64,000 bases of DNA. Source: Terriglobus sp. TAA 43 (GTDB lineage: Bacteria > Acidobacteriota > Terriglobia > Terriglobales > Acidobacteriaceae). Shown here piece by piece: positions 1 through 64,000 of the stretch. Position numbers and translations under genes: made by a program. The notes under the pieces are model-generated. The model saw only the letters and a program-made list of their open reading frames with translations. It made no database searches and was not told the DNA's origin. The stretch's first letter is position 1, and every line of letters starts with the position of its first letter. The stretch lies in contig NZ_JUGR01000002.1 in assembly GCF_000800015.1 (NCBI RefSeq), positions 248,001 to 312,000 on the forward strand, read 5' to 3'.

Positions 1-2602
1 GTTGGATGTTCGACAGCGCCTCCTGCGCGATGCGTAAGACTTCCTCTTCAACACGAGCAGGAAGTTGGCGATAGGCACCACCCACCTGAAGCTTGATAGC
101 GAGGGACGGCCCCGAATATCGATCGACCAGCGCAGCCAGACGTGTCGGCAAACTATCCTTGCTGCTGATTGCGCGTAAATCCCAGATGCTTCGCCGTGCT
201 TCTGCAAGCCCCTCCATCACGAGTTTCCGGGTTGACTGTACCTGCCGCTGAGCAGACTCAGCTTCTCCGCCTGCAAGGAACTGCGAAGCGAGGTCAAGCT
301 GCAGTGCGATACCGACAAAATCCTGCGCCAGGGTGTCGTGTATTTCACGGGCGATCCGGTTGCGTTCACCCAGCACAACCTCGAACTCCCGCCGTAGTCT
401 TCGAAGCCTTAGCCGGTACAGTGCAACGGCGGCGGCCGTGGCGAGCAGAAAGGCCGAAAGTATGAACCACCATCGCCTGTACGCAGGTGGCGTGACACGG
501 AACGCTAGTGCCGCTGGCGGCTGGAGCCATGTGCCATCACTGGCCCTGGCTTCCACGTAAAACGTATACATCCGTGGTGGCAGATTGGTGTAGGTTGCTG
601 TTCGTCGCGTGCCAGCGACCGTCCAGTCCCGATCAAATCCGTCGAGCCGATAGCGATACTCGACACGGAGCGCGGAAGCAAGACTTAGTCCCGCATATTC
701 AATGTCGACACGCGAATCGCCAGGGCCGAGGGTTAACGGACCGCGTTGCAGACTCTGCTCGGTGCCGTCCACCAACATCCGGTCGATGACGACAGGGAAC
801 GATTGAGTGACTGGAATGGGTTGGCCTGAGGCGATTGCCGCGCCTTTCTGCGTTGCCGACCAGACCTCCCCATCCTGCATCTGCCAAAGTAACGGTGATC
901 CGCCTGCGACAATTTCCGAGTCTGGGAGACCGTCCGCCTTGGTGTACCGCTGCAGCGGCAGAACACAGCGCTCCCCTTTGTCAATGCAGCTGTTCAGGTC
1001 TGCAACGGCAACACGCAATAGAGAGTGTTCGCCACGTATCCACATAAACCCTGCCCGATCGGCAAGCAAAGCTGAGATCTTGCCCACGAGCAACGATGAG
1101 CTTCGGACGGTTGAGATGTGGTTGTCCTTCACGCGGCTTATGGTTCCATCAGTGGTACCTGCCCACACGGTTCCAGCGGGCGACTCTGCAAGCGCTGACA
1201 CAAGCGGAGATCGTAAGCCGTCTTTGGTCGTGTAGGTGACCAATCGACCATCTGAAGTCAGCTTTGAAAGACCGCCGGAGGTGCCTACCCATAAGTCACC
1301 ACTGCTTGCAGAGAGCAATGATCCAATCAGGTCTGCCCCTAATCCGTCAGCACTCGTAAAGACCTTTGCGTTGGTTCCCTTCAGGCGGATGAGGCCTTTG
1401 CGCGTGCCAACCCAGATGGCTCCATCCGATCCCGCTGTTAAGGCGCGGATGTAGTCATCCGGTAGCATGTCCGCCGATGTGAAACGCTGTACCTTGCCGG
1501 TGGAATCAATGTGATTCAACCCATCCGGAGTTCCCGCCCAGACATCACCGTAGCGCCCCGGCGCCAGCGCAAGAATGAAGCGGCTGGTGAGAGCGTCCGC
1601 GCGAACCGGATTTTCAACCCGTCCATCACGGATACGCCGAAGACCATCGTTCCGGGTCCCTACCCATATATCTCCATCGCTTCCCTGAACAATGGATGTC
1701 AGCGTCTGGTCGGCAAGTCCCGCGGCCTCACGAAAAACTTCGGCGTGCAGCAGATGCAGGCCTGTGGACTCTGTCCCAGTCCAGTAGTTCCCTTCGCGAT
1801 CCTGGTAGGTTTGCAGAACCGAGTTTCCACGTAGTGCCGCAATACTTTCCGTGTGATCTCCTCCATGCCTGATGACGGCGAGACCATCGTTGGTGCCTAC
1901 CCATGCATTGCCCTGACGATCCACAAAGAGGGACACAACGCGTGTACCCGGTAGGCCCGTTGATATGGTCCATTCGCGAGTCGCCGTAGGCTTCGTCACC
2001 TTTACGCCCGTACCGGACATAGCCCAGACTTCTTCACCAAGGCCTCTCACAACTGGAGAAACCGTGCCCGCGTCATCAGAGATTTTGTGAACGCGCGGCA
2101 GAAAACGTTCGCCGCTCTGTGCGGCTATGCCGGACGTCGTCTGTACCAGCAGATCGCCGGAAGCATTTACCTGCAGTCCAAGGATTTCGGCCGACGGAAG
2201 GCCGTCTTTCTCACTGAAGCGCTGGAAAACACCCCGTCGCAACCGCAACAAGCCGTCATTTGTTCCTACCCAGAGATCGCCCGAGGGTTCCTCAGCAAGG
2301 CAGCAAGCATCATTGCTTGCAAACGTCGGCTCGTTATCGTGCTTGAAAGTTTTGAACGCTACGCCATCAAAACGCGCGATACCGTCTTCCGTAGCAATCC
2401 AGAGGAAGCCGTCCTTCGTTTGCAGAATCTGATGAACGCTATTCTGCGGAAGCCCATTTTCCGTAGACCAACTGCCGTGTCGCAGATACCTTAGGTCCTG
2501 CGCTGCGGCCAGCATGCTCAACAGCACCGCAACAAGACAAGCCGGTAGGAGTTGGCTTGCAACTTGGCGGGTTGCGCGCAACAGCGTGATTCTGCCGGGC
2601 AT
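1..2602 (-). CDS. Two-component sensor histidine kinase with Reg_prop/Y_Y_Y sensor region (3' end cut by window)
   Basis: The reverse strand stays open from an ATG at 2602 to the window edge (867 codons seen). Residues 1-32 look like a signal peptide. Residues about 36-600 form repeated propeller blades with recurring 'DGLW/VGT..GL' units (for example 'DLWVGTNDGLLRL'), typical of Reg_prop sensors. A Y_Y_Y domain follows (about 620-690), then a membrane helix (about 709-730) and a HisKA_3 dimerisation/phosphoacceptor region with 'REIHDTLAQ', His at residue 755. The last residues ('RIAQEALSNIQ') are the N-box start of the HATPase domain, so the ATPase core lies outside the window. By family it is a periplasmic ligand sensor signalling to a NarL-type response regulator that should follow it. 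The nearest other gene, a secreted protein, is divergent 93 bases away. The architecture is clear; the ligand is unknown. Confidence 0.93.
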   Translation of the reverse strand, partial: MPGRITLLRATRQVASQLLPACLVAVLLSMLAAAQDLRYLRHGSWSTENGLPQNSVHQILQTKDGFLWIATEDGIARFDGVAFKTFKHDNEPTFASNDACCLAEEPSGDLWVGTNDGLLRLRRGVFQRFSEKDGLPSAEILGLQVNASGDLLVQTTSGIAAQSGERFLPRVHKISDDAGTVSPVVRGLGEEVWAMSGTGVKVTKPTATREWTISTGLPGTRVVSLFVDRQGNAWVGTNDGLAVIRHGGDHTESIAALRGNSVLQTYQDREGNYWTGTESTGLHLLHAEVFREAAGLADQTLTSIVQGSDGDIWVGTRNDGLRRIRDGRVENPVRADALTSRFILALAPGRYGDVWAGTPDGLNHIDSTGKVQRFTSADMLPDDYIRALTAGSDGAIWVGTRKGLIRLKGTNAKVFTSADGLGADLIGSLLSASSGDLWVGTSGGLSKLTSDGRLVTYTTKDGLRSPLVSALAESPAGTVWAGTTDGTISRVKDNHISTVRSSSLLVGKISALLADRAGFMWIRGEHSLLRVAVADLNSCIDKGERCVLPLQRYTKADGLPDSEIVAGGSPLLWQMQDGEVWSATQKGAAIASGQPIPVTQSFPVVIDRMLVDGTEQSLQRGPLTLGPGDSRVDIEYAGLSLASALRVEYRYRLDGFDRDWTVAGTRRTATYTNLPPRMYTFYVEARASDGTWLQPPAALAFRVTPPAYRRWWFILSAFLLATAAAVALYRLRLRRLRREFEVVLGERNRIAREIHDTLAQDFVGIALQLDLASQFLAGGEAESAQRQVQSTRKLVMEGLAEARRSIWDLRAISSKDSLPTRLAALVDRYSGPSLAIKLQVGGAYRQLPARVEEEVLRIAQEALSNIQ

Positions 2603-2695
2603 ACGAAGTAGATTAGGCCGCACACCTAACTCGCGCAACAAAGAGTGCGAGCCATCAGAGCAAACAAGACCCTCTCCATGCGATAAAGGATGGCA

Positions 2696-3277
2696 ATGGG
2701 TTATCTGGCAAATGCGGTTTCCGTCGCTACCGTCGCTTTCACGTTGGCTGTCGCGCCTGCAATCCATGCAACCTCTGGCTCAGCTGCCAACCAATCACAG
2801 AACTCCACCACGTCCCCAGCACAGGGCGACCAGGCACCGGTGTTGCTGACGCATGCACAGGTGGAGCACTTGATGCCCGCGACTGTCTATTACCGAGGCC
2901 AGAGTGCCCCCATTCAACTGCGCAACTCTGCCGGTGCGAGGCTCATTCCAGACGGATATCTGCTCATGGGAATGGTTGACACCAGTGGCTATGCCAGCAG
3001 CGTGCAGGAGATTTATCAGATGTACCTGATCACGGAAAGCACTCTGATGATCGGTGGCAGGCCTCTGGGTCCGGGCGCTTACGGCGCCGGAGTGGTCAAC
3101 GGCAAGTTCATCGTCACCGATGTGGGAGGCCACACACTGCTGCAGGCAGATACCAATCTGGACCAAAGCATGCCGCGACCTCGTCCCCTACAACTGTTGA
3201 GCGGTCCTGCGGGTGGGCTGAAGCTCTACCTGGGACGTAGTTGGATCAGCATTTCCGTAGCGATCGCGACGCACTGA
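2696..3277 (+). CDS. Secreted protein of unknown function
   Basis: A 193-residue protein with a hydrophobic N-terminal leader ending near 'PAIHA', followed by an Asn/Ser/Thr-rich linker and a compact domain. It contains 'ATVYYRGQSAPIQLRN', 'GYLLMGMVDTSGYAS' and 'KFIVTDVGGHTLLQAD', a pattern I associate with small exported acidobacterial hypothetical proteins. Two in-frame ATGs exist, at 2690 and 2696. The AAAGGA ending at 2690 is well placed only for 2696, so that start is preferred. It is probably periplasmic. It is divergent from the sensor kinase and convergent with the cytochrome operon (14 bases between stops). No catalytic motif was recognised and no function is assigned. Confidence 0.7.
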   Translation: MGYLANAVSVATVAFTLAVAPAIHATSGSAANQSQNSTTSPAQGDQAPVLLTHAQVEHLMPATVYYRGQSAPIQLRNSAGARLIPDGYLLMGMVDTSGYASSVQEIYQMYLITESTLMIGGRPLGPGAYGAGVVNGKFIVTDVGGHTLLQADTNLDQSMPRPRPLQLLSGPAGGLKLYLGRSWISISVAIATH

Positions 3278-3291
3278 GATGCCTTCCGCAG

Positions 3292-3654
3292 TCACTTCGG
3301 CGGAGGGACCAAGTCCCATGCGTCTTTCGCTTGCAGAAACGCCGAGAGCTGCGCAATCTCATCTTCGGTGAGCGCTTCACCAAAGGGCGGCATCATCTGG
3401 CCGCCATCGTGGATCTGGTGCCGAATCTGCTCATCACTGCGTCGGCTCGACACACCGCGTAGCGAGGGCGCTCGTTCGGTCCCCGCTCCGGCAGGGCCGT
3501 GACAGTACGTACAGCCCGATTTGCCAAACAGCACAGCACCCGCCTTCACGGCTTCACTTTGAGGATCGAGGGCGAACGACCGTTGCGCCGTCAAAAGAAA
3601 CATGGCGAGAAGCAGTATGAAGGCAAGCTGAGGAGTAAATCTGTGGCGTGTCAT
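3292..3654 (-). CDS. Small monohaem cytochrome c
   Basis: A 120-residue protein with an N-terminal signal (residues about 8-28, 'LAFILLLAMFLLTAQRSFA'), one haem-binding CTYCH motif (Cys48, Cys51, His52) and a likely distal Met ligand in 'GGQMMPPFG' (Met87 or Met88). This is a class I cytochrome c / cytochrome_CBB3-like fold, acting as a soluble or loosely attached periplasmic electron carrier. It is the last gene of a leftward operon, 13 bases after the pentahaem cytochrome gene. The operon suggests it accepts electrons from, or passes them to, the pentahaem protein. It could also serve the GMC sugar dehydrogenase encoded divergently nearby; that link is inference. Confidence 0.88.
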   Translation of the reverse strand: MTRHRFTPQLAFILLLAMFLLTAQRSFALDPQSEAVKAGAVLFGKSGCTYCHGPAGAGTERAPSLRGVSSRRSDEQIRHQIHDGGQMMPPFGEALTEDEIAQLSAFLQAKDAWDLVPPPK

Positions 3655-3667
3655 TGATCCTCAACCA

Positions 3668-5932
3668 TCAAGGCTGTTGCTGCGACGGCAGCATGCTCGT
3701 TGTAAGTTCACCCGCAGTGGGTTTGCCGTGTGCATCCAGGTCGTGCGTGTGCCACAGCACGGATTCCTGCGCAATGTCGCCGTGCTTCCGTAGGTACTCC
3801 AGCGCAAAGGTACTCGCAGTGGGGTCGTCCTTCTGATCCGCAAAATAGGCGGCCTGCCTGTTGGCCTCTTCCTTCAATCCAAGTCGGCGATAGATGATCG
3901 ATAGGTTGTAGTGAGCCGCAAGATCGTCTGGATCGATGGACTGAACCGCCTCATACTCGGTCCGTGCCTCCGCGTAACGCTGCTTCTGGTAAAGGCTGAA
4001 GCCAAGCTCACGATGGGCATCGCGGGATCGTGGAAACTGTTGCGCCACCTTCCGCAGATTGACAATAGCTTCATCGACCTGCCCTTCATTCCGCTGGATC
4101 AGCGCAAGGTAGTAGAGCGCGCGAGCATTGTCAGGAGACAGCGCGAGAGCTTTGTTCAAGCTCGGAAGAGCGTCCGCGTATCTTTCCCACTGGATGTCTG
4201 CAATGGCCACATTCGTATACGCGTCTGCATAGTCCGGCCGTAGTTTCGCCACTTGCTCGAACGCGCTGACGCTCGCTGCGTACTGTTGTGCATCCAGCAG
4301 GCCGATGCCGTAGTTGTTCCAGCGCATCCAGACAGGATTCTCGGCAGCGTCGGGTGTAGATGGCAATGTTTTGCCGATGTTGATGGTTCGTGTTGCCGTC
4401 ACCATGTCGAGTACCGGCTGCTGGTAGTTCGGCTTCAGTGCGAAATTGATGAATTGCTGATCGAAGCGGCGATACCTGACCGCGGCCGTAATGGTGATCG
4501 ATCCAGTGCAGTCCTTGGGAATGGTGAAGCTGTAACGCACAAGTTGCGATCGGCCGCTCTGTATCGTGTTGTTGTAAGCAACAACTCGATTGTTCCAGAC
4601 CTCATGCTGCCCATTGAGCGTTCCTTCCTTGTTGATCAGCCGGTTCGTGAAACTGTGCGCCGCAGGATCAAGATCACCGGAAGGCTGCAGGTTGCCACTC
4701 TGACCGATCAACTTACCATTGCTGTCCTTCACCGTGAACGCCGTCCAGCTTTCGTACATGTCGCGCTGTTCGGGAACGTGGGAATGTGCGGCACCCTTGT
4801 TCTGAATCACAACCGTGACTGTTAGCTTTTCACCCGGAGCTACTGCGTAGGACACAGTGCCCAGGGGCGCGATGATCCTGTTGGGCTGGCCGTTTTCGCC
4901 ATCGCGCTCGAGGGAAAAGATATCGACATTGAAGACACTGTTCGCAAGGAACTCGCGCACGCGTTTTGCCTGGTCCTCATATCCGTAATAGGCAGGGATC
5001 AGCGAGTTCGCTCCGAGCCAGCGGTGACTAGCAAGCTGGCCGTTCTTCGCGCCGGGATCCCCCTTACCCGTTAGCGTCTCGCGAGGCATGTGACACGTCT
5101 CGCAGGTGGAAACCGCCGGTTTTACATAGAACGGCAAGGGAGACTGTTTCGCAAAGCTCGAGTTTTGCCATTCGTCATATGGCGTCATCGCGCGCTGCCA
5201 TTTGTAGTCGTTCAACTCATGCGGCAGCGCGGCCTTGTGACAGCTCGCACAAAACTCGCTGGTCCTATAGAACGGCTTCATCACGGCAGCGGAATGGCGG
5301 TCGAGATGCGAAAGAATCTCCAGGTCGGAAACCTTGCGATGAATGGGTGCACCAGTTTCATCGACCAGTACTGCAGGCACGGCCAGAACGTAACTGCCCG
5401 TTCCGCGCAGATCATTCTTCTGCATGCTGTGACAGACGGAGCAGGTGATACCGTCGGCGTCATAAGGCCGCTTCTTCGGCCCGGCCTGCGTCAGTGCTCC
5501 CGCGACCATGGCGATTGGATCATGGCAACCCTCGCAGTGTCGCGAAAACTCGATTCCCTTTTCCTCGTTCAGTAGCCCAACGTTCTTCAGATACCAGGGC
5601 ACACGGTTGGAATTGGAGTGGGCCGACTCACGCCACTGCTGATGCGCGGCCTGGTGACAATGGCCACAGTACTGTGCCGTGGGAAAGTCCTTGGGATCGA
5701 TGAATTCGCCGTTATCCGTGGTCATGTTCGACGGCGTGAACGGATGATCCTTGCCATAACGATAGTTGTATGTCGCCGCAATCTTATCGTTGTAAGCCGT
5801 GCGTGCCGCCTTGTGCGTGTCATCGTCTGTTGCCGCGTGAACAGCATTTCGTACAACGAAGCTGCCCACGGCAAGCGCCATGGAAAGCAGAACAAAGCCG
5901 ATCGAGACACGCGTGAAACGATAGGAAGACAT
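3668..5932 (-). CDS. Pentahaem cytochrome c554-like protein with C-terminal TPR repeats
   Basis: The start at 5932 gives a signal-peptide N-terminus ('MSSYRFTRVSIGFVLLSMAL') with AGGA six bases upstream; an upstream in-frame ATG at 5995 would add a non-signal extension. The 754-residue protein has five CXXCH haem motifs: CGHCH (Cys89), CEGCH (Cys133), CSVCH (Cys164), CASCH (Cys228) and CETCH (Cys277). Their spacing matches the cytochrome c554/c' superfamily. A beta-rich region follows (about 340-540), then several TPR units (about 560-715, for example 'YADAYTNVAIADIQWERYADAL'-like repeats). It is predicted to be periplasmic and to carry electrons within a protein complex assembled through the TPRs. 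It sits between an FG-GAP/ASPIC gene (79 bases upstream; a shadow start would make it 16) and a monohaem cytochrome. Redox partner and substrate are unknown. Confidence 0.9.
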   Translation of the reverse strand: MSSYRFTRVSIGFVLLSMALAVGSFVVRNAVHAATDDDTHKAARTAYNDKIAATYNYRYGKDHPFTPSNMTTDNGEFIDPKDFPTAQYCGHCHQAAHQQWRESAHSNSNRVPWYLKNVGLLNEEKGIEFSRHCEGCHDPIAMVAGALTQAGPKKRPYDADGITCSVCHSMQKNDLRGTGSYVLAVPAVLVDETGAPIHRKVSDLEILSHLDRHSAAVMKPFYRTSEFCASCHKAALPHELNDYKWQRAMTPYDEWQNSSFAKQSPLPFYVKPAVSTCETCHMPRETLTGKGDPGAKNGQLASHRWLGANSLIPAYYGYEDQAKRVREFLANSVFNVDIFSLERDGENGQPNRIIAPLGTVSYAVAPGEKLTVTVVIQNKGAAHSHVPEQRDMYESWTAFTVKDSNGKLIGQSGNLQPSGDLDPAAHSFTNRLINKEGTLNGQHEVWNNRVVAYNNTIQSGRSQLVRYSFTIPKDCTGSITITAAVRYRRFDQQFINFALKPNYQQPVLDMVTATRTINIGKTLPSTPDAAENPVWMRWNNYGIGLLDAQQYAASVSAFEQVAKLRPDYADAYTNVAIADIQWERYADALPSLNKALALSPDNARALYYLALIQRNEGQVDEAIVNLRKVAQQFPRSRDAHRELGFSLYQKQRYAEARTEYEAVQSIDPDDLAAHYNLSIIYRRLGLKEEANRQAAYFADQKDDPTASTFALEYLRKHGDIAQESVLWHTHDLDAHGKPTAGELTTSMLPSQQQP

Positions 5933-6011
5933 AGACGTCCTGACGTGCACAACATGGTATGCCAGACGAATGCAAACTGTCAGTCTGCCAAGCATCTAAT
6001 TACAAACAGCA

Positions 6012-7865
6012 CTATTGAACACCATGGCCTTCCACAACCGTATACATACGGTCCGGACCGGGCACTCTCAACTTCTCGACAGCTCCGCTGGACCAGTGCA
6101 CCTCAACGGAATCGATGCGACTGACAGTCCCCAAACCAAAGTGCGGACGTGGGTCCGAACTCGAAGCAAAGCTTCCACCTGCTACCACATCGGCGCGTTG
6201 GCGCATGCCACCAGCCTGCAGGTAGACGACCGCGCCCGTGGCATCGCGTGGGCTCTTCGGGCCGCCGACAAGGTGGAAACCGACCCAGTGATTCTGCCCC
6301 TTGGAAGCGCTGCGCAACAGCGTTGGAGACTCATCCATATTGTTGATTACCAAGTCGAGCCGTCCTGTATTGAACAAGTCGCCAACAGCCAGTCCACGCG
6401 AGGCGCGAGGCATCGCAAGCGCCGTGCCTTCCACAGCAGGAACGGGTTCCAGCTTGCCCTGCACGTTCCGAAACAGGAGCATGCGCTCCGCCCAGCTTGT
6501 TCCCCAGGGCTGTTTATCTGCATCGCGGTACACGTGGCCATTGACGAAGGCCAGGTCTTTCCAGCCGTCATTGTCGTAGTCGAGAAACGCGGTACCCCAA
6601 CCAAGGAACGGAATGGTGCCCTCCGCGATATGCAACTCGTAGCTCACGTCGGTGAAGTTCGCATCACCATCGTTTCGATAGAGGGGCTTGTAGTCATCGG
6701 AGAAGGTCGTGTTGAAGATATCGACCAGTCCATTGTTGCGGTAGTCGCCAATCCCTATCCCCATGGAAGCTGTTTCTCTTCCATCTTTATTGAGTGCGTA
6801 ACCAGACGCATAACTCACATCTTCAAAAGTGCCGTTCCCTTTATTCAGGTAAAGATAGTTTGGCGTGGAGTCGTTCGCCACTAGCAGGTCAAGCTTGCCG
6901 TCATTGTTTACGTCGACGAATGCGGAGGCCAGGCCGTAGTATCCCGGGTTGTCGGCTACCCCTGCCTTGACGCTGACGTCTTCGAAAGTGCCATCGCCCT
7001 TGTTGTGAAACAGATGGTCAGACTCTCCCGGAAGGCCCCTCGGGCCGCAGTATTCAGGAACTCCGCGAAACGAACAGTAGGCGAGACTGGCTGCACCCGG
7101 CGCGGCTTCCGGCAGGTTCTTCAGATCGACTTTCACATAGCCCGGCACGAACAGGTCCAGCTTGCCGTCGCCGTCATAGTCGCCCCAGGTCGCTCCTGTT
7201 GACCAGCCGCCCAGGGCCACTCCGGCCTTCTCTGCAACATCGACGAACGTGCCGTCGTGATTATTGCGATACAGCCGGTTCTTGCCAAAGTTTGTAACGT
7301 ACAGGTCCGGCCAGCCATCGTTATCAAAATCTCCGGCAACTGCGCCGAAGGCCCACCGTCCGTTGGCGACTCCGGCCTTTTCCGTTACATCTTCGAAGGT
7401 GCCGTCATGATTGTTGTGGAACAGTGCGGCGCGGGGAGCCTCCGCCTTCCCTTCCATCGCGGCTCGCGTCGAGCCATTAGGCAAGTAAATGTCGAGCCAG
7501 CCATCGTTGTCGTAGTCGAATAGAGCGACACCAGAGCCGACCACCTCCAGGATGTATCGCTTTTCGTCCTGCCCTGAAACATGCTTCCACACAGAAAGCC
7601 CCGCAGCCGCAGTCACATCCGTGTAAGGAACAGGACCGGTGCGAACCGCGCCACCGAGAGTGATCGGCCGGTTGTCTGCGCCGAGCACAGGCGGGTGGGC
7701 TCCTGCAGTGTTCGAACCACCCTGAGCGGGAGACTGCGCGCCCTCTTGCGATTTCTGCGTCCGCTGTTCCAGCGGATTCTGGCCGTACAGAAGAGAAACG
7801 CCCATAAACAACGCTGTCAGTGAGATGAAAAGTTTTGCCAGCCTGATAGGTCTCATCGCGATCAC
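6012..7865 (-). CDS. FG-GAP/VCBS repeat protein with C-terminal ASPIC/UnbV domain (CRTAC1-like)
   Basis: About 617 residues with a signal peptide ('LFISLTALFMGVSLLYG') followed by at least seven calcium-loop FG-GAP repeats. Examples are 'FDYDNDGWLDIY', 'GDFDNDGWPDLYVTNFG', 'GDYDGDGKLDLFVPG', 'VDVNNDGKLDLLVAND' and 'LDYDNDGWKDLAFVNGH'. The last ~90 residues match ASPIC/UnbV ('VGFHLVGG', 'DSVEVHWSSGAVEKL'). The fold is an extracellular or periplasmic beta-propeller that binds Ca2+. The GTG at 7865 and the ATG at 7856 are both possible starts, and neither has a convincing Shine-Dalgarno. It is the first gene of a leftward operon with two cytochrome genes, a pairing I know from Acidobacteria and Planctomycetes without an established function. 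Confidence 0.9.
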   Translation of the reverse strand: MIAMRPIRLAKLFISLTALFMGVSLLYGQNPLEQRTQKSQEGAQSPAQGGSNTAGAHPPVLGADNRPITLGGAVRTGPVPYTDVTAAAGLSVWKHVSGQDEKRYILEVVGSGVALFDYDNDGWLDIYLPNGSTRAAMEGKAEAPRAALFHNNHDGTFEDVTEKAGVANGRWAFGAVAGDFDNDGWPDLYVTNFGKNRLYRNNHDGTFVDVAEKAGVALGGWSTGATWGDYDGDGKLDLFVPGYVKVDLKNLPEAAPGAASLAYCSFRGVPEYCGPRGLPGESDHLFHNKGDGTFEDVSVKAGVADNPGYYGLASAFVDVNNDGKLDLLVANDSTPNYLYLNKGNGTFEDVSYASGYALNKDGRETASMGIGIGDYRNNGLVDIFNTTFSDDYKPLYRNDGDANFTDVSYELHIAEGTIPFLGWGTAFLDYDNDGWKDLAFVNGHVYRDADKQPWGTSWAERMLLFRNVQGKLEPVPAVEGTALAMPRASRGLAVGDLFNTGRLDLVINNMDESPTLLRSASKGQNHWVGFHLVGGPKSPRDATGAVVYLQAGGMRQRADVVAGGSFASSSDPRPHFGLGTVSRIDSVEVHWSSGAVEKLRVPGPDRMYTVVEGHGVQ

Positions 7866-8056
7866 GAGCCATCATACGACCCAAAACTCGCCGGCGCATC
7901 CGGGTTCTTGCCGGTTTTGCTGAATGACAGATAAGATGTTCGCCACACGACGAATCCGTCTTTTAGCTCAAAGAGGTGTCGAGTTGCCGCAAACAGGCAC
8001 CGGTAAGTTGCCAGCACACGAACGCATCTTCCACACCGAATAACGAGGTTGTTTTT

Positions 8057-8935
8057 ATGGCATTGGTATCTCGTCGGGCCATGCTCCAGAGTGGCTTGGC
8101 TGCGGCAGCATTTGCCGCCAGCCCATCTTCGTCGTCAGGCCAGAAGGTCGAGGATAAGGATGCTCCCATTGTTCGCAAGGGGCGAATCAGGCAATCGGTT
8201 TGTAAAGGACCCTATCCCGGACTTACCGTCGATGAACTCTGCCGCTATGGCGCTCACATCGGCTTGAAGGGTATAGACCTTTTGCAGCCGGCAGATTTTG
8301 AGGTCCCGAAGAAGTACGGGCTCACCTGCGCCATGGGATACGCGGGCGCAGGAACCATTAAGGATGGCCTGAACAGGATTGAAAATCACGCGCCAATCGA
8401 AGCAGCACTTCGCCAGACCATCCCGCTCGCGGTCAAAGCGGGCGTACCGAATCTCATCACGTTCTCCGGCAACAGAAACGGTATGTCTGATGAAGAAGGC
8501 GCAAAGAACACCATCATCGGTCTCAACCGAGTCAAACACATGATGGAAGACGCCAACATCACCCTGTGCCTGGAGCTTCTGAACAGTAAGGTCAACCACA
8601 AAGACTACATGGCGGACCATACAGAGTGGGGAGCGCAGGTCATGGAGCAGGTCAACTCCCCCAGCTGCAAATTGCTCTACGACATCTATCACATGCAAAT
8701 CATGGAAGGTGATCTGATCGCCACCATCACAAAGAACATCAAGTGGATCGGTCACTTTCATACCGGCGGCGTTCCCGGCCGGAACGACCTCAATGACATG
8801 CAGGAAGTGCAGTGGGATGGCGTGATGCGCGGCATCGCAGCCACCGGATTCAATGGTTACGTTGCGCACGAATTCAAACCACTTGGCGATCCGTACGCAG
8901 CCCTGCTGCAAGCGGTCAACCGTTGCGATGTGTAG
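8057..8935 (+). CDS. Tat-exported TIM-barrel sugar isomerase/epimerase-like protein
   Basis: A 292-residue protein beginning with a twin-arginine signal (SRRAML followed by a hydrophobic Ala-rich stretch). It is an AP_endonuc_2-type TIM barrel of the hydroxypyruvate isomerase-like group. Likely metal-binding acids and histidines are in 'LCLELLNSKVNH' (Glu), 'LLYDIYHMQIMEGD' (Asp/His), 'GHFHTGG' and 'GYVAHEF' (Glu). The start at 8057 is used because it begins the Tat signal and has ACGAGG 8 bases upstream; an in-frame upstream ATG at 7976 is unlikely. It is the first gene of an operon with a GMC small subunit and a GMC oxidoreductase. In characterised systems related TIM-barrel proteins isomerise sugars or cleave 3-keto-glycosides, so it may process the product of the adjacent dehydrogenase. 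That specific role is inference. Confidence 0.85.
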   Translation: MALVSRRAMLQSGLAAAAFAASPSSSSGQKVEDKDAPIVRKGRIRQSVCKGPYPGLTVDELCRYGAHIGLKGIDLLQPADFEVPKKYGLTCAMGYAGAGTIKDGLNRIENHAPIEAALRQTIPLAVKAGVPNLITFSGNRNGMSDEEGAKNTIIGLNRVKHMMEDANITLCLELLNSKVNHKDYMADHTEWGAQVMEQVNSPSCKLLYDIYHMQIMEGDLIATITKNIKWIGHFHTGGVPGRNDLNDMQEVQWDGVMRGIAATGFNGYVAHEFKPLGDPYAALLQAVNRCDV

Positions 8936-8983
8936 CAGCAGTGCGGCTTTGAGCTACCACGCAAAATCAAAAGGAGTCGATCC

Positions 8984-9571
8984 ATGCAACGACGAGATGT
9001 TCTCCGCCTGCTGACCTCGGCAGCAGTCGTATCTTCACTGCCATTGGAGATGCTCCAGTCTCTTCAACAAGCCCGGGCGGAAGTCGGCCCCACTGTGGGC
9101 TTGAGAACATTGAATGCGCATCAGAATGAAACCATCACAACCATCAGCGACTTGATCATCCCGGAAACGGCCACACCAGGCGCAAAGGGCGCAAAGGTGA
9201 ATGAGTTCATCGATCTGTTGCTCACCGAGTGGTATGACAAGCCGGATACCGAACGGTTTCTGCAGGGCATCGCCGACGCGGATGCCGCAAGCCAGAAGCA
9301 GTTCGGAAAAACGTTCGTGCAATGCTCCGCCGCACAACAGACGCAACTGATGAAGGGCTGGGACAACGAAGCCATGGCGTACGTGCGGACTTCGAAACTT
9401 GCGCAAAAGACCAAGTCTGCCCAACCTCCCGCAAACTTCTTCTACACCGTGAAACGCCTCACGATCGTGGGTTATTACACATCTGAGATTGGCTTCTTAA
9501 AAGAACTTGGAGCCTCAATCATCCCGCCAAAGCACGCGGGATGCGCACCACTTTCGGAGGCCCGCTCGTGA
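8984..9571 (+). CDS. Gluconate 2-dehydrogenase subunit 3-like small subunit of a GMC dehydrogenase
   Basis: A 195-residue protein with a twin-arginine signal (QRRDVLRLL followed by a hydrophobic stretch). The rest matches the gluconate_2-dh3 family: 'LNAHQNETITTISDLIIPET' with 'TPGAKGAKVNEFIDLLL', then a helical C-terminus ending 'TSEIGFLKELG'. In known systems this subunit carries the leaderless FAD subunit through the Tat pathway and stabilises it. AAAGGAG at 8971-8977 gives a good ribosome-binding site. It overlaps the GMC gene by four bases (GTGA), which indicates translational coupling. It is predicted to be periplasmic. Confidence 0.9.
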   Translation: MQRRDVLRLLTSAAVVSSLPLEMLQSLQQARAEVGPTVGLRTLNAHQNETITTISDLIIPETATPGAKGAKVNEFIDLLLTEWYDKPDTERFLQGIADADAASQKQFGKTFVQCSAAQQTQLMKGWDNEAMAYVRTSKLAQKTKSAQPPANFFYTVKRLTIVGYYTSEIGFLKELGASIIPPKHAGCAPLSEARS

Positions 9572-11259
9572 ACATTGTCACTTTGAAGACGAATACCTTT
9601 GACGCAATCGTGATCGGTTCCGGCATGAGCGGCGGCTGGGCTGCGAAAGAACTTACCGAAAAGGGCATGCAGACGCTTGTGCTCGAAGCAGGACAGACCA
9701 TCATCCCTGAGCGCGACTATGTCGACCATCTGCCTGTGTGGGAAGTAAAGTTTCGCGGACTACGAGATCGTAAATACGAAGAGGTCTACCAACCGATGCA
9801 GCGCCACATCGGTGACGAGTGGAACTCCAAGTTCTTCGTCAACGACGTGGACAACCCATACACCACACCAGCGGACGCCCCCTATCTCTTTCTGCGTGGG
9901 CGCCATGTAGGCGGTCGTTCCGTGATGTGGGGTCGGCAGTCATACCGCTGGAGTGACATCGACTTCGAAGCCAACAGCAAGGACGGGCACGGAGTCGATT
10001 GGCCAATACGCTACAAGGATATTGAACCCTGGTACGACTACGTGGAAGATTTCATCGGAGTCAGCGGACAGGCCGAAGGCTTACCGCAACTTCCTGACGG
10101 CAAGTTTCTTCCTCCCTTTGAAATGAACTGCGGTGAGATTGCAATGAAGCACGCGGTCGAGGCGAAGTTCCCACAACGCAAAGTGACGATTGGCCGGACC
10201 GCGATCCTGACTGTTGACCATCGTGGCCGCTACGCATGCCACCAATGTGGCCCGTGCGATCACGGCTGTATTACACGGTCCTACTTCAGCAGCATCAACT
10301 CCACATTGCCCGCGGCACAAGCCACCGGCAAGCTGACGTTGCGACCCATGAGCGTGGTGCACAGCCTGATCTTTGATCCTGCAACGCGCCGCGTCACCGG
10401 TGTTCGCATCATCGATGCAGACACTCGCCAGACGATGGAGTTCCATGCGAAGCTGATCTTCCTATGCGCATCCACGCTCGAATCGGCACGCATCCTCATG
10501 AACTCGGCTACCTCCGAATTTCCAAATGGACTGGCAAATTCAAGCGGTGAGCTAGGACACAACCTGATGGACCACATCTTCCACAGCGGCGCGAGTGGAA
10601 GGCTGCCTGGCTTTGAAGATCACGTGCAGTTGGGCAACCGGCCAAATGGGATCTATATCCCACGCTTTCGAAACATCCACGACAAGCACCCAGACTTTGT
10701 GCGCGGGTATGGCTTCCAAGGACGCGCCGCCCGCGAAACATGGTCGCGCGGCGCAGACATGCCTGGCTTCGGCGTCGAGTTTAAAAACGCACTGCGGGAT
10801 CCAGGCCCGTGGCATATCAACATCGGTGCCTGGGGAGAATGCCTTCCCAACCACAGCAACTATATGGAGCTCAACCACGACAAGGTAGACGCATGGGGTA
10901 TTCCAACCATCAAGGTCAACCACAGATGGGGCCCCAATGAACTTGCAATCTTTAAAGATGCGCAAGTCACAGCCGCCGAAATGCTGGAAGCAACCGGGGT
11001 AAAGGACATCGTGATGAGTACCGTGCCCTCAATACCGGGCGAATGTATTCACGAGATGGGCAGCGCCCGCATGGGACACGATCCGAAAACCTCTGTGCTC
11101 AATTCGCACAACCAGGCACATGATGTTCTCAATCTATTCGTGACCGACGGCTCATTCATGGCCTCGTCAGCCTGTCAGAATCCGTCACTCACTTATATGG
11201 CGATGACGGCGCGAGCCTGCGACTATGCTGTGACGCAAATGAAGAAGGGCGAACTCTAA
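9568..11259 (+). CDS. GMC-family FAD-dependent sugar dehydrogenase, large subunit
   Basis: A 563-residue flavoprotein. The N-terminal Rossmann motif is 'DAIVIGSGMSGGWAAKEL', with the FAD-contact 'GRHVGGRSVMWGRQSYRW' about 115 residues on. The C-terminal GMC_oxred_C segment has 'IHEMGSARMGHDP' (catalytic His region) and 'NPSLTYMAMTARACDY'. GTG at 9568 is chosen as start because CGGAGG lies seven bases upstream and it overlaps the previous stop as GTGA; an ATG at 9541 would lie deep in the previous gene. A Cys cluster (Cys224, Cys227, Cys230, Cys234) occurs where some FAD sugar dehydrogenases hold an Fe-S centre. It has no signal peptide, so co-export with the Tat-tagged small subunit is expected. 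It probably oxidises a sugar or glycoside (a glucoside 3-dehydrogenase type is possible) and passes electrons to cytochrome c. Confidence 0.9.
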   Translation: MNIVTLKTNTFDAIVIGSGMSGGWAAKELTEKGMQTLVLEAGQTIIPERDYVDHLPVWEVKFRGLRDRKYEEVYQPMQRHIGDEWNSKFFVNDVDNPYTTPADAPYLFLRGRHVGGRSVMWGRQSYRWSDIDFEANSKDGHGVDWPIRYKDIEPWYDYVEDFIGVSGQAEGLPQLPDGKFLPPFEMNCGEIAMKHAVEAKFPQRKVTIGRTAILTVDHRGRYACHQCGPCDHGCITRSYFSSINSTLPAAQATGKLTLRPMSVVHSLIFDPATRRVTGVRIIDADTRQTMEFHAKLIFLCASTLESARILMNSATSEFPNGLANSSGELGHNLMDHIFHSGASGRLPGFEDHVQLGNRPNGIYIPRFRNIHDKHPDFVRGYGFQGRAARETWSRGADMPGFGVEFKNALRDPGPWHINIGAWGECLPNHSNYMELNHDKVDAWGIPTIKVNHRWGPNELAIFKDAQVTAAEMLEATGVKDIVMSTVPSIPGECIHEMGSARMGHDPKTSVLNSHNQAHDVLNLFVTDGSFMASSACQNPSLTYMAMTARACDYAVTQMKKGEL

Positions 11260-11555
11260 ACCTTAGCGCATGGGCATACGTGTTCAGGCAATCGCTAGTT
11301 CAACCAGGTGGTCGGATGGAGCTGTTGAGAGGAGCAAGTGATCGTTTCTCGTCTCATATTAGACGACGATCGGGATAAGCCCAATCATGCGCAACGAACG
11401 AGCTCTATCGACTACCTGACCAAGCAAGGTGTCGGCGGAATGGGAGCGAATCTCCTTGACATCGCCTCTGCATTCGCTAGTCTTAGTGGTCTCAGCGACA
11501 GCGCATTGCGTTGCGTCGCCAAAACTCACAGGACCGTTTCTGCAGGAGATCTCCC
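11260..11555. other. Intergenic region, no gene recognised
   Basis: This 296-base gap separates the GMC gene from the next rightward gene. A short open frame from 11338 runs into the downstream gene's start but has no ribosome-binding site and no recognisable product. The 3' end holds CAGGAG (11543-11548), which serves the ATG at 11556. It presumably contains the terminator of the sugar-oxidation operon and the promoter of the next unit, but I see no clear hairpin or promoter consensus. Confidence 0.5.
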
Positions 11556-12626
11556 ATGCTGAACTCCACAGCCCTTGAAGTAGCGATTGGGTTGGCGCTG
11601 GTCTTCCTCCTGCTGAGTCTGTTCTGCACCACGATCAATGAGTCCATTGCGGCTGTTCTCGGTTGGAGAGCCAAGACCCTGGAGAGGGGTATCCAAAGTC
11701 TGTTCAGTGGCGGCCAGATCACCGTGCTGGATGCGAACAATGTTGCGACACTGCGCAGTCTTTCAGATGTTGTATACAACCACGGGCTTGTGCAAGGCCT
11801 GTACAAGGGCAGTCCTTCCCAGACGTTTACCCCTGCTTCGCTGATCCATCCACGTGCACTTCCCTCATACATCCCGTCGCGGATTTTTGCGAGTACGCTT
11901 TACGACGTACTGTTCAACGCGCCTACTCAAGCGTTACGAGATACTTCGCCAGCAGCAAGCCTCAGGAACATGATCGACTCTCTCAACCAATTGCCTGACA
12001 GCAAGGCTAAGGAAGCGCTATTGCTGCTGGTGCGAGAGGCCGGAGGCGATGTTGACGCAACACGAAAGGCGATTGAGGGCTGGTTTAACGATGGTATGGA
12101 TCGTGTCTCCGGCTGGTATAAACGCCGCACGCAGCTGGTGCTCTTCTCCCTTGGAATCTCCATAGCAATCCTGCTGAATATCAACACGATTGCTGTGGCC
12201 AAGACGTTCTGGGCAAGTCCGGCGGCACGTGCATATGCCATCAAAGCTGCCGAAAGCTACTCTCAACCTCCACAAGAAGCTGTCACGCCAATATCCACAG
12301 CCAACGCGCCTGTGTCGAAGATGAAGAACCTGCCGGTAACAGCCTCGGAGCAAATCGCTGCGCTTGGCGACCTCGCATTGCCTCTTGGCTGGAACAACGG
12401 TTGGTATCCCTGGCCAAAGAACTCCAACGGCACCCAGTTCACAGGAAGCCAGTTAATTCTGAACTTCGCCATGACAATCCTGGGGTGGACTCTTACCGGA
12501 TTTGCTGTGACACTCGGTGCTCCCTTCTGGTTCGATCTGTTGAACCAGTTCATGGTCGTCCGTTCTACTGTTAAACCCTCTGAAAAGAGCGGCAACGAAG
12601 GATCGAAAGATCCTCAGCCCTCTTAA
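11556..12626 (+). CDS. Conserved membrane protein of unknown function
   Basis: A 356-residue protein with an N-terminal transmembrane helix (residues about 8-27), a large middle domain, a second helix (about 195-215, 'LVLFSLGISIAILLNINTIA') and a C-terminal helix (about 310-335, 'FAMTILGWTLTGFAVTLGAP'). The central stretch 'RKAIEGWFNDGMDRVSGWYKRR' is a conserved signature I recognise from a widespread family of hypothetical membrane proteins. CAGGAG eight bases upstream supports the ATG at 11556. It is followed 30 bases later by the propeller gene on the same strand and probably shares its transcript. It stands at the edge of the cluster containing the UbiB-like and phasin-like genes. Function is unknown. 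Confidence 0.78.
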   Translation: MLNSTALEVAIGLALVFLLLSLFCTTINESIAAVLGWRAKTLERGIQSLFSGGQITVLDANNVATLRSLSDVVYNHGLVQGLYKGSPSQTFTPASLIHPRALPSYIPSRIFASTLYDVLFNAPTQALRDTSPAASLRNMIDSLNQLPDSKAKEALLLLVREAGGDVDATRKAIEGWFNDGMDRVSGWYKRRTQLVLFSLGISIAILLNINTIAVAKTFWASPAARAYAIKAAESYSQPPQEAVTPISTANAPVSKMKNLPVTASEQIAALGDLALPLGWNNGWYPWPKNSNGTQFTGSQLILNFAMTILGWTLTGFAVTLGAPFWFDLLNQFMVVRSTVKPSEKSGNEGSKDPQPS

Positions 12627-12656
12627 ACCTACATCCCTCACTCACTAGGCAAGGCC

Positions 12657-13886
12657 ATGAAGACGTACCCTTACTCCTTTCACATTGCGCTGGATGGTAA
12701 CGGCATCAACGGTCTTGAAGGCATGGCGGGGATGTGCCTTTTCCACTTCGATCCAGCAGACAACAGCTACGCCTACAAGGTGAAGTATTACGACGGCGCG
12801 TCCGCTGGCCACGCTTGCATGGTCAGCCCGGATGGCAAACATGGTTATCTGGGCAATGCAGGCCAGCACTTGCTGTTCTATGACGCGGCTACGATCGAGG
12901 AGCAACAGCGCATCTCCACACTGCGGTATGAAGCGAACGACTCTACCATTCGAGGCAGCACGCACGTTGTTTGGCTGAACGATAAAGAAGTGTTAACCGC
13001 TGTGGGCGATTACTTTTATCGCTTTTCAGTGGACAGCCTGGACAAGGGTGAGCGGTTGATGCCGCACAACGTAAAGCTGCCACATGGGATGAAGGTAAGT
13101 GCGTCCGGCCGATACTTAGCCTACGGCTCGATGGACAACCCAGCTTTTGGCGCCAAGGGCGAAGCGCGGGAAATTGGCATACTCGACTTAGTCTCAGGCG
13201 AGGTCACGCATTTGCCCATGCCCACGACGTGTTGGCATATCGTCGCGCATCCCAAGAAGGATCTCTTCTACGCAGTCTCGTTTCGCGTGCTTCCGCAGGA
13301 CAACGTGAACTATCACGAGTGGGCGATGGCGTTTCTGAAGGAGTATGCCTACGAGATTGATCCAGCAGAAAAGCGGATTTCACGTCACTGGTCGACCAGC
13401 CGTGAGACACCCGCACATATCAATTCCGACATCACGATCTCCGACACGGAGCTAATGTTTTGCAATGGCGGCAGTCAGACGATCGTCTGCGTAGACCTTG
13501 AGACATTCTCAAAGTATCGCGTGATCGATGAGCGCCCCAGCTTTCTCACGCAGATGAAAAATCCTCGTCAGGTGGGCACGCAGATTTACGATGTGCTCGC
13601 ACGTGGCGGCCTCTTCAGCAGTTCGAAACACCTGCTGGATGCCATGCGCGTGAGCCGGTTTACTTTTTTGGATTCGATCTATGCCTGTCAGTTGTCGAAG
13701 GATCAATCACTGCTTTTCACGGCGAATCGCGGCCTGAATCACATCACCGTTTACAACTATCCTGAGGCCACCATTCGACTAAGAGTCCAGATGCCCGATC
13801 TACATGAGTTCATGCCGTCGCTCACGACGATTGCCGACCCACGGCTGGGCTTCCATCATAGCTACCTGATCAGCCCGCAGGTGTGA
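12657..13886 (+). CDS. Beta-propeller-like protein with regularly spaced histidines, unknown function
   Basis: A 409-residue protein without a signal peptide, so predicted cytoplasmic. Repeated short strands and turns ('MVSPDGKHGYLGNAG', 'MKVSASGRYLAYGSMD', 'QLSKDQSLLFTANRG') indicate a YVTN/WD-like propeller. Histidines fall at roughly blade-length intervals (His52, His103, His143, His194/His198, His254, and a C-terminal HH in 'LGFHHSYL'). This resembles propeller enzymes that hold a metal on the central axis, such as carotenoid oxygenases or selenium-binding-protein-like oxidases, but no sequence match to those was recognised. Start ATG at 12657. Its last 17 bases overlap the convergent SRPBCC gene. 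Confidence 0.72.
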   Translation: MKTYPYSFHIALDGNGINGLEGMAGMCLFHFDPADNSYAYKVKYYDGASAGHACMVSPDGKHGYLGNAGQHLLFYDAATIEEQQRISTLRYEANDSTIRGSTHVVWLNDKEVLTAVGDYFYRFSVDSLDKGERLMPHNVKLPHGMKVSASGRYLAYGSMDNPAFGAKGEAREIGILDLVSGEVTHLPMPTTCWHIVAHPKKDLFYAVSFRVLPQDNVNYHEWAMAFLKEYAYEIDPAEKRISRHWSTSRETPAHINSDITISDTELMFCNGGSQTIVCVDLETFSKYRVIDERPSFLTQMKNPRQVGTQIYDVLARGGLFSSSKHLLDAMRVSRFTFLDSIYACQLSKDQSLLFTANRGLNHITVYNYPEATIRLRVQMPDLHEFMPSLTTIADPRLGFHHSYLISPQV

Positions 13887-14424
13887 CCATGGCCGCAGCA
13901 TTCGCGATCGTCTCTGCGGCCATGGCGAGCTTGCGAAAGTTACCGGGGATGAGGGATGTCACAAAGCTTTCGGCTGCGGCGGCGACAGTCGATTCAAGGA
14001 TGGAAGGCACACCCGGTAGTCCCCTGGCGTTCAGGCTGAACTCGCCCGCGAAAATGATACGTGTGCCGCGTCCGCCTAGGGCTGGCTCAAACGTTGTAAG
14101 CCCCGTGCAACGCGTGCGATCTGGAGCGAAGTGCAGCTCAATTTGCCATGCGCATTCGTGATTCTTCTCGTGCCACATTGCGCGGTCTGTCCATGCCAAC
14201 ATATCGGACTTGATGACCGAGGAAAGCACCGCGGGAAACTTAGCCTTTGCCTGCCACAAGTTGACGAGAAAGATGTCGCCATCCGGCTGCACGGTTCGTT
14301 CCTGGACGGCGACGCTCTCAATTTCATCAAGATGAGGCACAAGTTCCCCGAGCCGGTCACGAATGGCTAACCATGCGTCTTCCACTGGGATTTTTACGAT
14401 TTGAATGGACTTGAATGTTTTCAC
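13870..14424 (-). CDS. SRPBCC (START-like) family protein
   Basis: A 184-residue cytoplasmic protein. 'IQIVKIPVEDAWLAIRDRLGEL' opens a helix-grip fold in the usual SRPBCC manner. Alternating strands follow ('AMWHEKNHECAWQIELHF', 'TRCTGLTTFEPALGGRGTRI') and then a long C-terminal helix 'LESTVAAAAESFVTSLI'. Family members bind hydrophobic ligands such as lipids, polyketides or isoprenoids in a deep cavity. It is the last gene of the leftward operon: its ATG overlaps the epimerase stop by four bases. The 3' end overlaps the convergent propeller gene. A ligand-transfer or cyclase role is inferred only. Confidence 0.72.
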   Translation of the reverse strand: MKTFKSIQIVKIPVEDAWLAIRDRLGELVPHLDEIESVAVQERTVQPDGDIFLVNLWQAKAKFPAVLSSVIKSDMLAWTDRAMWHEKNHECAWQIELHFAPDRTRCTGLTTFEPALGGRGTRIIFAGEFSLNARGLPGVPSILESTVAAAAESFVTSLIPGNFRKLAMAAETIANAAAMVTPAG

Positions 14425-15482
14425 GGTGTTTCCTTCATGAGTGCTGCACGCGCGTCGTAGACTTCGCGGCCGAGCGAGAGTGTTTGCCGCAGCGGAATGG
14501 AAACATGTTTGCCGGATACCAGCGAGGCGATGGCAGTGGCAAGTGCTGGACGCGCGGGTCCTGGCGCATAGCCCAGCTCATCTGCCGCCTTCGCATGGCT
14601 GTACCAGTAGAACTGTCCGACCATCTTCGCTTGTTCGCGCGTCGTGGTTGGGCGTGTGCCTGAAAATTGTGCCCACATCTCGTGCGCGGTTGCGGCCAGA
14701 AAGCTGACTGTGTGGTTTGCGTAGAACTGAGGGCCAGAGACACCGCAGAGTTCACCGACGGTGCGATGAATCAGCGACCACTCCATGTTCTCGGAGCCAA
14801 GCAGGTAGCACTCCCCACGTCTTCCCTTCTCCGCCGCAAGAATATGACCCCGAGCAACGTCGGCCGCGGATACGATGTTGCAACCACCCGGAAACGTCGT
14901 GCGAAATGGATCGGAGAGATAGGCAATGATGATGCCGTTGCTTGGACTTAGCTTGGTGTCGTGCGGGCCCACCGTCATGCACGGATTGACGACCACAAGA
15001 TCAAGGTCGAGGTCTGCAGCGAGTTTTAGTGCTGTGCGTTCCTGATGCAGTTTGCTGAGGCAATATGCAGGTGACGATGTTTCATCGGGCGCGTCCGTCT
15101 CTGACCGCACCGCGGTATAGTCCGAGGAGCCGAACACCACCGACGAAGATGTAAGTACTACACGCTTTACGCTTGCGGTGCGTGCTGCAATCAATACATT
15201 GGACACGCCATCAACGGCAGTCTTCTCCAGATCGGCATCGGTAATGCCCCAGTACGAAAACACCGAAGCCACATGGAAGACAACATCGCAACCGGCGACA
15301 GCAGGAAGCAGTGTCTCCGGCTGCAGTACATCTCCGTAGACGATAGCGAGCGATAGATCCTTGATCGCACTGAGATCGCTACTGGTGCGCACGAAGGCGC
15401 GCACCTCATACCCATCCTTGAGCAAAGCACGACAAAGGTTTGCGCCGATGAGACCATTTGCGCCTGTGACAAGAGCTACCAT
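14421..15482 (-). CDS. NAD(P)-dependent epimerase/dehydratase (extended SDR)
   Basis: A 353-residue extended short-chain dehydrogenase. The N-terminal nucleotide-binding motif is 'TGANGLIG' at residues 6-13, with 'VVFHVASV' and 'VVLTSSSVVFG' in the middle. The catalytic YxxxK is 'YCLSK', and 'VNPCMTVGP' follows. It is closest in appearance to dihydroflavonol-4-reductase-like, 3-beta-hydroxysteroid dehydrogenase-like and hopanoid-associated epimerases. Its ATG directly follows the stop of the DUF362 gene (TGAATG) and its stop overlaps the SRPBCC start, so it is translationally coupled on both sides. The substrate is unknown; a lipid or isoprenoid-linked alcohol/ketone would fit the neighbours, but this is inference. 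Confidence 0.88.
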   Translation of the reverse strand: MVALVTGANGLIGANLCRALLKDGYEVRAFVRTSSDLSAIKDLSLAIVYGDVLQPETLLPAVAGCDVVFHVASVFSYWGITDADLEKTAVDGVSNVLIAARTASVKRVVLTSSSVVFGSSDYTAVRSETDAPDETSSPAYCLSKLHQERTALKLAADLDLDLVVVNPCMTVGPHDTKLSPSNGIIIAYLSDPFRTTFPGGCNIVSAADVARGHILAAEKGRRGECYLLGSENMEWSLIHRTVGELCGVSGPQFYANHTVSFLAATAHEMWAQFSGTRPTTTREQAKMVGQFYWYSHAKAADELGYAPGPARPALATAIASLVSGKHVSIPLRQTLSLGREVYDARAALMKETP

Positions 15483-17672
15483 TCAACTCTCCGGATTCTG
15501 TGTGCGGCTCGGCGCGACGTCTCGCTGAATAGCCCTGGCTAAATCTTTCAAAAAATCGACTGCGCCATCCGTAACAGATTGCAGTTGAGCCTTATCGACC
15601 CACGAAGGTATCGCGCTCGTTGTAGGGTCCGGCGTATTGGACGGAGGCGCGAAGTGCGAGAAGCCGTCTGCATCCACATAGATGGGTGGAGTAGGAGTCG
15701 TACGCAATGAGAGCTTCGATGTAAGACGGTCGACCGCAACGCGTGCGCTATCAGTAAGCTCACTGAGTGAGTTGGAAAGCTTCGCGGAAGCAGTCTTGGG
15801 TTGTGTGTCTGCAGCAGTCCACGGCTGGCCAACGCGGTACTCTCGTTGCTCAAATTGCGCAGTAAAGTTTGCGATTGTCTTCGTGAAGAAGTTCTTATAC
15901 GCGTCCGCTACGAGGTAGTTCTTGAGCGCGGGATTCAGGTCGAGTTGCATCATCTGCCAGAACACAGGAAGAGAAAACTCCTGTCGCCCCACGATGGTGA
16001 TTTCAACTTCATTCGCGGGGGTTCGTTTGAAAATAACGATGCCATCGTCGAACCTTGCAGAGTTGTTTTCACTCTTGATGGTGCGCCACCAGATTTTCTG
16101 CTCATTCTCCGTGTATCGCGCAAACTCAAGTTTGGAAACATCGATCGGCTGGCCTCCACTGGGCGCCGTGTAATTGGGCTGCGGCAGATAGATGTTGCGT
16201 TCAGCCTGATGCGTCACACGACCAGCCTCATCGCGAAGAACAGGAACGCACGAGCCCCCAATGTAATCGTTCATCATGCGAATGGAACGAGTAATATCCA
16301 CCTTCGCCACAAAATCATCGAATGGGATCGGGATTTCGCGCGAGACATGGAACAAGATGGAATGATCGATGGTGTGAAGCCGCATTCCATTGGCGTCCGG
16401 CGGGAACTGCAGCACCAGTTGTTCCAGCGGTTCCATGTATTCCTGCGACGCTTCATAATCGGCGGCCGTTAAATCCTGCAAAGAGATGTTGAGCGGACGC
16501 TCCATCCACTTCAACTTATCCTTCGCAAACATCACCTTCGACGCATCATTGAGCTGGTTTGCATTGCCCAGGGTGTAATTCAGGCTAAGAAATGCGGCGA
16601 ACGAGAGCGGATCTGCATCCAGGCTGCCGAACTGTGCAGCCAGTGTGCTGTTGATCCTGTCCGTCATCGCGTCCTTGAATGGAAAGAGCAGCCGATCTAC
16701 ACTCTGCAGCCACGCAATGGCAGTGCGCTGCACTTCAAGCGATCCATTACGCTTGGCTACAGCATCGGCAACCATGGGATGAACATTCTTTACTGCGGGG
16801 AATGGGCTCAGGTCTCCACTGACCGAATACTGAGACGGCAGCCCCTGTTCGCGCAATAGTTTTGCCACGATAAGAGACGCGTACGGATCGACGCCAAACT
16901 TATTGGCGAGCGTCCAGTCCGCCAACGTGACGCTGCTGCTTGCGATGATCGTTGAGACAGCGAGCGGCATGGCGCATCGCGAGCCTGCACTGCCGTGGTT
17001 GGCCAAGTACGCATCCACCATGGCGAAATGTACAGGCGTGTGTTGCAACAACTCATTGCACACATCTTCCGGGCGGAGCCGGTGGTAGTACTGCAACTCT
17101 GTGTCCTGCAACGGCAGCACGCCAATCAGGTTTTGCGCTGTGCCGGCAAAGCTGAACTCATCATCGGTCTTCGCCTTCGCAAAGCTGATGCGAAAGTCCG
17201 CATTCTTCCACGAAGCATTGAGGGACGAACCACTGAGGATGCTGGTTGCAGGAAACTCCGCATCGCAAAGATCTTCGCTAAGGTCTGAGAAATCGTACGC
17301 GTTCTGTTGCGTGGTTTCGAAACGATAGCCCGCGAGATCGGCCAGGATAAGTGGGTCGCGGTTCTCTAACCAGAAGGCTGAGCTGTTCTGCGCTGTGCCA
17401 ATGGTCACATTGGTATATCCAGCGGCGTGCAGCCAATCGACCAGATGCTCCACCAGTGCAGGATCGGTGATGCACGTGGCAGGTTTGAAATAGAAGTTCA
17501 GGTCGGGCTTGATGAAGATAGCTAACTTGGCGGCCGAAGCACTTGTTTGCTCGCACCGAAGGTTTAGTGCCTGCAACAAGCCCGCCTGCGAAACAGCCGC
17601 GTCGAAACAGGCGAATTTATCCTGCGGGTCTGTAACGAGAGCTACGACGACGCCTTGAGTGGAGTCGCTCAT
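15483..17672 (-). CDS. DUF362-like protein with a probable START-like C-terminal half
   Basis: A 729-residue protein. The first ~270 residues follow the DUF362 pattern: 'IFIKPDLNFYFKPATCITDP' then 'LVEHLVDWLHAAGYTNVTIG'. Unlike many DUF362 proteins it shows no ferredoxin-type Cys cluster. Residues about 420-620 ('ILFHVSREIPIPFDDFVAKV', 'KIWWRTIKSENNSARFDDG', 'EVEITIVGRQEFSLPVFW') have the strand/helix order of an SRPBCC fold. The C-terminal ~120 residues are Ser/Thr/Pro-rich with a final amphipathic helix. The start at 17672 overlaps the UbiB-like stop by four bases (ATGA); an in-frame ATG at 17825 lies inside that gene. Function is unknown. The START-like assignment is my inference from pattern. 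Confidence 0.7.
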   Translation of the reverse strand: MSDSTQGVVVALVTDPQDKFACFDAAVSQAGLLQALNLRCEQTSASAAKLAIFIKPDLNFYFKPATCITDPALVEHLVDWLHAAGYTNVTIGTAQNSSAFWLENRDPLILADLAGYRFETTQQNAYDFSDLSEDLCDAEFPATSILSGSSLNASWKNADFRISFAKAKTDDEFSFAGTAQNLIGVLPLQDTELQYYHRLRPEDVCNELLQHTPVHFAMVDAYLANHGSAGSRCAMPLAVSTIIASSSVTLADWTLANKFGVDPYASLIVAKLLREQGLPSQYSVSGDLSPFPAVKNVHPMVADAVAKRNGSLEVQRTAIAWLQSVDRLLFPFKDAMTDRINSTLAAQFGSLDADPLSFAAFLSLNYTLGNANQLNDASKVMFAKDKLKWMERPLNISLQDLTAADYEASQEYMEPLEQLVLQFPPDANGMRLHTIDHSILFHVSREIPIPFDDFVAKVDITRSIRMMNDYIGGSCVPVLRDEAGRVTHQAERNIYLPQPNYTAPSGGQPIDVSKLEFARYTENEQKIWWRTIKSENNSARFDDGIVIFKRTPANEVEITIVGRQEFSLPVFWQMMQLDLNPALKNYLVADAYKNFFTKTIANFTAQFEQREYRVGQPWTAADTQPKTASAKLSNSLSELTDSARVAVDRLTSKLSLRTTPTPPIYVDADGFSHFAPPSNTPDPTTSAIPSWVDKAQLQSVTDGAVDFLKDLARAIQRDVAPSRTQNPES

Positions 17673-19444
17673 CGTTCTTGCCTCGCAGAAGCGTTTTTGT
17701 ATCGAAATCCGCGATGAATCAAAGCTACGATGACGCTTGAAACGACAGCAAGTGCTGTGACCGCGATGATTGCCTGTCGAGCCGTTAGTAACTTGGCCAG
17801 AACTAAACTGCAAATAATGCCGCAACCACCGAGCACAAGCAGACCAACAAACAGGACCAACGCGAGTCGCGCATTGGCCCGGTCATAGCACCGCGAAGCG
17901 TCTTCAAGGCCCAGGTGATCAAGCTGTATTTTGAGTTGCCCCTGCGCAAGTTGCGTGAACGTGGTCCGCAGCGTTGCAGAAAAATCCTGAAACCGCAGGA
18001 GAGTTCCCAGACCAATCCCGTAGTCCTGATGAGCGTTCGCATCCTGTGGCAATACAGCCGGCTGGTTTTGACGAAGCAATGGCATTGCAATGGGAATCAG
18101 ATCAAAAGCAGGATCGAGATTCTTGCCAACACTGTCTGCCGTTGCCAACACCTTAAAGGCCAGATAGAAACCGCGCGGCAAGATAAGTCGGTATTTCCCC
18201 GTGATTGCCAAAATATCCGCGAGCAGCCGGGGTACGGCAACAGCATGCGTGGTTCGATGACTCGCAAGAAAACGCCGCATGTCCTCACGCAGCGCAGCAA
18301 CATCAATGCTTCCGGTCGAATCCGCAAGCGCGAGGACGGATGCCGTCGCTGATTCCGCATCCTGTTGCAACAAGCTGTACAGCAGCGTGTTCACGCACCC
18401 ACGTTCCTGAGGGCCAAGCTCTCCTACCAGGCCAAGGTCATAGAACCCGATCGTGCCGTCCTTCGAGACGATCACATTATCCGCATGTGGATCGCCGTGA
18501 AAGAACCCGAAGCAGAATATCTGCCGCAGTAACGTTCTCGCGAAGGCCTGCGCCGCTGCCTTATTGAAGGGCGTATAGCCCTTAAGATCCGCTAACTTCG
18601 TCCCCGGTTCATACGTTGTTGTAAGAACGTGGCGCGCAGAATGGGAACGAATGACGCGCGGAACACGGATGCTGGAGTCATGTTCGAATTGCCAGGCAAA
18701 CCGGTCAAGATTGTTTGCCTCCAGTTCATAATCCAACTCAGACTGGACGTCGTTCATAAAGTCGGAGACGAGTCGGGCCGCGGAATCACCGTCGTTGCCG
18801 TGCTTCATACGAAGAATCAATTGTTGGATGATCGCTGTATCGCAGTGCAGCAGCTCTTCAAGGCCTTTTCCCTGCACTTTCACTGCGACTTCCATGCCAT
18901 CCTTCAACCACGCACGATGCACCTGTCCGATAGAGCCTGAGGCGATGGGTGCGCTCTCAATGCGCTCAAAGAGTGTAGTAATCGTGCCTTTGAGTTCCTC
19001 CTCGATGACAGCTTGGGCAACTGCAAAGGGAAATGGCGTGGTTTCGTCCTGTAGCTTGGCCAGTTCGTCGCGGAACGGTTTACTTAGAATTTCATCGCGC
19101 GTGGAAAGTAGCTGGCCGAACTTGATAAACGCGGGTCCAAGTTCACAGAGCGCGTCACGCACAGTTTTTGGTGAAACGCGTGGCGAGAATCTACCACGGG
19201 CAAGGTTCTCAAACATCTCAGAGAGGCCATACCGCACCAGAATTGCGAGCACGTCGCGGTAGCGTCCACGGCTGCGCGCATCAAGTATTCCGGTGATAGG
19301 TTCTGCCACGGCCAATGTAAAGCCTCTTGCAGGGGAAAATGTGCTGTGGGGGCCAAGATTATCACCAATTTCGGGCCCTAAAAGTAAATTGTGAAATCTG
19401 TTGTTGTCGTGGGATGAGTGCGCATATACTCCGGGCAGAATCAA
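17669..19444 (-). CDS. ABC1/UbiB/AarF-family atypical protein kinase-like protein
   Basis: About 591 residues. The family hallmarks are present: the KxGQ motif 'FIKFGQLLSTR' (Lys108-Gln111), the Ala/Gly-rich nucleotide loop 'APIASGSIGQVHRA', 'VAVKVQGKG' and the catalytic 'HGDPHADNV' near residue 317 with 'GFYDLGLVG'. Two C-terminal membrane helices follow ('LALVLFVGLLVLGGCGIICSL' region and 'AIIAVTALAVVSSVIVALI'). Family members act as ATPases/kinases needed for ubiquinone and other isoprenoid-lipid pathways; in plastids ABC1 kinases coat plastoglobules. The exact start is unsure because the first ~45 residues are atypical and TTG/GTG codons near residue 44 are possible. It is the first gene of a four-gene overlapping operon, and its 5' end carries the promoter of the divergent operon. 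Confidence 0.88.
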   Translation of the reverse strand: MILPGVYAHSSHDNNRFHNLLLGPEIGDNLGPHSTFSPARGFTLAVAEPITGILDARSRGRYRDVLAILVRYGLSEMFENLARGRFSPRVSPKTVRDALCELGPAFIKFGQLLSTRDEILSKPFRDELAKLQDETTPFPFAVAQAVIEEELKGTITTLFERIESAPIASGSIGQVHRAWLKDGMEVAVKVQGKGLEELLHCDTAIIQQLILRMKHGNDGDSAARLVSDFMNDVQSELDYELEANNLDRFAWQFEHDSSIRVPRVIRSHSARHVLTTTYEPGTKLADLKGYTPFNKAAAQAFARTLLRQIFCFGFFHGDPHADNVIVSKDGTIGFYDLGLVGELGPQERGCVNTLLYSLLQQDAESATASVLALADSTGSIDVAALREDMRRFLASHRTTHAVAVPRLLADILAITGKYRLILPRGFYLAFKVLATADSVGKNLDPAFDLIPIAMPLLRQNQPAVLPQDANAHQDYGIGLGTLLRFQDFSATLRTTFTQLAQGQLKIQLDHLGLEDASRCYDRANARLALVLFVGLLVLGGCGIICSLVLAKLLTARQAIIAVTALAVVSSVIVALIHRGFRYKNASARQER

Positions 19445-19467
19445 GACGCACTGAAAAGGCGGATTCT

Positions 19468-19911
19468 ATGTCTAAGGGCGGCACCCCCACAATTCCCAAC
19501 GACTACACGTATTCCATTGGCGGCACTGGAACTACTCTGTCTGTCGATTACGGGCTGGACAACATCCATGTGAAAGAACTGCCCACGCTGGAAGTTGGCG
19601 TGACCGCGTTCCCTGAGGTTACGGGCAACGCAAACATCGCGATTAAAGAGCTGCCTCCCATCGTTTCTACCGTGACGACCCTGTCCACAGTGAATACGAC
19701 GTCGAGTGTGGCAATTACAGAAATTCCGCCCATCACGACGAATCTGAATATCGCTGTCACCGAGATACCGGAGCAGCGCATTCACTATCCGGCTCACTAC
19801 CAGCTTGGGTTCAGTCTCCTGGGCATGGAGATTTGGGGCCTCTCGCTCTGCGGTGAGGCACAGGTCATCAACGAAAAGTACGTTCCGCGTAGAACCGAGA
19901 TTTGCCGTTAG
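19468..19911 (+). CDS. ELP/EIP-repeat protein of unknown function
   Basis: A 147-residue protein with four imperfect repeats of about 17-25 residues centred on 'I.[VI].E[LI]P': 'NIHVKELPTLEVGVT', 'NIAIKELPPIVSTVT', 'SVAITEIPPITTNLN' and 'NIAVTEIPEQRIHYP'. A conserved-looking tail follows ('HYQLGFSLLGMEIWGLSLCG' then 'VPRRTEIC'). The regular strand-turn pattern suggests a short beta-solenoid or extended beta structure. There is no signal peptide. ATG at 19468 with AAGG upstream is preferred; an upstream in-frame ATG at 19327 would lie inside the divergent UbiB-like gene. It is the first gene of a four-gene rightward operon. Confidence 0.68.
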   Translation: MSKGGTPTIPNDYTYSIGGTGTTLSVDYGLDNIHVKELPTLEVGVTAFPEVTGNANIAIKELPPIVSTVTTLSTVNTTSSVAITEIPPITTNLNIAVTEIPEQRIHYPAHYQLGFSLLGMEIWGLSLCGEAQVINEKYVPRRTEICR

Positions 19912-19924
19912 AGCAGGAGTTCCA

Positions 19925-20719
19925 ATGGCCGAGTCAGTGATTCAGTACGCCAATGTTGACCCGAAAGGCGTCGTCTTTTACGGCCCGCCAAAGATGCTGC
20001 GTGGCACGTTACCGTTGGTCAATCCTACCGATCAGAAATTGAAGATGCAGTCGCTGGCTGTCACCACAGATACATTGCGTGGACCTGCATCACTGCCGTT
20101 GCAAACCATCGCTGTAGGTGTACGGCTCATGCCTGGGGAACAGGCTGCGGTGCGCAGCACAATTCAATTGGACCCGCAGACCGCTCCCGGAACGTACTCT
20201 TTCAGCGTCGATGTCTCCGGCACATCCGTTCCGGTGACAGCACATGTCACGGAGGTCGTCGACTTCCGCATCGAGCCGGCAGCCGTGACACTGCTCGCTG
20301 GATCGGAGAACTCGTTCGAACGGACCTTCGTCATTGAGAATGCAGGCAATGTTCCGCTGCCGCTCGGCGAGCGGTGTGAAGCGCCATTGACCGATTCGAT
20401 CGACCTTAAGACATCCATGCTGCATGGCCTTAGCAATGCCGGCGATGCGGAAGTGAAAGAGAAAGTGAATGCATGGTTGAAGGACTGGGGCGAGCGCATG
20501 CCCGGCATGCTCGTTGTCCTTCGCGACCCGATCGTACTGAGCCCTGGCAACAAAATGACTGCAACGGCGACGTTCCAACTGCCGGATACTTTGCAGCCAT
20601 TCCGTTGCTACACGGCAAATTTGCAGCTTTACAACGCATTTCTTACCGTGACGGTCTACACAACGCGCAACGTGAACGCATCCAGTAAGAAGAAACGGGG
20701 GAATGAAGATGGCGTGTAG
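19925..20719 (+). CDS. Beta-sandwich (Ig-like) protein of unknown function
   Basis: A 264-residue protein with no signal peptide. It begins 'MAESVIQYANVDPKGVVFYG' and contains strand-rich segments typical of Ig-like or CARDB-like domains. Examples are 'MPGEQAAVRSTIQLDPQTA', 'GTYSFSVDVSGTSVPVTAHV', 'SFERTFVIENAGNVPLPL' and 'NKMTATATFQLPDTLQPF'. A short helical insertion lies between ('AEVKEKVNAWLKDWGERMPG'). GGAG seven bases before the ATG at 19925 supports this start. The gap from the previous gene is 13 bases and the 3' end overlaps the next gene, so the operon is tight. It shares the beta-sandwich theme with the next two proteins. Function is unknown. Confidence 0.68.
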   Translation: MAESVIQYANVDPKGVVFYGPPKMLRGTLPLVNPTDQKLKMQSLAVTTDTLRGPASLPLQTIAVGVRLMPGEQAAVRSTIQLDPQTAPGTYSFSVDVSGTSVPVTAHVTEVVDFRIEPAAVTLLAGSENSFERTFVIENAGNVPLPLGERCEAPLTDSIDLKTSMLHGLSNAGDAEVKEKVNAWLKDWGERMPGMLVVLRDPIVLSPGNKMTATATFQLPDTLQPFRCYTANLQLYNAFLTVTVYTTRNVNASSKKKRGNEDGV

Positions 20720-21458
20720 CGAATCCAGTGTCTCCAATCCAATGACTCAGGCCAGCCAGCAGGGCATGCAGTGGTTCACTGATTACACAAAGATGAACCT
20801 CCAGATGGCGCAAACTGCGTCGCAGATGCTGACGCCGGTGATGTCTGCCTGGATGAGTTGGTATCAGTCGCTGCTGCCTTCGCAGTTGAGCGACCTCACC
20901 AAGTCAACGAGCGACACACTGATGTCCATGGCGAAATCAGCCATGTGCGACATTCCATCCACGGTCTGTCCTCCTAAGTGCGCATGCGATATTGAGTGGT
21001 CAGCCTACCCCGGCGAAACCCGTAAAACGACTGTGAAGATCAGGAACACCTCCAAAGACACGATTGAATACACCTTTGTTGGCAAGCCCTTTACACATTG
21101 CGATAAGACACTCGATCTGATTCCTGAGATCAACACCCAGTCCGTCACTGCTGCGCCGGGCGAGACAGTAAGTGTGACGATCGGCGTCACAGTGAGCGAA
21201 CAATTCCAGAGCGGCGTCGCGTACCAGTCAGAAGTTCTGGTGCGCGGCAAGTATGAGCGCTGCATCAAGATCAAGCTAAGCGTGGCCTGTGGCTGCGACG
21301 ATGCATGCAGCTTCGACCAGGGCGACATCCCCTACCACGTGCGCCCGGACAACTGGTACAAACACTTCCAGTGCAGTGAGCCGTGCTTTGAAGCGATCCA
21401 GCCGGGGCGCACCACGACAGGCGTCAATGGGACGGACGTTGCCGGAGTGAAGTCTTGA
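20709..21458 (+). CDS. Phasin-like helix plus Cys-rich beta-sandwich protein
   Basis: A 249-residue protein. Residues about 10-75 form Met/Gln-rich amphipathic helices ('MQWFTDYTKMNLQMAQTASQ', 'VMSAWMSWYQSLLPSQLSDL') resembling the surface helices of polyhydroxyalkanoate granule phasins. Next come a Cys-rich segment ('CDIPSTVCPPKCACDIEW') and a beta-sandwich ('GETRKTTVKIRNTSKDTIEY', 'GETVSVTIGVTVSEQFQSG'). The C-terminus holds further cysteines ('CGCDDACSFD', 'CSEPCF'). Two ATGs compete, at 20703 and 20709; the purine-rich GGGGG upstream is spaced correctly for 20709. It overlaps both neighbours. The cysteines could bind metal or form crosslinks. The phasin resemblance is by pattern, not by a search. 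Confidence 0.66.
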   Translation: MACSESSVSNPMTQASQQGMQWFTDYTKMNLQMAQTASQMLTPVMSAWMSWYQSLLPSQLSDLTKSTSDTLMSMAKSAMCDIPSTVCPPKCACDIEWSAYPGETRKTTVKIRNTSKDTIEYTFVGKPFTHCDKTLDLIPEINTQSVTAAPGETVSVTIGVTVSEQFQSGVAYQSEVLVRGKYERCIKIKLSVACGCDDACSFDQGDIPYHVRPDNWYKHFQCSEPCFEAIQPGRTTTGVNGTDVAGVKS

Positions 21459-22159
21459 CGAATAGCTCTCAAACGCTTGCAGACGCTTTGAAAGCTCTTG
21501 AAGGTCAGGTCGTTGAGTCGTATGTTGACGGCTGGAAGAGCTATTGGAAGCTTGTGACCGACGTTGCGCGCGATCCATCGTCGTTGCAGGCAGCACAAAA
21601 GGAATATCTGAACCACGTGGTTCAGACAGTACCGGGAAATGTCTCGAAAACTTTTCAGGCTGGTGCGCGGGTGTACGGGGCTCTTGTGCAATCCGGCGGC
21701 CAGCTTGCCAGCGAACTCTACACGCGCACCGCACAGGACGTGACCAAAGCAGCAACTGCAGCTGCGACAACCGCAGAGACGGTAGCTGCACGCGTCGCGG
21801 AGCCAGTTGCGCCCTCAGAATTCATCTTTGAGGGGTACGCAGAGGAAACACTTAGCAAGAGATTTCTTGTGTCGAACAAATCACCACAACCGGTCAGCGT
21901 TGCTCTCGAGATCTCGAGCTTCACGCCCGATACAGAAGGCGCTTCGGTTCAGGTCAACGTCACGCCACAAACATTTTCTCTTGGCACCAATGAAGAGAAC
22001 GTAGTGACGTGCGCGGTGACGATCCCTGCCTCTCTTACGCCAATGCAGGACCACCGAGCAGTGCTTTCCGCACCCGGCTTACCTTCTTTAAGCATCGGCC
22101 TGCATGTTCGCAGCATGGGTGAACGGGACGTTGTGGTTGAAGATGCCCCACCGGGCTGA
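21455..22159 (+). CDS. Phasin-like helix plus beta-sandwich protein (TTG start)
   Basis: A 234-residue protein. Residues about 5-105 are helical and phasin-like ('VESYVDGWKSYWKLVTDVAR', 'NVSKTFQAGARVYGALVQSG', then an Ala/Thr-rich stretch 'VTKAATAAATTAETVAARV'). A beta-sandwich follows ('FIFEGYAEETLSKRFLVSNK', 'VALEISSFTPDTEGASVQVN'). The start is TTG at 21455, overlapping the previous stop as TTGA, with GGAG nine bases upstream. It is the last gene of the four-gene operon. With the preceding gene it forms a pair of helix-plus-sandwich proteins that could coat an intracellular granule or lipid body. That role is hypothetical. Confidence 0.68.
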   Translation: MTNSSQTLADALKALEGQVVESYVDGWKSYWKLVTDVARDPSSLQAAQKEYLNHVVQTVPGNVSKTFQAGARVYGALVQSGGQLASELYTRTAQDVTKAATAAATTAETVAARVAEPVAPSEFIFEGYAEETLSKRFLVSNKSPQPVSVALEISSFTPDTEGASVQVNVTPQTFSLGTNEENVVTCAVTIPASLTPMQDHRAVLSAPGLPSLSIGLHVRSMGERDVVVEDAPPG

Positions 22160-22171
22160 TCCGCTCTGGCG

Positions 22172-22741
22172 CTAGAAGAGGCAGAGCGCGAGGGATGTAG
22201 CAACAAACGATCCGACGCCAATCCCTGCAACGAGATCCGAAGGATAGTGCTGGCCACTTGCGACACGAGCCCAGCACAGCAGCAACAACCCGAGCACCAG
22301 CTCCGGGATAGCTCCATGATGCCGCCAACAGAGCAATAGGCCGACCACAGATAAGGTCATGCAGTGACCGCTGGGAAACGAGTACTGATCCAGACAGCGG
22401 CCGCGGTACGGGATGTCTGTAGCGAATTGAAAGGGCCGTTCGCGAGCAATGCGTGGCTTGGTGGAACCGTACAACAGATGTGCTACAGAAACGCCCATCG
22501 CGAGTGCGAATAGTAGCTTCCACTCATGCAGCACGATCACCCACAGCGCCAGCGGTGCATAGATCCAGCCGTTGCACACCTGATTGGTAACGTCTGCAAG
22601 CAGACGGATTGGCCTAGGTTCTGAGAGCCGCACCAGCTTCACCACCCACGGTATTTCCCTGTGATTCATGCGCAGGAATAACGCATCAATCCGAGCACGA
22701 GACGAGGATGTGAGTGGGGCTAGAGCGTTCGTGGAAGACAT
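22172..22741 (-). CDS. PAP2-superfamily membrane phosphatase
   Basis: A 189-residue polytopic protein with the three phosphatase motifs of the PAP2/acid phosphatase family: 'KPRIARERP' (KxxxxxxRP), 'PSGH', and 'RVASGQHYPSDL' (Arg, His, Asp). Several hydrophobic helices surround them ('IYAPLALWVIVLHEWKLLF', 'LVLGLLLLCWARV'). Family members dephosphorylate phosphatidic acid, undecaprenyl pyrophosphate or related lipid phosphates at the membrane. It is convergent with the phasin-like operon (12 bases between stops). A short CGCTCTG/CAGAGCG inverted repeat at 22162-22188 spans this junction and could be a weak terminator. Confidence 0.9.
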   Translation of the reverse strand: MSSTNALAPLTSSSRARIDALFLRMNHREIPWVVKLVRLSEPRPIRLLADVTNQVCNGWIYAPLALWVIVLHEWKLLFALAMGVSVAHLLYGSTKPRIARERPFQFATDIPYRGRCLDQYSFPSGHCMTLSVVGLLLCWRHHGAIPELVLGLLLLCWARVASGQHYPSDLVAGIGVGSFVATSLALCLF

Positions 22742-22898
22742 CGTCTTTCACCTGGCACTTGCGGGGATCGGTGCTGTTGCCGCGATGCTACACCCGCCTC
22801 AATTCCCGGAACAAGCACAAAACGTGCCCAATCGAAATCAGGCGTTGCCGACGGATCTCACATTGTCAGTGGTGGAATGTGGGTGGTAGCTTTTTGGC

Positions 22899-24230
22899 GT
22901 GGAAGTTTCAGAACCAGTTGCGCCTCTTGCTGACGGGCAGGATCGACTGCTTGTGCAGGAAGTACTGGGCAGCAAGAGCTTCGAACGCACTACATCCCTG
23001 CGACGTTTGCTGGAATACCTATGGGTGCATCGGAGCGAAGAAATCAATGAATACGCCATTGCAACGGAGGCGTTAAGCCGTGCCTCCGATTTCGATTCAA
23101 AGATTGATGCAACAGTTCGCGTCCAAATTGGACGTCTTCGGCGAAATCTCTACCGCTTCTACAGTGAAGAGGGCCCTCACCACGTTTGGCGACTGACGAT
23201 CCCCGTGGGTTCACACGAACTCCGTTTTGTACCAGCCTCTGAAGCGGAGCTACAAACCGCTTCATTCATCGATACGAGCGCCAGTCTGGCACCATCGGTG
23301 ACGCCCCTCGTGGAATCTCCACGCCCGTGGATTTCCGCTCCCATAGGCTATGTGCTGCTCGCCTGTGTGCTGGTGTGTACCGCCTTGCTAGCCGCAGATC
23401 TGCTTCGGCGCACCTCGAATTCACCTTCAGCCGAACGCATGGACACCCCACAGTTCTGGAAAACATTCCTGAACAATGGCAAAAGCACTCGTTTCGTTCT
23501 GCCTGCGCCCATTTTCTTTTCCGTACAAGCGACGCCGGGGCACACGGTGATGCTGCGCGACATCTTCGTGAATTCACCTTCGGAGTGGAATCGTTCACAG
23601 GTGCTGACAGAGGTGTTTGGAAAAACGGAAAACCCCAAAATATGGCAGGGATATACCGTGGCTTCGGACACCTTCGCCTCACTGCAACTGGCGCGTTTTC
23701 TGGATCGCTACGGCGTCCACACCAGCTTTTCCAGCTCCGCCGACCCACCCCGGGAAATTCTTGACCACGAGAACATCATCGCCTTCGGCACGTCGAGCTC
23801 GCTTGCATCCTTCCAAGCCGACGTGGATCGCCTCAGCTTCCGGTTAGCGCCCCATGAGGTGAAAGTGACAGATTTACTCAGCCCCGCGGATCACCCGCAG
23901 GAGTTTCTGGCAACCCACGAAGGGACGGACCGCGACATCGTTCCCGGCATCGTTGCCGTGCTTCCCCATGGGGACGCAGGCGGAAGAATCATGCTGGTGC
24001 AGGGAGCCCAGACCCGAGCCATCATCTCCTACCTGACTTCCGAGGAAGGTATGAAGGAGATGGGTCAGGCGCTCGCAGGAATGAAGACACCCTACTTCGA
24101 AGCGGTGCTGTTGTCTGAAGTAAACCGCGGAGCCCCGCTGCAAAGCCGCCTGGGAACCGTTCGCGCTTTCGTGGAGCGATCACCCGAAACGATGGCAAAG
24201 CTACTGCAAGTTAAACAAAACATTAAGTAA
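22899..24230 (+). CDS. Membrane-anchored DNA-binding-type regulator (single transmembrane helix)
   Basis: A 443-residue protein starting with GTG. The N-terminal ~110 residues carry a pattern common in acidobacterial regulators: 'LRRLLEYLWVHRSEEINEYA', 'SDFDSKIDATVRVQIGRLRR' and 'LTIPVGSHELRFVP'. It resembles a winged-helix/transcriptional-regulator-like domain often annotated as adenylate-cyclase-associated. A single membrane helix lies at about 147-168 ('APIGYVLLACVLVCTALLAA'), followed by a ~270-residue likely periplasmic part. The topology is ToxR/CadC-like. It is directly upstream of the Oar-like receptor on the same strand (113 bases), suggesting it may regulate that unit. Start choice is tentative: no strong Shine-Dalgarno is seen. 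Confidence 0.72.
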   Translation: MEVSEPVAPLADGQDRLLVQEVLGSKSFERTTSLRRLLEYLWVHRSEEINEYAIATEALSRASDFDSKIDATVRVQIGRLRRNLYRFYSEEGPHHVWRLTIPVGSHELRFVPASEAELQTASFIDTSASLAPSVTPLVESPRPWISAPIGYVLLACVLVCTALLAADLLRRTSNSPSAERMDTPQFWKTFLNNGKSTRFVLPAPIFFSVQATPGHTVMLRDIFVNSPSEWNRSQVLTEVFGKTENPKIWQGYTVASDTFASLQLARFLDRYGVHTSFSSSADPPREILDHENIIAFGTSSSLASFQADVDRLSFRLAPHEVKVTDLLSPADHPQEFLATHEGTDRDIVPGIVAVLPHGDAGGRIMLVQGAQTRAIISYLTSEEGMKEMGQALAGMKTPYFEAVLLSEVNRGAPLQSRLGTVRAFVERSPETMAKLLQVKQNIK

Positions 24231-24343
24231 CAACGTTACATTTACGACCTGGAACTCCCCAACGCTGCTCGTGGGGTGGAATTCTTCCTGCCGTTCAGCG
24301 ACACAGCATTTCTGTGTGCCGCGTTTCAGGAGGCACCACCCAT

Positions 24344-27300
24344 ATGTTGATTTCCTCTCAGAGATTCGCTCCCAGAATCCTCCTAACAGCTGCTGCCGCG
24401 CTCTCTGTACCGGCTGCGATGATGGCTCAGACTGCGACCGCGACCATCACCGGCACTGTCACTGATGCCACCGGGGCCGTCGTGCCGGGCGCGCAGGTCA
24501 CCGTCGTCGCGCACGGGACAGGTCTTACCTACCAGGCCGCGAGTTCCTCGGATGGCAGCTACACTGTGCCTCTCTTGCCCGTCGGCAGCTACGACATCAC
24601 AATTGCGGCCGCAGGCTTCTCCGGCTTCAAACAAACCGGGATCACCCTTGATGTGGGGCAACGTTTCCGCGCTGATGCCTCGTTGAAGACTGGCGGATCG
24701 TCAGAGACGATCACGGTCACGTCGACCACCGCACCGTTGCAAACGGACGAATCCTCCGTCGGCAATGTCATCGAGGGCCGAGCCATCCAGGAGCTGCCAT
24801 TGAACGGACGCCAGCCGTTCACCCTGGTGCTGCTCGTGCCGGGCGTCCAAACTACATCCCGCGCCTCCAACGGCTTTGCCGATGCCAGCAACCAGGGCTT
24901 CTCCCGCCTGCGCATCAATGGCGGCTCGACACTCGGCAATCAATTCCTGCTCGACGGCGCCATGGACACGATTCCGACAATCAATGAGGTGTCCGTTGTC
25001 CCCATGGTGGATTCCATCGCCGAATTTCGCGTCATCACCAACACACCAGCCGCAGAGTTCGGTATGAGTTCCGGTGGATATGTGAATCTGGCCACCAAGA
25101 CCGGCACCAACGCCATCCACCTGACGGCATATGAATTCGTACGGAACGACATACTCAATTCCGTAAACCGATTCGCCACCAAAGACCCCGTCACCGGCCG
25201 CCTAAAACCGATCCTGCGCTACAACCAATTTGGTGGCACAGTCGGTGCACCAGTGCGCATTCCCTGGCTTTACAACGGCCATGACCGCACCTTCTTCTTC
25301 TTCGGCTATGAGCAGTGGCATCAGCGCAGCGCTTCGCTGCAACGTTCTACAGTGCCCACTGCCCTGCAGCGTTCGGGCGATTTCTCCCAGACCTACGCTA
25401 CTGCCACCTCAACAACTCCGATTCCTATTTACGATCCCTCAACCACAGTGGCGAATCCCGCAGGAAACGGCTTTATACGCACGCGGTTTGCAGGGAATAA
25501 GATCACCACGTTCGACCCTGTAGCGCAGGCGGTTCTTAAGTACTATCCCCAACCAAACATCGCTCCGGTGGACCCCAGGACCAACGCCAACAACTTCTAT
25601 TCGGAAGCCACAGGCGGAATCGATCAGGACATCATTGCCATTCGAGGCGATCACCGCATCAGCGATTCAGACAGTATCTTCGCCCGTTACGCCGGAAACC
25701 TGAATACGACACACACGGTGGGTTACGGGCTGGGTGACTCTGATCCACTTGCCCGTAACGACACACGTAAGAATTACAACTTCGCCGTGGGCGAGACGCA
25801 CACGTTCGCACCAACTTTGTTGAATGAATTTCGTGCCAGCTTTGTTCGCCAGAAGCTGACCTTCCTCGCCCCCTCATACAACAAAAACTATCCGCAGACA
25901 CTTGGCTTCCCTTCCATCATTCCGCAGACACTGTTTCCCTCCGTAGCCGTCAGCGGTCTGATTGCCGTTGGCCCAACGACCGGAACGTTCACGGCTGGAA
26001 ACCGCATTGGCACGGTGATTCAGTTTGCAGATAGCGTCTCCTGGATTCGCGGACGCCACAGCTTCAAATTCGGTGTAGAGGACCACATCACGCGCTACAA
26101 CCAGCTTGGCCAGATCTATCCTTCCGGCAACTTCAGTTTCACAGGTGCATACACGAACAATCCGCAATCGCCCGCAGGAACCGGCGTCGCCTTTGCTGAC
26201 TATCTTCTGGGACAGGTTGCGGGCGGCCAACTCACCATCAACCCCGCCTTCGCAACGAAGTCATGGGCAGGTGGCATTTTCGCGCAGGACGATTACAAAG
26301 TCACATCAAGGCTGACCTTCAACGTCGGCATTCGATATGACATTTCAGGTCCGCCAGTGGAACGTCATGGATGGTCCTCCACCTTTAATCCCTATCTCGT
26401 CAACTCGCAGACAGGCCTGCCTGGAGTAATGCAATACGCAGGTGTGAACGGCTCGCGCCTGTTCGTCCGCTACGACGCAAACAACATCGCTCCACGCTTT
26501 GGCTTTGCCTACTCCGCAGACGACAAGACAGTGATTCGAGGCGGTATAGCAATGATCTACAACCCCGTAGAATCCGCGGACATTCACCAGGTAACGAACA
26601 CGGGACTAGGCTTCTCTTCACAGACCACCTTCAGCGGCAACGGACCTTATTCGGCGTTCCAACTTTCCAAGGGACCCTCCGCACTCATTGCACCTACTGG
26701 AGCAGCCGGCGGTCCAACTGCCTATCGCGGACAGAGCGTTTTCTTTCAGAATCCTCATGCTCCCACGCCCTATTCCCTGCAATGGAACTTCGCTGTGCAG
26801 CGTCAGCTCCCGGGCGGCTGGACTGCATCCGCGGCATACGTGGGCAACAAGGGAACGCATCTGTTGGGCGGCAACTACAACATCAACACGCTGAACCCCG
26901 CGTACTACGCACAGTACGGCACCAGATTGCAGAATCAGGTGACCAATCCGTTCTACGGCAAGATCACGACCGGAACTCTCTCCGGTACAACCATCTCGCA
27001 GTCGCAAGCGCTGCTGCCTTTACCCGATTACCTCAGCGTCACTACGTTGGCACGCCATGGGGCCATGAGCATTTATCACGCGCTGCAGGCTACCGCAGAA
27101 CATCGTTACTCGCACGGCCTCACGCTGCTACTGGCCTACTCGAAAAGTAAGTTAATTAACGACTCCACGTCATCGGATTCCGGTGAGAGCGCAGATGGCG
27201 TCTACCGCGATCCCATCTATCGCCCCTATCTGGAGCGCTCCCTTGATCCGAATGATACGTCGCAGAACCTTTCTGCTTCGGGCGTGTGGGAGCTTCCCAT

Positions 27301-27793
27301 CGGAACACCATCGCATCGTGCGCTGAACGTGCTCACCGGCGGTTGGCAGATACAGGGCATCCTTCAATGGCAGACGGGCACACCGCTGACAGTGACGGGA
27401 TCGAACAACTTCACCGGAACACCATTCCCAAATCTCGTCGGCAATCCCACGCTGTCAGGCAGTCAGCGAAGCATCAGCAAATGGTTTAACACCGCTGCCT
27501 TTGCGAACCCTGCGGCGTACACCATTGGCAACGCGCCACGCACTTTGCCCGCAACTCGCGGTCCTGCGTTCACCAACGTGAACTCTTCACTGATCAAGAA
27601 CATCATCATGGAGAAATGGAAACTGGAACTGCGCGCAGAGGCCTTCAATCTCTTCAATCATCCCAATCTCAACAACCCCAACACGTCGTTCACTCCAGAT
27701 AGCACGGGGGTCAACACCAATGCTCTCTTTGGAACGATCACCAGCGCCATGGATCCTCGCGTCTTCCAGATCGGCGTCCACCTTAGCCGCTAG
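24344..27793 (+). CDS. Oar-like TonB-dependent receptor with carboxypeptidase-regulatory-like N-terminus
   Basis: A 1149-residue outer-membrane protein. Signal peptide 'LLTAAAALSVPAAMMAQ' is followed by a CarboxypepD_reg-like domain (about 25-110, 'ITGTVTDATGAVVPGAQVTV' and 'YDITIAAAGF'). Then come a plug ('RAIQELPLNGRQPFTLVLLV', 'GGSTLGNQFLLDGAMD') and a long beta-barrel ending in 'VFQIGVHLSR'. The family is hugely expanded in Acidobacteria and is thought to import large substrates such as glycans or proteins. AGGAGG ten bases before the ATG at 24344 fixes the start. It is followed 39 bases later by a secreted FAD-dependent oxidoreductase, so the two are probably one operon. The imported substrate cannot be read from sequence. 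Confidence 0.95.
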   Translation: MLISSQRFAPRILLTAAAALSVPAAMMAQTATATITGTVTDATGAVVPGAQVTVVAHGTGLTYQAASSSDGSYTVPLLPVGSYDITIAAAGFSGFKQTGITLDVGQRFRADASLKTGGSSETITVTSTTAPLQTDESSVGNVIEGRAIQELPLNGRQPFTLVLLVPGVQTTSRASNGFADASNQGFSRLRINGGSTLGNQFLLDGAMDTIPTINEVSVVPMVDSIAEFRVITNTPAAEFGMSSGGYVNLATKTGTNAIHLTAYEFVRNDILNSVNRFATKDPVTGRLKPILRYNQFGGTVGAPVRIPWLYNGHDRTFFFFGYEQWHQRSASLQRSTVPTALQRSGDFSQTYATATSTTPIPIYDPSTTVANPAGNGFIRTRFAGNKITTFDPVAQAVLKYYPQPNIAPVDPRTNANNFYSEATGGIDQDIIAIRGDHRISDSDSIFARYAGNLNTTHTVGYGLGDSDPLARNDTRKNYNFAVGETHTFAPTLLNEFRASFVRQKLTFLAPSYNKNYPQTLGFPSIIPQTLFPSVAVSGLIAVGPTTGTFTAGNRIGTVIQFADSVSWIRGRHSFKFGVEDHITRYNQLGQIYPSGNFSFTGAYTNNPQSPAGTGVAFADYLLGQVAGGQLTINPAFATKSWAGGIFAQDDYKVTSRLTFNVGIRYDISGPPVERHGWSSTFNPYLVNSQTGLPGVMQYAGVNGSRLFVRYDANNIAPRFGFAYSADDKTVIRGGIAMIYNPVESADIHQVTNTGLGFSSQTTFSGNGPYSAFQLSKGPSALIAPTGAAGGPTAYRGQSVFFQNPHAPTPYSLQWNFAVQRQLPGGWTASAAYVGNKGTHLLGGNYNINTLNPAYYAQYGTRLQNQVTNPFYGKITTGTLSGTTISQSQALLPLPDYLSVTTLARHGAMSIYHALQATAEHRYSHGLTLLLAYSKSKLINDSTSSDSGESADGVYRDPIYRPYLERSLDPNDTSQNLSASGVWELPIGTPSHRALNVLTGGWQIQGILQWQTGTPLTVTGSNNFTGTPFPNLVGNPTLSGSQRSISKWFNTAAFANPAAYTIGNAPRTLPATRGPAFTNVNSSLIKNIIMEKWKLELRAEAFNLFNHPNLNNPNTSFTPDSTGVNTNALFGTITSAMDPRVFQIGVHLSR

Positions 27794-27832
27794 AACGCAT
27801 TGATACACAAACGAAACTTAGGAGAAAAGAAC

Positions 27833-29410
27833 GTGCGCTGGAAGCAATTTGCAACTGCAATCCTTGCAACACTGAGCATCAGCACCATGGGCTGGGGCGC
27901 CACGCCACGACAGTTTGACGTGGTCGTCTACGGCACAACGGCAAGCGGAGTCATCGCAGCCATCTCTGCAGCAAGACATGGCATGAACGTCGCGCTGGTA
28001 GGTGTCGATCAACATTTAGGTGGTATGGTCACCGGAGGCCTCAGCCATTCCGACCGCGGAAAGGACGCCGTGATCGGTGGCATGTCTCGTGAGTTCTTCG
28101 AACGCGTTGGCAAGCACTATAACGAAACGCTCGAATGGAATTTTGAACCACGTGTTGCGGAGCAGGTGTTCCATGAAATGCTCAACGAGACCAAGGTCGT
28201 ATACATTCCGCGCGCACGCCTGAAAGAACATGGCGGCGTAACCATGAGTAAAGGCGACATCACCTCCATTGCACTTACGAACGGAGACGTTCTGCGCGCC
28301 AAGGTCTTCATGGATACAAGCTATGAAGGCGACCTGATGAACGAAGCCGGTGTGAAATACACGTGGGGACGCGAACCGGAGAGCGAATACAACGAATCCA
28401 TTGCCGGCGTTCGTGGAAGACAGCGTCCAGACCATCACTTCAACGTTCCAGTGTCACCATGGGCCGCTCCAGGAAAACTTTTGCCGGAGGTACAGAACCT
28501 GCCGCGTGGCCCTATGGGTTCAGGCGACAAATACGTGCAAGCCTATGGCTTTCGCATGTGTCTCACGAACGTGAAGGAGAACATGATCCCCTTCCCGAAG
28601 CCGCCGGGCTATGACGCATACCGTTACGAGCTGCTGAAACGCTATCTTGCAGCACTCGAAAAGGCGGAAGGTCATCCGCCACATATACGTGAGCTGATGA
28701 TCATGTCTCCACTTCCGAACGGCAAATTCGACATCAATAGTTTCGGCGGATTCTCCACGGATCACATTGGAGCAAACTGGGACTACCCCTCTGGAAGCTA
28801 CGCTCGACAGAAAGAAATCTGGCAGGACCACTATAACTACGACGCAGGTTTCTTCTACTTCCTCGCCAACGACGCAAGCGTTCCGAAAGCACTGCACGAT
28901 GAAGTGAACGGCTACGGCCTGGCGAAGGATGAGTTTCTCGACGAACACGGCTGGCCCTTTCAGCTTTACGTTCGCGAAGGCCGTCGGATGTTGGGCGAAT
29001 ATGTCATGACGCAGAAGGACATCACCACCAACGTTGGAAAACCCGACTCCATTGGTATGGGCTCCTACCAGAGCGACTCGCATCATGTGCGCCGCATTCC
29101 TACGCCGGACGGGTATGTGGAGAATGAAGGTGAACAGTACGTCGTCACCAAGCCTTACGAAATTCCGTATCGCGTAATGCTGCCCAATGCAACGCAGGTG
29201 AAGAATCTGCTGGTGCCGGTGTGCTTCTCCGCGAGCCACGTTGCATACTCCACCATTCGCATGGAACCGCAATACATGATTCTTGGGCAAGCCGCAGGCG
29301 TAGCTGCTGCCATTGCCGTACACGACAAGCTCCCGGTAGCACGGGTTCCCGTAAAGCAGCTGCAGGGCACTCTGCGTAGCGAAAAAGCGGTGCTCTCTCT
29401 GCCTCAGTAA
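27833..29410 (+). CDS. Secreted FAD-dependent oxidoreductase (FAD_oxidored family)
   Basis: A 525-residue protein with a signal peptide ('FATAILATLSISTMGWG'). The FAD-binding N-terminus is 'FDVVVYGTTASGVIAAISAA' followed by 'LGGMVTGGLSHSD', typical of the PF12831 family; 'VFMDTSYEGDLMNEAGV' and C-terminal 'ILGQAAGVAAAIAV' complete the fold. GTG at 27833 is chosen because AGGAGA lies seven bases upstream and it begins the signal peptide; a TTG at 27800 is in frame but less likely. Members often sit in polysaccharide-utilisation or TonB-receptor loci of Acidobacteria and Bacteroidetes. The substrate is unknown. A strong hairpin follows the stop. Confidence 0.88.
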   Translation: MRWKQFATAILATLSISTMGWGATPRQFDVVVYGTTASGVIAAISAARHGMNVALVGVDQHLGGMVTGGLSHSDRGKDAVIGGMSREFFERVGKHYNETLEWNFEPRVAEQVFHEMLNETKVVYIPRARLKEHGGVTMSKGDITSIALTNGDVLRAKVFMDTSYEGDLMNEAGVKYTWGREPESEYNESIAGVRGRQRPDHHFNVPVSPWAAPGKLLPEVQNLPRGPMGSGDKYVQAYGFRMCLTNVKENMIPFPKPPGYDAYRYELLKRYLAALEKAEGHPPHIRELMIMSPLPNGKFDINSFGGFSTDHIGANWDYPSGSYARQKEIWQDHYNYDAGFFYFLANDASVPKALHDEVNGYGLAKDEFLDEHGWPFQLYVREGRRMLGEYVMTQKDITTNVGKPDSIGMGSYQSDSHHVRRIPTPDGYVENEGEQYVVTKPYEIPYRVMLPNATQVKNLLVPVCFSASHVAYSTIRMEPQYMILGQAAGVAAAIAVHDKLPVARVPVKQLQGTLRSEKAVLSLPQ

Positions 29411-29423
29411 CTTACGCCAAACC

Positions 29424-29466
29424 GGTTCCGCATAGGACTTCCGAAATAGGGAATCCTGTGCGGAAC
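29424..29466 (+). terminator. Rho-independent-type terminator after the receptor/oxidoreductase unit
   Basis: An inverted repeat with arms GGTTCCGCATAGGACTTCC and GGAATCCTGTGCGGAACC (a few mismatches) around a short loop, followed by ATTTTCC. It lies 13 bases after the oxidoreductase stop. Confidence 0.7.
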
Positions 29467-29518
29467 CATTTTCCTGTAGGCCACTGGCATTCACGGCTGC
29501 CGCAAGTATTCTGAATGC

Positions 29519-30505
29519 ATGAAGGACTTCTATATTGCCGATGCGGCGACGTATGAAAACGCCGTTGTCACCTCTTACTTTTTGATGTCGCAGATGTCTG
29601 CGCGAGACAAAAAGGGAGGCGGGCAATATCTTGCGCTCACGCTGAGCGATCGAACCGGCAACTTCGATGCACGCATGTGGGACGAGATCGCAGAATCGCT
29701 CACCACCTGCACCGCAGGCTGCTACGTGAAAGCTATGGGGCGTATCGAACGCTACAACGGCCGATTCCAGATCAACCTTCAAAAGATGCGCCCAGCCACC
29801 GAAGAAGAAGTCGACATCACTGACTTCCAGCCAGCCACGCAGTATGATGTGGACGCTCTGTGGACAGAGCTAAACGGCTATGTCGCAGGCTTCCGCAACC
29901 CGTGGCTGCAACAATTGGTCCGTAGCTTTCTGGACGACCCCGAACTTGGACCAGCCTTTCGTTCTGCGCCTGCCGCAAAGGTACTGCACCACGCATGGAT
30001 TGGCGGATTGTTGGAGCACGTAGTCTTTCTCCTTCGTCTCTGCGCGCGCGTTGCACCGCAATATGCCGATGAAGTCGACCCTGATCTACTGATGGCCGGC
30101 GCCATCCTGCATGACTTTGGCAAGGTGCGCGAACTCGCCTGGAAGTCCAGCTTCTCGTACACCACCGAAGGCCAGTTGCTGGGTCATATCACCATCGCTA
30201 TCCGTATGTTGCAGGAAAAAATCGCAGCCATTCCTGGCTTTCCGGATCGCCTGCGCATTCTTGTGGAACACATGATCCTGTCGCATCACGGCAAGTTTGA
30301 ATTCGGTTCACCGAAGCTCCCCATGACGCCAGAAGCACTCGTCTTCAGCGCCATCGATGATCTGGAAGCGAAAATGCAAAATATGCGAGCCGAGTTTGCC
30401 AAGGCAGTGGAAAGCGGCAAGCAGCCCGATGAAGTCACAGACTTCTCGCGTTCCATGGAGCGCCCTTTGCTTAACTCAAAGGCGTATCTGGCAGGTGAGT
30501 CCTAG
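29519..30505 (+). CDS. YhaM-like 3'-5' exoribonuclease / OB-fold HD-domain hydrolase
   Basis: A 328-residue cytoplasmic protein. An N-terminal OB-fold (about 15-95, 'YLALTLSDRTGNFDARMWDE' and 'YVKAMGRIERYNGRFQINL') is followed by an HD phosphohydrolase domain (about 150-290). Metal-binding residues are in 'VLHHAWIGGLLEHV', 'AGAILHDFGK' and 'MILSHHGKFEF'. This matches the YhaM family, which degrades single-stranded RNA or DNA from the 3' end. It stands alone between a terminator and a convergent membrane protein gene. The start ATG has only a weak ribosome-binding site. Confidence 0.9.
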   Translation: MKDFYIADAATYENAVVTSYFLMSQMSARDKKGGGQYLALTLSDRTGNFDARMWDEIAESLTTCTAGCYVKAMGRIERYNGRFQINLQKMRPATEEEVDITDFQPATQYDVDALWTELNGYVAGFRNPWLQQLVRSFLDDPELGPAFRSAPAAKVLHHAWIGGLLEHVVFLLRLCARVAPQYADEVDPDLLMAGAILHDFGKVRELAWKSSFSYTTEGQLLGHITIAIRMLQEKIAAIPGFPDRLRILVEHMILSHHGKFEFGSPKLPMTPEALVFSAIDDLEAKMQNMRAEFAKAVESGKQPDEVTDFSRSMERPLLNSKAYLAGES

Positions 30506-30511
30506 CGCGAC

Positions 30512-31810
30512 TTATCTCATCTGCAACAAACCTGCATGCTGCAGATGAACCTGAAGTAGCAGCAACGTGGTGCCAACACCAACCTCTAATGCTGTCCAAA
30601 TAGCAATGCTGCGAACGATAGGGCGCGCCTGATCTTGGCGATAAAGCAACGGAAGATTGGCCGCGGCACTGACCATTGAGGTGACGATAGCCGCCATAGC
30701 GCCCTGCGACGCGCTTGCGTCGCCGTGTGCCACAAGATTCGCAGCAGCGGCAGTGCTGCTTGCACTGGAAACAGCGCCGCCGATGAAGCTGACCACCAGC
30801 AAACCCTCGCTGCCGAGCCAACGCGTAGCCAGCGTCCCTACGATCTGAATCAGTAGAAACAGCAGGCCAAAGCGGCTTACTTTTGAAATCGAGATCGGCG
30901 AATCCAGATTCAGCGCAACATCCTTCTGATCATCCGCGGCACGCCGTTGCAGCCAGATGTACACCGCTGCTACCGCTAACATTCCTGCCATCGGCAAGAA
31001 AGCCTGTTGCGCCGCAGCATTGCCACCAAAGATTGTTAGCAGCGCAAGGTTCCGCAACAGCATGGCAATCGTGGTGAACGTTACGGCAACCCCAGTCTCT
31101 CGCAACATTCCGGCTGCAGGCAGAGTCGTCGCCAGCTCCACAACGGACGCCGTAGAGTTCACCAATCCACCCAAAACGGCGGACAGCGTCACGCCCTTCG
31201 ATCCATACAGTCGCAGCAGAATGTAATTCAGAAAACCAATGCTGGCGACGACGAGTACCGTCAGCCATGCCTGTCGCGGCTGCAACAGATGCCACGGGTC
31301 GACAAAGTGGTTGGGCAACAACGGCCAGATGATGAACCCGAACAATCCCAGCAGCAGAGCGCTGCGCATCTCTTCTGTCGTGACACCGCCCGTTAGAGCG
31401 CGAAATTGCGGTTTCAGAGAGAGCAGCCAGGTTGTCAGAATGGCCCCGGCAATTGCCGTGAATATGTGCCCCTGTCCTGAAAGCACGCCCAGCACAAATG
31501 TGACCATCAGGGCTGCGGAGGTTGTTCCCTCAACAGACTTTGTTTCCAGGATGTCACGCACATTGAGCATGATGGCCAGCATGATCACGCCGACCATGCC
31601 CGTAACCTGCATCGCAGGCGACAGGAACGAAGTCAGCACACCCAGCATGGCGCTGAGGCTGAAGGTGCGAACACCAAACTCCTTGTTCGACCACTGACGT
31701 TCAAACCCGATAAGCAGCCCAATAGCCAGCGCCACACCTAGCTTCAGCGCGGTGAGGTCCGGAGGAAATTGTGTGCCGTCAGGATGAAGTAACTCAGCGT
31801 AATGCTGCAT
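30512..31810 (-). CDS. MgtC/SapB and DUF4010 domain membrane protein
   Basis: A 432-residue polytopic inner-membrane protein. The N-terminal half has the MgtC signature ('LGVALAIGLLIGFERQW', 'FSLSAMLGVL'). The C-terminal half is DUF4010 ('LLRLYGSKGVTLSAVLGGLV', 'GGAVSSASSTAAAANLVA'). It carries about a dozen hydrophobic helices. MgtC-like proteins are linked to magnesium homeostasis, but for the DUF4010 fusion the function is not established. It lies 12 bases downstream of the PBP gene stop and is likely the last gene of a proS-PBP-MgtC leftward transcript. Confidence 0.88.
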   Translation of the reverse strand: MQHYAELLHPDGTQFPPDLTALKLGVALAIGLLIGFERQWSNKEFGVRTFSLSAMLGVLTSFLSPAMQVTGMVGVIMLAIMLNVRDILETKSVEGTTSAALMVTFVLGVLSGQGHIFTAIAGAILTTWLLSLKPQFRALTGGVTTEEMRSALLLGLFGFIIWPLLPNHFVDPWHLLQPRQAWLTVLVVASIGFLNYILLRLYGSKGVTLSAVLGGLVNSTASVVELATTLPAAGMLRETGVAVTFTTIAMLLRNLALLTIFGGNAAAQQAFLPMAGMLAVAAVYIWLQRRAADDQKDVALNLDSPISISKVSRFGLLFLLIQIVGTLATRWLGSEGLLVVSFIGGAVSSASSTAAAANLVAHGDASASQGAMAAIVTSMVSAAANLPLLYRQDQARPIVRSIAIWTALEVGVGTTLLLLQVHLQHAGLLQMR

Positions 31811-31822
31811 TCACTCGTGGTC

Positions 31823-34432
31823 TCAATGTGGAGTAGTAGGCGCAGGCTGTGGGGCAGGTTGCTGCGGCTGATTATTTTCGTCGTTGTGTTTGCCGAGACC
31901 AAACATCTTCTGGAAGAAGTTCCGATGCTGCTGTGGTTGTCCGTCAGGCCCAACAGCAGGCTGCGAACCATTGGCGGGTTGCGCCCCGCTATTGATGCCG
32001 CCACCATTCACACTGGTTCCTGCGGTATCGCTATTTGTGCCAAAGAGGCTGTCCATCAGGCCTGAGCCATCGCCCATGTGACTGCACGTGTTATGCGGTT
32101 GTGTTCCGTCCAGAAATGCCATCGTCGCAGTCTTTCCAGAGCAGCTGCCATCAGCAATCTGTCCGGAGCTGAGATCGATGGGGTAATTCGTCACGCCTGC
32201 GGGCGGCGCGGCGAACTGTTTCATATCGCTGTACTGCGGCAGTTGGATCGCACGCTTCATGAACTCTGCCCAGATGGGCGCAGCGGTGTCTGCACCCTGC
32301 ACCTTCTTGCTCAGGTTGTCAGAGATATCCGTGTAGTCATCATTGCCAATCCACACGATGCACAGCAGGTTCGACGAATAACCGGCAAACCACACATCAT
32401 GCGATGTACCCGTCTTACCAGCAGCCGGTGCCTTGAAGCCCAATGCGCGAACAGTTGATGCAGTGCCGTAAGTCACCACGCCTTCCATCAGCGATTGCGT
32501 CAGGTAGGCGGCTTTCGGGTCCATCACCTGCCGCGCTTCGGGCGTGAAGTCGGCTACGATATCGCCCTTGTCATTGCGCACGCTGGCCAGCAGCCACGGA
32601 TTCAGATGGACGCCACCATTCGCAAACACGGTGTACACACCCGCCATATCCATAGGCGTTGCACTGTAAGTTCCGATCGCGACAGAAGGCGTGGGACGTG
32701 CAGAATTGATGCCGGCGGAACGCGCCATCGCTGCCACATTCTCATAGCCCACACGTTGCGCGAGTGAGATGGTTGCAATGTTCAGCGAGTGATACAAGGC
32801 TGTTGCCGCGGTCACCATGCCGGGATATTCACCACGTTCGAAGTTGCCGGGGGTGTAGGAACGACCACCTGTACCAAAATCCTGCGGATCGTCATTCAGC
32901 TGCGTCAGCGCGGTAAATGTTCCAGTGTCCCCCAGCGGCTGTCCATTCACGCTTTGCGAAAAAGCAGTTGCATAAACCAGCGGCTTAAAGATTGATCCCG
33001 TAGGCCGGCTCGACAACGCATGGTTCAACTGCGAGGATCCGTAGTTACGTCCACCCACCAGAGCAAGCACCTGTCCTGTGTGCGGATCCAATGCAACAAG
33101 TGACACCTGCGGATATTTGATTGGCGCATCGCCCTTATGGCGCTTGCGAATCATTTCATCAATGCGCGGCATCATCTCCGCCACGGCTTCCGCCGCGGCC
33201 TTCTGCAACTCTGGATCAAGCGATGTGTAGATACGAAGCGTTCCACCATTCGCCTGATCGCCTAGACGCTGCTGCAACTGATCGTGCACCAGGTCAACAA
33301 AGTAAGGCGCTTCGCTCGCATCCACATTCTGTGTAGCAAGACGAATCGGCTCCGCTTCCGCACGCTCTTCTTCCTGCGGTGTCAATGCACCCGTTTCAAT
33401 CATGGAACGCAAAACAATGTTGCGACGCTCCAGAGCACGCTCCGGATGACGAAACGGATTGAAGTAGTTGGGCCGCTGAATAATGCCCGCCAACAGCGCG
33501 CATTCCGCCACATCCAACTGGCGAAGATCCTTACCGAAGTACGCCTGCGAAGCCTCGCCAAAACCATTGACCGCGAACGAACCACGCTGCCCAAGGTTGA
33601 TCTGGTTCGCATACATCTCAAAGATCTGCTGCTTATTGAAGCGCGATTCCAACTGCAGCGTGATCATGATTTCAATCAGCTTGCGCTTTACGTGCTTTTC
33701 AGGCGATAGGAAGAAGCCGCGCGCTAACTGCTGTGTCAGCGTGGAACCGCCGCACACCGCATGCTGCGATAAAACATCCTGCACGCCGCACTTTATGAGA
33801 CGCCCAAAGTTCAGACCGTTGTGTTCGAAAAACCTGCGATCTTCAATCGCAGTAACAGCCTGCACCAGCTGTTTCGGAATCTGGTTGTAGGTCACCAGCC
33901 TGCGCTTGATGCGGTTCTTATCTTCGCTCAGGCCAGTGATGAGTTGCGGCTCCAACTCATACGCACGCAACGCCACACCATTCTCAGCAGTAATACTCTG
34001 CACCGTGCCGCCGCTGGTATTAATTGTGGCGCCGTCCGTGTTGTGGAACGATGCCTGTCCCGGCTTGATGGAGATGCTGTCGCCAGAAACCCTAAAGGTG
34101 CCAAGCTGCGTATTTGTGTTGTATCCCGCGCGCCGCAAGTCCTGTGCAATGGAGGCCGCAGTCATATCCTGCCCCGGGCGAATCTCGCGCGGAGCTGCGA
34201 AGATCTGTGCAGTGGAGGAGAACAGCGGCCCGTTGTTCAGCCGATCATCCACAACCTTCTGATAGTGGTTGTAGTAATAACCGAAGATCATGGCGCCAAG
34301 TAGGAGGCACACCAGCGCCACAATCAGAAGCGCCATTACGGCGCGCTTCCACAAAGGACGATCCGTGCCATGATGCACCGGAATCCCCTCGTGGTCGTAG
34401 CGCCTGCCACCGAGCTTAAGCTTGACCGCCAA
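31823..34432 (-). CDS. Class A penicillin-binding protein, PBP1b-like (transglycosylase/transpeptidase)
   Basis: An 869-residue protein with a cytoplasmic start, a membrane helix (about 30-53), a UB2H-like region (about 80-150) and a GT51 glycosyltransferase domain. The GT51 domain shows 'AIEDRRFFEHNGL' (catalytic Glu), 'GGSTLTQQLARGFFL' and 'ALLAGIIQRPN'. The transpeptidase domain shows 'TGSIFKPLVY' (SxxK nucleophile), 'YHSLNIAT' (SxN) and 'AGKTGTSHD' (KTG). It polymerises and crosslinks peptidoglycan at the periplasmic face. The last ~80 residues are a low-complexity Asn/Gln/Gly/Pro-rich tail. It follows proS by 45 bases. Confidence 0.95.
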   Translation of the reverse strand: MAVKLKLGGRRYDHEGIPVHHGTDRPLWKRAVMALLIVALVCLLLGAMIFGYYYNHYQKVVDDRLNNGPLFSSTAQIFAAPREIRPGQDMTAASIAQDLRRAGYNTNTQLGTFRVSGDSISIKPGQASFHNTDGATINTSGGTVQSITAENGVALRAYELEPQLITGLSEDKNRIKRRLVTYNQIPKQLVQAVTAIEDRRFFEHNGLNFGRLIKCGVQDVLSQHAVCGGSTLTQQLARGFFLSPEKHVKRKLIEIMITLQLESRFNKQQIFEMYANQINLGQRGSFAVNGFGEASQAYFGKDLRQLDVAECALLAGIIQRPNYFNPFRHPERALERRNIVLRSMIETGALTPQEEERAEAEPIRLATQNVDASEAPYFVDLVHDQLQQRLGDQANGGTLRIYTSLDPELQKAAAEAVAEMMPRIDEMIRKRHKGDAPIKYPQVSLVALDPHTGQVLALVGGRNYGSSQLNHALSSRPTGSIFKPLVYATAFSQSVNGQPLGDTGTFTALTQLNDDPQDFGTGGRSYTPGNFERGEYPGMVTAATALYHSLNIATISLAQRVGYENVAAMARSAGINSARPTPSVAIGTYSATPMDMAGVYTVFANGGVHLNPWLLASVRNDKGDIVADFTPEARQVMDPKAAYLTQSLMEGVVTYGTASTVRALGFKAPAAGKTGTSHDVWFAGYSSNLLCIVWIGNDDYTDISDNLSKKVQGADTAAPIWAEFMKRAIQLPQYSDMKQFAAPPAGVTNYPIDLSSGQIADGSCSGKTATMAFLDGTQPHNTCSHMGDGSGLMDSLFGTNSDTAGTSVNGGGINSGAQPANGSQPAVGPDGQPQQHRNFFQKMFGLGKHNDENNQPQQPAPQPAPTTPH

Positions 34433-34477
34433 TCGTCCTCCTACTTCTTCCCTGCTCTTGGACGTATTTCGTCCCGC

Positions 34478-36274
34478 TTAGGCTTGCTGGCGTGCTGTCT
34501 TTAAAGCGGTAACGACATTGGCAACCGCAACATCTTCCGTTCGTCCCTGCAGGCGATCCACCAACTCCACGAAACCCTCTGCAAGACGCTTGCCGATGGT
34601 CACGCGATACGGAACACCGATCAGGTCCGCATCCTTGAACTTCACACCCGCAGAACCGTCACGGTCATCCAGCAGAACATCAAAGCCAGCCGCTTCCAGA
34701 TCGGTGGCGATCTTCTCGCCTGCCTCTGCCAACGCCGCATCCGTCTGCTTCGTCACCGTAACCACCACTTCAAACGGCGCAATCGAAGCAGGCAGAACGT
34801 AGCTCCATTCACCCTTGTCGTTCTTGCCGTTCTTCGCCGCGGACTGCTCAATCGCAGCCGTCAGAATGCGCTCAATACCGATGCCGTAGGAACCCATGAT
34901 GGGCGTGGTTTCCTTGCCATTCTTATCCAGAACGCGCGACCCCATGCTCTCGCTGTACTTGTAGCCCAGCTTGAAGATGTGACCAATCTCAACTGCTTTG
35001 CCCAAACGCAGCGCGATGCCTGCAACGGGATCAGCCTCGCCCTCGTTGATGTTGCGAACATCAGCGATAACAGTGGCCGTAAAGTCGCGGCCCGGCGTCA
35101 CGTTGCGAAGGTGGTATTCCTCTTTGTTCGCACCTGCGATCAGGTTTGCACGGCCTTCGAGCGCAGCATCCAGAACCACCATGATGCCCTTGTCGTCGCC
35201 AGCCTTCGCCGCAACCACACCGATTGGCCCCAGGTAACCAGCAGGAGCATTGAATGCTGCCTCAATCTCTTCAGGAACCATGGGACGCAGCTCTGCACCC
35301 GCCACCAAAGCGCCCAGCTTGGCTTCGTTCAACTGGTGATCGCCACGCAGGAAGACAACGAGCGAACGCGTCTTCACAACACCCTTTGCGTCTGCAGGCC
35401 ACGTGGCCATGTAGGCCATCGTCTTGATCTGGTGAATCTTCTCCACCTTCAGGAATTCGCCCACCTCATCAATCGTGCGCTGTCCCGGCGTGTGCACCAA
35501 CTCCGGCGCACCTGCCGTTGCTTCCAGATCAGCAACAGCTTCCAACTTCGACGTTGCCTTCTCAATGTTGGCGGCGTAAACGACTTCGCCAGCTTCATTG
35601 CGAGCAGAAGCAATCCAGTCCTCACCCGCTTCGGTGTAGACCATGAATTCCTGCGATTGCGATCCGCCCATAGCGCCCGAATCTGCTTCAACGCCGACAA
35701 ACTCAAGTCCGCAACGCGTAAAGATGCTGCGATACGCCGCGTCATGCAGGTCGTAGCTGTGATCCAGCCCCGCCTGATCAATGTCGAACGAATACGCGTC
35801 CTTCATGGTGAACTGACGTACACGCAACAGTCCGCTCTTGGGGCGGGGTTCGTCGCGGAACTTCGTCTGGATCTGGTACCAGATTTGCGGTAACTGCTTG
35901 TAGCTACGAATCTCATTGCGCGCGATGGACGTCATAATCTCCTCGTGCGTCATGCCCAGGCACAGGTCCGCGCCCTTGCGGTCCTTCAGGCGGAACATGT
36001 TGTCGCCCATGCCCGTCCAGCGACCGCTTTCTTCCCAAATCTCACGCGGGTTCAGCGCCGGCAGGAAGAACTCCTGCCCAATCTTGTCCATCTCCTCACG
36101 CACAATGGCGTTGATCTTGTTAATGGAGCGCGTAGCCAGCGGCAGGTAGCTGTAAATGCCAGCGCCAAGCTGGCGAACGTAACCTGCGCGAAGCAGAATC
36201 TGGTGGCTTGCCACCTCGGCGTCCGCGGGAGCTTCGCGGAGCGTGGGAATAAACAGTTTGGACCAGCGTTGCAT
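34478..36274 (-). CDS. proS: Prolyl-tRNA synthetase (bacterial type)
   Basis: A 598-residue class II synthetase charging tRNA-Pro. The N-terminus '[20 protein letters not shown]' matches the family start, so ATG 36274 is used rather than an in-frame ATG 111 bases upstream. Motif 2 is '[20 protein letters not shown]', motif 3 '[11 protein letters not shown]', and a C-terminal anticodon-binding domain ends the protein. Between motifs 2 and 3 (about 220-390) lies the YbaK-like editing insertion typical of bacterial ProS ('[13 protein letters not shown]', '[10 protein letters not shown]'). It is divergent from the thioredoxin-like gene across 150 bases and probably leads a transcript including the PBP gene. 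Confidence 0.97.
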
Positions 36275-36424
36275 TGCTTTTGTGTGCTTTCTGGGCCGCA
36301 AAAAGTGCGCGGCAAAGTGTCCGTCTATTCTACCGGCTCGGTCTGCCGTATTCGCGCCACCCAATAATCCTCTGCATCGGTACACTGGTAGAGATCATCT
36401 GTAATTGCTGAGGTCTCTGTCGAA

Positions 36425-37042
36425 ATGCGAAACGCCCTGGTCGGTGGAATCATTGTTGTGGTCGTAGCTGTGCTGGCATGGGCCGGCATTCACAATGTGA
36501 AGGCGCGCCGCGCCGCGGAAGCTGACGCGAAAAATCGCCAAATGACCATCTCCGTGGACAAGCCCGGCGCTTCTGCGTCCATGGATTCGCCGGTCGCAGA
36601 TCTCCGTGGTAAACCTGCCGCCGTCTTCACCCTGACCAGCAATACCGGCAAACGCGTCTCCCTGAACGACTACAAGGGCAAGCCCGTTCTGCTGAACTTC
36701 TGGGCCACCTGGTGCACTCCCTGCAAGGTAGAGATGCCCTGGTTTGAGGAGTTCCAGAAGAAGTACGCCGCGCAGGGCCTGCAGGTGGTCGGCATCAACG
36801 AAGATGAAGACGCCAAGAGCCCCGAGATTAAGGCGCAGATCAAGAAGGTGCTGGAAAACACAGGCGTGGATTACACCATCCTGATGAGTGACCAGAAAGT
36901 GGGCAACGCCTACGGCGGTCTGGATGTTCTGCCCGCGACCTTCTACATCGACCGTAACGGCAAGATCGTGGCACAAGCCATCGGTCTGGCTCCGAAGGAA
37001 GAGGCTGAAGCCAACATCCAGAAGATTGTGTCGGGAAGCTAG
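36425..37042 (+). CDS. TlpA-family thioredoxin-like protein, membrane-anchored
   Basis: A 205-residue protein with an N-terminal membrane anchor (about 4-22, 'ALVGGIIVVVVAVLAWAGI') and a periplasmic thioredoxin fold. The active site is 'WATWCTPCK' (CxxC), with 'GKPVLLNF' before it and the cis-Pro motif 'VLPATFYID' after it. Family members reduce disulfides, for example in apocytochrome c maturation. It is separated by only two bases from a DsbD alpha-domain-like gene, so the two likely form a redox relay. The abundance of cytochrome genes elsewhere in the window fits a maturation role, though this is inference. Confidence 0.92.
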   Translation: MRNALVGGIIVVVVAVLAWAGIHNVKARRAAEADAKNRQMTISVDKPGASASMDSPVADLRGKPAAVFTLTSNTGKRVSLNDYKGKPVLLNFWATWCTPCKVEMPWFEEFQKKYAAQGLQVVGINEDEDAKSPEIKAQIKKVLENTGVDYTILMSDQKVGNAYGGLDVLPATFYIDRNGKIVAQAIGLAPKEEAEANIQKIVSGS

Positions 37043-37044
37043 TC

Positions 37045-37587
37045 ATGAACGAACTACAGAGACCGACCACAAAGGCATCCACGCTTCGCACTGTCCTTGT
37101 TTGGGTTGGTTTGCTTGTCGTCGTCGTCCTCATTCGCACCGTCGTCGCCCATGCACAGAGCATGAACGTGGGCCAGCCCACTGCGACAAAGAAGGGCCAT
37201 GTCGACTTCATCGCGGACGGCCAGTCCATCGCAGCCAATCAGCCTGCGACCGTAAAGCTGCACTTTCGCGTAGACCCCGGTTTTCACATCAATTCGCATA
37301 GCCCGAAGAGCGACGTCCTGATCCCCACGCGGCTCACGGTTGCAATGCTGCCCGGTGACCCGGAAGTAACGAACGTGGACTTCCCGGCCGGCGAGCCATT
37401 CTCCTTCGCCTTTGAACCCAAGCAGAAGCTGGATGTGTATCAGGGCGACGTCGTTCTGACTGCACACCTGAAGGCAAAGCCCGGCCAGCACACACTCAAA
37501 GCCGAACTGTATTACCAGGCCTGCGATCACGCTGCCTGCTACCCGCCGAAGAAGCTCCCCATCGAGCAGCCGTACACCGCGAAGTAA
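37045..37587 (+). CDS. Stand-alone DsbD N-terminal (alpha) domain-like protein
   Basis: A 180-residue protein with a membrane anchor or signal (about 13-35, 'TVLVWVGLLVVVVLIRTVVA') and a DsbD_N-type immunoglobulin-like domain. The redox cysteine pair is in 'YYQACDHAACYPPKK'. Here the cysteines are separated by four residues, whereas E. coli DsbD has five. The membrane and C-terminal thioredoxin domains of full-length DsbD are absent. It directly follows the TlpA-like gene, which could be its partner. A perfect 12-base-pair hairpin follows the gene. Confidence 0.85.
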   Translation: MNELQRPTTKASTLRTVLVWVGLLVVVVLIRTVVAHAQSMNVGQPTATKKGHVDFIADGQSIAANQPATVKLHFRVDPGFHINSHSPKSDVLIPTRLTVAMLPGDPEVTNVDFPAGEPFSFAFEPKQKLDVYQGDVVLTAHLKAKPGQHTLKAELYYQACDHAACYPPKKLPIEQPYTAK

Positions 37588-37610
37588 ATACAGGTTTTCC
37601 TCTATCCTCC

Positions 37611-37640
37611 GAAGCGCATTGCTCTTACGCAATGCGCTTC
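37611..37640 (+). terminator. Hairpin terminator after the TlpA/DsbD-alpha pair
   Basis: A perfect inverted repeat, GAAGCGCATTGC and GCAATGCGCTTC, with a six-base loop, beginning 24 bases after the stop codon. The following sequence is TTGCATATGTT, only weakly T-rich. Confidence 0.72.
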
Positions 37641-37667
37641 TTGCATATGTTCCTGTAGGCTTGCGCC

Positions 37668-38960
37668 GTGGCCTATTCCACCGAACAACTTGCGCTCTAT
37701 CGCCGCATCTCTCTGCGTGTGGCGCCACTGGCACTGCTGCTGTACCTGGTAGCGTTTCTTGACCGCGTAAACGTGAGCTTTGCCTCACTCACCATGAATC
37801 ACGATCTTGGCCTGTCGGACGCCACCTATGGGCTTGCCGCGGGCGTCTTCTTCCTGGGCTACATGGTGCTGGCGATCCCCAGCAACTACATGATCGTGAA
37901 GGTCGGCGCGCCGCGCTGGGTCGCGGTGTTGATGATTACGTGGGGCGTCGTTGGCTGCGCTACCGCATTCGTTCATGGCGCACCCGAATACATCACGTTG
38001 CGCTTCCTGCTCGGTGCAGCGGAATCCGGCTTTCTGCCCGGCATTGTGTATTACCTGACACGATGGCTCCCCGGAAAAGCTCGTGCAGGAATACTTGCGT
38101 TGCTGTATCTCGCGATTCCGCTATCCAGTGTGATCGGTTCTCCCATTTCCGCAGCACTCCTGCGTATGAATGGTGTAGGCGGCCTGCATGGATGGCAGTG
38201 GTTGTTTTTGCTGGAAGCGATACCAGCCATCGTTCTTGGGTGCGCAGTGCCGTGGCTGCTGGATGCAGGCCCTGATACAGCCACATGGCTCAGCGAAGAA
38301 GACAAGCGGATGCTGCAACAGAGCATCGAAGAAGAGGCCTCTGCCACCATCCATGCAACAGGCTCAGGACGCGCACCCGTGGGTCTGCTGGCAATGCTCG
38401 CGGCCACTTACTTCATGCTGATGATCGGTCTCTATGAACTCGGCTTCTGGACACCGCGATTGATTGCCAGTCACGGAGTAAGCCTGCGGTGGCTGGGTTG
38501 GTTGAACGCACTGCCTTATGCCGTAGGAGCTATTTTTCTGCTGCCGTGGTGTCGCTGGTCTGACCGCATCGCTTCACGCGGTGGTAATCGCCGCTGGATA
38601 CTCGCAGCATCGTTTCTCTCCGGCTGCGCGGGCTTTCTGCTGACAGCATTCGCGCCATCGCTGCCGATGCTGTTGATTGCCATCTCCATCGCGTCCTTTG
38701 GCGTGTACGTCTCCATGCCGGTCTTCTGGGCAGCAGTCAGTCAGCGGATATCGCCCGTTGCTGTGGCGTTTGCGATTGCATTGATCAATTCCATCGGCAA
38801 CATTGGCGGCTTCATTGGCCCGTATGCCACCGGATGGCTGCTCGACCGCACACACAGCTACGCTGTAGGACTCTCCTGCACAGCAGCAGCATTGCTCATT
38901 GGCACCGCACTGGTTTTGCTGGCGTTTCGCAAAGACACAAACGCACCGACGCTTTCATAA
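37668..38960 (+). CDS. MFS transporter (anion:cation symporter-like)
   Basis: A 430-residue, 12-helix major facilitator. Start is GTG at 37668 ('MAYSTEQLALYRRISLRV'). Family cues are 'FLDRVNVSFASLTMNHDLGL', 'AAGVFFLGYMVLAIPSNYMI', 'RFLLGAAESGFLPGIVYYL' and the symmetrical C-terminal half 'GNIGGFIGPYATGWLLD'. This is the ACS/phthalate permease-like subgroup, which typically imports organic anions such as sugar acids with protons. It is followed 24 bases later by a HGSNAT-like membrane protein gene. The substrate is not determined. Confidence 0.92.
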   Translation: MAYSTEQLALYRRISLRVAPLALLLYLVAFLDRVNVSFASLTMNHDLGLSDATYGLAAGVFFLGYMVLAIPSNYMIVKVGAPRWVAVLMITWGVVGCATAFVHGAPEYITLRFLLGAAESGFLPGIVYYLTRWLPGKARAGILALLYLAIPLSSVIGSPISAALLRMNGVGGLHGWQWLFLLEAIPAIVLGCAVPWLLDAGPDTATWLSEEDKRMLQQSIEEEASATIHATGSGRAPVGLLAMLAATYFMLMIGLYELGFWTPRLIASHGVSLRWLGWLNALPYAVGAIFLLPWCRWSDRIASRGGNRRWILAASFLSGCAGFLLTAFAPSLPMLLIAISIASFGVYVSMPVFWAAVSQRISPVAVAFAIALINSIGNIGGFIGPYATGWLLDRTHSYAVGLSCTAAALLIGTALVLLAFRKDTNAPTLS

Positions 38961-38984
38961 ATCGCGAACAAACGAAGGAACCCG

Positions 38985-40211
38985 ATGGCTTCTCTGACAT
39001 TGGAAACAACACAACAGCCGACGAGCACAGAACCTGCAAAGAGCGCGCCGCGGCGAAACATCGCAGTGGACGCCTATCGCGGCTTCGTGATGTTACTCAT
39101 GATGGGCGAGGTGTTGCGTTTCGGCGCTGTTTCCCGCGCATATCCCGACAGCCGCTTCTGGCACATTCTCGCCTTCAACCAAAGCCACGTGGAATGGGCA
39201 GGCATGTCGCTGCACGACACCATTCAACCTGGCTTTACATTCCTCGTCGGTGTCGCACTTCCCTACTCCATTGCCAGCCGCTTACGTCGAGGTGAAGGCT
39301 TCCCTCGCATGATGCTGCACACGCTGTGGCGCGCCATTCTGCTCATCGCTCTCGGCATCTTTCTGCGTTCCACCCATAGTGTGATGACGAACTTCACCTT
39401 CGAAGACACACTCACGCAGATCGGCCTCGGATATCCGATCGCCTTCCTGCTGGCCTTCGCGCGACCACGATGGCAATGGACGGCACTGGGTGTAATTCTC
39501 GTCGGCTATTGGGCAGCATGGGCGCTGTATCCGCTTCCCGGGGCAGACTTCAACTACGCTGCCGTTGGTGTCCCTGTGGACTGGTATCACAACTTCACTG
39601 GCTTCCTGGCTCATTGGAATAAGAACAGTAATTTGGGACAGGCCTTCGATGTCTGGTTCCTGAACCTGTTCCCGCGCGAGCATCAGTTTCTTTACAACGG
39701 TGGCGGCTATCTCACACTCAGCTTCATTCCAACTCTCGGAACCATGCTGCTCGGCCTTGCCTGCGGACGCTGGATTAAGGCTGCTGAACCGGGGGTTCCC
39801 CTCCGCCGTATGTTGCAGGCCGCTGGCATCATGATCGCCGCAGCGCTACTGCTTCACTTCAGCCACATCTGCCCGATCGTAAAACGCATCTGGACACCGG
39901 CATGGACGTTGTTCAGTGGAGGCGTCTGCTTCCTTTTCCTCGCCGCGTTCACATGGATCATTGAAGTGAAGCAAATCCGTCGTTGGGCTTTCCCGCTCAC
40001 GGTAGTTGGCATGAACTCCATCGCGGCTTACCTGATTGCAGAACTGTGGGGCAGGTTCATCGTCAGCAGCTTTCAGATCAACCTTGGCCTTCGGCCCTTC
40101 ATGATCTTTGGCGCCGGACTTGAGCCACTCATGATGGGGATCGCCGTAATGATTACGTACTGGCTGATTCTCTACTGGATGTTCCAGCGAAAGCTTTTCC
40201 TGAGGATCTGA
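38985..40211 (+). CDS. Heparan-alpha-glucosaminide N-acetyltransferase-like membrane protein (DUF5009/NagX type)
   Basis: A 408-residue protein with about ten hydrophobic helices. The signature start 'RNIAVDAYRGFVMLLMMGEV' and 'GMSLHDTIQPGFTFLVGVAL' (His in the first luminal/periplasmic loop) match the HGSNAT/YeiB-related family that acetylates amino sugars across a membrane. The C-terminus 'VGMNSIAAYLIAELWG' is also typical. Ribosome-binding site GAAGGA precedes the ATG. It is likely co-transcribed with the upstream MFS gene and ends at a strong terminator. The real substrate is unknown. Confidence 0.85.
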   Translation: MASLTLETTQQPTSTEPAKSAPRRNIAVDAYRGFVMLLMMGEVLRFGAVSRAYPDSRFWHILAFNQSHVEWAGMSLHDTIQPGFTFLVGVALPYSIASRLRRGEGFPRMMLHTLWRAILLIALGIFLRSTHSVMTNFTFEDTLTQIGLGYPIAFLLAFARPRWQWTALGVILVGYWAAWALYPLPGADFNYAAVGVPVDWYHNFTGFLAHWNKNSNLGQAFDVWFLNLFPREHQFLYNGGGYLTLSFIPTLGTMLLGLACGRWIKAAEPGVPLRRMLQAAGIMIAAALLLHFSHICPIVKRIWTPAWTLFSGGVCFLFLAAFTWIIEVKQIRRWAFPLTVVGMNSIAAYLIAELWGRFIVSSFQINLGLRPFMIFGAGLEPLMMGIAVMITYWLILYWMFQRKLFLRI

Positions 40212-40233
40212 TCCGTAGCAATTTGCACAAAAC

Positions 40234-40263
40234 AGAAAGCCCACTCCGAAGAGTGGGCTTTCT
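40234..40263. terminator. Bidirectional hairpin terminator between the HGSNAT-like gene and ftsH
   Basis: A perfect stem AGAAAGCCCACTC / GAGTGGGCTTTCT with a CGAA tetraloop, preceded by an A-run and followed by TTATGTTT. It sits between two convergent genes and can serve both strands. Confidence 0.88.
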
Positions 40264-40283
40264 TATGTTTCGTGATGTTGAGA

Positions 40284-42203
40284 CTACGCCGGAGAAGGAC
40301 GACCTTCACCGAAGCCCGGCGAGCGGCCAGATTCCGGCTTGATGACCTTCTGCGTGTCGCCGCCGCCGGGTTCGGCGTAGGCGAGAGCAGACTTCATCGG
40401 CGGCAGATCCTTGCCTGCGATGATCAGCTTGATCTCCTCGGCATCCAGCGTCTCACGCTCCAGCAAAAGCTGGCTCATGCGGTGCATGATGTCGTGGTTG
40501 CTATCCAGCACGTTATAGGCGTGGCTGTAAGCCTCATCCATGAACCGTTTGACCTCAGCATCAATGGCCTGCGCCGTCGAATCGGAAAAGTCGCGGTGCT
40601 GCTGGATCTCGCGACCCAGGAAGATTTCGCCACCTTCCTTCTTGCCGTAGGTCATGGGGCCCATCTTGGACATGCCATACTCGCAGACCATCTTGCGGGC
40701 CAGATCAGTCGCACGCTCAATGTCGTTGCCTGCACCTGTGGTCATCTCCTTCAGGAAGATTTCCTCGGCGCAGCGTCCGCCCATCATCATGGCCAGACGA
40801 GCCTGCAGGTAGCCCTTGGTGACCGTGTGCTGATCCTCTTCCGGCAGATACACCGTGACACCCAGCGCCATACCGCGCGGAATGATGGTGACCTTGTGAA
40901 GCGGATCGCTGTTCTCAGTCAGAGCAGAGACGAGGGTGTGACCGGCTTCGTGGTACGCCGTCACCTTCTTCTCCTGGTCAGAGAGCAGCATGCTCTTGCG
41001 TTCAGCACCCATCAGGACCTTGTCCTTGGCGACTTCGAAGTCGAACATGTGGACAGCCTTGCGATTGTGGCGGGCAGCGGTAAGAGCAGCCTCGTTCACC
41101 ATGTTCGCCAGGTCAGCGCCGCTGAAACCCGGTGTGCCACGGGCGAGGATGTTCAGGTTCACATCGTCGGCCATGGGAACCTTCTTCGCGTGGACCTTGA
41201 GGACTTCCTCACGGCCACGGATGTCAGGACGATCCACGATGACGCGGCGGTCGAAACGGCCGGGACGCAGCAGCGCTGGATCCAGAACATCAGGACGGTT
41301 CGTCGCAGCGATCAGGATGACGCCTTCGTTCGATTCGAAGCCATCCATCTCAACCAGCAACTGGTTCAACGTCTGTTCGCGCTCATCGTGTCCACCGCCG
41401 AGGCCAGCGCCACGGTGACGGCCCACTGCATCGATTTCGTCGATGAAGATAATGCACGGAGCATTCTTCTTGCCCTGCTCAAACAGATCGCGCACACGCG
41501 ATGCGCCCACGCCGACGAACATCTCCACAAAGTCCGAACCGGAGATGGAGAAGAACGGCACGTTCGCTTCGCCTGCCACGGCACGAGCCAGCAGGGTCTT
41601 ACCTGTTCCCGGAGGTCCGACGAGCAATACACCCTTGGGGATGCGGCCGCCGAGCTTCTGGAACTTCTGCGCCTCGCGCAGGAACTCAATGATTTCCTTC
41701 AGCTCTTCCTTGGCTTCGTCGACGCCAGCCACGTCCTTGAACGTGACCTTCTTCTGCTGCAACGAAAGCAGGCGTGCACGGCTCTTGCCGAAGCTGAGGG
41801 CCTTGTTGCCACCCGACTGCATCTGGCGCAGGAAGAACAGGAAGACGCCCAGAATGAGCATCATGGGCAGGAACTGCACCAATGCTGCAAACCAGAACGA
41901 GTTCGACTGGTCCTTAATGGTGACGTTGACGCCCTTGTCATGCAGGTTGGTGTACAGGTCCGGATAATTTGCCGGGATTGTCGTGTGGAAGGACTCTTTC
42001 GAATCCTTGAACTTGCCGGTGACGTCAGTTCCGTTGACCGTAACTTCAGCGACGCGGCCCTTATCGGCGTAGTCCTGCAACTGCGTAAGGCTGATGGCCG
42101 AATCATGACCGCCTGTGGCGCTGTGCATTACGAACTGCCAGACGGAGATGACACAAGCGATCATCAACACCCAGATCAGGACGGTCTTTACAGTGGAATT
42201 CAA
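40284..42203 (-). CDS. ftsH: ATP-dependent zinc metalloprotease FtsH
   Basis: A 639-residue inner-membrane AAA+ protease. TTG at 42203 is chosen as start because it gives the family N-terminus ('[20 protein letters not shown]', first helix) with AAGGGA upstream; an in-frame ATG at 42287 adds an unusual 28 residues. A second helix precedes the AAA domain. Walker A is 'GPPGTGKT' (about 196), Walker B '[12 protein letters not shown]', the second-region motif 'RPGRFDRRV', and the zinc site 'HEAGH' (about 416) with a downstream Asp ligand region. It degrades membrane and short-lived regulatory proteins. It lies downstream of tilS on the same strand across 221 bases. Confidence 0.96.
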
Positions 42204-42424
42204 CGTTAGGTTCCCTTCTTTTCGGCCACGGCGCGATGAGTTGTGAAGCTCGTCGCGGCCGGCTCCCTTGCCTGATACGTGGCCCACTTGATTAGACGCA
42301 TGGGGTAGCGGCAGGGTTCGGATTAGTCCGGCGACGATAACACCGTAATCGCTACGATTCTACTCCCCTGCCGTAACGCACGTGGAAGGAAAGCATAGTT
42401 TTTGTGACAACTCCAACAGTGCTT

Positions 42425-43516
42425 TTACCGCTTTGGGCTGCCCTCGACCGTCCGGACCAGCCGGAGCTCCCGGACCGACCTCTCAGCCCGCACCCCATGA
42501 GCCAGTTGGAGCCGGCTGTTCGGCTTTGTGGGAACCGTTGGATCGGGGGGCGTCTCAGGGGGAGCCAGCCCAGCCAGCAGAAGGATGCGCAGAGTCTCGG
42601 CAGCCCCTAGACGCACGCCCATTCGCTCCACTGCAGCGCGAATCAAGCGTCGGCGCGTCGGCAGGTCCAGCGTGCGCAGGCGCTCCAATTCGAAGGCCAC
42701 ACCCTGCTCCTCGGGCGAGGTCGCAACGGCGCGCCCACCGCCACGAACTGGCTTTCCAGGCATCGCAAGCTGCTGGAGCAATCGGGCAATCTCCGGTTGC
42801 CACCGGGCATGTTCCTCACGGGCCAATTCAGCGGTGGCAGAAAGTGTCGCATCGATGGACGGGTTGAACTCCCGCAGCAAGGGCATCAGGGTCCCTCGGA
42901 CACGGTTTCGCGTGTACGCAGCGGAGGCATTAGTCGAATCCTCACACCAGGTCTGATTGCGACTTTTCAGAAACGCCAGCACATCCTGCCGAGACGCAGG
43001 CAGCAGCGGCCGGATGAGTTTCCCGGACGCCCGCTCCATCACCGGAGAAACCCCGCCCAGCCCTTCCGTCCAGGCACCACGGATCAGCTTCATGATCACA
43101 GTTTCGGCCTGATCGTCCTGCGTATGTGCCGTAGCAACAGAGCGGACGGTTCCCTGCTGCATCAACCGATCGAAAAATGCCAAACGCGCATGGCGGGCAG
43201 CTTCCTCAATCGTCTCCCCCTGAGTTGCGGCCTGCGCCGGAACATCTGCATGATCCACATGCAGAGGAATATCCAGCCGTGCGCAGAGTTCGCGCAGAAA
43301 CTTCAGGTCAGCATCTGCCTCAGCATCACGAATGCCATGGTGCAAATGCGCAGCGGAAAGCCCGATACCCAACACAGCCGCTTCTTCCTGTAACGCCAGC
43401 AGCAGCGCAGTGGAATCAGCGCCACCGCTCACAGCAACAGCAATACGCTCGCCCATCTTCATCAGCGAACGGTTTATCGGAAGAGAGACTCGAGAGGAAG
43501 CAGCCATCCTCTTCAT
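42425..43516 (-). CDS. tilS: tRNA(Ile)-lysidine synthase
   Basis: About 363 residues. The P-loop 'AVSGGADSTALLLAL' of N-type ATP pyrophosphatases is followed by 'AAHLHHGIRDAEADAD', 'ARLAFFDRL' and 'ATAHTQDDQAETVIMKLIRG', as in TilS. It modifies the wobble cytidine of the tRNA-Ile CAU anticodon to lysidine. ATG codons at 43516 and 43507 are both possible starts; neither has an ideal ribosome-binding site. The protein is short, and the C-terminal TilS_C domain of longer homologues is not evident. It is divergent from the DciA-like gene, with 32 bases between starts. Confidence 0.92.
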   Translation of the reverse strand: MKRMAASSRVSLPINRSLMKMGERIAVAVSGGADSTALLLALQEEAAVLGIGLSAAHLHHGIRDAEADADLKFLRELCARLDIPLHVDHADVPAQAATQGETIEEAARHARLAFFDRLMQQGTVRSVATAHTQDDQAETVIMKLIRGAWTEGLGGVSPVMERASGKLIRPLLPASRQDVLAFLKSRNQTWCEDSTNASAAYTRNRVRGTLMPLLREFNPSIDATLSATAELAREEHARWQPEIARLLQQLAMPGKPVRGGGRAVATSPEEQGVAFELERLRTLDLPTRRRLIRAAVERMGVRLGAAETLRILLLAGLAPPETPPDPTVPTKPNSRLQLAHGVRAERSVRELRLVRTVEGSPKR

Positions 43517-43548
43517 CCTACGGGTAAGCTGCTGAGAGGAGACACACC

Positions 43549-43881
43549 ATGCAGGCCATGCGCGACATTCTGCGAACTTCCCTGGCAAAGTCGCTGAATA
43601 CCCTCACGCCTCTGGATCGCCTGGGAGCCGCGTGGGCCGTTGCCGCAGGGCATGCCACGGCCAGCCGCACTTCCGTATCTTCGTTCCACGACGGCGTTGC
43701 AACTGTCACCGTGCCCGACACAGCATGGCAACGCCAACTTGAAATGATCCACGGACAACTGCGCGGCGACCTGGCCAGCATCAGCCGCATCCCCGTGACC
43801 GATATACTTTTTGTGTTGCCTGAAAACGCCGCCGCACCACAGCGCCCGGCAGTACCAAGGCCCGCCAGAAAGAAACGATGA
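43549..43881 (+). CDS. DUF721/DciA-like protein
   Basis: A 110-residue cytoplasmic protein. 'LDRLGAAWAVAAGHATASRT' and 'ATVTVPDTAWQRQLEMIHGQ' match the DUF721 fold, whose best-known member DciA loads the replicative helicase DnaB. A basic tail (PRPARKKR) closes the protein. GGAG eight bases before the ATG at 43549 supports the start. Its stop overlaps the gatC start by four bases (ATGA). A helicase-loading role is plausible from the family but unproven here. Confidence 0.82.
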   Translation: MQAMRDILRTSLAKSLNTLTPLDRLGAAWAVAAGHATASRTSVSSFHDGVATVTVPDTAWQRQLEMIHGQLRGDLASISRIPVTDILFVLPENAAAPQRPAVPRPARKKR

Positions 43882-44249
43882 CCGAGACATTCGATCCGAA
43901 CGAAGCGCCCGAAGCCGTGCCGCATCCTGAAACCGCAACCGTCACGCTGGACGATGTGCGCCACGTGGCCGCGCTGGCCAACCTGCAACTGACCGCAGAA
44001 GAAGAGCCGCGCATGCAGCGCGACCTGAATGCCATCCTGGAGCACGTAGCCCAGTTGCAGAAGGTGAACACGGATGGCGTAGAGCCCATGGCGCAGGTAG
44101 GACAACTGCTGCAAAAGGCTCCTGCGCTGGGCGGCAGTTCGCTGCGCCCGGATGCCGTGAAGCCCTCCGTGGATCGCACCGTGGTGATGGACGAAGCACC
44201 GGACACCGATGGCCGCTTCTTCAAGGTGCCCAAGGTGATTGAGCGATAG
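43878..44249 (+). CDS. gatC: Aspartyl/glutamyl-tRNA amidotransferase subunit C
   Basis: A 123-residue protein with the GatC core: 'LDDVRHVAALANLQLTAEEE', 'DLNAILEHVAQLQKVNTDGV' and 'LRPDAVKPSVDRTVVMDEAP'. It stabilises the GatCAB complex that amidates Glu-tRNA-Gln and/or Asp-tRNA-Asn. The N-terminal ~25 residues, Glu/Pro-rich, extend beyond many homologues. It overlaps the DUF721 gene by four bases and precedes gatA by 97 bases. gatB is not in this window. Confidence 0.93.
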   Translation: MTETFDPNEAPEAVPHPETATVTLDDVRHVAALANLQLTAEEEPRMQRDLNAILEHVAQLQKVNTDGVEPMAQVGQLLQKAPALGGSSLRPDAVKPSVDRTVVMDEAPDTDGRFFKVPKVIER

Positions 44250-44346
44250 GAAAGCGAGTTCTCGCTGCCTGCCGTATGCCGATCAAATCAGGTTCCATCG
44301 CTGCAACCAACAAGCTAAGAGCGAAAGCGTAAAGGCTACAAGCTAC

Positions 44347-45792
44347 ATGAAGACCATCCCAGAGATTCGCGCCGCCATCCTGAACGGCGACACCACAGCC
44401 TCCGCCATTGCAGCGGACTACCTCTCGCGCATTCGCACCGGCGACCAGATTGCCGGGCAGGAGATCAACAGCTTCCTTTCGCTGGCAGAAGAGCGTGCGC
44501 TGCGCCAGGCCGAACACATTGACGAACTGGTGAAGACTGGTGCGGAACTACCGCCGCTCGCTGGCATTCCCATCGGCATCAAAGATGTCCTCACCATGGT
44601 GGGCGCACCCGCAACTGCAAGCTCGGCCATCCTGAAGGACTATCACCCGCCGTACGACGCCACCGCAGTTGCCAGGCTCGACGCAGCAGGCGCACTGCTG
44701 CTGGGCAAACTGAACTGCGACGAATTCGCGATGGGCGGCAGCAACGAAAACAGTGCCTATGGCGTTGTGCGCAATCCGCGCGCCCTGGATCGCGTACCCG
44801 GTGGATCATCGGGTGGTTCTGCTGCAGCAGTCGCTGCAGATTTCTGCTCCATCTCGCTCGGTACAGATACGGGCGGTTCGGTGCGTCAGCCCGCGGCTTT
44901 CTGCGGAGTTGTCGGCCTGCTTCCGACCTATGGACGTATCTCGCGCTACGGACTGATCGCCTTCGCCAGCTCACTGGATCGCGTTGGCCCTATGGCTCAT
45001 TCCGTGCAGGACATTGCCACAGTACTCGGCGTTCTCGCAGGCCCGGATACGATGGATGCCACTAGCTCGCAGGAACCTCTGAGCGACTACGTTGCGGAAT
45101 CGAAGAAGCCTGTTGCAGGCATGAGGATTGGTGTTCCCAAGGAATACTTCGCAGAGGGTCTCGATGCAGAGATTCGAGGGGCAGTGGAGAAGGTCATCGA
45201 AGACCTGAAGGCGCAGGGCTGCACCATCAAGCAGATCAGCCTGCCGCACACCGAATACGCTGTGCCTACCTACTACGTGTTGGCAACAGCAGAAGCCAGC
45301 AGCAATCTCTCGCGTTTTGACGGTGTGCGTTATGGACATCGCACGGAGAACGCAAAGAACCTCGCGTCGCTATACCGCGAGAGCCGTGAAGAAGGCTTCG
45401 GTGCAGAGGTAAAGCGCCGTATCCTTCTCGGCACGTACTCGCTTTCGGCGGGCTACTACGATGCGTACTATCGCAAGGCGCAGCAGGTGCGCACACTCAT
45501 CGCGCAGGACTTCGTCAAGGCCTTCGCCGATGTGGATGCCATCGTCGCCCCCATGACACCCACTCCTGCATGGAAGCTGGGCGAGAAGGCCGACGATCCC
45601 ATCAGCATGTATCTCGCAGACATCTATACAGTGGCTGCATCGCTCGCTGGCATCTGCGGCATCAGTGTTCCCTGCGGCGAGACGAAGAATGGGTTGCCCA
45701 TCGGCGTGCAATTACTTGCGGGACACTTCCAGGAAGGCAAACTTCTACGAGTTGCTCAGGCAGTAGAAGATACGCAGAAGAGCCACACATAA
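44347..45792 (+). CDS. gatA: Aspartyl/glutamyl-tRNA amidotransferase subunit A
   Basis: A 481-residue amidase-signature protein. The catalytic triad is visible: Lys in 'PIGIKDVL', cis-Ser and nucleophilic Ser in 'PGGSSGGSAAAVAA' and 'GTDTGGSVRQPAAF'. 'NCDEFAMGGSNENSAYG' is specific to GatA. It hydrolyses glutamine to supply ammonia for tRNA-dependent amidation with GatB and GatC. ATG 44347 is chosen from family length and the AAAGG upstream; an in-frame ATG at 44239 overlaps gatC. A strong terminator follows. Confidence 0.97.
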   Translation: MKTIPEIRAAILNGDTTASAIAADYLSRIRTGDQIAGQEINSFLSLAEERALRQAEHIDELVKTGAELPPLAGIPIGIKDVLTMVGAPATASSAILKDYHPPYDATAVARLDAAGALLLGKLNCDEFAMGGSNENSAYGVVRNPRALDRVPGGSSGGSAAAVAADFCSISLGTDTGGSVRQPAAFCGVVGLLPTYGRISRYGLIAFASSLDRVGPMAHSVQDIATVLGVLAGPDTMDATSSQEPLSDYVAESKKPVAGMRIGVPKEYFAEGLDAEIRGAVEKVIEDLKAQGCTIKQISLPHTEYAVPTYYVLATAEASSNLSRFDGVRYGHRTENAKNLASLYRESREEGFGAEVKRRILLGTYSLSAGYYDAYYRKAQQVRTLIAQDFVKAFADVDAIVAPMTPTPAWKLGEKADDPISMYLADIYTVAASLAGICGISVPCGETKNGLPIGVQLLAGHFQEGKLLRVAQAVEDTQKSHT

Positions 45793-45819
45793 AACCACTT
45801 ACAACCTCATGGACATCCT

Positions 45820-45847
45820 GCGCTCGCGATTTCCACATCGCGAGCGC
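45820..45847 (+). terminator. Hairpin terminator after gatA
   Basis: A perfect 11-base-pair stem GCGCTCGCGAT / ATCGCGAGCGC with a six-base loop, followed by AACACTTTTGC, 28 bases after the gatA stop. Confidence 0.8.
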
Positions 45848-45933
45848 AACACTTTTGCAGCACCTGTGTTCTTACCAACGTGCGCAGAGAACACGCGAAT
45901 CAAGCGTGACGATGACGCGAGAGAGGTGACGTG

Positions 45934-46254
45934 ATGAGCTTGAAGACGACGATTGCAAAAATGATTACGGGCGCGGCCCTTGCTGGTGCGCTGTTATTCG
46001 CAGCACCGCATAAGGCAGAGGCGCAGCGCGTCGGTTTCGGCGTAAGCATTGGCACCGGCCCGGTGTATGGCGGGTATTACAGCGGATACTATGGCCCGCG
46101 TTACGTTCGCCCTTATCCTTACGCTGGTTATCCCTATTACGGCCCGGCATACTATGGACCGCGTCCTTACTCTTACTATGGACCGCGCCCCTACTACGGT
46201 CGTCCCTATGCGCGCCCTTACTATGGCGGTCGCGGCGGCTACTATCGCCGGTAG
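45934..46254 (+). CDS. Small secreted Tyr/Gly/Pro-rich protein
   Basis: A 106-residue protein with a signal peptide (residues about 5-30, 'KMITGAALAGALLFAAPHKA'). The mature part is dominated by Tyr, Gly, Pro and Arg in PYYG/PRPY-type repeats (for example 'YYGPRPYYGRPYARPYYGG'). It is likely an extracytoplasmic structural, adhesive or outer-surface protein; no enzymatic motif is possible at this length. GAGAGG seven bases before the ATG at 45934 fixes the start over the GTG at 45931. It is monocistronic: terminators stand on both sides. Confidence 0.78.
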   Translation: MSLKTTIAKMITGAALAGALLFAAPHKAEAQRVGFGVSIGTGPVYGGYYSGYYGPRYVRPYPYAGYPYYGPAYYGPRPYSYYGPRPYYGRPYARPYYGGRGGYYRR

Positions 46255-46291
46255 TTCGCTAGATTAACTATCTCAACTGAAAAAAAGGTTC

Positions 46292-46317
46292 AGGCCGGTG
46301 CGGAGACGCACCGGCCT
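46292..46317. terminator. Hairpin terminator, bidirectional position
   Basis: A perfect stem AGGCCGGTGCG / CGCACCGGCCT with a GAGA loop, preceded by an A-run (46279-46286) and followed by TGTATATTG. It lies between the convergent Tyr-rich protein gene and glk. Confidence 0.85.
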
Positions 46318-46348
46318 TGTATATTGCATGAAACTATTTACTGAACAC

Positions 46349-47395
46349 CTACGGCTGCGAAGCCGCACGCTCACTGTGCCCACTGATCTCTGCAGCACGA
46401 GCTTCCGCGAACGCCGCCGCACCAATAAGCGCACACTTGTCTTCAAGAATGACGCGCACCGGCATCGTGTGAAGCAACGGAGACAGACGTCCCTTATCCA
46501 ACAGCGCCTCGCGAAACGGACCGGATTGCAGCGTCTTCAGAATCTTCGGCGGAATACCGCCACCAAGATAGATGCCACCCGCCGCCAGTAGCTTCAGTCC
46601 CATGTTCCCGCACTCTGCACCGAGAGACGCGCTGAACATCTCCAGCACCTTCGCGGTCAGTTCGCACGAACCATCCTCGCCCGTGGTGCCGATCACGAAG
46701 TTCGGATCTTCGGTCTCCATGCGTTCGCACAGCCACTTCGGCTCTTCCATCTTCTTTGCGTCGCGCAGAAATTCATAGATGTTCTTCAAGCCAAGACCGC
46801 TCACTACACGCTCCGTAGAGATCCGCCCTTGCATCCGCTCCAACAGGTATTCCAGCAGTTCAATCTCAAGCGCGTTACGCGGCGCCCAATCCACATGACC
46901 ACCTTCGGAAGGCAGTGGCATATGCCGCCTTGCCAGAGGGTTCCAGATGAGCAGCGCCTCTCCAAGACCTGTGCCGGGGGAGACAAGCGCACGATGGCCC
47001 AACGCAGACTTATCGCCTGCCTCCAACTCAAAAATCTGATCTGGACCAAGCTCCGCAACACCGAAACCATTCGCTTCAAGATCGTTGATCAGGAAGATAT
47101 GCTCAATGCCCAGCCCCTTGGACAACTCTCGCGCATCCAGTTCCCAGGGCAGGTTGGTCAACTTCAGGTGGCCATCCTTTACCGGGCCAGGACAGCCAAA
47201 GCACGCAGCCATGACCTCTTTCTCCACGCCCGGAGCAATTCCCGGGTCGCTAAGAAACTCCTTCACTACATCCTGTAAACCGGCATAACCCGCGGCGGGA
47301 TATTTCTTATTGCAAACCATCTGCACCTTGCCGCCCGTGAAGCTATACAAAGCAAGATCAACCTTAGTGCCACCTACATCACCTGCAAGAATCAT
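46349..47395 (-). CDS. glk: Glucokinase
   Basis: A 348-residue ROK-unlike, Glk-type sugar kinase. 'ILAGDVGGTKVDLALYSF' is the phosphate-1 motif, 'FINDLEANGFG'-type contact appears as 'FLINDLEANGFGV', 'LVSPGTGLGEALLIW' is phosphate-2, and 'PSEGGHVDWAPRN' carries the catalytic and sugar-binding region. 'AAGGIYLGGGIPPKIL' ends the core. It converts glucose to glucose 6-phosphate in the cytoplasm. Its ATG overlaps the pgl stop by four bases. Together with the upstream pgl and zwf it feeds the oxidative pentose phosphate pathway. Confidence 0.94.
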   Translation of the reverse strand: MILAGDVGGTKVDLALYSFTGGKVQMVCNKKYPAAGYAGLQDVVKEFLSDPGIAPGVEKEVMAACFGCPGPVKDGHLKLTNLPWELDARELSKGLGIEHIFLINDLEANGFGVAELGPDQIFELEAGDKSALGHRALVSPGTGLGEALLIWNPLARRHMPLPSEGGHVDWAPRNALEIELLEYLLERMQGRISTERVVSGLGLKNIYEFLRDAKKMEEPKWLCERMETEDPNFVIGTTGEDGSCELTAKVLEMFSASLGAECGNMGLKLLAAGGIYLGGGIPPKILKTLQSGPFREALLDKGRLSPLLHTMPVRVILEDKCALIGAAAFAEARAAEISGHSERAASQP

Positions 47396-48192
47396 CGTGT
47401 CAGCTCCAGAGTTCCTGTCTCCGCATCGCCGTGTTTGCCCGACTTCGGCAGCCGCCTTGCGGCCTCGGCATCCAGCAAGAGTCCAATCTGTCCATTTTCA
47501 GGCCGAATGAGTTGCGCGGGAAGTCGATCTGGATCATAACCGCCCAAAAGAACCTCGCGCAGCACCTCTGCCTTAGCCGCTCCCTCAACCAGGAACACCA
47601 CGCGACGGCCATGATTGATCACCGGCCACGTCAGCGTGATGCGCCAGGAATCCTTCTGCGGCACGTGATTCGCGGCCACCAGCGTTCCCATCGCGTCAAT
47701 TGCCGAGGTGTTCGGGAAGATCGAAGCGGTATGACCGTCGTCGCCCATACCCAGCAGCACAAGATCAAATGCAGGGGCCTCGGCGCCTTCCAGTCGGAAG
47801 CTGTTGCGCAGCGTGGCTTCGTAACGCGAAGCCGCATCCTCAGGATTCAGCTCGCCTTCCATGCGGAAGACGTTCTCTTCTGCCAGCGGCACCTTGCTCA
47901 GCAACTGTTCATGCGTCATGCGGTAGTTTGAGTCGGCGTGATCCGCCGGAACGCAGCGCTCATCCACCCAATAGAGACGCAGCTTTTCCCAGTCAATCTG
48001 CGAACGGAACGGCTCCTCCGCCAGCAGGGCGAGCATACGCTTGGGTGTGCTGCCTCCACTGATAGCGATACGCGCCACGCCACGCGCTGCGACGCCATCT
48101 GCGGCATACTTCGCAAAAACCTCCGCTGCTGCGTGTGCCAGCCGTTGTGGCGTGTCGTAGACAAGATAATCGGCAATCGTTTTTCTTGGCAT
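47392..48192 (-). CDS. pgl: 6-phosphogluconolactonase
   Basis: A 266-residue protein of the SugarP-isomerase/DevB group. 'IAISGGSTPKRML' is the phosphate-binding loop, 'LYWVDERCVPADHADSNYRM' the family signature, and 'DLVLLGMGDDGHTASIFP' the catalytic region. It hydrolyses 6-phosphogluconolactone. AAGGA eight bases upstream supports the start. It overlaps glk by four bases. Upstream, a terminator separates it from zwf, so pgl-glk may have their own promoter in the 158-base gap. Confidence 0.95.
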   Translation of the reverse strand: MPRKTIADYLVYDTPQRLAHAAAEVFAKYAADGVAARGVARIAISGGSTPKRMLALLAEEPFRSQIDWEKLRLYWVDERCVPADHADSNYRMTHEQLLSKVPLAEENVFRMEGELNPEDAASRYEATLRNSFRLEGAEAPAFDLVLLGMGDDGHTASIFPNTSAIDAMGTLVAANHVPQKDSWRITLTWPVINHGRRVVFLVEGAAKAEVLREVLLGGYDPDRLPAQLIRPENGQIGLLLDAEAARRLPKSGKHGDAETGTLELTR

Positions 48193-48305
48193 TTCTTGTT
48201 CCTTCTGTTCTTCGGATGCGAGGCTACGCTGCGAGATAGTCTAGGCCTTCATCCTGAGCAAAACAGAATGACGACACGATCGCCTCAAGCTCCGCACAAA
48301 GAAAA

Positions 48306-48335
48306 CGGGCGCTGATGAAATCTCATCAGCGCCCG
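48306..48335 (-). terminator. Hairpin terminator after zwf (reverse strand)
   Basis: A perfect 13-base-pair stem (CGGGCGCTGATGA / TCATCAGCGCCCG on the plus strand, loop AATC). On the reverse strand it is followed by TTTTCTTTGTG, a proper T-tract, 15 bases after the zwf stop. Confidence 0.88.
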
Positions 48336-48350
48336 CTCCCGTTCCGTAAG

Positions 48351-49883
<1,533 letters not shown>

Positions 49884-50006
49884 GGGTTCAATCCTTCTTC
49901 AATTCTTGCTGCGAAAGGCCGCCGCAGTCTTCTTTTGTTGTTTAGAGCGCATGGCGGCCTCGCCGGATTCATGGGAATGCGCTCAAATACTGCTCCAGTA
50001 GACGAA

Positions 50007-50912
50007 CTACTCCTTCTTCATGGCGTGACCGCCGAAGGCATTACGCATAACGGACAGCATCTTGTCCGTCAGGTTGTCTGTCTCACGCGAACGAATGCGG
50101 CGGATCAGCGACTCCGTGATGATCGGCGCGGAAACGTTCAGGTCGATTGCCTCAAAGACGGTCCAGCGGCCTTCGCCGGAATCCGGAACGAACGGCGCAA
50201 TGCCCTTCAGTTCGGGGTTCGCCTTCAGAGCCTCTGCAGTCAGGTCCAGCAGCCACGAACGAACGACCGAACCATGCTGCCAGATCTCTGCGATCTGAGC
50301 ATTGTCCAGGTTCAATTCCTTCTTCGCTTCGAAGATCGCAAAACCTTCTGCGAAAGCCTGCATCATGCCGTACTCAATACCGTTATGCACCATCTTCACG
50401 AAGTGGCCTGCGCCGCTCGGTCCAGTGCGTCCCCAGCCCTTATCAGGAGCAGGAGCCAGCGTCTCGAAGATGGGGCGGAGCTTCTCAACCACGTCTTCGT
50501 CGCCACCGATCATCATCGAGTAGCCTTCCTTCAGGCCCCACACGCCGCCGGACGTACCTACGTCGACAAACTCAAAGCCTTCTGCCTTCAGCTCGCCGTG
50601 ACGGCGGATCGACTCTTTGTAGTTCGAGTTGCCGCCATCGATGAAGATGTCGCCCTTCTGCATCAGGGGCTTCAGCTTGGCAATGGTGTCGTCCACGGGC
50701 TTGCCGTCCGGAACCATGATCCACACCGCGCGGGGTGCTTGCAGGTTCTTCACCAGGTCTTCGACCGAATCCACACCAACAGAACCAGCAGCGGTCAGCT
50801 TCGCAGTGGCTTCCTTGTTGAAGTCAAAACCCACAACCTTGTGGCCACCCTGGCGGAGACGCTCCGCCATGTTGCCGCCCATTTTGCCAAGGCCAATCAG
50901 ACCAATTTCCAT
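50007..50912 (-). CDS. gnd: 6-phosphogluconate dehydrogenase, short (Gnd-like/YqeC) type
   Basis: A 301-residue decarboxylating dehydrogenase. 'IGLIGLGKMGGNMAERLRQG' is the dinucleotide fold, 'VDVGTSGGVWGLKEGYSMMI' the substrate-binding loop, and 'HFVKMVHNGIEYGMMQAFAE' holds the catalytic Lys region. It is about 300 residues, the short form, which lacks the second half of the ~470-residue enzyme; short forms are often NAD-preferring. It makes ribulose 5-phosphate. AGAGGAAG precedes the ATG. It follows tkt and a hairpin by 96 bases. Confidence 0.94.
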   Translation of the reverse strand: MEIGLIGLGKMGGNMAERLRQGGHKVVGFDFNKEATAKLTAAGSVGVDSVEDLVKNLQAPRAVWIMVPDGKPVDDTIAKLKPLMQKGDIFIDGGNSNYKESIRRHGELKAEGFEFVDVGTSGGVWGLKEGYSMMIGGDEDVVEKLRPIFETLAPAPDKGWGRTGPSGAGHFVKMVHNGIEYGMMQAFAEGFAIFEAKKELNLDNAQIAEIWQHGSVVRSWLLDLTAEALKANPELKGIAPFVPDSGEGRWTVFEAIDLNVSAPIITESLIRRIRSRETDNLTDKMLSVMRNAFGGHAMKKE

Positions 50913-50962
50913 GTTGTACTTCCTCTCAAAATCGGTTGAAGCTGAATCTCTTGAAATAGGGG

Positions 50963-50987
50963 AAAGAGCCGGATTGCTCCGGCCCTT
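50963..50987 (-). terminator. Hairpin terminator/attenuator after tkt (reverse strand)
   Basis: On the reverse strand AAGGGCCGG pairs with CCGGCTCTT (one G-U pair) around a short loop and is followed by TCCCCTATTTC. It lies about 20 bases after the tkt stop, before gnd. Confidence 0.65.
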
Positions 50988-51008
50988 CCTGTAGTTCTGC
51001 GCGAAGTG

Positions 51009-52994
51009 TTACTTCGCGATGGCTGCCTGTGCAGCCTTGACGATGTTTTCCGGCGTGAATCCGAAGTGCGCCAGCACTTCCGGTCCAGGCGCCGAACCGC
51101 CGAAGTGATCCAGTCCGACAACAGAACCGTCGCGGCCTACATACTTCCACCAGCCCTGTGTTGCACCGGCCTCGACTGCCACCTTCGCCACACCGTGCGG
51201 GAAGATGCTGTTCTTGTACTCTTCCGTCTGTTCTTCGAACAGGTGGAAGCTGGGCATGGAAACCACGCGAGCCTTGATGCCAGCCTTCTCCAGTTCCGGC
51301 AGGGTCTTCAGCACCAGCGAGATCTCCGAACCAGTAGCCACCACGATGACGTCCGGGTTCTCGACATCAACCAGCACATAAGCGCCCTTGCGAACGCCGT
51401 CCCACAGTGTGGGGTACTTCGCAACGTCCAGCACCGGCAGGTCCTGACGCGACAGCGCCATGAACGAAGCGGCCTTGCGCTCCACCATCAACTGGTAGCA
51501 AACCGCGGTTTCGTTCGCGTCGGCCGGACGGAAGTCCGTCAGCTGCGGAATGGCGCGGAGGCTCATCAGGTGTTCCACCGGCTGGTGCGTCGGACCATCA
51601 GCACCCAGCGCGATCGAATCGTGCGTGAATACGAACAGCGAGTGAACGCTCATCAGCGCAGCCATACGCATCGCGTTACGTGCATAGTCGCTGAACACGA
51701 AGAAGGTCGATCCGAACGGGATCAGGCCACCGTGTGCCGCCATGCCGTTGACCGCTGCGCACATGCCAAATTCGCGCACGCCGAAGAAGATGTTGCGGCC
51801 CTTCGGGTCATCGTGGAACGAAGGCGAGTTATTGAAGATCGTCTTCGTCGACGAGGTAAGGTCAGCTGCGCCGCCGATCAGTTCCGGCAGAGCATCGCCC
51901 AGCGCCTGCAGAACTACCTGTCCAGCGGAACGCGTTGCAATGGCCTTCTCTGCGGGGAAAGGCTTGATGTTCTTGTTGTAGTCAACGGGCAGTTCCGGCT
52001 TGATGGTGCGCGTAAACTGCGCAGCCAGCTCGGGGTGAGCCGCCTTGTACTTGGCAAACAGTTCGTTCCAGCCTGCCTGCTCCTTCTGTCCCTTGGGAAC
52101 AGCGGAGCGCCAGTCGTCGAGAGCAGCCTGCGGCTCAGCGAAATCAACATCCGGATCAAATCCGAAGAATTCCTTCGTCTTGCGCGTGGCTTCCTTGCCC
52201 AGAGCTTCACCGTGCACGTGCTTGGTGCCAGCCTTCGGCGAACCGTAGCCAATGATGGTGCGGATGCGGATCAGCGACGGCTTCTCCGTCTCCAGCTTTG
52301 CAATGTTGATCGCCTGCTGAATCTTCGCAAGGTCATTGCCATCGTCAACGTACTGCACGTGCCAGTGGTACGCGTTGAAGCGCTCATCCACATTCTCCGT
52401 ATAGCTCAGCTCAGTGGGACCATCGAGCGAGATCAGGTTGTCGTCGTAGAACACGATCAGCTTGCCCAGCTTCAGCGTTCCAGCCAGCGAGGAGGCCTCA
52501 TGCGAGATGCCTTCCATCAGGCAACCATCACCCACAATGCAGTAGGTGTGGTGATCGACGATGGTCATGCCTGGCTGGTTGTAAATAGCAGCCTGGTGCT
52601 TTTCTGCAATCGCCAGACCAACAGCCATGGCGAGCCCCTGACCGAGAGGTCCGGTGGTGACTTCCACGCCCGGAGTGAAGCCATATTCCGGATGTCCAGG
52701 AGCCTTCGAATGCCACTGGCGGAACTGCTTCAGGTCATCTAGCGAAAGGTCATAGCCAGACAGGTGCAATGCACCGTACTGCAGCATCGACGCATGGCCG
52801 TTCGACAGCACAAAGCGGTCGCGATCAATCCACAACGGGTCCGTTGGGTTGTGCTTCATGTTGCGCGCGTACAGCAGGTACGTCAGCGGCGAAAGCGCAA
52901 TCGGCGCTCCAGGGTGCCCATTGGCCGCCTTTTCAATCGCATCTACGGCGAGCAGGCGGAGTGTGTCAATTGACAGCTTCTCGAGATCGGTCAT
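51009..52994 (-). CDS. tkt: Transketolase
   Basis: A 661-residue thiamine diphosphate enzyme. 'NGHPGAPIALSPLTYLLYAR' is the N-terminal signature, 'GDGCLMEGISHEA' with a downstream 'YDDNLISLDG' is the ThDP/metal motif, and 'DGPTHQPVEHLMSLRAIP' is the pyrimidine-domain signature. It interconverts pentose and hexose phosphates in the non-oxidative pentose phosphate pathway. It lies between the GH15 gene (160 bases upstream) and gnd, all on the reverse strand. Confidence 0.97.
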   Translation of the reverse strand: MTDLEKLSIDTLRLLAVDAIEKAANGHPGAPIALSPLTYLLYARNMKHNPTDPLWIDRDRFVLSNGHASMLQYGALHLSGYDLSLDDLKQFRQWHSKAPGHPEYGFTPGVEVTTGPLGQGLAMAVGLAIAEKHQAAIYNQPGMTIVDHHTYCIVGDGCLMEGISHEASSLAGTLKLGKLIVFYDDNLISLDGPTELSYTENVDERFNAYHWHVQYVDDGNDLAKIQQAINIAKLETEKPSLIRIRTIIGYGSPKAGTKHVHGEALGKEATRKTKEFFGFDPDVDFAEPQAALDDWRSAVPKGQKEQAGWNELFAKYKAAHPELAAQFTRTIKPELPVDYNKNIKPFPAEKAIATRSAGQVVLQALGDALPELIGGAADLTSSTKTIFNNSPSFHDDPKGRNIFFGVREFGMCAAVNGMAAHGGLIPFGSTFFVFSDYARNAMRMAALMSVHSLFVFTHDSIALGADGPTHQPVEHLMSLRAIPQLTDFRPADANETAVCYQLMVERKAASFMALSRQDLPVLDVAKYPTLWDGVRKGAYVLVDVENPDVIVVATGSEISLVLKTLPELEKAGIKARVVSMPSFHLFEEQTEEYKNSIFPHGVAKVAVEAGATQGWWKYVGRDGSVVGLDHFGGSAPGPEVLAHFGFTPENIVKAAQAAIAK

Positions 52995-53154
52995 TCGTTC
53001 CTCTGGGTTGTTGGTCGCCTCTCATGGGCGCCGGATCAACGTTTGCGACAGCACGCCGCATCTTCAGTTATCAAAACGCTTCAGCCCCGTGTAACCGTAC
53101 ATTTACATCAACAGGGCTTAGCCATCAGTGTACAGGCGGTGTGCGAGAACCGTC

Positions 53155-55584
53155 TCACGCTCCTGACAGATTCACCGAGAAGTTATGGCCCAGCCACCGG
53201 TTTTCCAGCGGCCAGAACAGCGTCATGACCAGTGTTCCGCTCGTCCCTGCAGGAACCGGCAGTTCTGCCGCAAATCCCGGATAGCCGACCAGTTTTGCAT
53301 CGGTATTGTGGGTGTTGGCCCAGTCATCCACCGTCCACACCACGCGAAATCGCGTCGGATCAAGCACCTGCAGCCGCTTTCCGGCCGGTAGTTCGGTGAT
53401 TGGTCGCGTGATCTGGAAAAACTCTACTTCGCTCCGGAAAGTGCGCTCTTCGCGCCGAACTCCATAGCGTTCCTCTACGACAGAAATGCGGTCAAACACA
53501 CGCCCATCCACCACTGAACGCAACAGTTTGATGTACTCGGCATGGGCCCACACCAACGGTTGCGCCGAACCTGCGCTTCTCCCGAAGTACAACCCCTGCT
53601 CCGGCATGTCCGCGTAGTCCCAAACTTGCTCCGGCAACATGCCACCAAAGGAGCTGAACCGTTCAATCGCCTTCACGTACTGCGCATAATCGCCGGAGCC
53701 GGCCAACTCATAATGTGCCCGTTCGCCAGTCAGAATCGGCCATGCTCGCCCCTGACCGTAGTGGATGAACGGCTCGCCATCTTTCTGCTGCCCGTAGCCG
53801 TCGTGGTTGTAACGCCGCCAGCATGCGCCATAGGGCGTGTCGATCTTCAACACCTTATCGATCACCTTCAGTGAATCGACAATGAGAGGATCGTCCGCGC
53901 GCCGCACGCCATAGCGAACCAGCTCCAGAAAGCCGCCGTCCACAATCTCATTCGCGGCAAAGTTGTAACGTTCGCCGGGCGCACGATTGGCAATGTTGTA
54001 GCGGCCTTCGCCAAAGTCAGGGTTGTAGAAACTCTCGCCTGGTTTTGGCGGCTGAATGCGCACATAGTGCCGCTTGATGTCGGGATGCAGCACACCGTCG
54101 TTTGTAACGGTCCACTCATCCAGGTGGTCTTCGATCCAGTCTGCGTAACTTTCCAGGAAGTTGGCCAGCTCCGGCGAATGATGTGCACGCGCCACATCCG
54201 CCGCGCACACCAGAGCAGAAATAACCGTCGCAAGCGTCGAAGGCGAGTAGCCCGATGCCTCTTCCCACCGCTCTTGCTGCGTGATCGGCGCATAACGCAC
54301 AAGGAATGCTGCAGCGTGCTCGATAAACGGGAAGACATCAAAGTTTCCCAGTCCATCCAGCTTCCACAAACGCCACGCCAGCATGATGGGAAACGCCACT
54401 TCGTCCAACTGAATTCCGGTCCAGTAGGGCGTTCCATCAATCCAGAAATTCTGCGCAAACGATCCATCCGGACGCTGCGTACACGCCAGATACACCAGCG
54501 CACGCCGCGCCGTATCAATGCGCCCACATGCGAGCAGAGCCGTGGCCGACTGGATCATGTCGCGCGTCCACACAAGGTGGTATCCACCCAGATCGTCATC
54601 GCCCTTCGCATTGCCCCACGGGATGGAGGCCGATGCAATGAATGCACCCGAGTATGTCTTATCTTCGTGCGCGAGGATCGTGTTATGACTGATGCGCATC
54701 AGGCGGCCGTTGTCATGTGACGCTGCCGCCAATCGCTCCGGCGAAGCCGCGCGATGCCACTGCTCCACAAACCGCTTGATATGCAGTTCGTAAGGCACGG
54801 AAAGGGACTGCATCATGCCTGCCAAAGCTGCGTGGTAACCATCTCCGAAGGCAATCGCAAGTGTGAATTCACGGTTGCGCGCGACATCAATTTCACCTGT
54901 TACGGCAATGTTCCCGTCCAGCGCCTGCCCAAACTCCCAATCCATCCGCATATTGCCGGAAAGATCCTGGTAACCGTCGCTTGACCCGACATAACCGCAT
55001 GAAGTGCGCGTAAAACCGCAGTCCACTCCCATGGCCAGCGACGCGTTGTCTTTCCATGCCAGGATCGAACGCTGCCCCGCCACTTCAATGGATCGTGCAC
55101 TATTTCCCGCGCCGCCACCGTTCAAGTGCGGAGCTAACAGCGCATAACACTTCAGACGTGAGAGAACGCTCTCTTCGCCTTCGATTTTCACGTGGATCAG
55201 TACAACGGGATGATGCGGATCGCAGACGAATTCCTTCGTCACCGTGTAGCGTCCGCCCAGATCACTGGCCACAACGCGTACCGCGAGTGCATCGGGGTCA
55301 ATGTAATGAAAATCAAACTCGAAATCGCGCTTTTCTTCATGAACAAACGTCTCGCCGTCCGTGAAAATCAGCTCCATGTCGCGCGTCTGCGGGCGATCAA
55401 TGGTGGGGTAATAAATCTCGTTCAGAATGCCGTGGGAGATGGTGTACCAGACGCGACTGGACGCAGCGTACGCAGTGCACACGGCGTCCTTCTTGCTGGA
55501 AGTCCAACGCGCCTCCAGTCCGGGTGCGCCAAAAGCCGGGCCCTGATCGTTCAGCCACCGGTAAGCAGCGGTCAATGCATTCAT
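53155..55584 (-). CDS. Glycoside hydrolase family 15 (glucoamylase-like) protein
   Basis: An 809-residue protein. The N-terminal glucodextranase-N-like beta domain (about 15-290) precedes a GH15 (alpha/alpha)6 barrel (about 300-680). '[20 protein letters not shown]' is the substrate-binding signature and '[17 protein letters not shown]' carries the catalytic acid Glu. '[18 protein letters not shown]' follows in the barrel, and a C-terminal glucodextranase-like sandwich ends the protein. It releases glucose from alpha-glucans or related oligosaccharides. There is no signal peptide, so it is probably cytoplasmic. ATG 55584 has GGAAACAGC upstream; an in-frame ATG at 55686 is less likely. It is the first gene of the leftward glucose-catabolism run. 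Confidence 0.93.
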
Positions 55585-55746
55585 GCTGTTTCCATTACAC
55601 CCTACCCGGCGCGGCATGTACACGGCGGGAACCACTCTGAAACAGGAAATATCGACAGTTGCGCCGCTTTCCGCAATCCACAACACAACCGCGCATCCAC
55701 TGCGAGCACACTGGCATCCAACCTTGGTGCTACGGCAAGATGTGCG

Positions 55747-55777
55747 TTGTCACAATGAAACCCTTGTGTTTCATAAT
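55747..55777 (+). promoter_or_regulatory. Possible sodA promoter
   Basis: TTGTCA (55747-55752) and CATAAT (55772-55777), spaced 19 bases, lie upstream of the superoxide dismutase GTG start. An inverted repeat CACAA/TTGTG (55751-55768) falls between them and could be an operator. This is consensus reading by eye only. Confidence 0.3.
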
Positions 55778-55831
55778 GGACGCACCAACAAGTTCCCCCA
55801 AGACAGAGCAGCACCCAAGGAGAAGAACACC

Positions 55832-56446
55832 GTGCCTTTCGAACTTCCGCCACTTCCCTACGCGTACAACGGCTTGGAGCCGCACATTGATGAAGCGACC
55901 ATGAAGCTTCACCACGACAAGCACCACGCCACCTACGTGAACAATCTGAACGGCGCGGTGGAGAAGCACCCCGAACTCGGAACCAAGTCCGTGGACGATC
56001 TGTTGAAGGATCTGAACGCCATCCCCGAAGATGTGCGCGGTGTAGTCCGCAACAACGGTGGCGGACACTCCAACCACACCATGTTCTGGGAGATCATGAA
56101 GCCCAACGGTGGCGGCGCTCCCACGGGCGCAATCGCTGACCAAATTAAGGCCGACTTCGGCGACTTCGAAGCCTTCAAGAAGACCTTCAACGAAACCACC
56201 GCGAAGCAGTTCGGCAGCGGCTGGGGATGGCTCATCTTCAAGGGCGGCAAGCTCACCATTGTGACCACGCCGAACCAGGACAGCCCCATCTCCACCGGCA
56301 GCTATCCCATCCTGGGCAACGACGTTTGGGAGCACGCCTACTACCTGAACTACCAGAACCGTCGCCCCGACTACCTGGCTGCATGGTGGAACACCGTGAA
56401 CTGGGAAGAGGTCAACAAGCGTTTCGAAAAGGCGAAGAACTACTAG
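55832..56446 (+). CDS. sodA: Superoxide dismutase, Mn-type
   Basis: A 204-residue protein. Metal ligands are His27 (in 'LHHDKHH'), a second His in '[11 protein letters not shown]', and Asp and His in '[19 protein letters not shown]'. The 'NQDSP' Gln and the GGG preceding His are the usual markers of Mn- rather than Fe-specific enzymes. It converts superoxide to hydrogen peroxide in the cytoplasm. GTG at 55832 is chosen as start because AAGGAG lies nine bases upstream and it yields the family N-terminus ('[18 protein letters not shown]'). It is monocistronic, with a terminator 26 bases after the stop. Confidence 0.95.
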
Positions 56447-56471
56447 TTCGCTTCGTTAACCAATAATGTTT

Positions 56472-56495
56472 AGGGCCACGAGTGATCGTGGCCCT
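56472..56495 (+). terminator. Hairpin terminator after sodA
   Basis: A perfect 10-base-pair stem AGGGCCACGA / TCGTGGCCCT with a GTGA loop, followed by TCGTTATG. Confidence 0.83.
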
Positions 56496-56530
56496 TCGTT
56501 ATGCACCGACAAAAGGCGCACAATATTCCC

Positions 56531-57223
56531 ATGCCTCTTCTCAGCGAAGCACAACAGGCATATCTCGCGAACCCGTTCTACAGCGCGCTCACCACAGCCC
56601 AAAGCGCTTTCGGAGAGCACGTTGGCGGGGCACTGCGCTATCGCCCAGAGATACTTCCTTTTACTGCAGTCGCAACGCCCGAAACAAAAATCGATCCCGT
56701 ACGTCTGCGGCGCGACACCGACACCAACTTCATCGGTGTCATCCCACGCATGGCAGCAGAGATGCCGGATGCGATCCACGCCGCCTGCGTGCAAATGGCG
56801 TGGCAACCACGAAAACACTTCACAACGCCTGCTTCTCTACCAAACGAATGTGAGCTTGGAGCTGAAGAAGCACATGAGATGGTCGAACTCACGCAGGCAG
56901 CCTTTCCCGGCTATTTCCGTGCAGAAACGTATCGCCTTGGTCGCTATATCGGCATTCGTGAGAACGGGAAATTAGTCGCCATGGCGGGACATCGCACACG
57001 TATGCCCGGTCTACGCGAAATCAGCGGTGTCTGCACACGCCCCGGCCACACTGGGAAGGGCTATGCGCAACACCTCATCCAGCGTTTGTTAGCCGATGGA
57101 TCAGGAGATCTCCCTTACCTGCACAGCGTCAGCACCAATGCACGCGCCATTGCAATCTACAAAGCACTCTGCTTCGTTACAACAGGCGAGGTGGACTTCC
57201 TCAAACTGTCGCGGCAGCCTTAA
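56531..57223 (+). CDS. GNAT-family acetyltransferase
   Basis: A 230-residue protein. The C-terminal half is a GNAT fold of the FR47-like type: '[20 protein letters not shown]', '[20 protein letters not shown]' (acetyl-CoA pyrophosphate-binding R-x-x-x-x-G-K/A loop) and '[19 protein letters not shown]'. The N-terminal ~120 residues are an extra domain without a recognised match. ATG 56531 is preferred since an upstream ATG at 56501 abuts the terminator. The acceptor substrate is unknown. Its TAA stop shares four bases with the convergent hemL stop. Confidence 0.88.
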
Positions 57224-58515
57224 AGCGAAGCAAATACTTCACGAGCAGCGGCAATCGTCGCTTCCACCTCTGCTTCGCCATGCTGCAACGACACAAATGC
57301 AGCCTCAAACTGCGAGGGCGGCAGCCACACGCCGCGCTCCAACATGCCGCGATGAAACTTGCCAAATCGCTCCGTATCGCTCTTCGCAGCATCCTCAAAG
57401 TTCCGCACCGGCCCCTGCTGGAAGAACCATGTAAACATCGAACCTGTTCCCGCAATGCAAAGATCGATGCCAGCCTTCTTCGCCTCACGCGCTACACCAT
57501 GCGCAACAAGGCTGGTGATCTCGGCAAGCTGGTCATACAGCGCATCACCACCGTCGATTAACTGCCGCAATGTCGCAATGCCAGCCGCCATGGCCAGTGG
57601 ATTGCCGCTAAGCGTTCCCGCCTGATACACAGGGCCCAACGGTGCAAGCAGATTCATAATCTCCGCACGTCCGCCAAACGCACCCACGGGCAATCCACCG
57701 CCAATAATCTTGCCCAGCGTCGTCAAATCCGGCGTAATGCCATAAAGCGACTGCACCCCGCCCAGCGACACGCGAAAACCTGTCATTACCTCGTCAAAGA
57801 TCAGCAGTGTGCCTTCGCGCGTGCAAATTTCGCGGAGACCTTCCAGAAAATCCGGCTGCGGCAGAATCGTTCCTGCGTTGCCCACCACCGGCTCCAGGAT
57901 CACGCATGCAATCTCGCCGGGATGCTTCGCGAACACAGCTTCCACCTCAGCCAGATCGTTGTATCGAATGGCGGTGGTGAACTGCGTCGTCTCCATGGGA
58001 ATGCCGGCGGAACCTGGGATACCGAGCGTTGCCACGCCGCTGCCAGCCTTCACCAGCAGAGCGTCCGAGTGACCGTGATAGCAGCCCTCAAACTTCAGAA
58101 TCCGGTTGCGATGGGTGAACGCACGCGCCACGCGAATCGCGCTCATCACAGCTTCTGTACCGCTGGAAACAAAGCGTAGCTTCTCGATGGATGGCACACA
58201 CTGCATCACCATGGCGGCCAGTTCCGCCTCAGCCGCGGTCGACGCACCAAAACTCGTGCCCTTCGTTGCAGCCGCCTGCACCGCAGCCGTCACCGTGGGC
58301 TCAGCATGGCCCAGAATCATCGGCCCCCACGAGCCAAAGTAGTCAATGTAGTGGTTACCGTCAGCATCGAACAGATACGCGCCCTCCGCGCGCTCCACAA
58401 ATGGCGGGTCGCCGCCGACGGAGCGAAAGGCCCGCACGGGCGAGTCCACGCCTCCGGGGATGAGCGCCTCAGCGCGCTGCTGCAGTTCACGGGAGCGGTC
58501 GAGCGAACGAAACAT
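57220..58515 (-). CDS. hemL: Glutamate-1-semialdehyde 2,1-aminomutase
   Basis: A 431-residue PLP enzyme. '[20 protein letters not shown]' is the family N-terminus, '[16 protein letters not shown]' the cofactor-binding Asp motif, and '[18 protein letters not shown]' holds the Schiff-base lysine. It forms 5-aminolevulinate in the C5 pathway of haem synthesis, which fits the cytochrome content of this window. It lies 30 bases downstream of a membrane protein gene on the same strand and is convergent with the GNAT gene. Confidence 0.96.
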
Positions 58516-58545
58516 ACTGATTCTGAGTATAAGTTCTATCTAAAA

Positions 58546-60030
58546 CTATCGGTGAGCGACAAAGATGTTAAGAGTGGCTTCCGCCGGGCACGCATAGCGT
58601 GTGTACTTCTCTGTTGCGAGCAGATCAGTTATCTGATCTGTTGTTACACCGTATTGTTGGCTGAGCGAATCCGGAACAAGGATCCAGTCCGGCCTGTTGG
58701 CCTGCACATACTGGGAATACTGGCCCCAGGATGGCATGAGATAGGCTGGCGTGATCACTTTGTTCAACTTGAAATACGTGTCAGGAACTACCAATGGATC
58801 CAATACCGTCGCACCTGGTGACGGCCGGACAATATCCAGCGAACGCATACAGCGGATCATGGCTAGGTTCGGCCGGGGACGTGGAAATTTGTGCGATCGC
58901 ATGCATTTGGCAGCCGCGAATGCCAGCATCATAAACACACTACATCCGACTATTTTCCATGGGGCAAGGTGGAGACCCGCCATAGGATTCCAAGCTTCGA
59001 GGCCCACGATTAGCAGTGGAGGAAAGATGATTGTGAGGTAATGCATGTTCGGATAAACCACAATATAGGCAGCAAAAATAGGAAGACTACAGAGCGCCAG
59101 AAAGACTATAGGAGGCCGGAATGCGCTACCTCGCTGTGTACGCCAAGCCCATGCGAGTGCCCCCAAGAGCACACCAAGTAAAAGAAGCGTGCGTGGATCA
59201 ATAAGGTTTCTGAACAGATGACGAGCAAAGAGTCGCCTGTTCGCCCGATAGAAATCCATGGCAGTGACCTGATTTTCGCTACCGTTGCTTTGTACATCAA
59301 TCCCAAAAGCTCGGTAGGCATACAAAGAGGTGTTGGGATCCGCGTCAGGAAGTTCGTGCCGTTGCTGCGCGCGGAGATTGAAATGCTGTACGAATGCAAT
59401 ACCGGATCTGGCACTAGAGGAATGCTTCAGCGGGTAAGACATTGCTGCAGAGAGTGCAAGGGCAACAGCAACTGCCGCTAGCGCCGCCCTCGTTCGTTCG
59501 ACGAGTGCGAAGACGATGCAGGCGCAAGCACCCGCGAAAACACCGTAAGCAAATTCCGGGCGCGAAAAGGCGACGAGGAAACAAGCCATGCAGGCAATCA
59601 TCGAAACGGTTGAGAGAGTAAGTTCCCGTTTCAAAGAGAAACCAGCAAATGCAAGCAGTGGAATGCACGCAAAGAGCGATACATAGGGCCATATGGAAAA
59701 ATATGGCAACGCCAGCAACACAGAAGCAAACAAAACTGAGTATTCCAAGCCGAAGATGACTGGAACCGACGCAGTTGCGATGACGAGAAGTGCCCAGCTC
59801 AAAAAGTATCGCACCGTAGGCTCGGGACAGATTGTCTGGAGGGCGTGATACCACATGCTGTACAGCGGTGCGAATGAAAGCTCATTCACAAACATCGCGA
59901 GGCGAAAGCGCACTCCTGCCTGGAGATACATTGACTCATCGGCGAAATAGATGTCCTGCCACAATAAGGAAAGCAAAAGATAAAATGCGATAATCCCCAG
60001 GATCAGGCTCAACCTGCGACGGTGAGTCAT
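58546..60030 (-). CDS. Polytopic membrane protein, possible glycosyltransferase-like, unknown function
   Basis: A 494-residue protein with roughly nine to eleven hydrophobic helices ('LSLILGIIAFYLLLSLLW' first) and a C-terminal soluble domain after 'IVGCSVFMMLAFAAAKCM'. The overall shape (many helices, then a ~130-residue periplasmic part ending 'YACPAEATLNIFVAHR') recalls GT39/GT83-like membrane glycosyltransferases, but I see no diagnostic DD/DE motif at the first loop ('FADESMYLQAGVRFR' is the nearest). The reading is visibly richer in A and T than its neighbours, which may indicate horizontal acquisition. It is 30 bases upstream of hemL on the same strand and divergent from purM. Confidence 0.72.
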   Translation of the reverse strand: MTHRRRLSLILGIIAFYLLLSLLWQDIYFADESMYLQAGVRFRLAMFVNELSFAPLYSMWYHALQTICPEPTVRYFLSWALLVIATASVPVIFGLEYSVLFASVLLALPYFSIWPYVSLFACIPLLAFAGFSLKRELTLSTVSMIACMACFLVAFSRPEFAYGVFAGACACIVFALVERTRAALAAVAVALALSAAMSYPLKHSSSARSGIAFVQHFNLRAQQRHELPDADPNTSLYAYRAFGIDVQSNGSENQVTAMDFYRANRRLFARHLFRNLIDPRTLLLLGVLLGALAWAWRTQRGSAFRPPIVFLALCSLPIFAAYIVVYPNMHYLTIIFPPLLIVGLEAWNPMAGLHLAPWKIVGCSVFMMLAFAAAKCMRSHKFPRPRPNLAMIRCMRSLDIVRPSPGATVLDPLVVPDTYFKLNKVITPAYLMPSWGQYSQYVQANRPDWILVPDSLSQQYGVTTDQITDLLATEKYTRYACPAEATLNIFVAHR

Positions 60031-60247
60031 GAGAGTCTCCTTTGAGTGAGCGAAAGAGTGATGCCGAGAGGCAGTGTACTATCCCGAGTCGGCGCAAACG
60101 TTGTAGTTTGAGGGCCATTTCGCCTTATTGCAACGAGTCCTCGGCCTGAGAGTTACGCTGCGCAATCTCCGCCTGATATTCTCGAAGTCTCATAGCAACA
60201 ACCGCAGCCACTTCTCACCTCGACCAAACCACGCAAGGGACCAGAAC

Positions 60248-61318
60248 GTGAACGCAGGCACCAAGAACACCAAAACCGCCGTAAAGACCAAGCCCGTCAC
60301 CTATGCTGACGCGGGCGTTGACATCTCTGAAGGCGACCGCACCAAGCAACGCATCAAGATGCTGGCGCGCAAGACGTTCAACAAAGGCGTCCTCAGCGAA
60401 ATCGGCGGCTTCGGCGGCCTCTTCGGCCTCGACGTGGCCAAGTACCCTGACCCCGTTCTGGTCTCCAGTGCGGACGGCGTGGGCACCAAGCTGAAGGTTG
60501 CCTTCGAACTCGGTATCCACCACACGGTAGGCTGCGACCTGGTCAACCACTGCGTCAACGACATCGCCGTGCAGGGCGCCACGCCTCTCTTTTTCCTCGA
60601 TTACCTTGCCACCGGCAAGCTCGAAGGCGGCGTTCTGGAGAAGGTCGTGGAAGGCCTCAGCGAAGCCTGCCGTGCGAACGGTTGTGCGCTTATCGGCGGC
60701 GAAACCGCGCAGATGCCCGGCTTCTACTCTGAAGGCGAATACGATCTCGCTGGCTTCATTGTTGGCGTGGTCAATCGCGACCAGATCATCACCGGCGACA
60801 AGATTCAGGCGGGCGACGTGCTCTTCGGCTTGCCCTCCAACGGCCTGCACACCAACGGCTATTCCCTCGCCCGCAAGCTGCTCTTTGAAGTGGCAAAGTA
60901 CGGCGCGGACCAGTACATCAACGAACTGAAGGACAAAACCGGCGCAGCCTTAATGCGCCAGCACCGCAGCTATCTCAGCATCCTGAAGAAGCTCACCTCT
61001 GCGGGCGTTGTGACCGGCATGGCGCACATCACCGGCGGCGGCATCACGGAAAACCTGCCACGCATTCTGCCCAAGGGACTTGCGGCGCAGGTCGAACTCA
61101 GCTCGTGGGAGGTTCCGCCTCTCTTTCAGCACCTGCAGACACTCGGACAGGTGGATCAGGACGAGATGATGCGCACCTTCAACATGGGCATCGGCATGAT
61201 CGTGGTTGTCCCTGCGGAAGCTGCGAAGAAGGCGAAGGCCATCCTGAACCGCGCGAACGAACGGTTTCACGTCATCGGTCGCATTGCACGTGGCGAACGC
61301 CGCGTGAACTACGTATGA
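60248..61318 (+). CDS. purM: Phosphoribosylformylglycinamidine cyclo-ligase
   Basis: A 356-residue ATP-dependent enzyme making aminoimidazole ribotide in purine synthesis. 'TYADAGVDISEGDRTKQRIK' is the N-terminal signature, 'LVSSADGVGTKLKVAFEL' the ATP-site region, 'GCDLVNHCVNDIAVQGATPL' and 'ALIGGETAQMPGFYSEGEYD' the PurM core. GTG at 60248 is chosen because AAGGGA is seven bases upstream and the family begins shortly after; an in-frame ATG at 60128 would add 40 unlikely residues. Its stop overlaps purN by four bases (ATGA). Confidence 0.95.
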   Translation: MNAGTKNTKTAVKTKPVTYADAGVDISEGDRTKQRIKMLARKTFNKGVLSEIGGFGGLFGLDVAKYPDPVLVSSADGVGTKLKVAFELGIHHTVGCDLVNHCVNDIAVQGATPLFFLDYLATGKLEGGVLEKVVEGLSEACRANGCALIGGETAQMPGFYSEGEYDLAGFIVGVVNRDQIITGDKIQAGDVLFGLPSNGLHTNGYSLARKLLFEVAKYGADQYINELKDKTGAALMRQHRSYLSILKKLTSAGVVTGMAHITGGGITENLPRILPKGLAAQVELSSWEVPPLFQHLQTLGQVDQDEMMRTFNMGIGMIVVVPAEAAKKAKAILNRANERFHVIGRIARGERRVNYV

Positions 61319-61932
61319 GCGAGGCTCGCAAGGCGCGGCTCGGAGTTCTGCTCAGCGGCCGCGGTTCGAACTTCATTGCCATCGCCGATGCCATCGCCAA
61401 TGGCTCCCTGACGGGTTGCGAGATTGCCGCGGTGCTCTCGAACATTGCAGACGCACCCGGCCTAGCTGTGGCGCAGCAACGTGGCATTGCTACCGAGGCT
61501 TACGTCTCCAAGGGCGTGCCGCGCGCTGAGCATGACGCAAAGATGATCGCCGCTCTGAATACGCACGAGATTGACCTGGTCATCCTCGCCGGTTACATGC
61601 GTGTGCTTTCGCCGGAGTTCATCCGTGCCTTTCCGGACCGCATCCTGAACATCCATCCGTCACTGCTGCCGTCCTTCCCCGGACTTCACGCGCAGAAACA
61701 GGCGCTGGATTACGGTGCAAAGGTCGCGGGATGCACCGTGCACTTTGTGGACGAGGCCGTCGACCACGGCGTGATCATTCTTCAACGAGTTGTCCCGGTT
61801 GAGGACAGCGACGATGAAGCCGCGCTCTCCGCGCGCATTCTCGAACAGGAACATCAGGCCTATCCAGAGGCCATCGCTCGTGTGATCAGCGGGCGATATC
61901 AGGCAGACGATAGACGTTACCGGCTGTCGTAA
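61315..61932 (+). CDS. purN: Phosphoribosylglycinamide formyltransferase
   Basis: A 205-residue enzyme that formylates glycinamide ribotide. 'LGVLLSGRGSNFIAIADAIA' binds phosphate, 'ILAGYMRVLSPEFIRAFPDR' and 'NIHPSLLPSFPGLHAQKQAL' hold the catalytic Asn-His pair, and 'GCTVHFVDEAVDHGVIILQR' has the catalytic Asp. Start ATG overlaps the purM stop. An in-frame ATG 210 bases upstream lies inside purM and is not used. Confidence 0.96.
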   Translation: MSEARKARLGVLLSGRGSNFIAIADAIANGSLTGCEIAAVLSNIADAPGLAVAQQRGIATEAYVSKGVPRAEHDAKMIAALNTHEIDLVILAGYMRVLSPEFIRAFPDRILNIHPSLLPSFPGLHAQKQALDYGAKVAGCTVHFVDEAVDHGVIILQRVVPVEDSDDEAALSARILEQEHQAYPEAIARVISGRYQADDRRYRLS

Positions 61933-61993
61933 GGCCGGTTCGCTGCATCACAATCTTTGCTGTTCAATTTTTGCCTCGACGGATCCATTTGCT

Positions 61994-63478
61994 TTGAAGC
62001 TTCCGGCCAACGTTCTACCGAGTGATCAGGATTCGATACGCCGGATGATGTCGCAATTCTTCGACGCCACCTCCGATGCGATCCTGTTCTTGAACCGCGA
62101 CTTCGTCATCACCTTCATGAATCTCCGCGCCAAAGAGATTCTTGCGCCGCGCGGACACATTCTGGGCATAAGCCTGTGGGAGGCTTTCCCCTCTGCAGCC
62201 GTTCCCGATTCGCCTTACTGGGTCAACTACCATCGGTCCATGAACGAAGGCGTGGCCACGCGCTTTGAGGCCTTCTACGGCGACCCGCTCAACCTGTGGT
62301 TCGATGTCCACGCACTTCCCTCAGACGACGGCGTCATCCTCTTCTTCCGCGACGTCACCCGCGGCCGCGCCAACCGTGAAGCCCTGGAGCTCAAGTCGCG
62401 CGAGGTGGAACAACAGCTTGCGGAGATTGCATCGCTCTATCGCACCGCACCCATCGGCCTGGCGCTCTTTGATCTCGATGACTACCACTACGTCCGCCTG
62501 AATGATCGGCAGGCAGCTTTCTTCGGCCTGAAGCCGGAAGAGATCGTTGGCCGCACGTTGACGGAGATGGCACCCATCGAAGGCTTACGCGAACTCTTCG
62601 ACCAGGTCGCAGCCGGAACACCTGTCGTCAATTTTCCGCTGGAAGGCACAGTCGTGACAGACCCCGACAACTACCGTTACTGGACCGTCAGCTACTTCCC
62701 CGTGACCGGACAGGATGGAACCATCCAGGGCATTACCGCCGCTTCACTTGAAATCACCCAACAGAAAAAGGCCGAGCAGGCACTCATGGAGAGCGAAAAG
62801 CTCGCCGCCGTGGGTCGGCTGGCTGCCTCCATTGCGCACGAGATTAACAACCCACTGGAATCTGTCACCAACCTTCTCTATCTCGCACGGCACAGCACCC
62901 GCATCGAAGACGCGCAGGAATTCATACTGCAAGCAGAAACCGAGCTACAGAGAGTAGCGCACATCACCAGCCAGACCCTTCGCTTTCATAAGCAGGCCAG
63001 CAGCCCTCAGGAAATTTCAGGCAAAGCACTGATGGAGAGTGTCCGATCTGTCTTTCACGGCAAGCTGGTCAACGCGTCCGCCACAGTGAAGGAGCGTCAT
63101 CAGGATGTCCCACCGGTACGTTGTTTCGAAGGTGAGATACGTCAGGTCATCAGCAACCTGGTGGGCAATGCACTCGATGCCATGCCTCCCGGTGGAGGCG
63201 ACCTCCTGTTGCGCAGCCGTAAGGCCCACGATCCTCAAACAGGTGCCCCTATGCTGGTGTTGACCGTAGCGGACAACGGCAGCGGCATTCCCAAAGAGGT
63301 GCGGGAGAAAATCTTTCGCCCCTTCTACACCACCAAGGGAATCGTCGGCACTGGTTTGGGTCTGTGGATCAGCCAGGAAATCGTTGACCGTCACCACGGA
63401 AAACTGCGCGTCCGTAGCCGCGAAGGCAAGGGCACGGTCTTCACCATCGCGCTCCCCTACGACGCCGTCAATCGTTAA
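61994..63478 (+). CDS. Soluble PAS-domain sensor histidine kinase
   Basis: A 494-residue cytoplasmic kinase without membrane helices. Two PAS domains (about 20-130 and 150-255, 'LYRTAPIGLALFDLDDYHYV') precede a HisKA domain with 'AASIAHEINNPLESV' (phosphoacceptor His). A HATPase_c domain follows: N-box 'VISNLVGNALDAM', G1 'VADNGSGIP', G2 'GIVGTGLGLWIS'. The start is probably TTG at 61994; ATG codons at 62042-62047 are alternatives. No response regulator gene follows in the window. The signal is unknown; a soluble PAS kinase suggests an internal redox, oxygen or ligand cue. Confidence 0.9.
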   Translation: MKLPANVLPSDQDSIRRMMSQFFDATSDAILFLNRDFVITFMNLRAKEILAPRGHILGISLWEAFPSAAVPDSPYWVNYHRSMNEGVATRFEAFYGDPLNLWFDVHALPSDDGVILFFRDVTRGRANREALELKSREVEQQLAEIASLYRTAPIGLALFDLDDYHYVRLNDRQAAFFGLKPEEIVGRTLTEMAPIEGLRELFDQVAAGTPVVNFPLEGTVVTDPDNYRYWTVSYFPVTGQDGTIQGITAASLEITQQKKAEQALMESEKLAAVGRLAASIAHEINNPLESVTNLLYLARHSTRIEDAQEFILQAETELQRVAHITSQTLRFHKQASSPQEISGKALMESVRSVFHGKLVNASATVKERHQDVPPVRCFEGEIRQVISNLVGNALDAMPPGGGDLLLRSRKAHDPQTGAPMLVLTVADNGSGIPKEVREKIFRPFYTTKGIVGTGLGLWISQEIVDRHHGKLRVRSREGKGTVFTIALPYDAVNR

Positions 63479-63509
63479 ACAAACAGTTGAACCCAGTTCA
63501 AATCGCAAC

Positions 63510-63529
63510 GGCACGGCGTTCGCCGTGCC
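63510..63529. terminator. Hairpin terminator between convergent genes
   Basis: A perfect eight-base-pair stem GGCACGGC / GCCGTGCC with a GTTC loop, followed by TTTGTCG. It lies between the PAS kinase gene and the convergent protease gene. Confidence 0.75.
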
Positions 63530-63561
63530 TTTGTCGATACGAAGTCGTTGGGAAATACGGC

Positions 63562-64000
63562 TCAAATCTGGCGATCGTTCTCTGCTTCACCAAGCGTCAC
63601 TTTCACATCCATCCTGCGTCGTCCGCGGAAGGCTGTGACAGTAACCACGTCGCCCGTCTTGTGCGAGTTCATCACGCTGGAAATGTCCTGAACGTTGGTG
63701 ATCTCTTCACCATCGATGGCCACGATGAAATCGCCACCCAGCATCACCGGCGTATTCCCCAGAGCAGCGCGTTGTGTTCCGCCCTTCAGTCCCGCTCGTT
63801 CCGCAGCACCACCCGGCAGCACACGCTGAACCAGCACACCGTAATCCGCCGGCAGGCCAATCTGGTCGGCAAGATCGGGACCAATTTCCAGCGGTGAAAT
63901 TGCCAGCGACGGACGACGCACATGCCCGTACTTTGAGAAGTCGTCCAGCACCGCACGCGCCGTATTGATCGGAATCGCAAAGCCGATGCCAGCACTTTGG
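63562..64000 (-). CDS. HtrA/DegQ-like serine protease, C-terminal part (5' end cut by window)
   Basis: The reverse strand is open to the window edge. Visible residues begin 'QSAGIGFAIPINTARAVLDD', the end of an S1C trypsin-like protease domain, and continue into a PDZ domain ('LAISPLEIGPDLADQIGLP', 'GVLVQRVLPGGAAERAGLKG', 'LGGDFIVAIDGEEITNVQDI'). The catalytic triad lies outside the window. Family members are periplasmic proteases/chaperones that handle misfolded envelope proteins. It is convergent with the PAS kinase gene. Confidence 0.9.
   Translation of the reverse strand, partial: QSAGIGFAIPINTARAVLDDFSKYGHVRRPSLAISPLEIGPDLADQIGLPADYGVLVQRVLPGGAAERAGLKGGTQRAALGNTPVMLGGDFIVAIDGEEITNVQDISSVMNSHKTGDVVTVTAFRGRRRMDVKVTLGEAENDRQI

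Follow-up and report, generated by a model that had tools for sequence, protein, structure and literature searches.

The gene cluster under study is real and larger than first described. Within the window, that is, the whole 64-kb stretch of DNA analysed, it forms a co-inherited unit of 11 genes, and the core of the module is a quartet of proteins (ELP and SAND1 to SAND3). Elsewhere, the quartet adjoins other enzymes, among them a type I polyketide synthase (PKS) and a PHA synthase (PhaC). At about even odds (probability roughly 0.5), we read the quartet as a coat or scaffold module of the cytosol, reused with various enzymes that synthesise or modify hydrophobic products.

Results

Extent and conservation of the unit

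The features of the unit are as follows (E-values refer to profile matches).

11449..22857, no strand: co-inherited 11-gene unit; ends placed where DNA identity to a second species stops
11556..12626, plus strand: membrane protein, 356 aa; widespread family without Pfam match; dN/dS 0.085
12657..13886, plus strand: probable beta-propeller rich in histidine, 409 aa; Pfam gives no family above cut-off
13870..14424, minus strand: SRPBCC-like lipid-binding protein, 184 aa; DUF2505 3.5e-4 and Polyketide_cyc2 0.005, both below cut-off
14421..15482, minus strand: extended SDR, nearest HpnA, 353 aa; Epimerase 2.7e-29, TIGR03466 2.3e-78
15483..17672, minus strand: DUF362 protein, 729 aa; PF04015 4.3e-16; conserved C-terminal half
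17669..19315 (ORF to 19444), minus strand: UbiB/ABC1-type kinase; PF03109 5.8e-59
19316..19467, no strand: intergenic region between the divergent groups; matches the second species at 145 of 151 aligned bases (whole unit 91%)
19468..19911, plus strand: ELP, an ELP/EIP-repeat protein, 147 aa, conserved C-terminal part; no Pfam or NCBIfam match
19925..20719, plus strand: SAND1, beta-sandwich protein, 264 aa; no Pfam match (scanned with a 40-residue upstream extension)
20703..21458, plus strand: SAND2, amphipathic helices and an Ig/ASH-like domain, 12 Cys, 251 aa; Pfam matches below cut-off
21455..22159, plus strand: SAND3, phasin-like amphipathic helices and a PapD/Ig-like domain, 234 aa; PF05597 0.0015, below cut-off
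22172..22741, minus strand: PAP2-family phosphatase, 189 aa; PF01569 6.9e-18

The second species belongs to the same genus and carries the 11.4-kb unit at a different chromosomal place; blastn aligned it at 91.1% identity over 11443 columns, and the flanks were without match. Purifying selection acts on all 11 genes (dN/dS between the two species 0.009–0.10). Furthermore, nine of the 11 lie together on one proteobacterial contig (L062), namely SAND3, SAND2, SAND1, ELP, DUF362, SDR, SRPBCC, propeller, and PAP2; neither the UbiB kinase nor the membrane protein has a match there. Overall, the distribution of the unit is sporadic.

An earlier note on this DNA had described two divergent, tightly packed gene groups at 13870–22159. 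Both are present where it placed them, but its limits were too narrow, as the unit also takes in the membrane protein, the propeller protein, and the PAP2 phosphatase. That the set should be conserved together, rather than scattering independently in relatives, is borne out by the nine genes that stay joined in two phyla. Tight packing was likewise found in both groups: the spacings are −10, 0, and −4 bp in the leftward order UbiB, DUF362, SDR, SRPBCC (the first being −4 if DUF362 starts at ATG 17672, as in the second species) and 13, −17, and −4 bp in the rightward order ELP, SAND1, SAND2, SAND3. The divergence of the two groups also stands, but the UbiB start at 19444, from which a start region shared with 19468 had been drawn, is doubtful. 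A 1-bp indel relative to the second species puts the conserved frame downstream, with a start at about TTG 19315; the divergent gap is therefore about 150 bp instead of 23 bp. No sigma-70-like site was found in 19150–19500.

Quartet proteins

None of the four proteins has a Pfam family above cut-off, and sequence searches against solved structures gave marginal matches alone (best E 0.023). The ELP/EIP repeats can be read directly from the sequence, as first reported, and ELP homologues are present in all three other locus types. SAND1 is strongly constrained (dN/dS 0.014), and leave-one-out searches recovered it at E 2e-16 or better. SAND2 and SAND3 have C-terminal domains that share homology with one another (hhalign probability 95.5%, E 1.6e-8).

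The N-terminal helices of SAND3 and SAND2 have mean helical moments of 0.39 and 0.32 in 18-residue windows, values reached by none of 500 shuffles. Across the window, L038, and L062, all five segments exceeded all 500 shuffles. For three helices of PhaP1, a review (PMC5658603) gives moments of 0.34–0.40, which, having been computed with another program, serve as a rough yardstick. By their sequence, the SAND2 and SAND3 segments are amphipathic in the manner of phasins and are predicted to be able to lie on a hydrophobic surface.

The proteins had been called phasin-like. The amphipathicity of the helices holds, but membership in a phasin family is not supported, as no profile reached its gathering score: SAND3 scored 19.0 bits against 28.8 for PF05597 and 13.6 against 24.9 for PF09361, and SAND3 of L018, L038, L062, and L063 had no phasin match. 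AF2 models of low confidence show mainly strands for SAND1 (mean pLDDT 50.3), and helices at 4–106 followed by strands for SAND3 (mean pLDDT 52.5); both are too poor to judge coat geometry. For the SAND1 model, the best 50 of 1078 Foldseek matches included chains of Ig, ASH, and MSP type at query TM values of 0.14–0.29, but the model is too weak for them to count.

Quartet in other loci

In leave-one-out homology searches, 27 of 27 cases ranked first against 767 decoy ORFs. Five of the nine matching genomes in one search gave short, weak matches only (E 1e-4 to 8e-4) and were left out.

In four genomes, the quartet occurs with a type I PKS of 1776–1778 aa, in the same gene order among them. 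The PKS copies are 71–88% identical, and the copy scanned (L038) has the domains KS-AT-KR-ACP-methyltransferase. The gene order of these loci is unlike that of the other locus types, and their SAND2 is strongly Cys-rich at 25% identity. The order ELP>SAND1>SAND2(>SAND3) is kept in the window, L062, L063, and L066.

In L063, the quartet adjoins PhaC on the same strand, with a gap of 83 bp. This PhaC matches PF07167 at 3.9e-55 and the class II synthase model at 2.5e-178, with 593.7 bits against a curated cut-off of 855.4. The SAND3 of this locus was recognised by a profile match (4.5e-11) and had no pairwise tblastn match at 0.01. L063 is the only genome among the module loci with a PHA synthase neighbour; tblastn with its PhaC (E 0.01) found none in the window, L018, L062, L066, or the four PKS loci. 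In a further genome (L066), three quartet members adjoin an alpha/beta-hydrolase and a GMC oxidoreductase instead of a polymerase, and SAND3 was not detected in the 19.9 kb read. L062 SAND3 is 20% identical to that of the window.

Searches of plasmids with DUF362, SAND3, propeller, and ELP (two versions), as well as with SAND1 of L035 and SAND2 of L066, returned no match.

Enzymes and other partners in the window

The identification of an ABC1/UbiB protein was correct: the kinase has a full ABC1 domain (PF03109, 199.6 bits against a gathering score of 22.9) and outscores the genome's two further ABC1 matches, which reach 28.9 and 24.5 bits. It stays below the equivalog score of the ubiquinone-synthesis UbiB (TIGR01982, 284.8 against 487.55 bits). 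Counted from 19315, its dN/dS is 0.10, about that of SAND3 (0.098); the value of 0.20 from the full ORF is inflated because the 5' stretch is out of frame, and the idea that UbiB is the least constrained gene of the unit was dropped. The gene is missing from the proteobacterial contig and is therefore accessory. As core of the system it is ruled out, which counts against the particle, for which it had served as one of the main arguments.

The DUF362 protein has a counterpart in L062 with 40% identity along almost the whole length. Beyond its N-terminal domain lie about 400 residues without known domain, the last 332 of which are 47% identical to L062. It had been proposed as a DUF362-START protein; the DUF362 part is confirmed, but the START/SRPBCC domain is rejected, since a Pfam scan of the window copy's C-terminal half gave nothing at E-values up to 10, and hhalign against an SRPBCC profile reached a probability of 0.13% (shallow alignment). 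The same half of the L062 copy gave two unrelated Pfam matches below cut-off. Pfam places DUF362 in clan CL0471, shared with the DUF2088 of the lactate racemase family (PMC11770544). Distant DUF362 genes occur in 12 of 297 genomes of the phylum, counting that of the window and G003; the quartet is absent from the DUF362 neighbourhoods of G122, G178, G068, and G084 (the six weaker matches, L012–L017, left out).

The extended SDR call was upheld by the Epimerase match. The protein is 54% identical in L062, and its nearest model is HpnA (TIGR03466, 263.4 bits against a cut-off of 367.65), followed by the sterol demethylase SdmB and OleD; it lies below the cut-offs of these models, and no other hopanoid or olefin genes were recognised in the unit. 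The SRPBCC assignment is weak, neither of its two matches reaching cut-off; the protein has a 53% identical partner in L062. A plasmid search with it found one Nostoc plasmid gene, with an SDR annotated about 7 kb off and neither DUF362 nor the quartet.

The propeller protein is the most conserved product of the unit, with 99% and 69% identity to two relatives and dN/dS 0.009. The best NCBIfam model for the PAP2 phosphatase is the undecaprenyl-diphosphatase SepP (1.8e-9, far below cut-off); its partner in L062 is 30% identical and itself PAP2 (2.1e-18). It is doubtful that the membrane protein is a specific part of the system. Its homologues occur in 13 plasmid records, and the quartet is absent from the four plasmid neighbourhoods read (H1, H2, H3, and H5). 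In H2, an SRPBCC gene lies about 2 kb from the homologue, and in G178 (L020) a homologue lies a few genes from a DUF362 gene.

Discussion

In the proposed mechanism, the N-terminal amphipathic helices of SAND3 and SAND2 would attach these two proteins to the hydrophobic product as it is made, in much the way that phasins attach. The outer protein layer would consist of their C-terminal beta-sandwiches plus SAND1 and ELP and would hold the enzymes of the cluster. In the window, the cargo would be a lipid-modifying set of SDR, DUF362 protein, SRPBCC carrier, propeller protein, and PAP2 phosphatase, to which UbiB and the membrane protein would be optional additions; in other loci it would be the PHA synthase or the type I PKS. 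Judged from SDR, PAP2, SRPBCC, and UbiB, the product in the window is perhaps an isoprenoid- or sterol-like lipid. The data show the joint inheritance, the selection, the exchange of partners, and the amphipathicity of the helices, and from these we infer the cytosolic location, the particle, the geometry of the coat, the recruitment of enzymes, and the chemical nature of this cargo. The granule or lipid particle put forward in the earlier note gains indirect support from one genome in which the quartet adjoins a PHA synthase and four in which it adjoins a PKS. Against it stand the lack of UbiB on the proteobacterial contig, the START domain that was not found, and a phasin resemblance that consists of helix chemistry and a single Pfam match below cut-off.

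One of the closest known likenesses is the coat of PHA granules (carbonosomes) with the phasins PhaP and PhaF, as L063 encodes small amphipathic-helix proteins beside a PHA synthase. The Lys/Ala-rich extension of one DUF362 relative resembles the histone-like tail of PhaF. The module differs from that coat in having four proteins, three of them with beta-sandwich domains and none in a phasin family at cut-off, and in adjoining a PKS or the SDR/DUF362 set where PHA synthase is absent from the stretches read. The ABC1K proteins of plastoglobules belong to the UbiB/ABC1 atypical kinases, as the kinase of the unit does by its domain.

The varied chemistry of the partners (PKS, PhaC, SDR/DUF362 set, hydrolase/GMC), all biosynthetic or of lipid type, would also suit a soluble enzyme scaffold, or metabolon, in which the quartet docks enzymes and passes on intermediates without any particle; the helices would then be coiled coils, which amphipathic helices also form. 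We consider this unlikely, though the most credible of the competing explanations, as the product of PHA synthase is an insoluble granule, which a coat fits better than a soluble scaffold. Export of the beta-sandwich proteins to the cell surface or envelope, where they would display or assemble a product outside the cytoplasm, seems improbable. PapD/Ig/NEW3-like matches below cut-off, the Cys-rich SAND2, and the membrane protein and PAP2 of the unit would agree with it, but the quartet in the window has no signal-peptide-like hydrophobic N-terminus by eye, and PhaC, PKS, and SDR are cytosolic enzymes. Envelope proteins, too, often carry Ig/PapD-like domains, a point that we counted against a coat.

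A mobile cargo island, for instance one for conflict or stress, with genes that move as a group but share no single function, could likewise account for the sporadic occurrence and for the change of place from one species to the other. This is the least probable explanation, given that content and coupling are conserved in two phyla. There is no tRNA in the 64-kb window, no repeat at the unit ends above shuffled expectation, and no integrase among the scanned flanking genes (GMC, a protein without Pfam match, and a TonB-type receptor). PADLOC, run on 10 of the 11 proteins (PAP2 left out), gave just two matches, both marginal (E 0.0041 and 0.0068), and anti-phage defence was rejected. Among the 10 proteins compared with PHROGs, families were reached solely by SDR, UbiB, and the ELP repeat region; two scans of viral contigs did not confirm a phage origin. 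The window had no Rfam match.

A broader form of the coat reading is tentative, and we give it less weight than the coat or scaffold itself. It holds that the four families form a previously unrecognised organelle-like coat, passed between phyla, whose biosynthetic enzymes are interchangeable (PHA synthase, type I PKS, or the SDR/DUF362/propeller lipid set), so that one chassis would give chemically different hydrophobic particles.

If the quartet is a coat, it would be a phasin-like system of new architecture that is not bound to one polymer, and a function would be given to four uncharacterised protein families. A packaged product would be suggested for the orphan PKS. The PhaC-linked version would make the system directly testable in common laboratory strains, and the module would also offer a compact chassis for particle building.

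Gene content and extent of the unit

The genes from which the earlier note had proposed a granule or lipid-body system (UbiB, DUF362, SRPBCC and phasin-like proteins) are present and densely packed in the window, as read from the gene positions.

Leftward group and family matches
UbiB/ABC1 (ABC1-type kinase): PF03109, 5.8e-59
DUF362 protein: Pfam DUF362, 4.3e-16
Extended SDR: top NCBIfam model HpnA, 263.4 bits, below cut-off
SRPBCC-like protein: weak match

The rightward quartet consists of an ELP/EIP-repeat protein (ELP) and three proteins labeled SAND1, SAND2, and SAND3, none of which (0/4) reached the cut-off of any Pfam or NCBIfam family. Together with a membrane protein, a histidine-rich propeller-like protein, and PAP2, these genes make up a unit of 11. 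Window 11449-22857 aligned to G003, the second species of the genus, with 91.1% identity over 11,443 columns, and the match ended at both edges. The G003 copy is located at 3.77 Mb. The 6.7-kb left flank in the window (last gene a GMC oxidoreductase) is 95.4% identical in G003 and located at 0.80 Mb, and the unit was absent from the 13 kb read past it. The 11-gene unit thus occupies different places as one piece. Between window and G003, dN/dS ranged from 0.009 (propeller) to 0.10 (UbiB, corrected start), at dS of 0.29-0.55. The propeller gene was found in two of 19 genomes of the genus, and SAND2 in the same two among 61 relatives. The two species share 96% identity in the divergent intergenic region (window 19316-19467), compared to 91% in the unit; no sigma-70-like promoter was found around it.

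Conservation of the gene set in another phylum

Among 274 genomes from the class that includes G507 (a record titled Proteobacteria), a SAND1 profile matched three: G507, G550, and G644. In the G550 locus (L062), SAND3, SAND2, SAND1, and ELP share one direction, DUF362, SDR, and SRPBCC (40%, 54%, and 53% identity to the window) are divergent from them, and the propeller (69%) and PAP2 (30%) follow. On the complete 23.2-kb contig, tblastn at 0.01 matched neither UbiB nor the membrane protein. Neighborhood conservation, the check suggested in the earlier note, was borne out for nine unit genes, without these two. Their conservation in L062 is the strongest evidence that the nine would form one functional set.

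UbiB, at 202.5 bits, is the best of three ABC1 matches in the window's genome (28.9 and 24.5 bits for the other two, also over cut-off) and is probably an accessory of the system. The propeller-like protein (window 12657-13886; dN/dS 0.009) has 15 histidines invariant across three genomes and resembles a metal-binding or catalytic protein; it matches no Pfam family above cut-off. The membrane protein (window 11556-12626) has no Pfam match; family members occur in 13 records of plasmids from diverse bacteria, adjoining amidase, patatin-like, DUF2252, or other genes in the four plasmid neighborhoods read. For PAP2, the top NCBIfam match was an undecaprenyl-diphosphatase, far below cut-off. DUF362 is placed in the same Pfam clan as the lactate racemase family in an excerpt of PMC11770544, and this may point to hydroxy-acid or metal-cofactor chemistry. 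The L062 DUF362 protein (L062 11104-13614) carries an N-terminal Lys/Ala/Thr-rich stretch of ~110 residues that the window copy lacks; it recalls, as a resemblance only, the histone-like AAKP-repeat domain of PhaF (excerpt of PMC5658603). In G178, relatives of the membrane protein and the DUF362 protein lie within 7 kb (L020 3053-9928), where the quartet is absent; this is perhaps a related system.

Exchange of partner enzymes

SAND1 was found in three of 199 genomes of the phylum, Acidobacteriota (window, G094, and G250, the last from the window genome's own family). A polyketide synthase (PKS) locus type, reached via SAND1 matches, occurs in G094, G250, G457, and G507, with SAND1, ELP, and SAND2 in one direction and the PKS (type I, 1776-1778 aa) and SAND3 in the other. 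The four PKS copies are mutually 71-88% identical. The copy scanned, in G507 (L038), has the domains KS-AT-KR-ACP-methyltransferase, the last resembling, at scores below cut-off, phthiotriol dimycocerosate and fatty-acid O-methyltransferases. This compact cassette (L035, L036, L038, and L054) is common to three Acidobacteriota genomes and the MAG titled Proteobacteria.

In G644 (L063), the order is ELP, SAND1, SAND2, SAND3, followed after an 83-bp gap by a PHA synthase (PF07167 3.9e-55; class II model 2.5e-178, below the model cut-off). An annotated Pseudomonas mandelii class II PhaC aligns to this synthase over 87% at 43.4% identity. The synthase retains a Cys within a lipase-box-like motif and, farther downstream, the D and H motifs. 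The PhaC partner is known from this one genome. G893 was the sole new match among 398 genomes of its phylum: its locus (L066 1347-8800) carries ELP, SAND1, and SAND2, then an alpha/beta-hydrolase, a GMC oxidoreductase, and a further three proteins that have no Pfam match at 0.001. With three SAND3 queries, no SAND3 was found in the 19.9 kb read around this locus.

In total, the module occurs in nine genomes (window, G003, G550, G094, G250, G457, G507, G644, and G893). It is rare, since 54 genomes from the same order as G644 yielded G644 alone; samples were small (1,708 genome searches, overlaps included).

Homology and phasin-like features

Profiles were built family by family with the target locus left out, and each was searched against the target, its same-locus quartet members, and 767 decoy ORFs; G003 and G250 were not separate targets. 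The target ranked first in 27/27 tests (E 2.1e-5 to 1.5e-103, SAND2 of L063 being weakest). The best non-targets were SAND2/SAND3 paralogues, down to 7e-8, and the remaining decoys had E 0.013 or worse. SAND2 and SAND3 have a C-terminal beta-sandwich domain in common (hhalign 95.5%); SAND1 and SAND3 gave no convincing alignment (3.4%). As AF2 models from three sequences reached a mean pLDDT of 50.3 (SAND1) and 52.5 (SAND3), only their secondary structure was used.

The proposal that SAND2 and SAND3 are phasin-like stood in part. Helical moments of their N-terminal segments (two window segments, two of L062, and one of L038) were reached by 0/500 shuffles and exceeded their own beta-angle moments, in agreement with amphipathic helices; three PhaP1 helices have moments of 0.34-0.40 in an excerpt of a review (PMC5658603). 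The family match did not hold: window SAND3 scored 0.0015 against PF05597, below cut-off, and SAND3 of four relatives (L018, L038, L062, and L063) gave no match.

Proposed role of the quartet

Open PMC full text (subscription papers outside scope) yielded no paper for phasin + polyketide synthase + granule + Acidobacteria or for DUF362 + phasin. Searches there for granule-associated protein + phasin + immunoglobulin-like + PHA, UbiB + DUF362, phaC gene neighborhood, and the scaffold/organelle theme likewise yielded none. Among the matches listed for phasin + beta-sandwich, none was about phasins by title and abstract start, and for phasin + polyketide synthase + inclusion none was evidently about the module.

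The PhaC and PKS partners speak for a hydrophobic product as the common factor. Our favored reading, at roughly even odds, is that the quartet is a coat or scaffold that binds such a product. The SAND2/SAND3 helices would attach to it, and the coat or scaffold would carry exchangeable enzymes. For the window, we guess from SDR, SRPBCC, UbiB, and PAP2 that the cargo set might make an isoprenoid- or sterol-like lipid.
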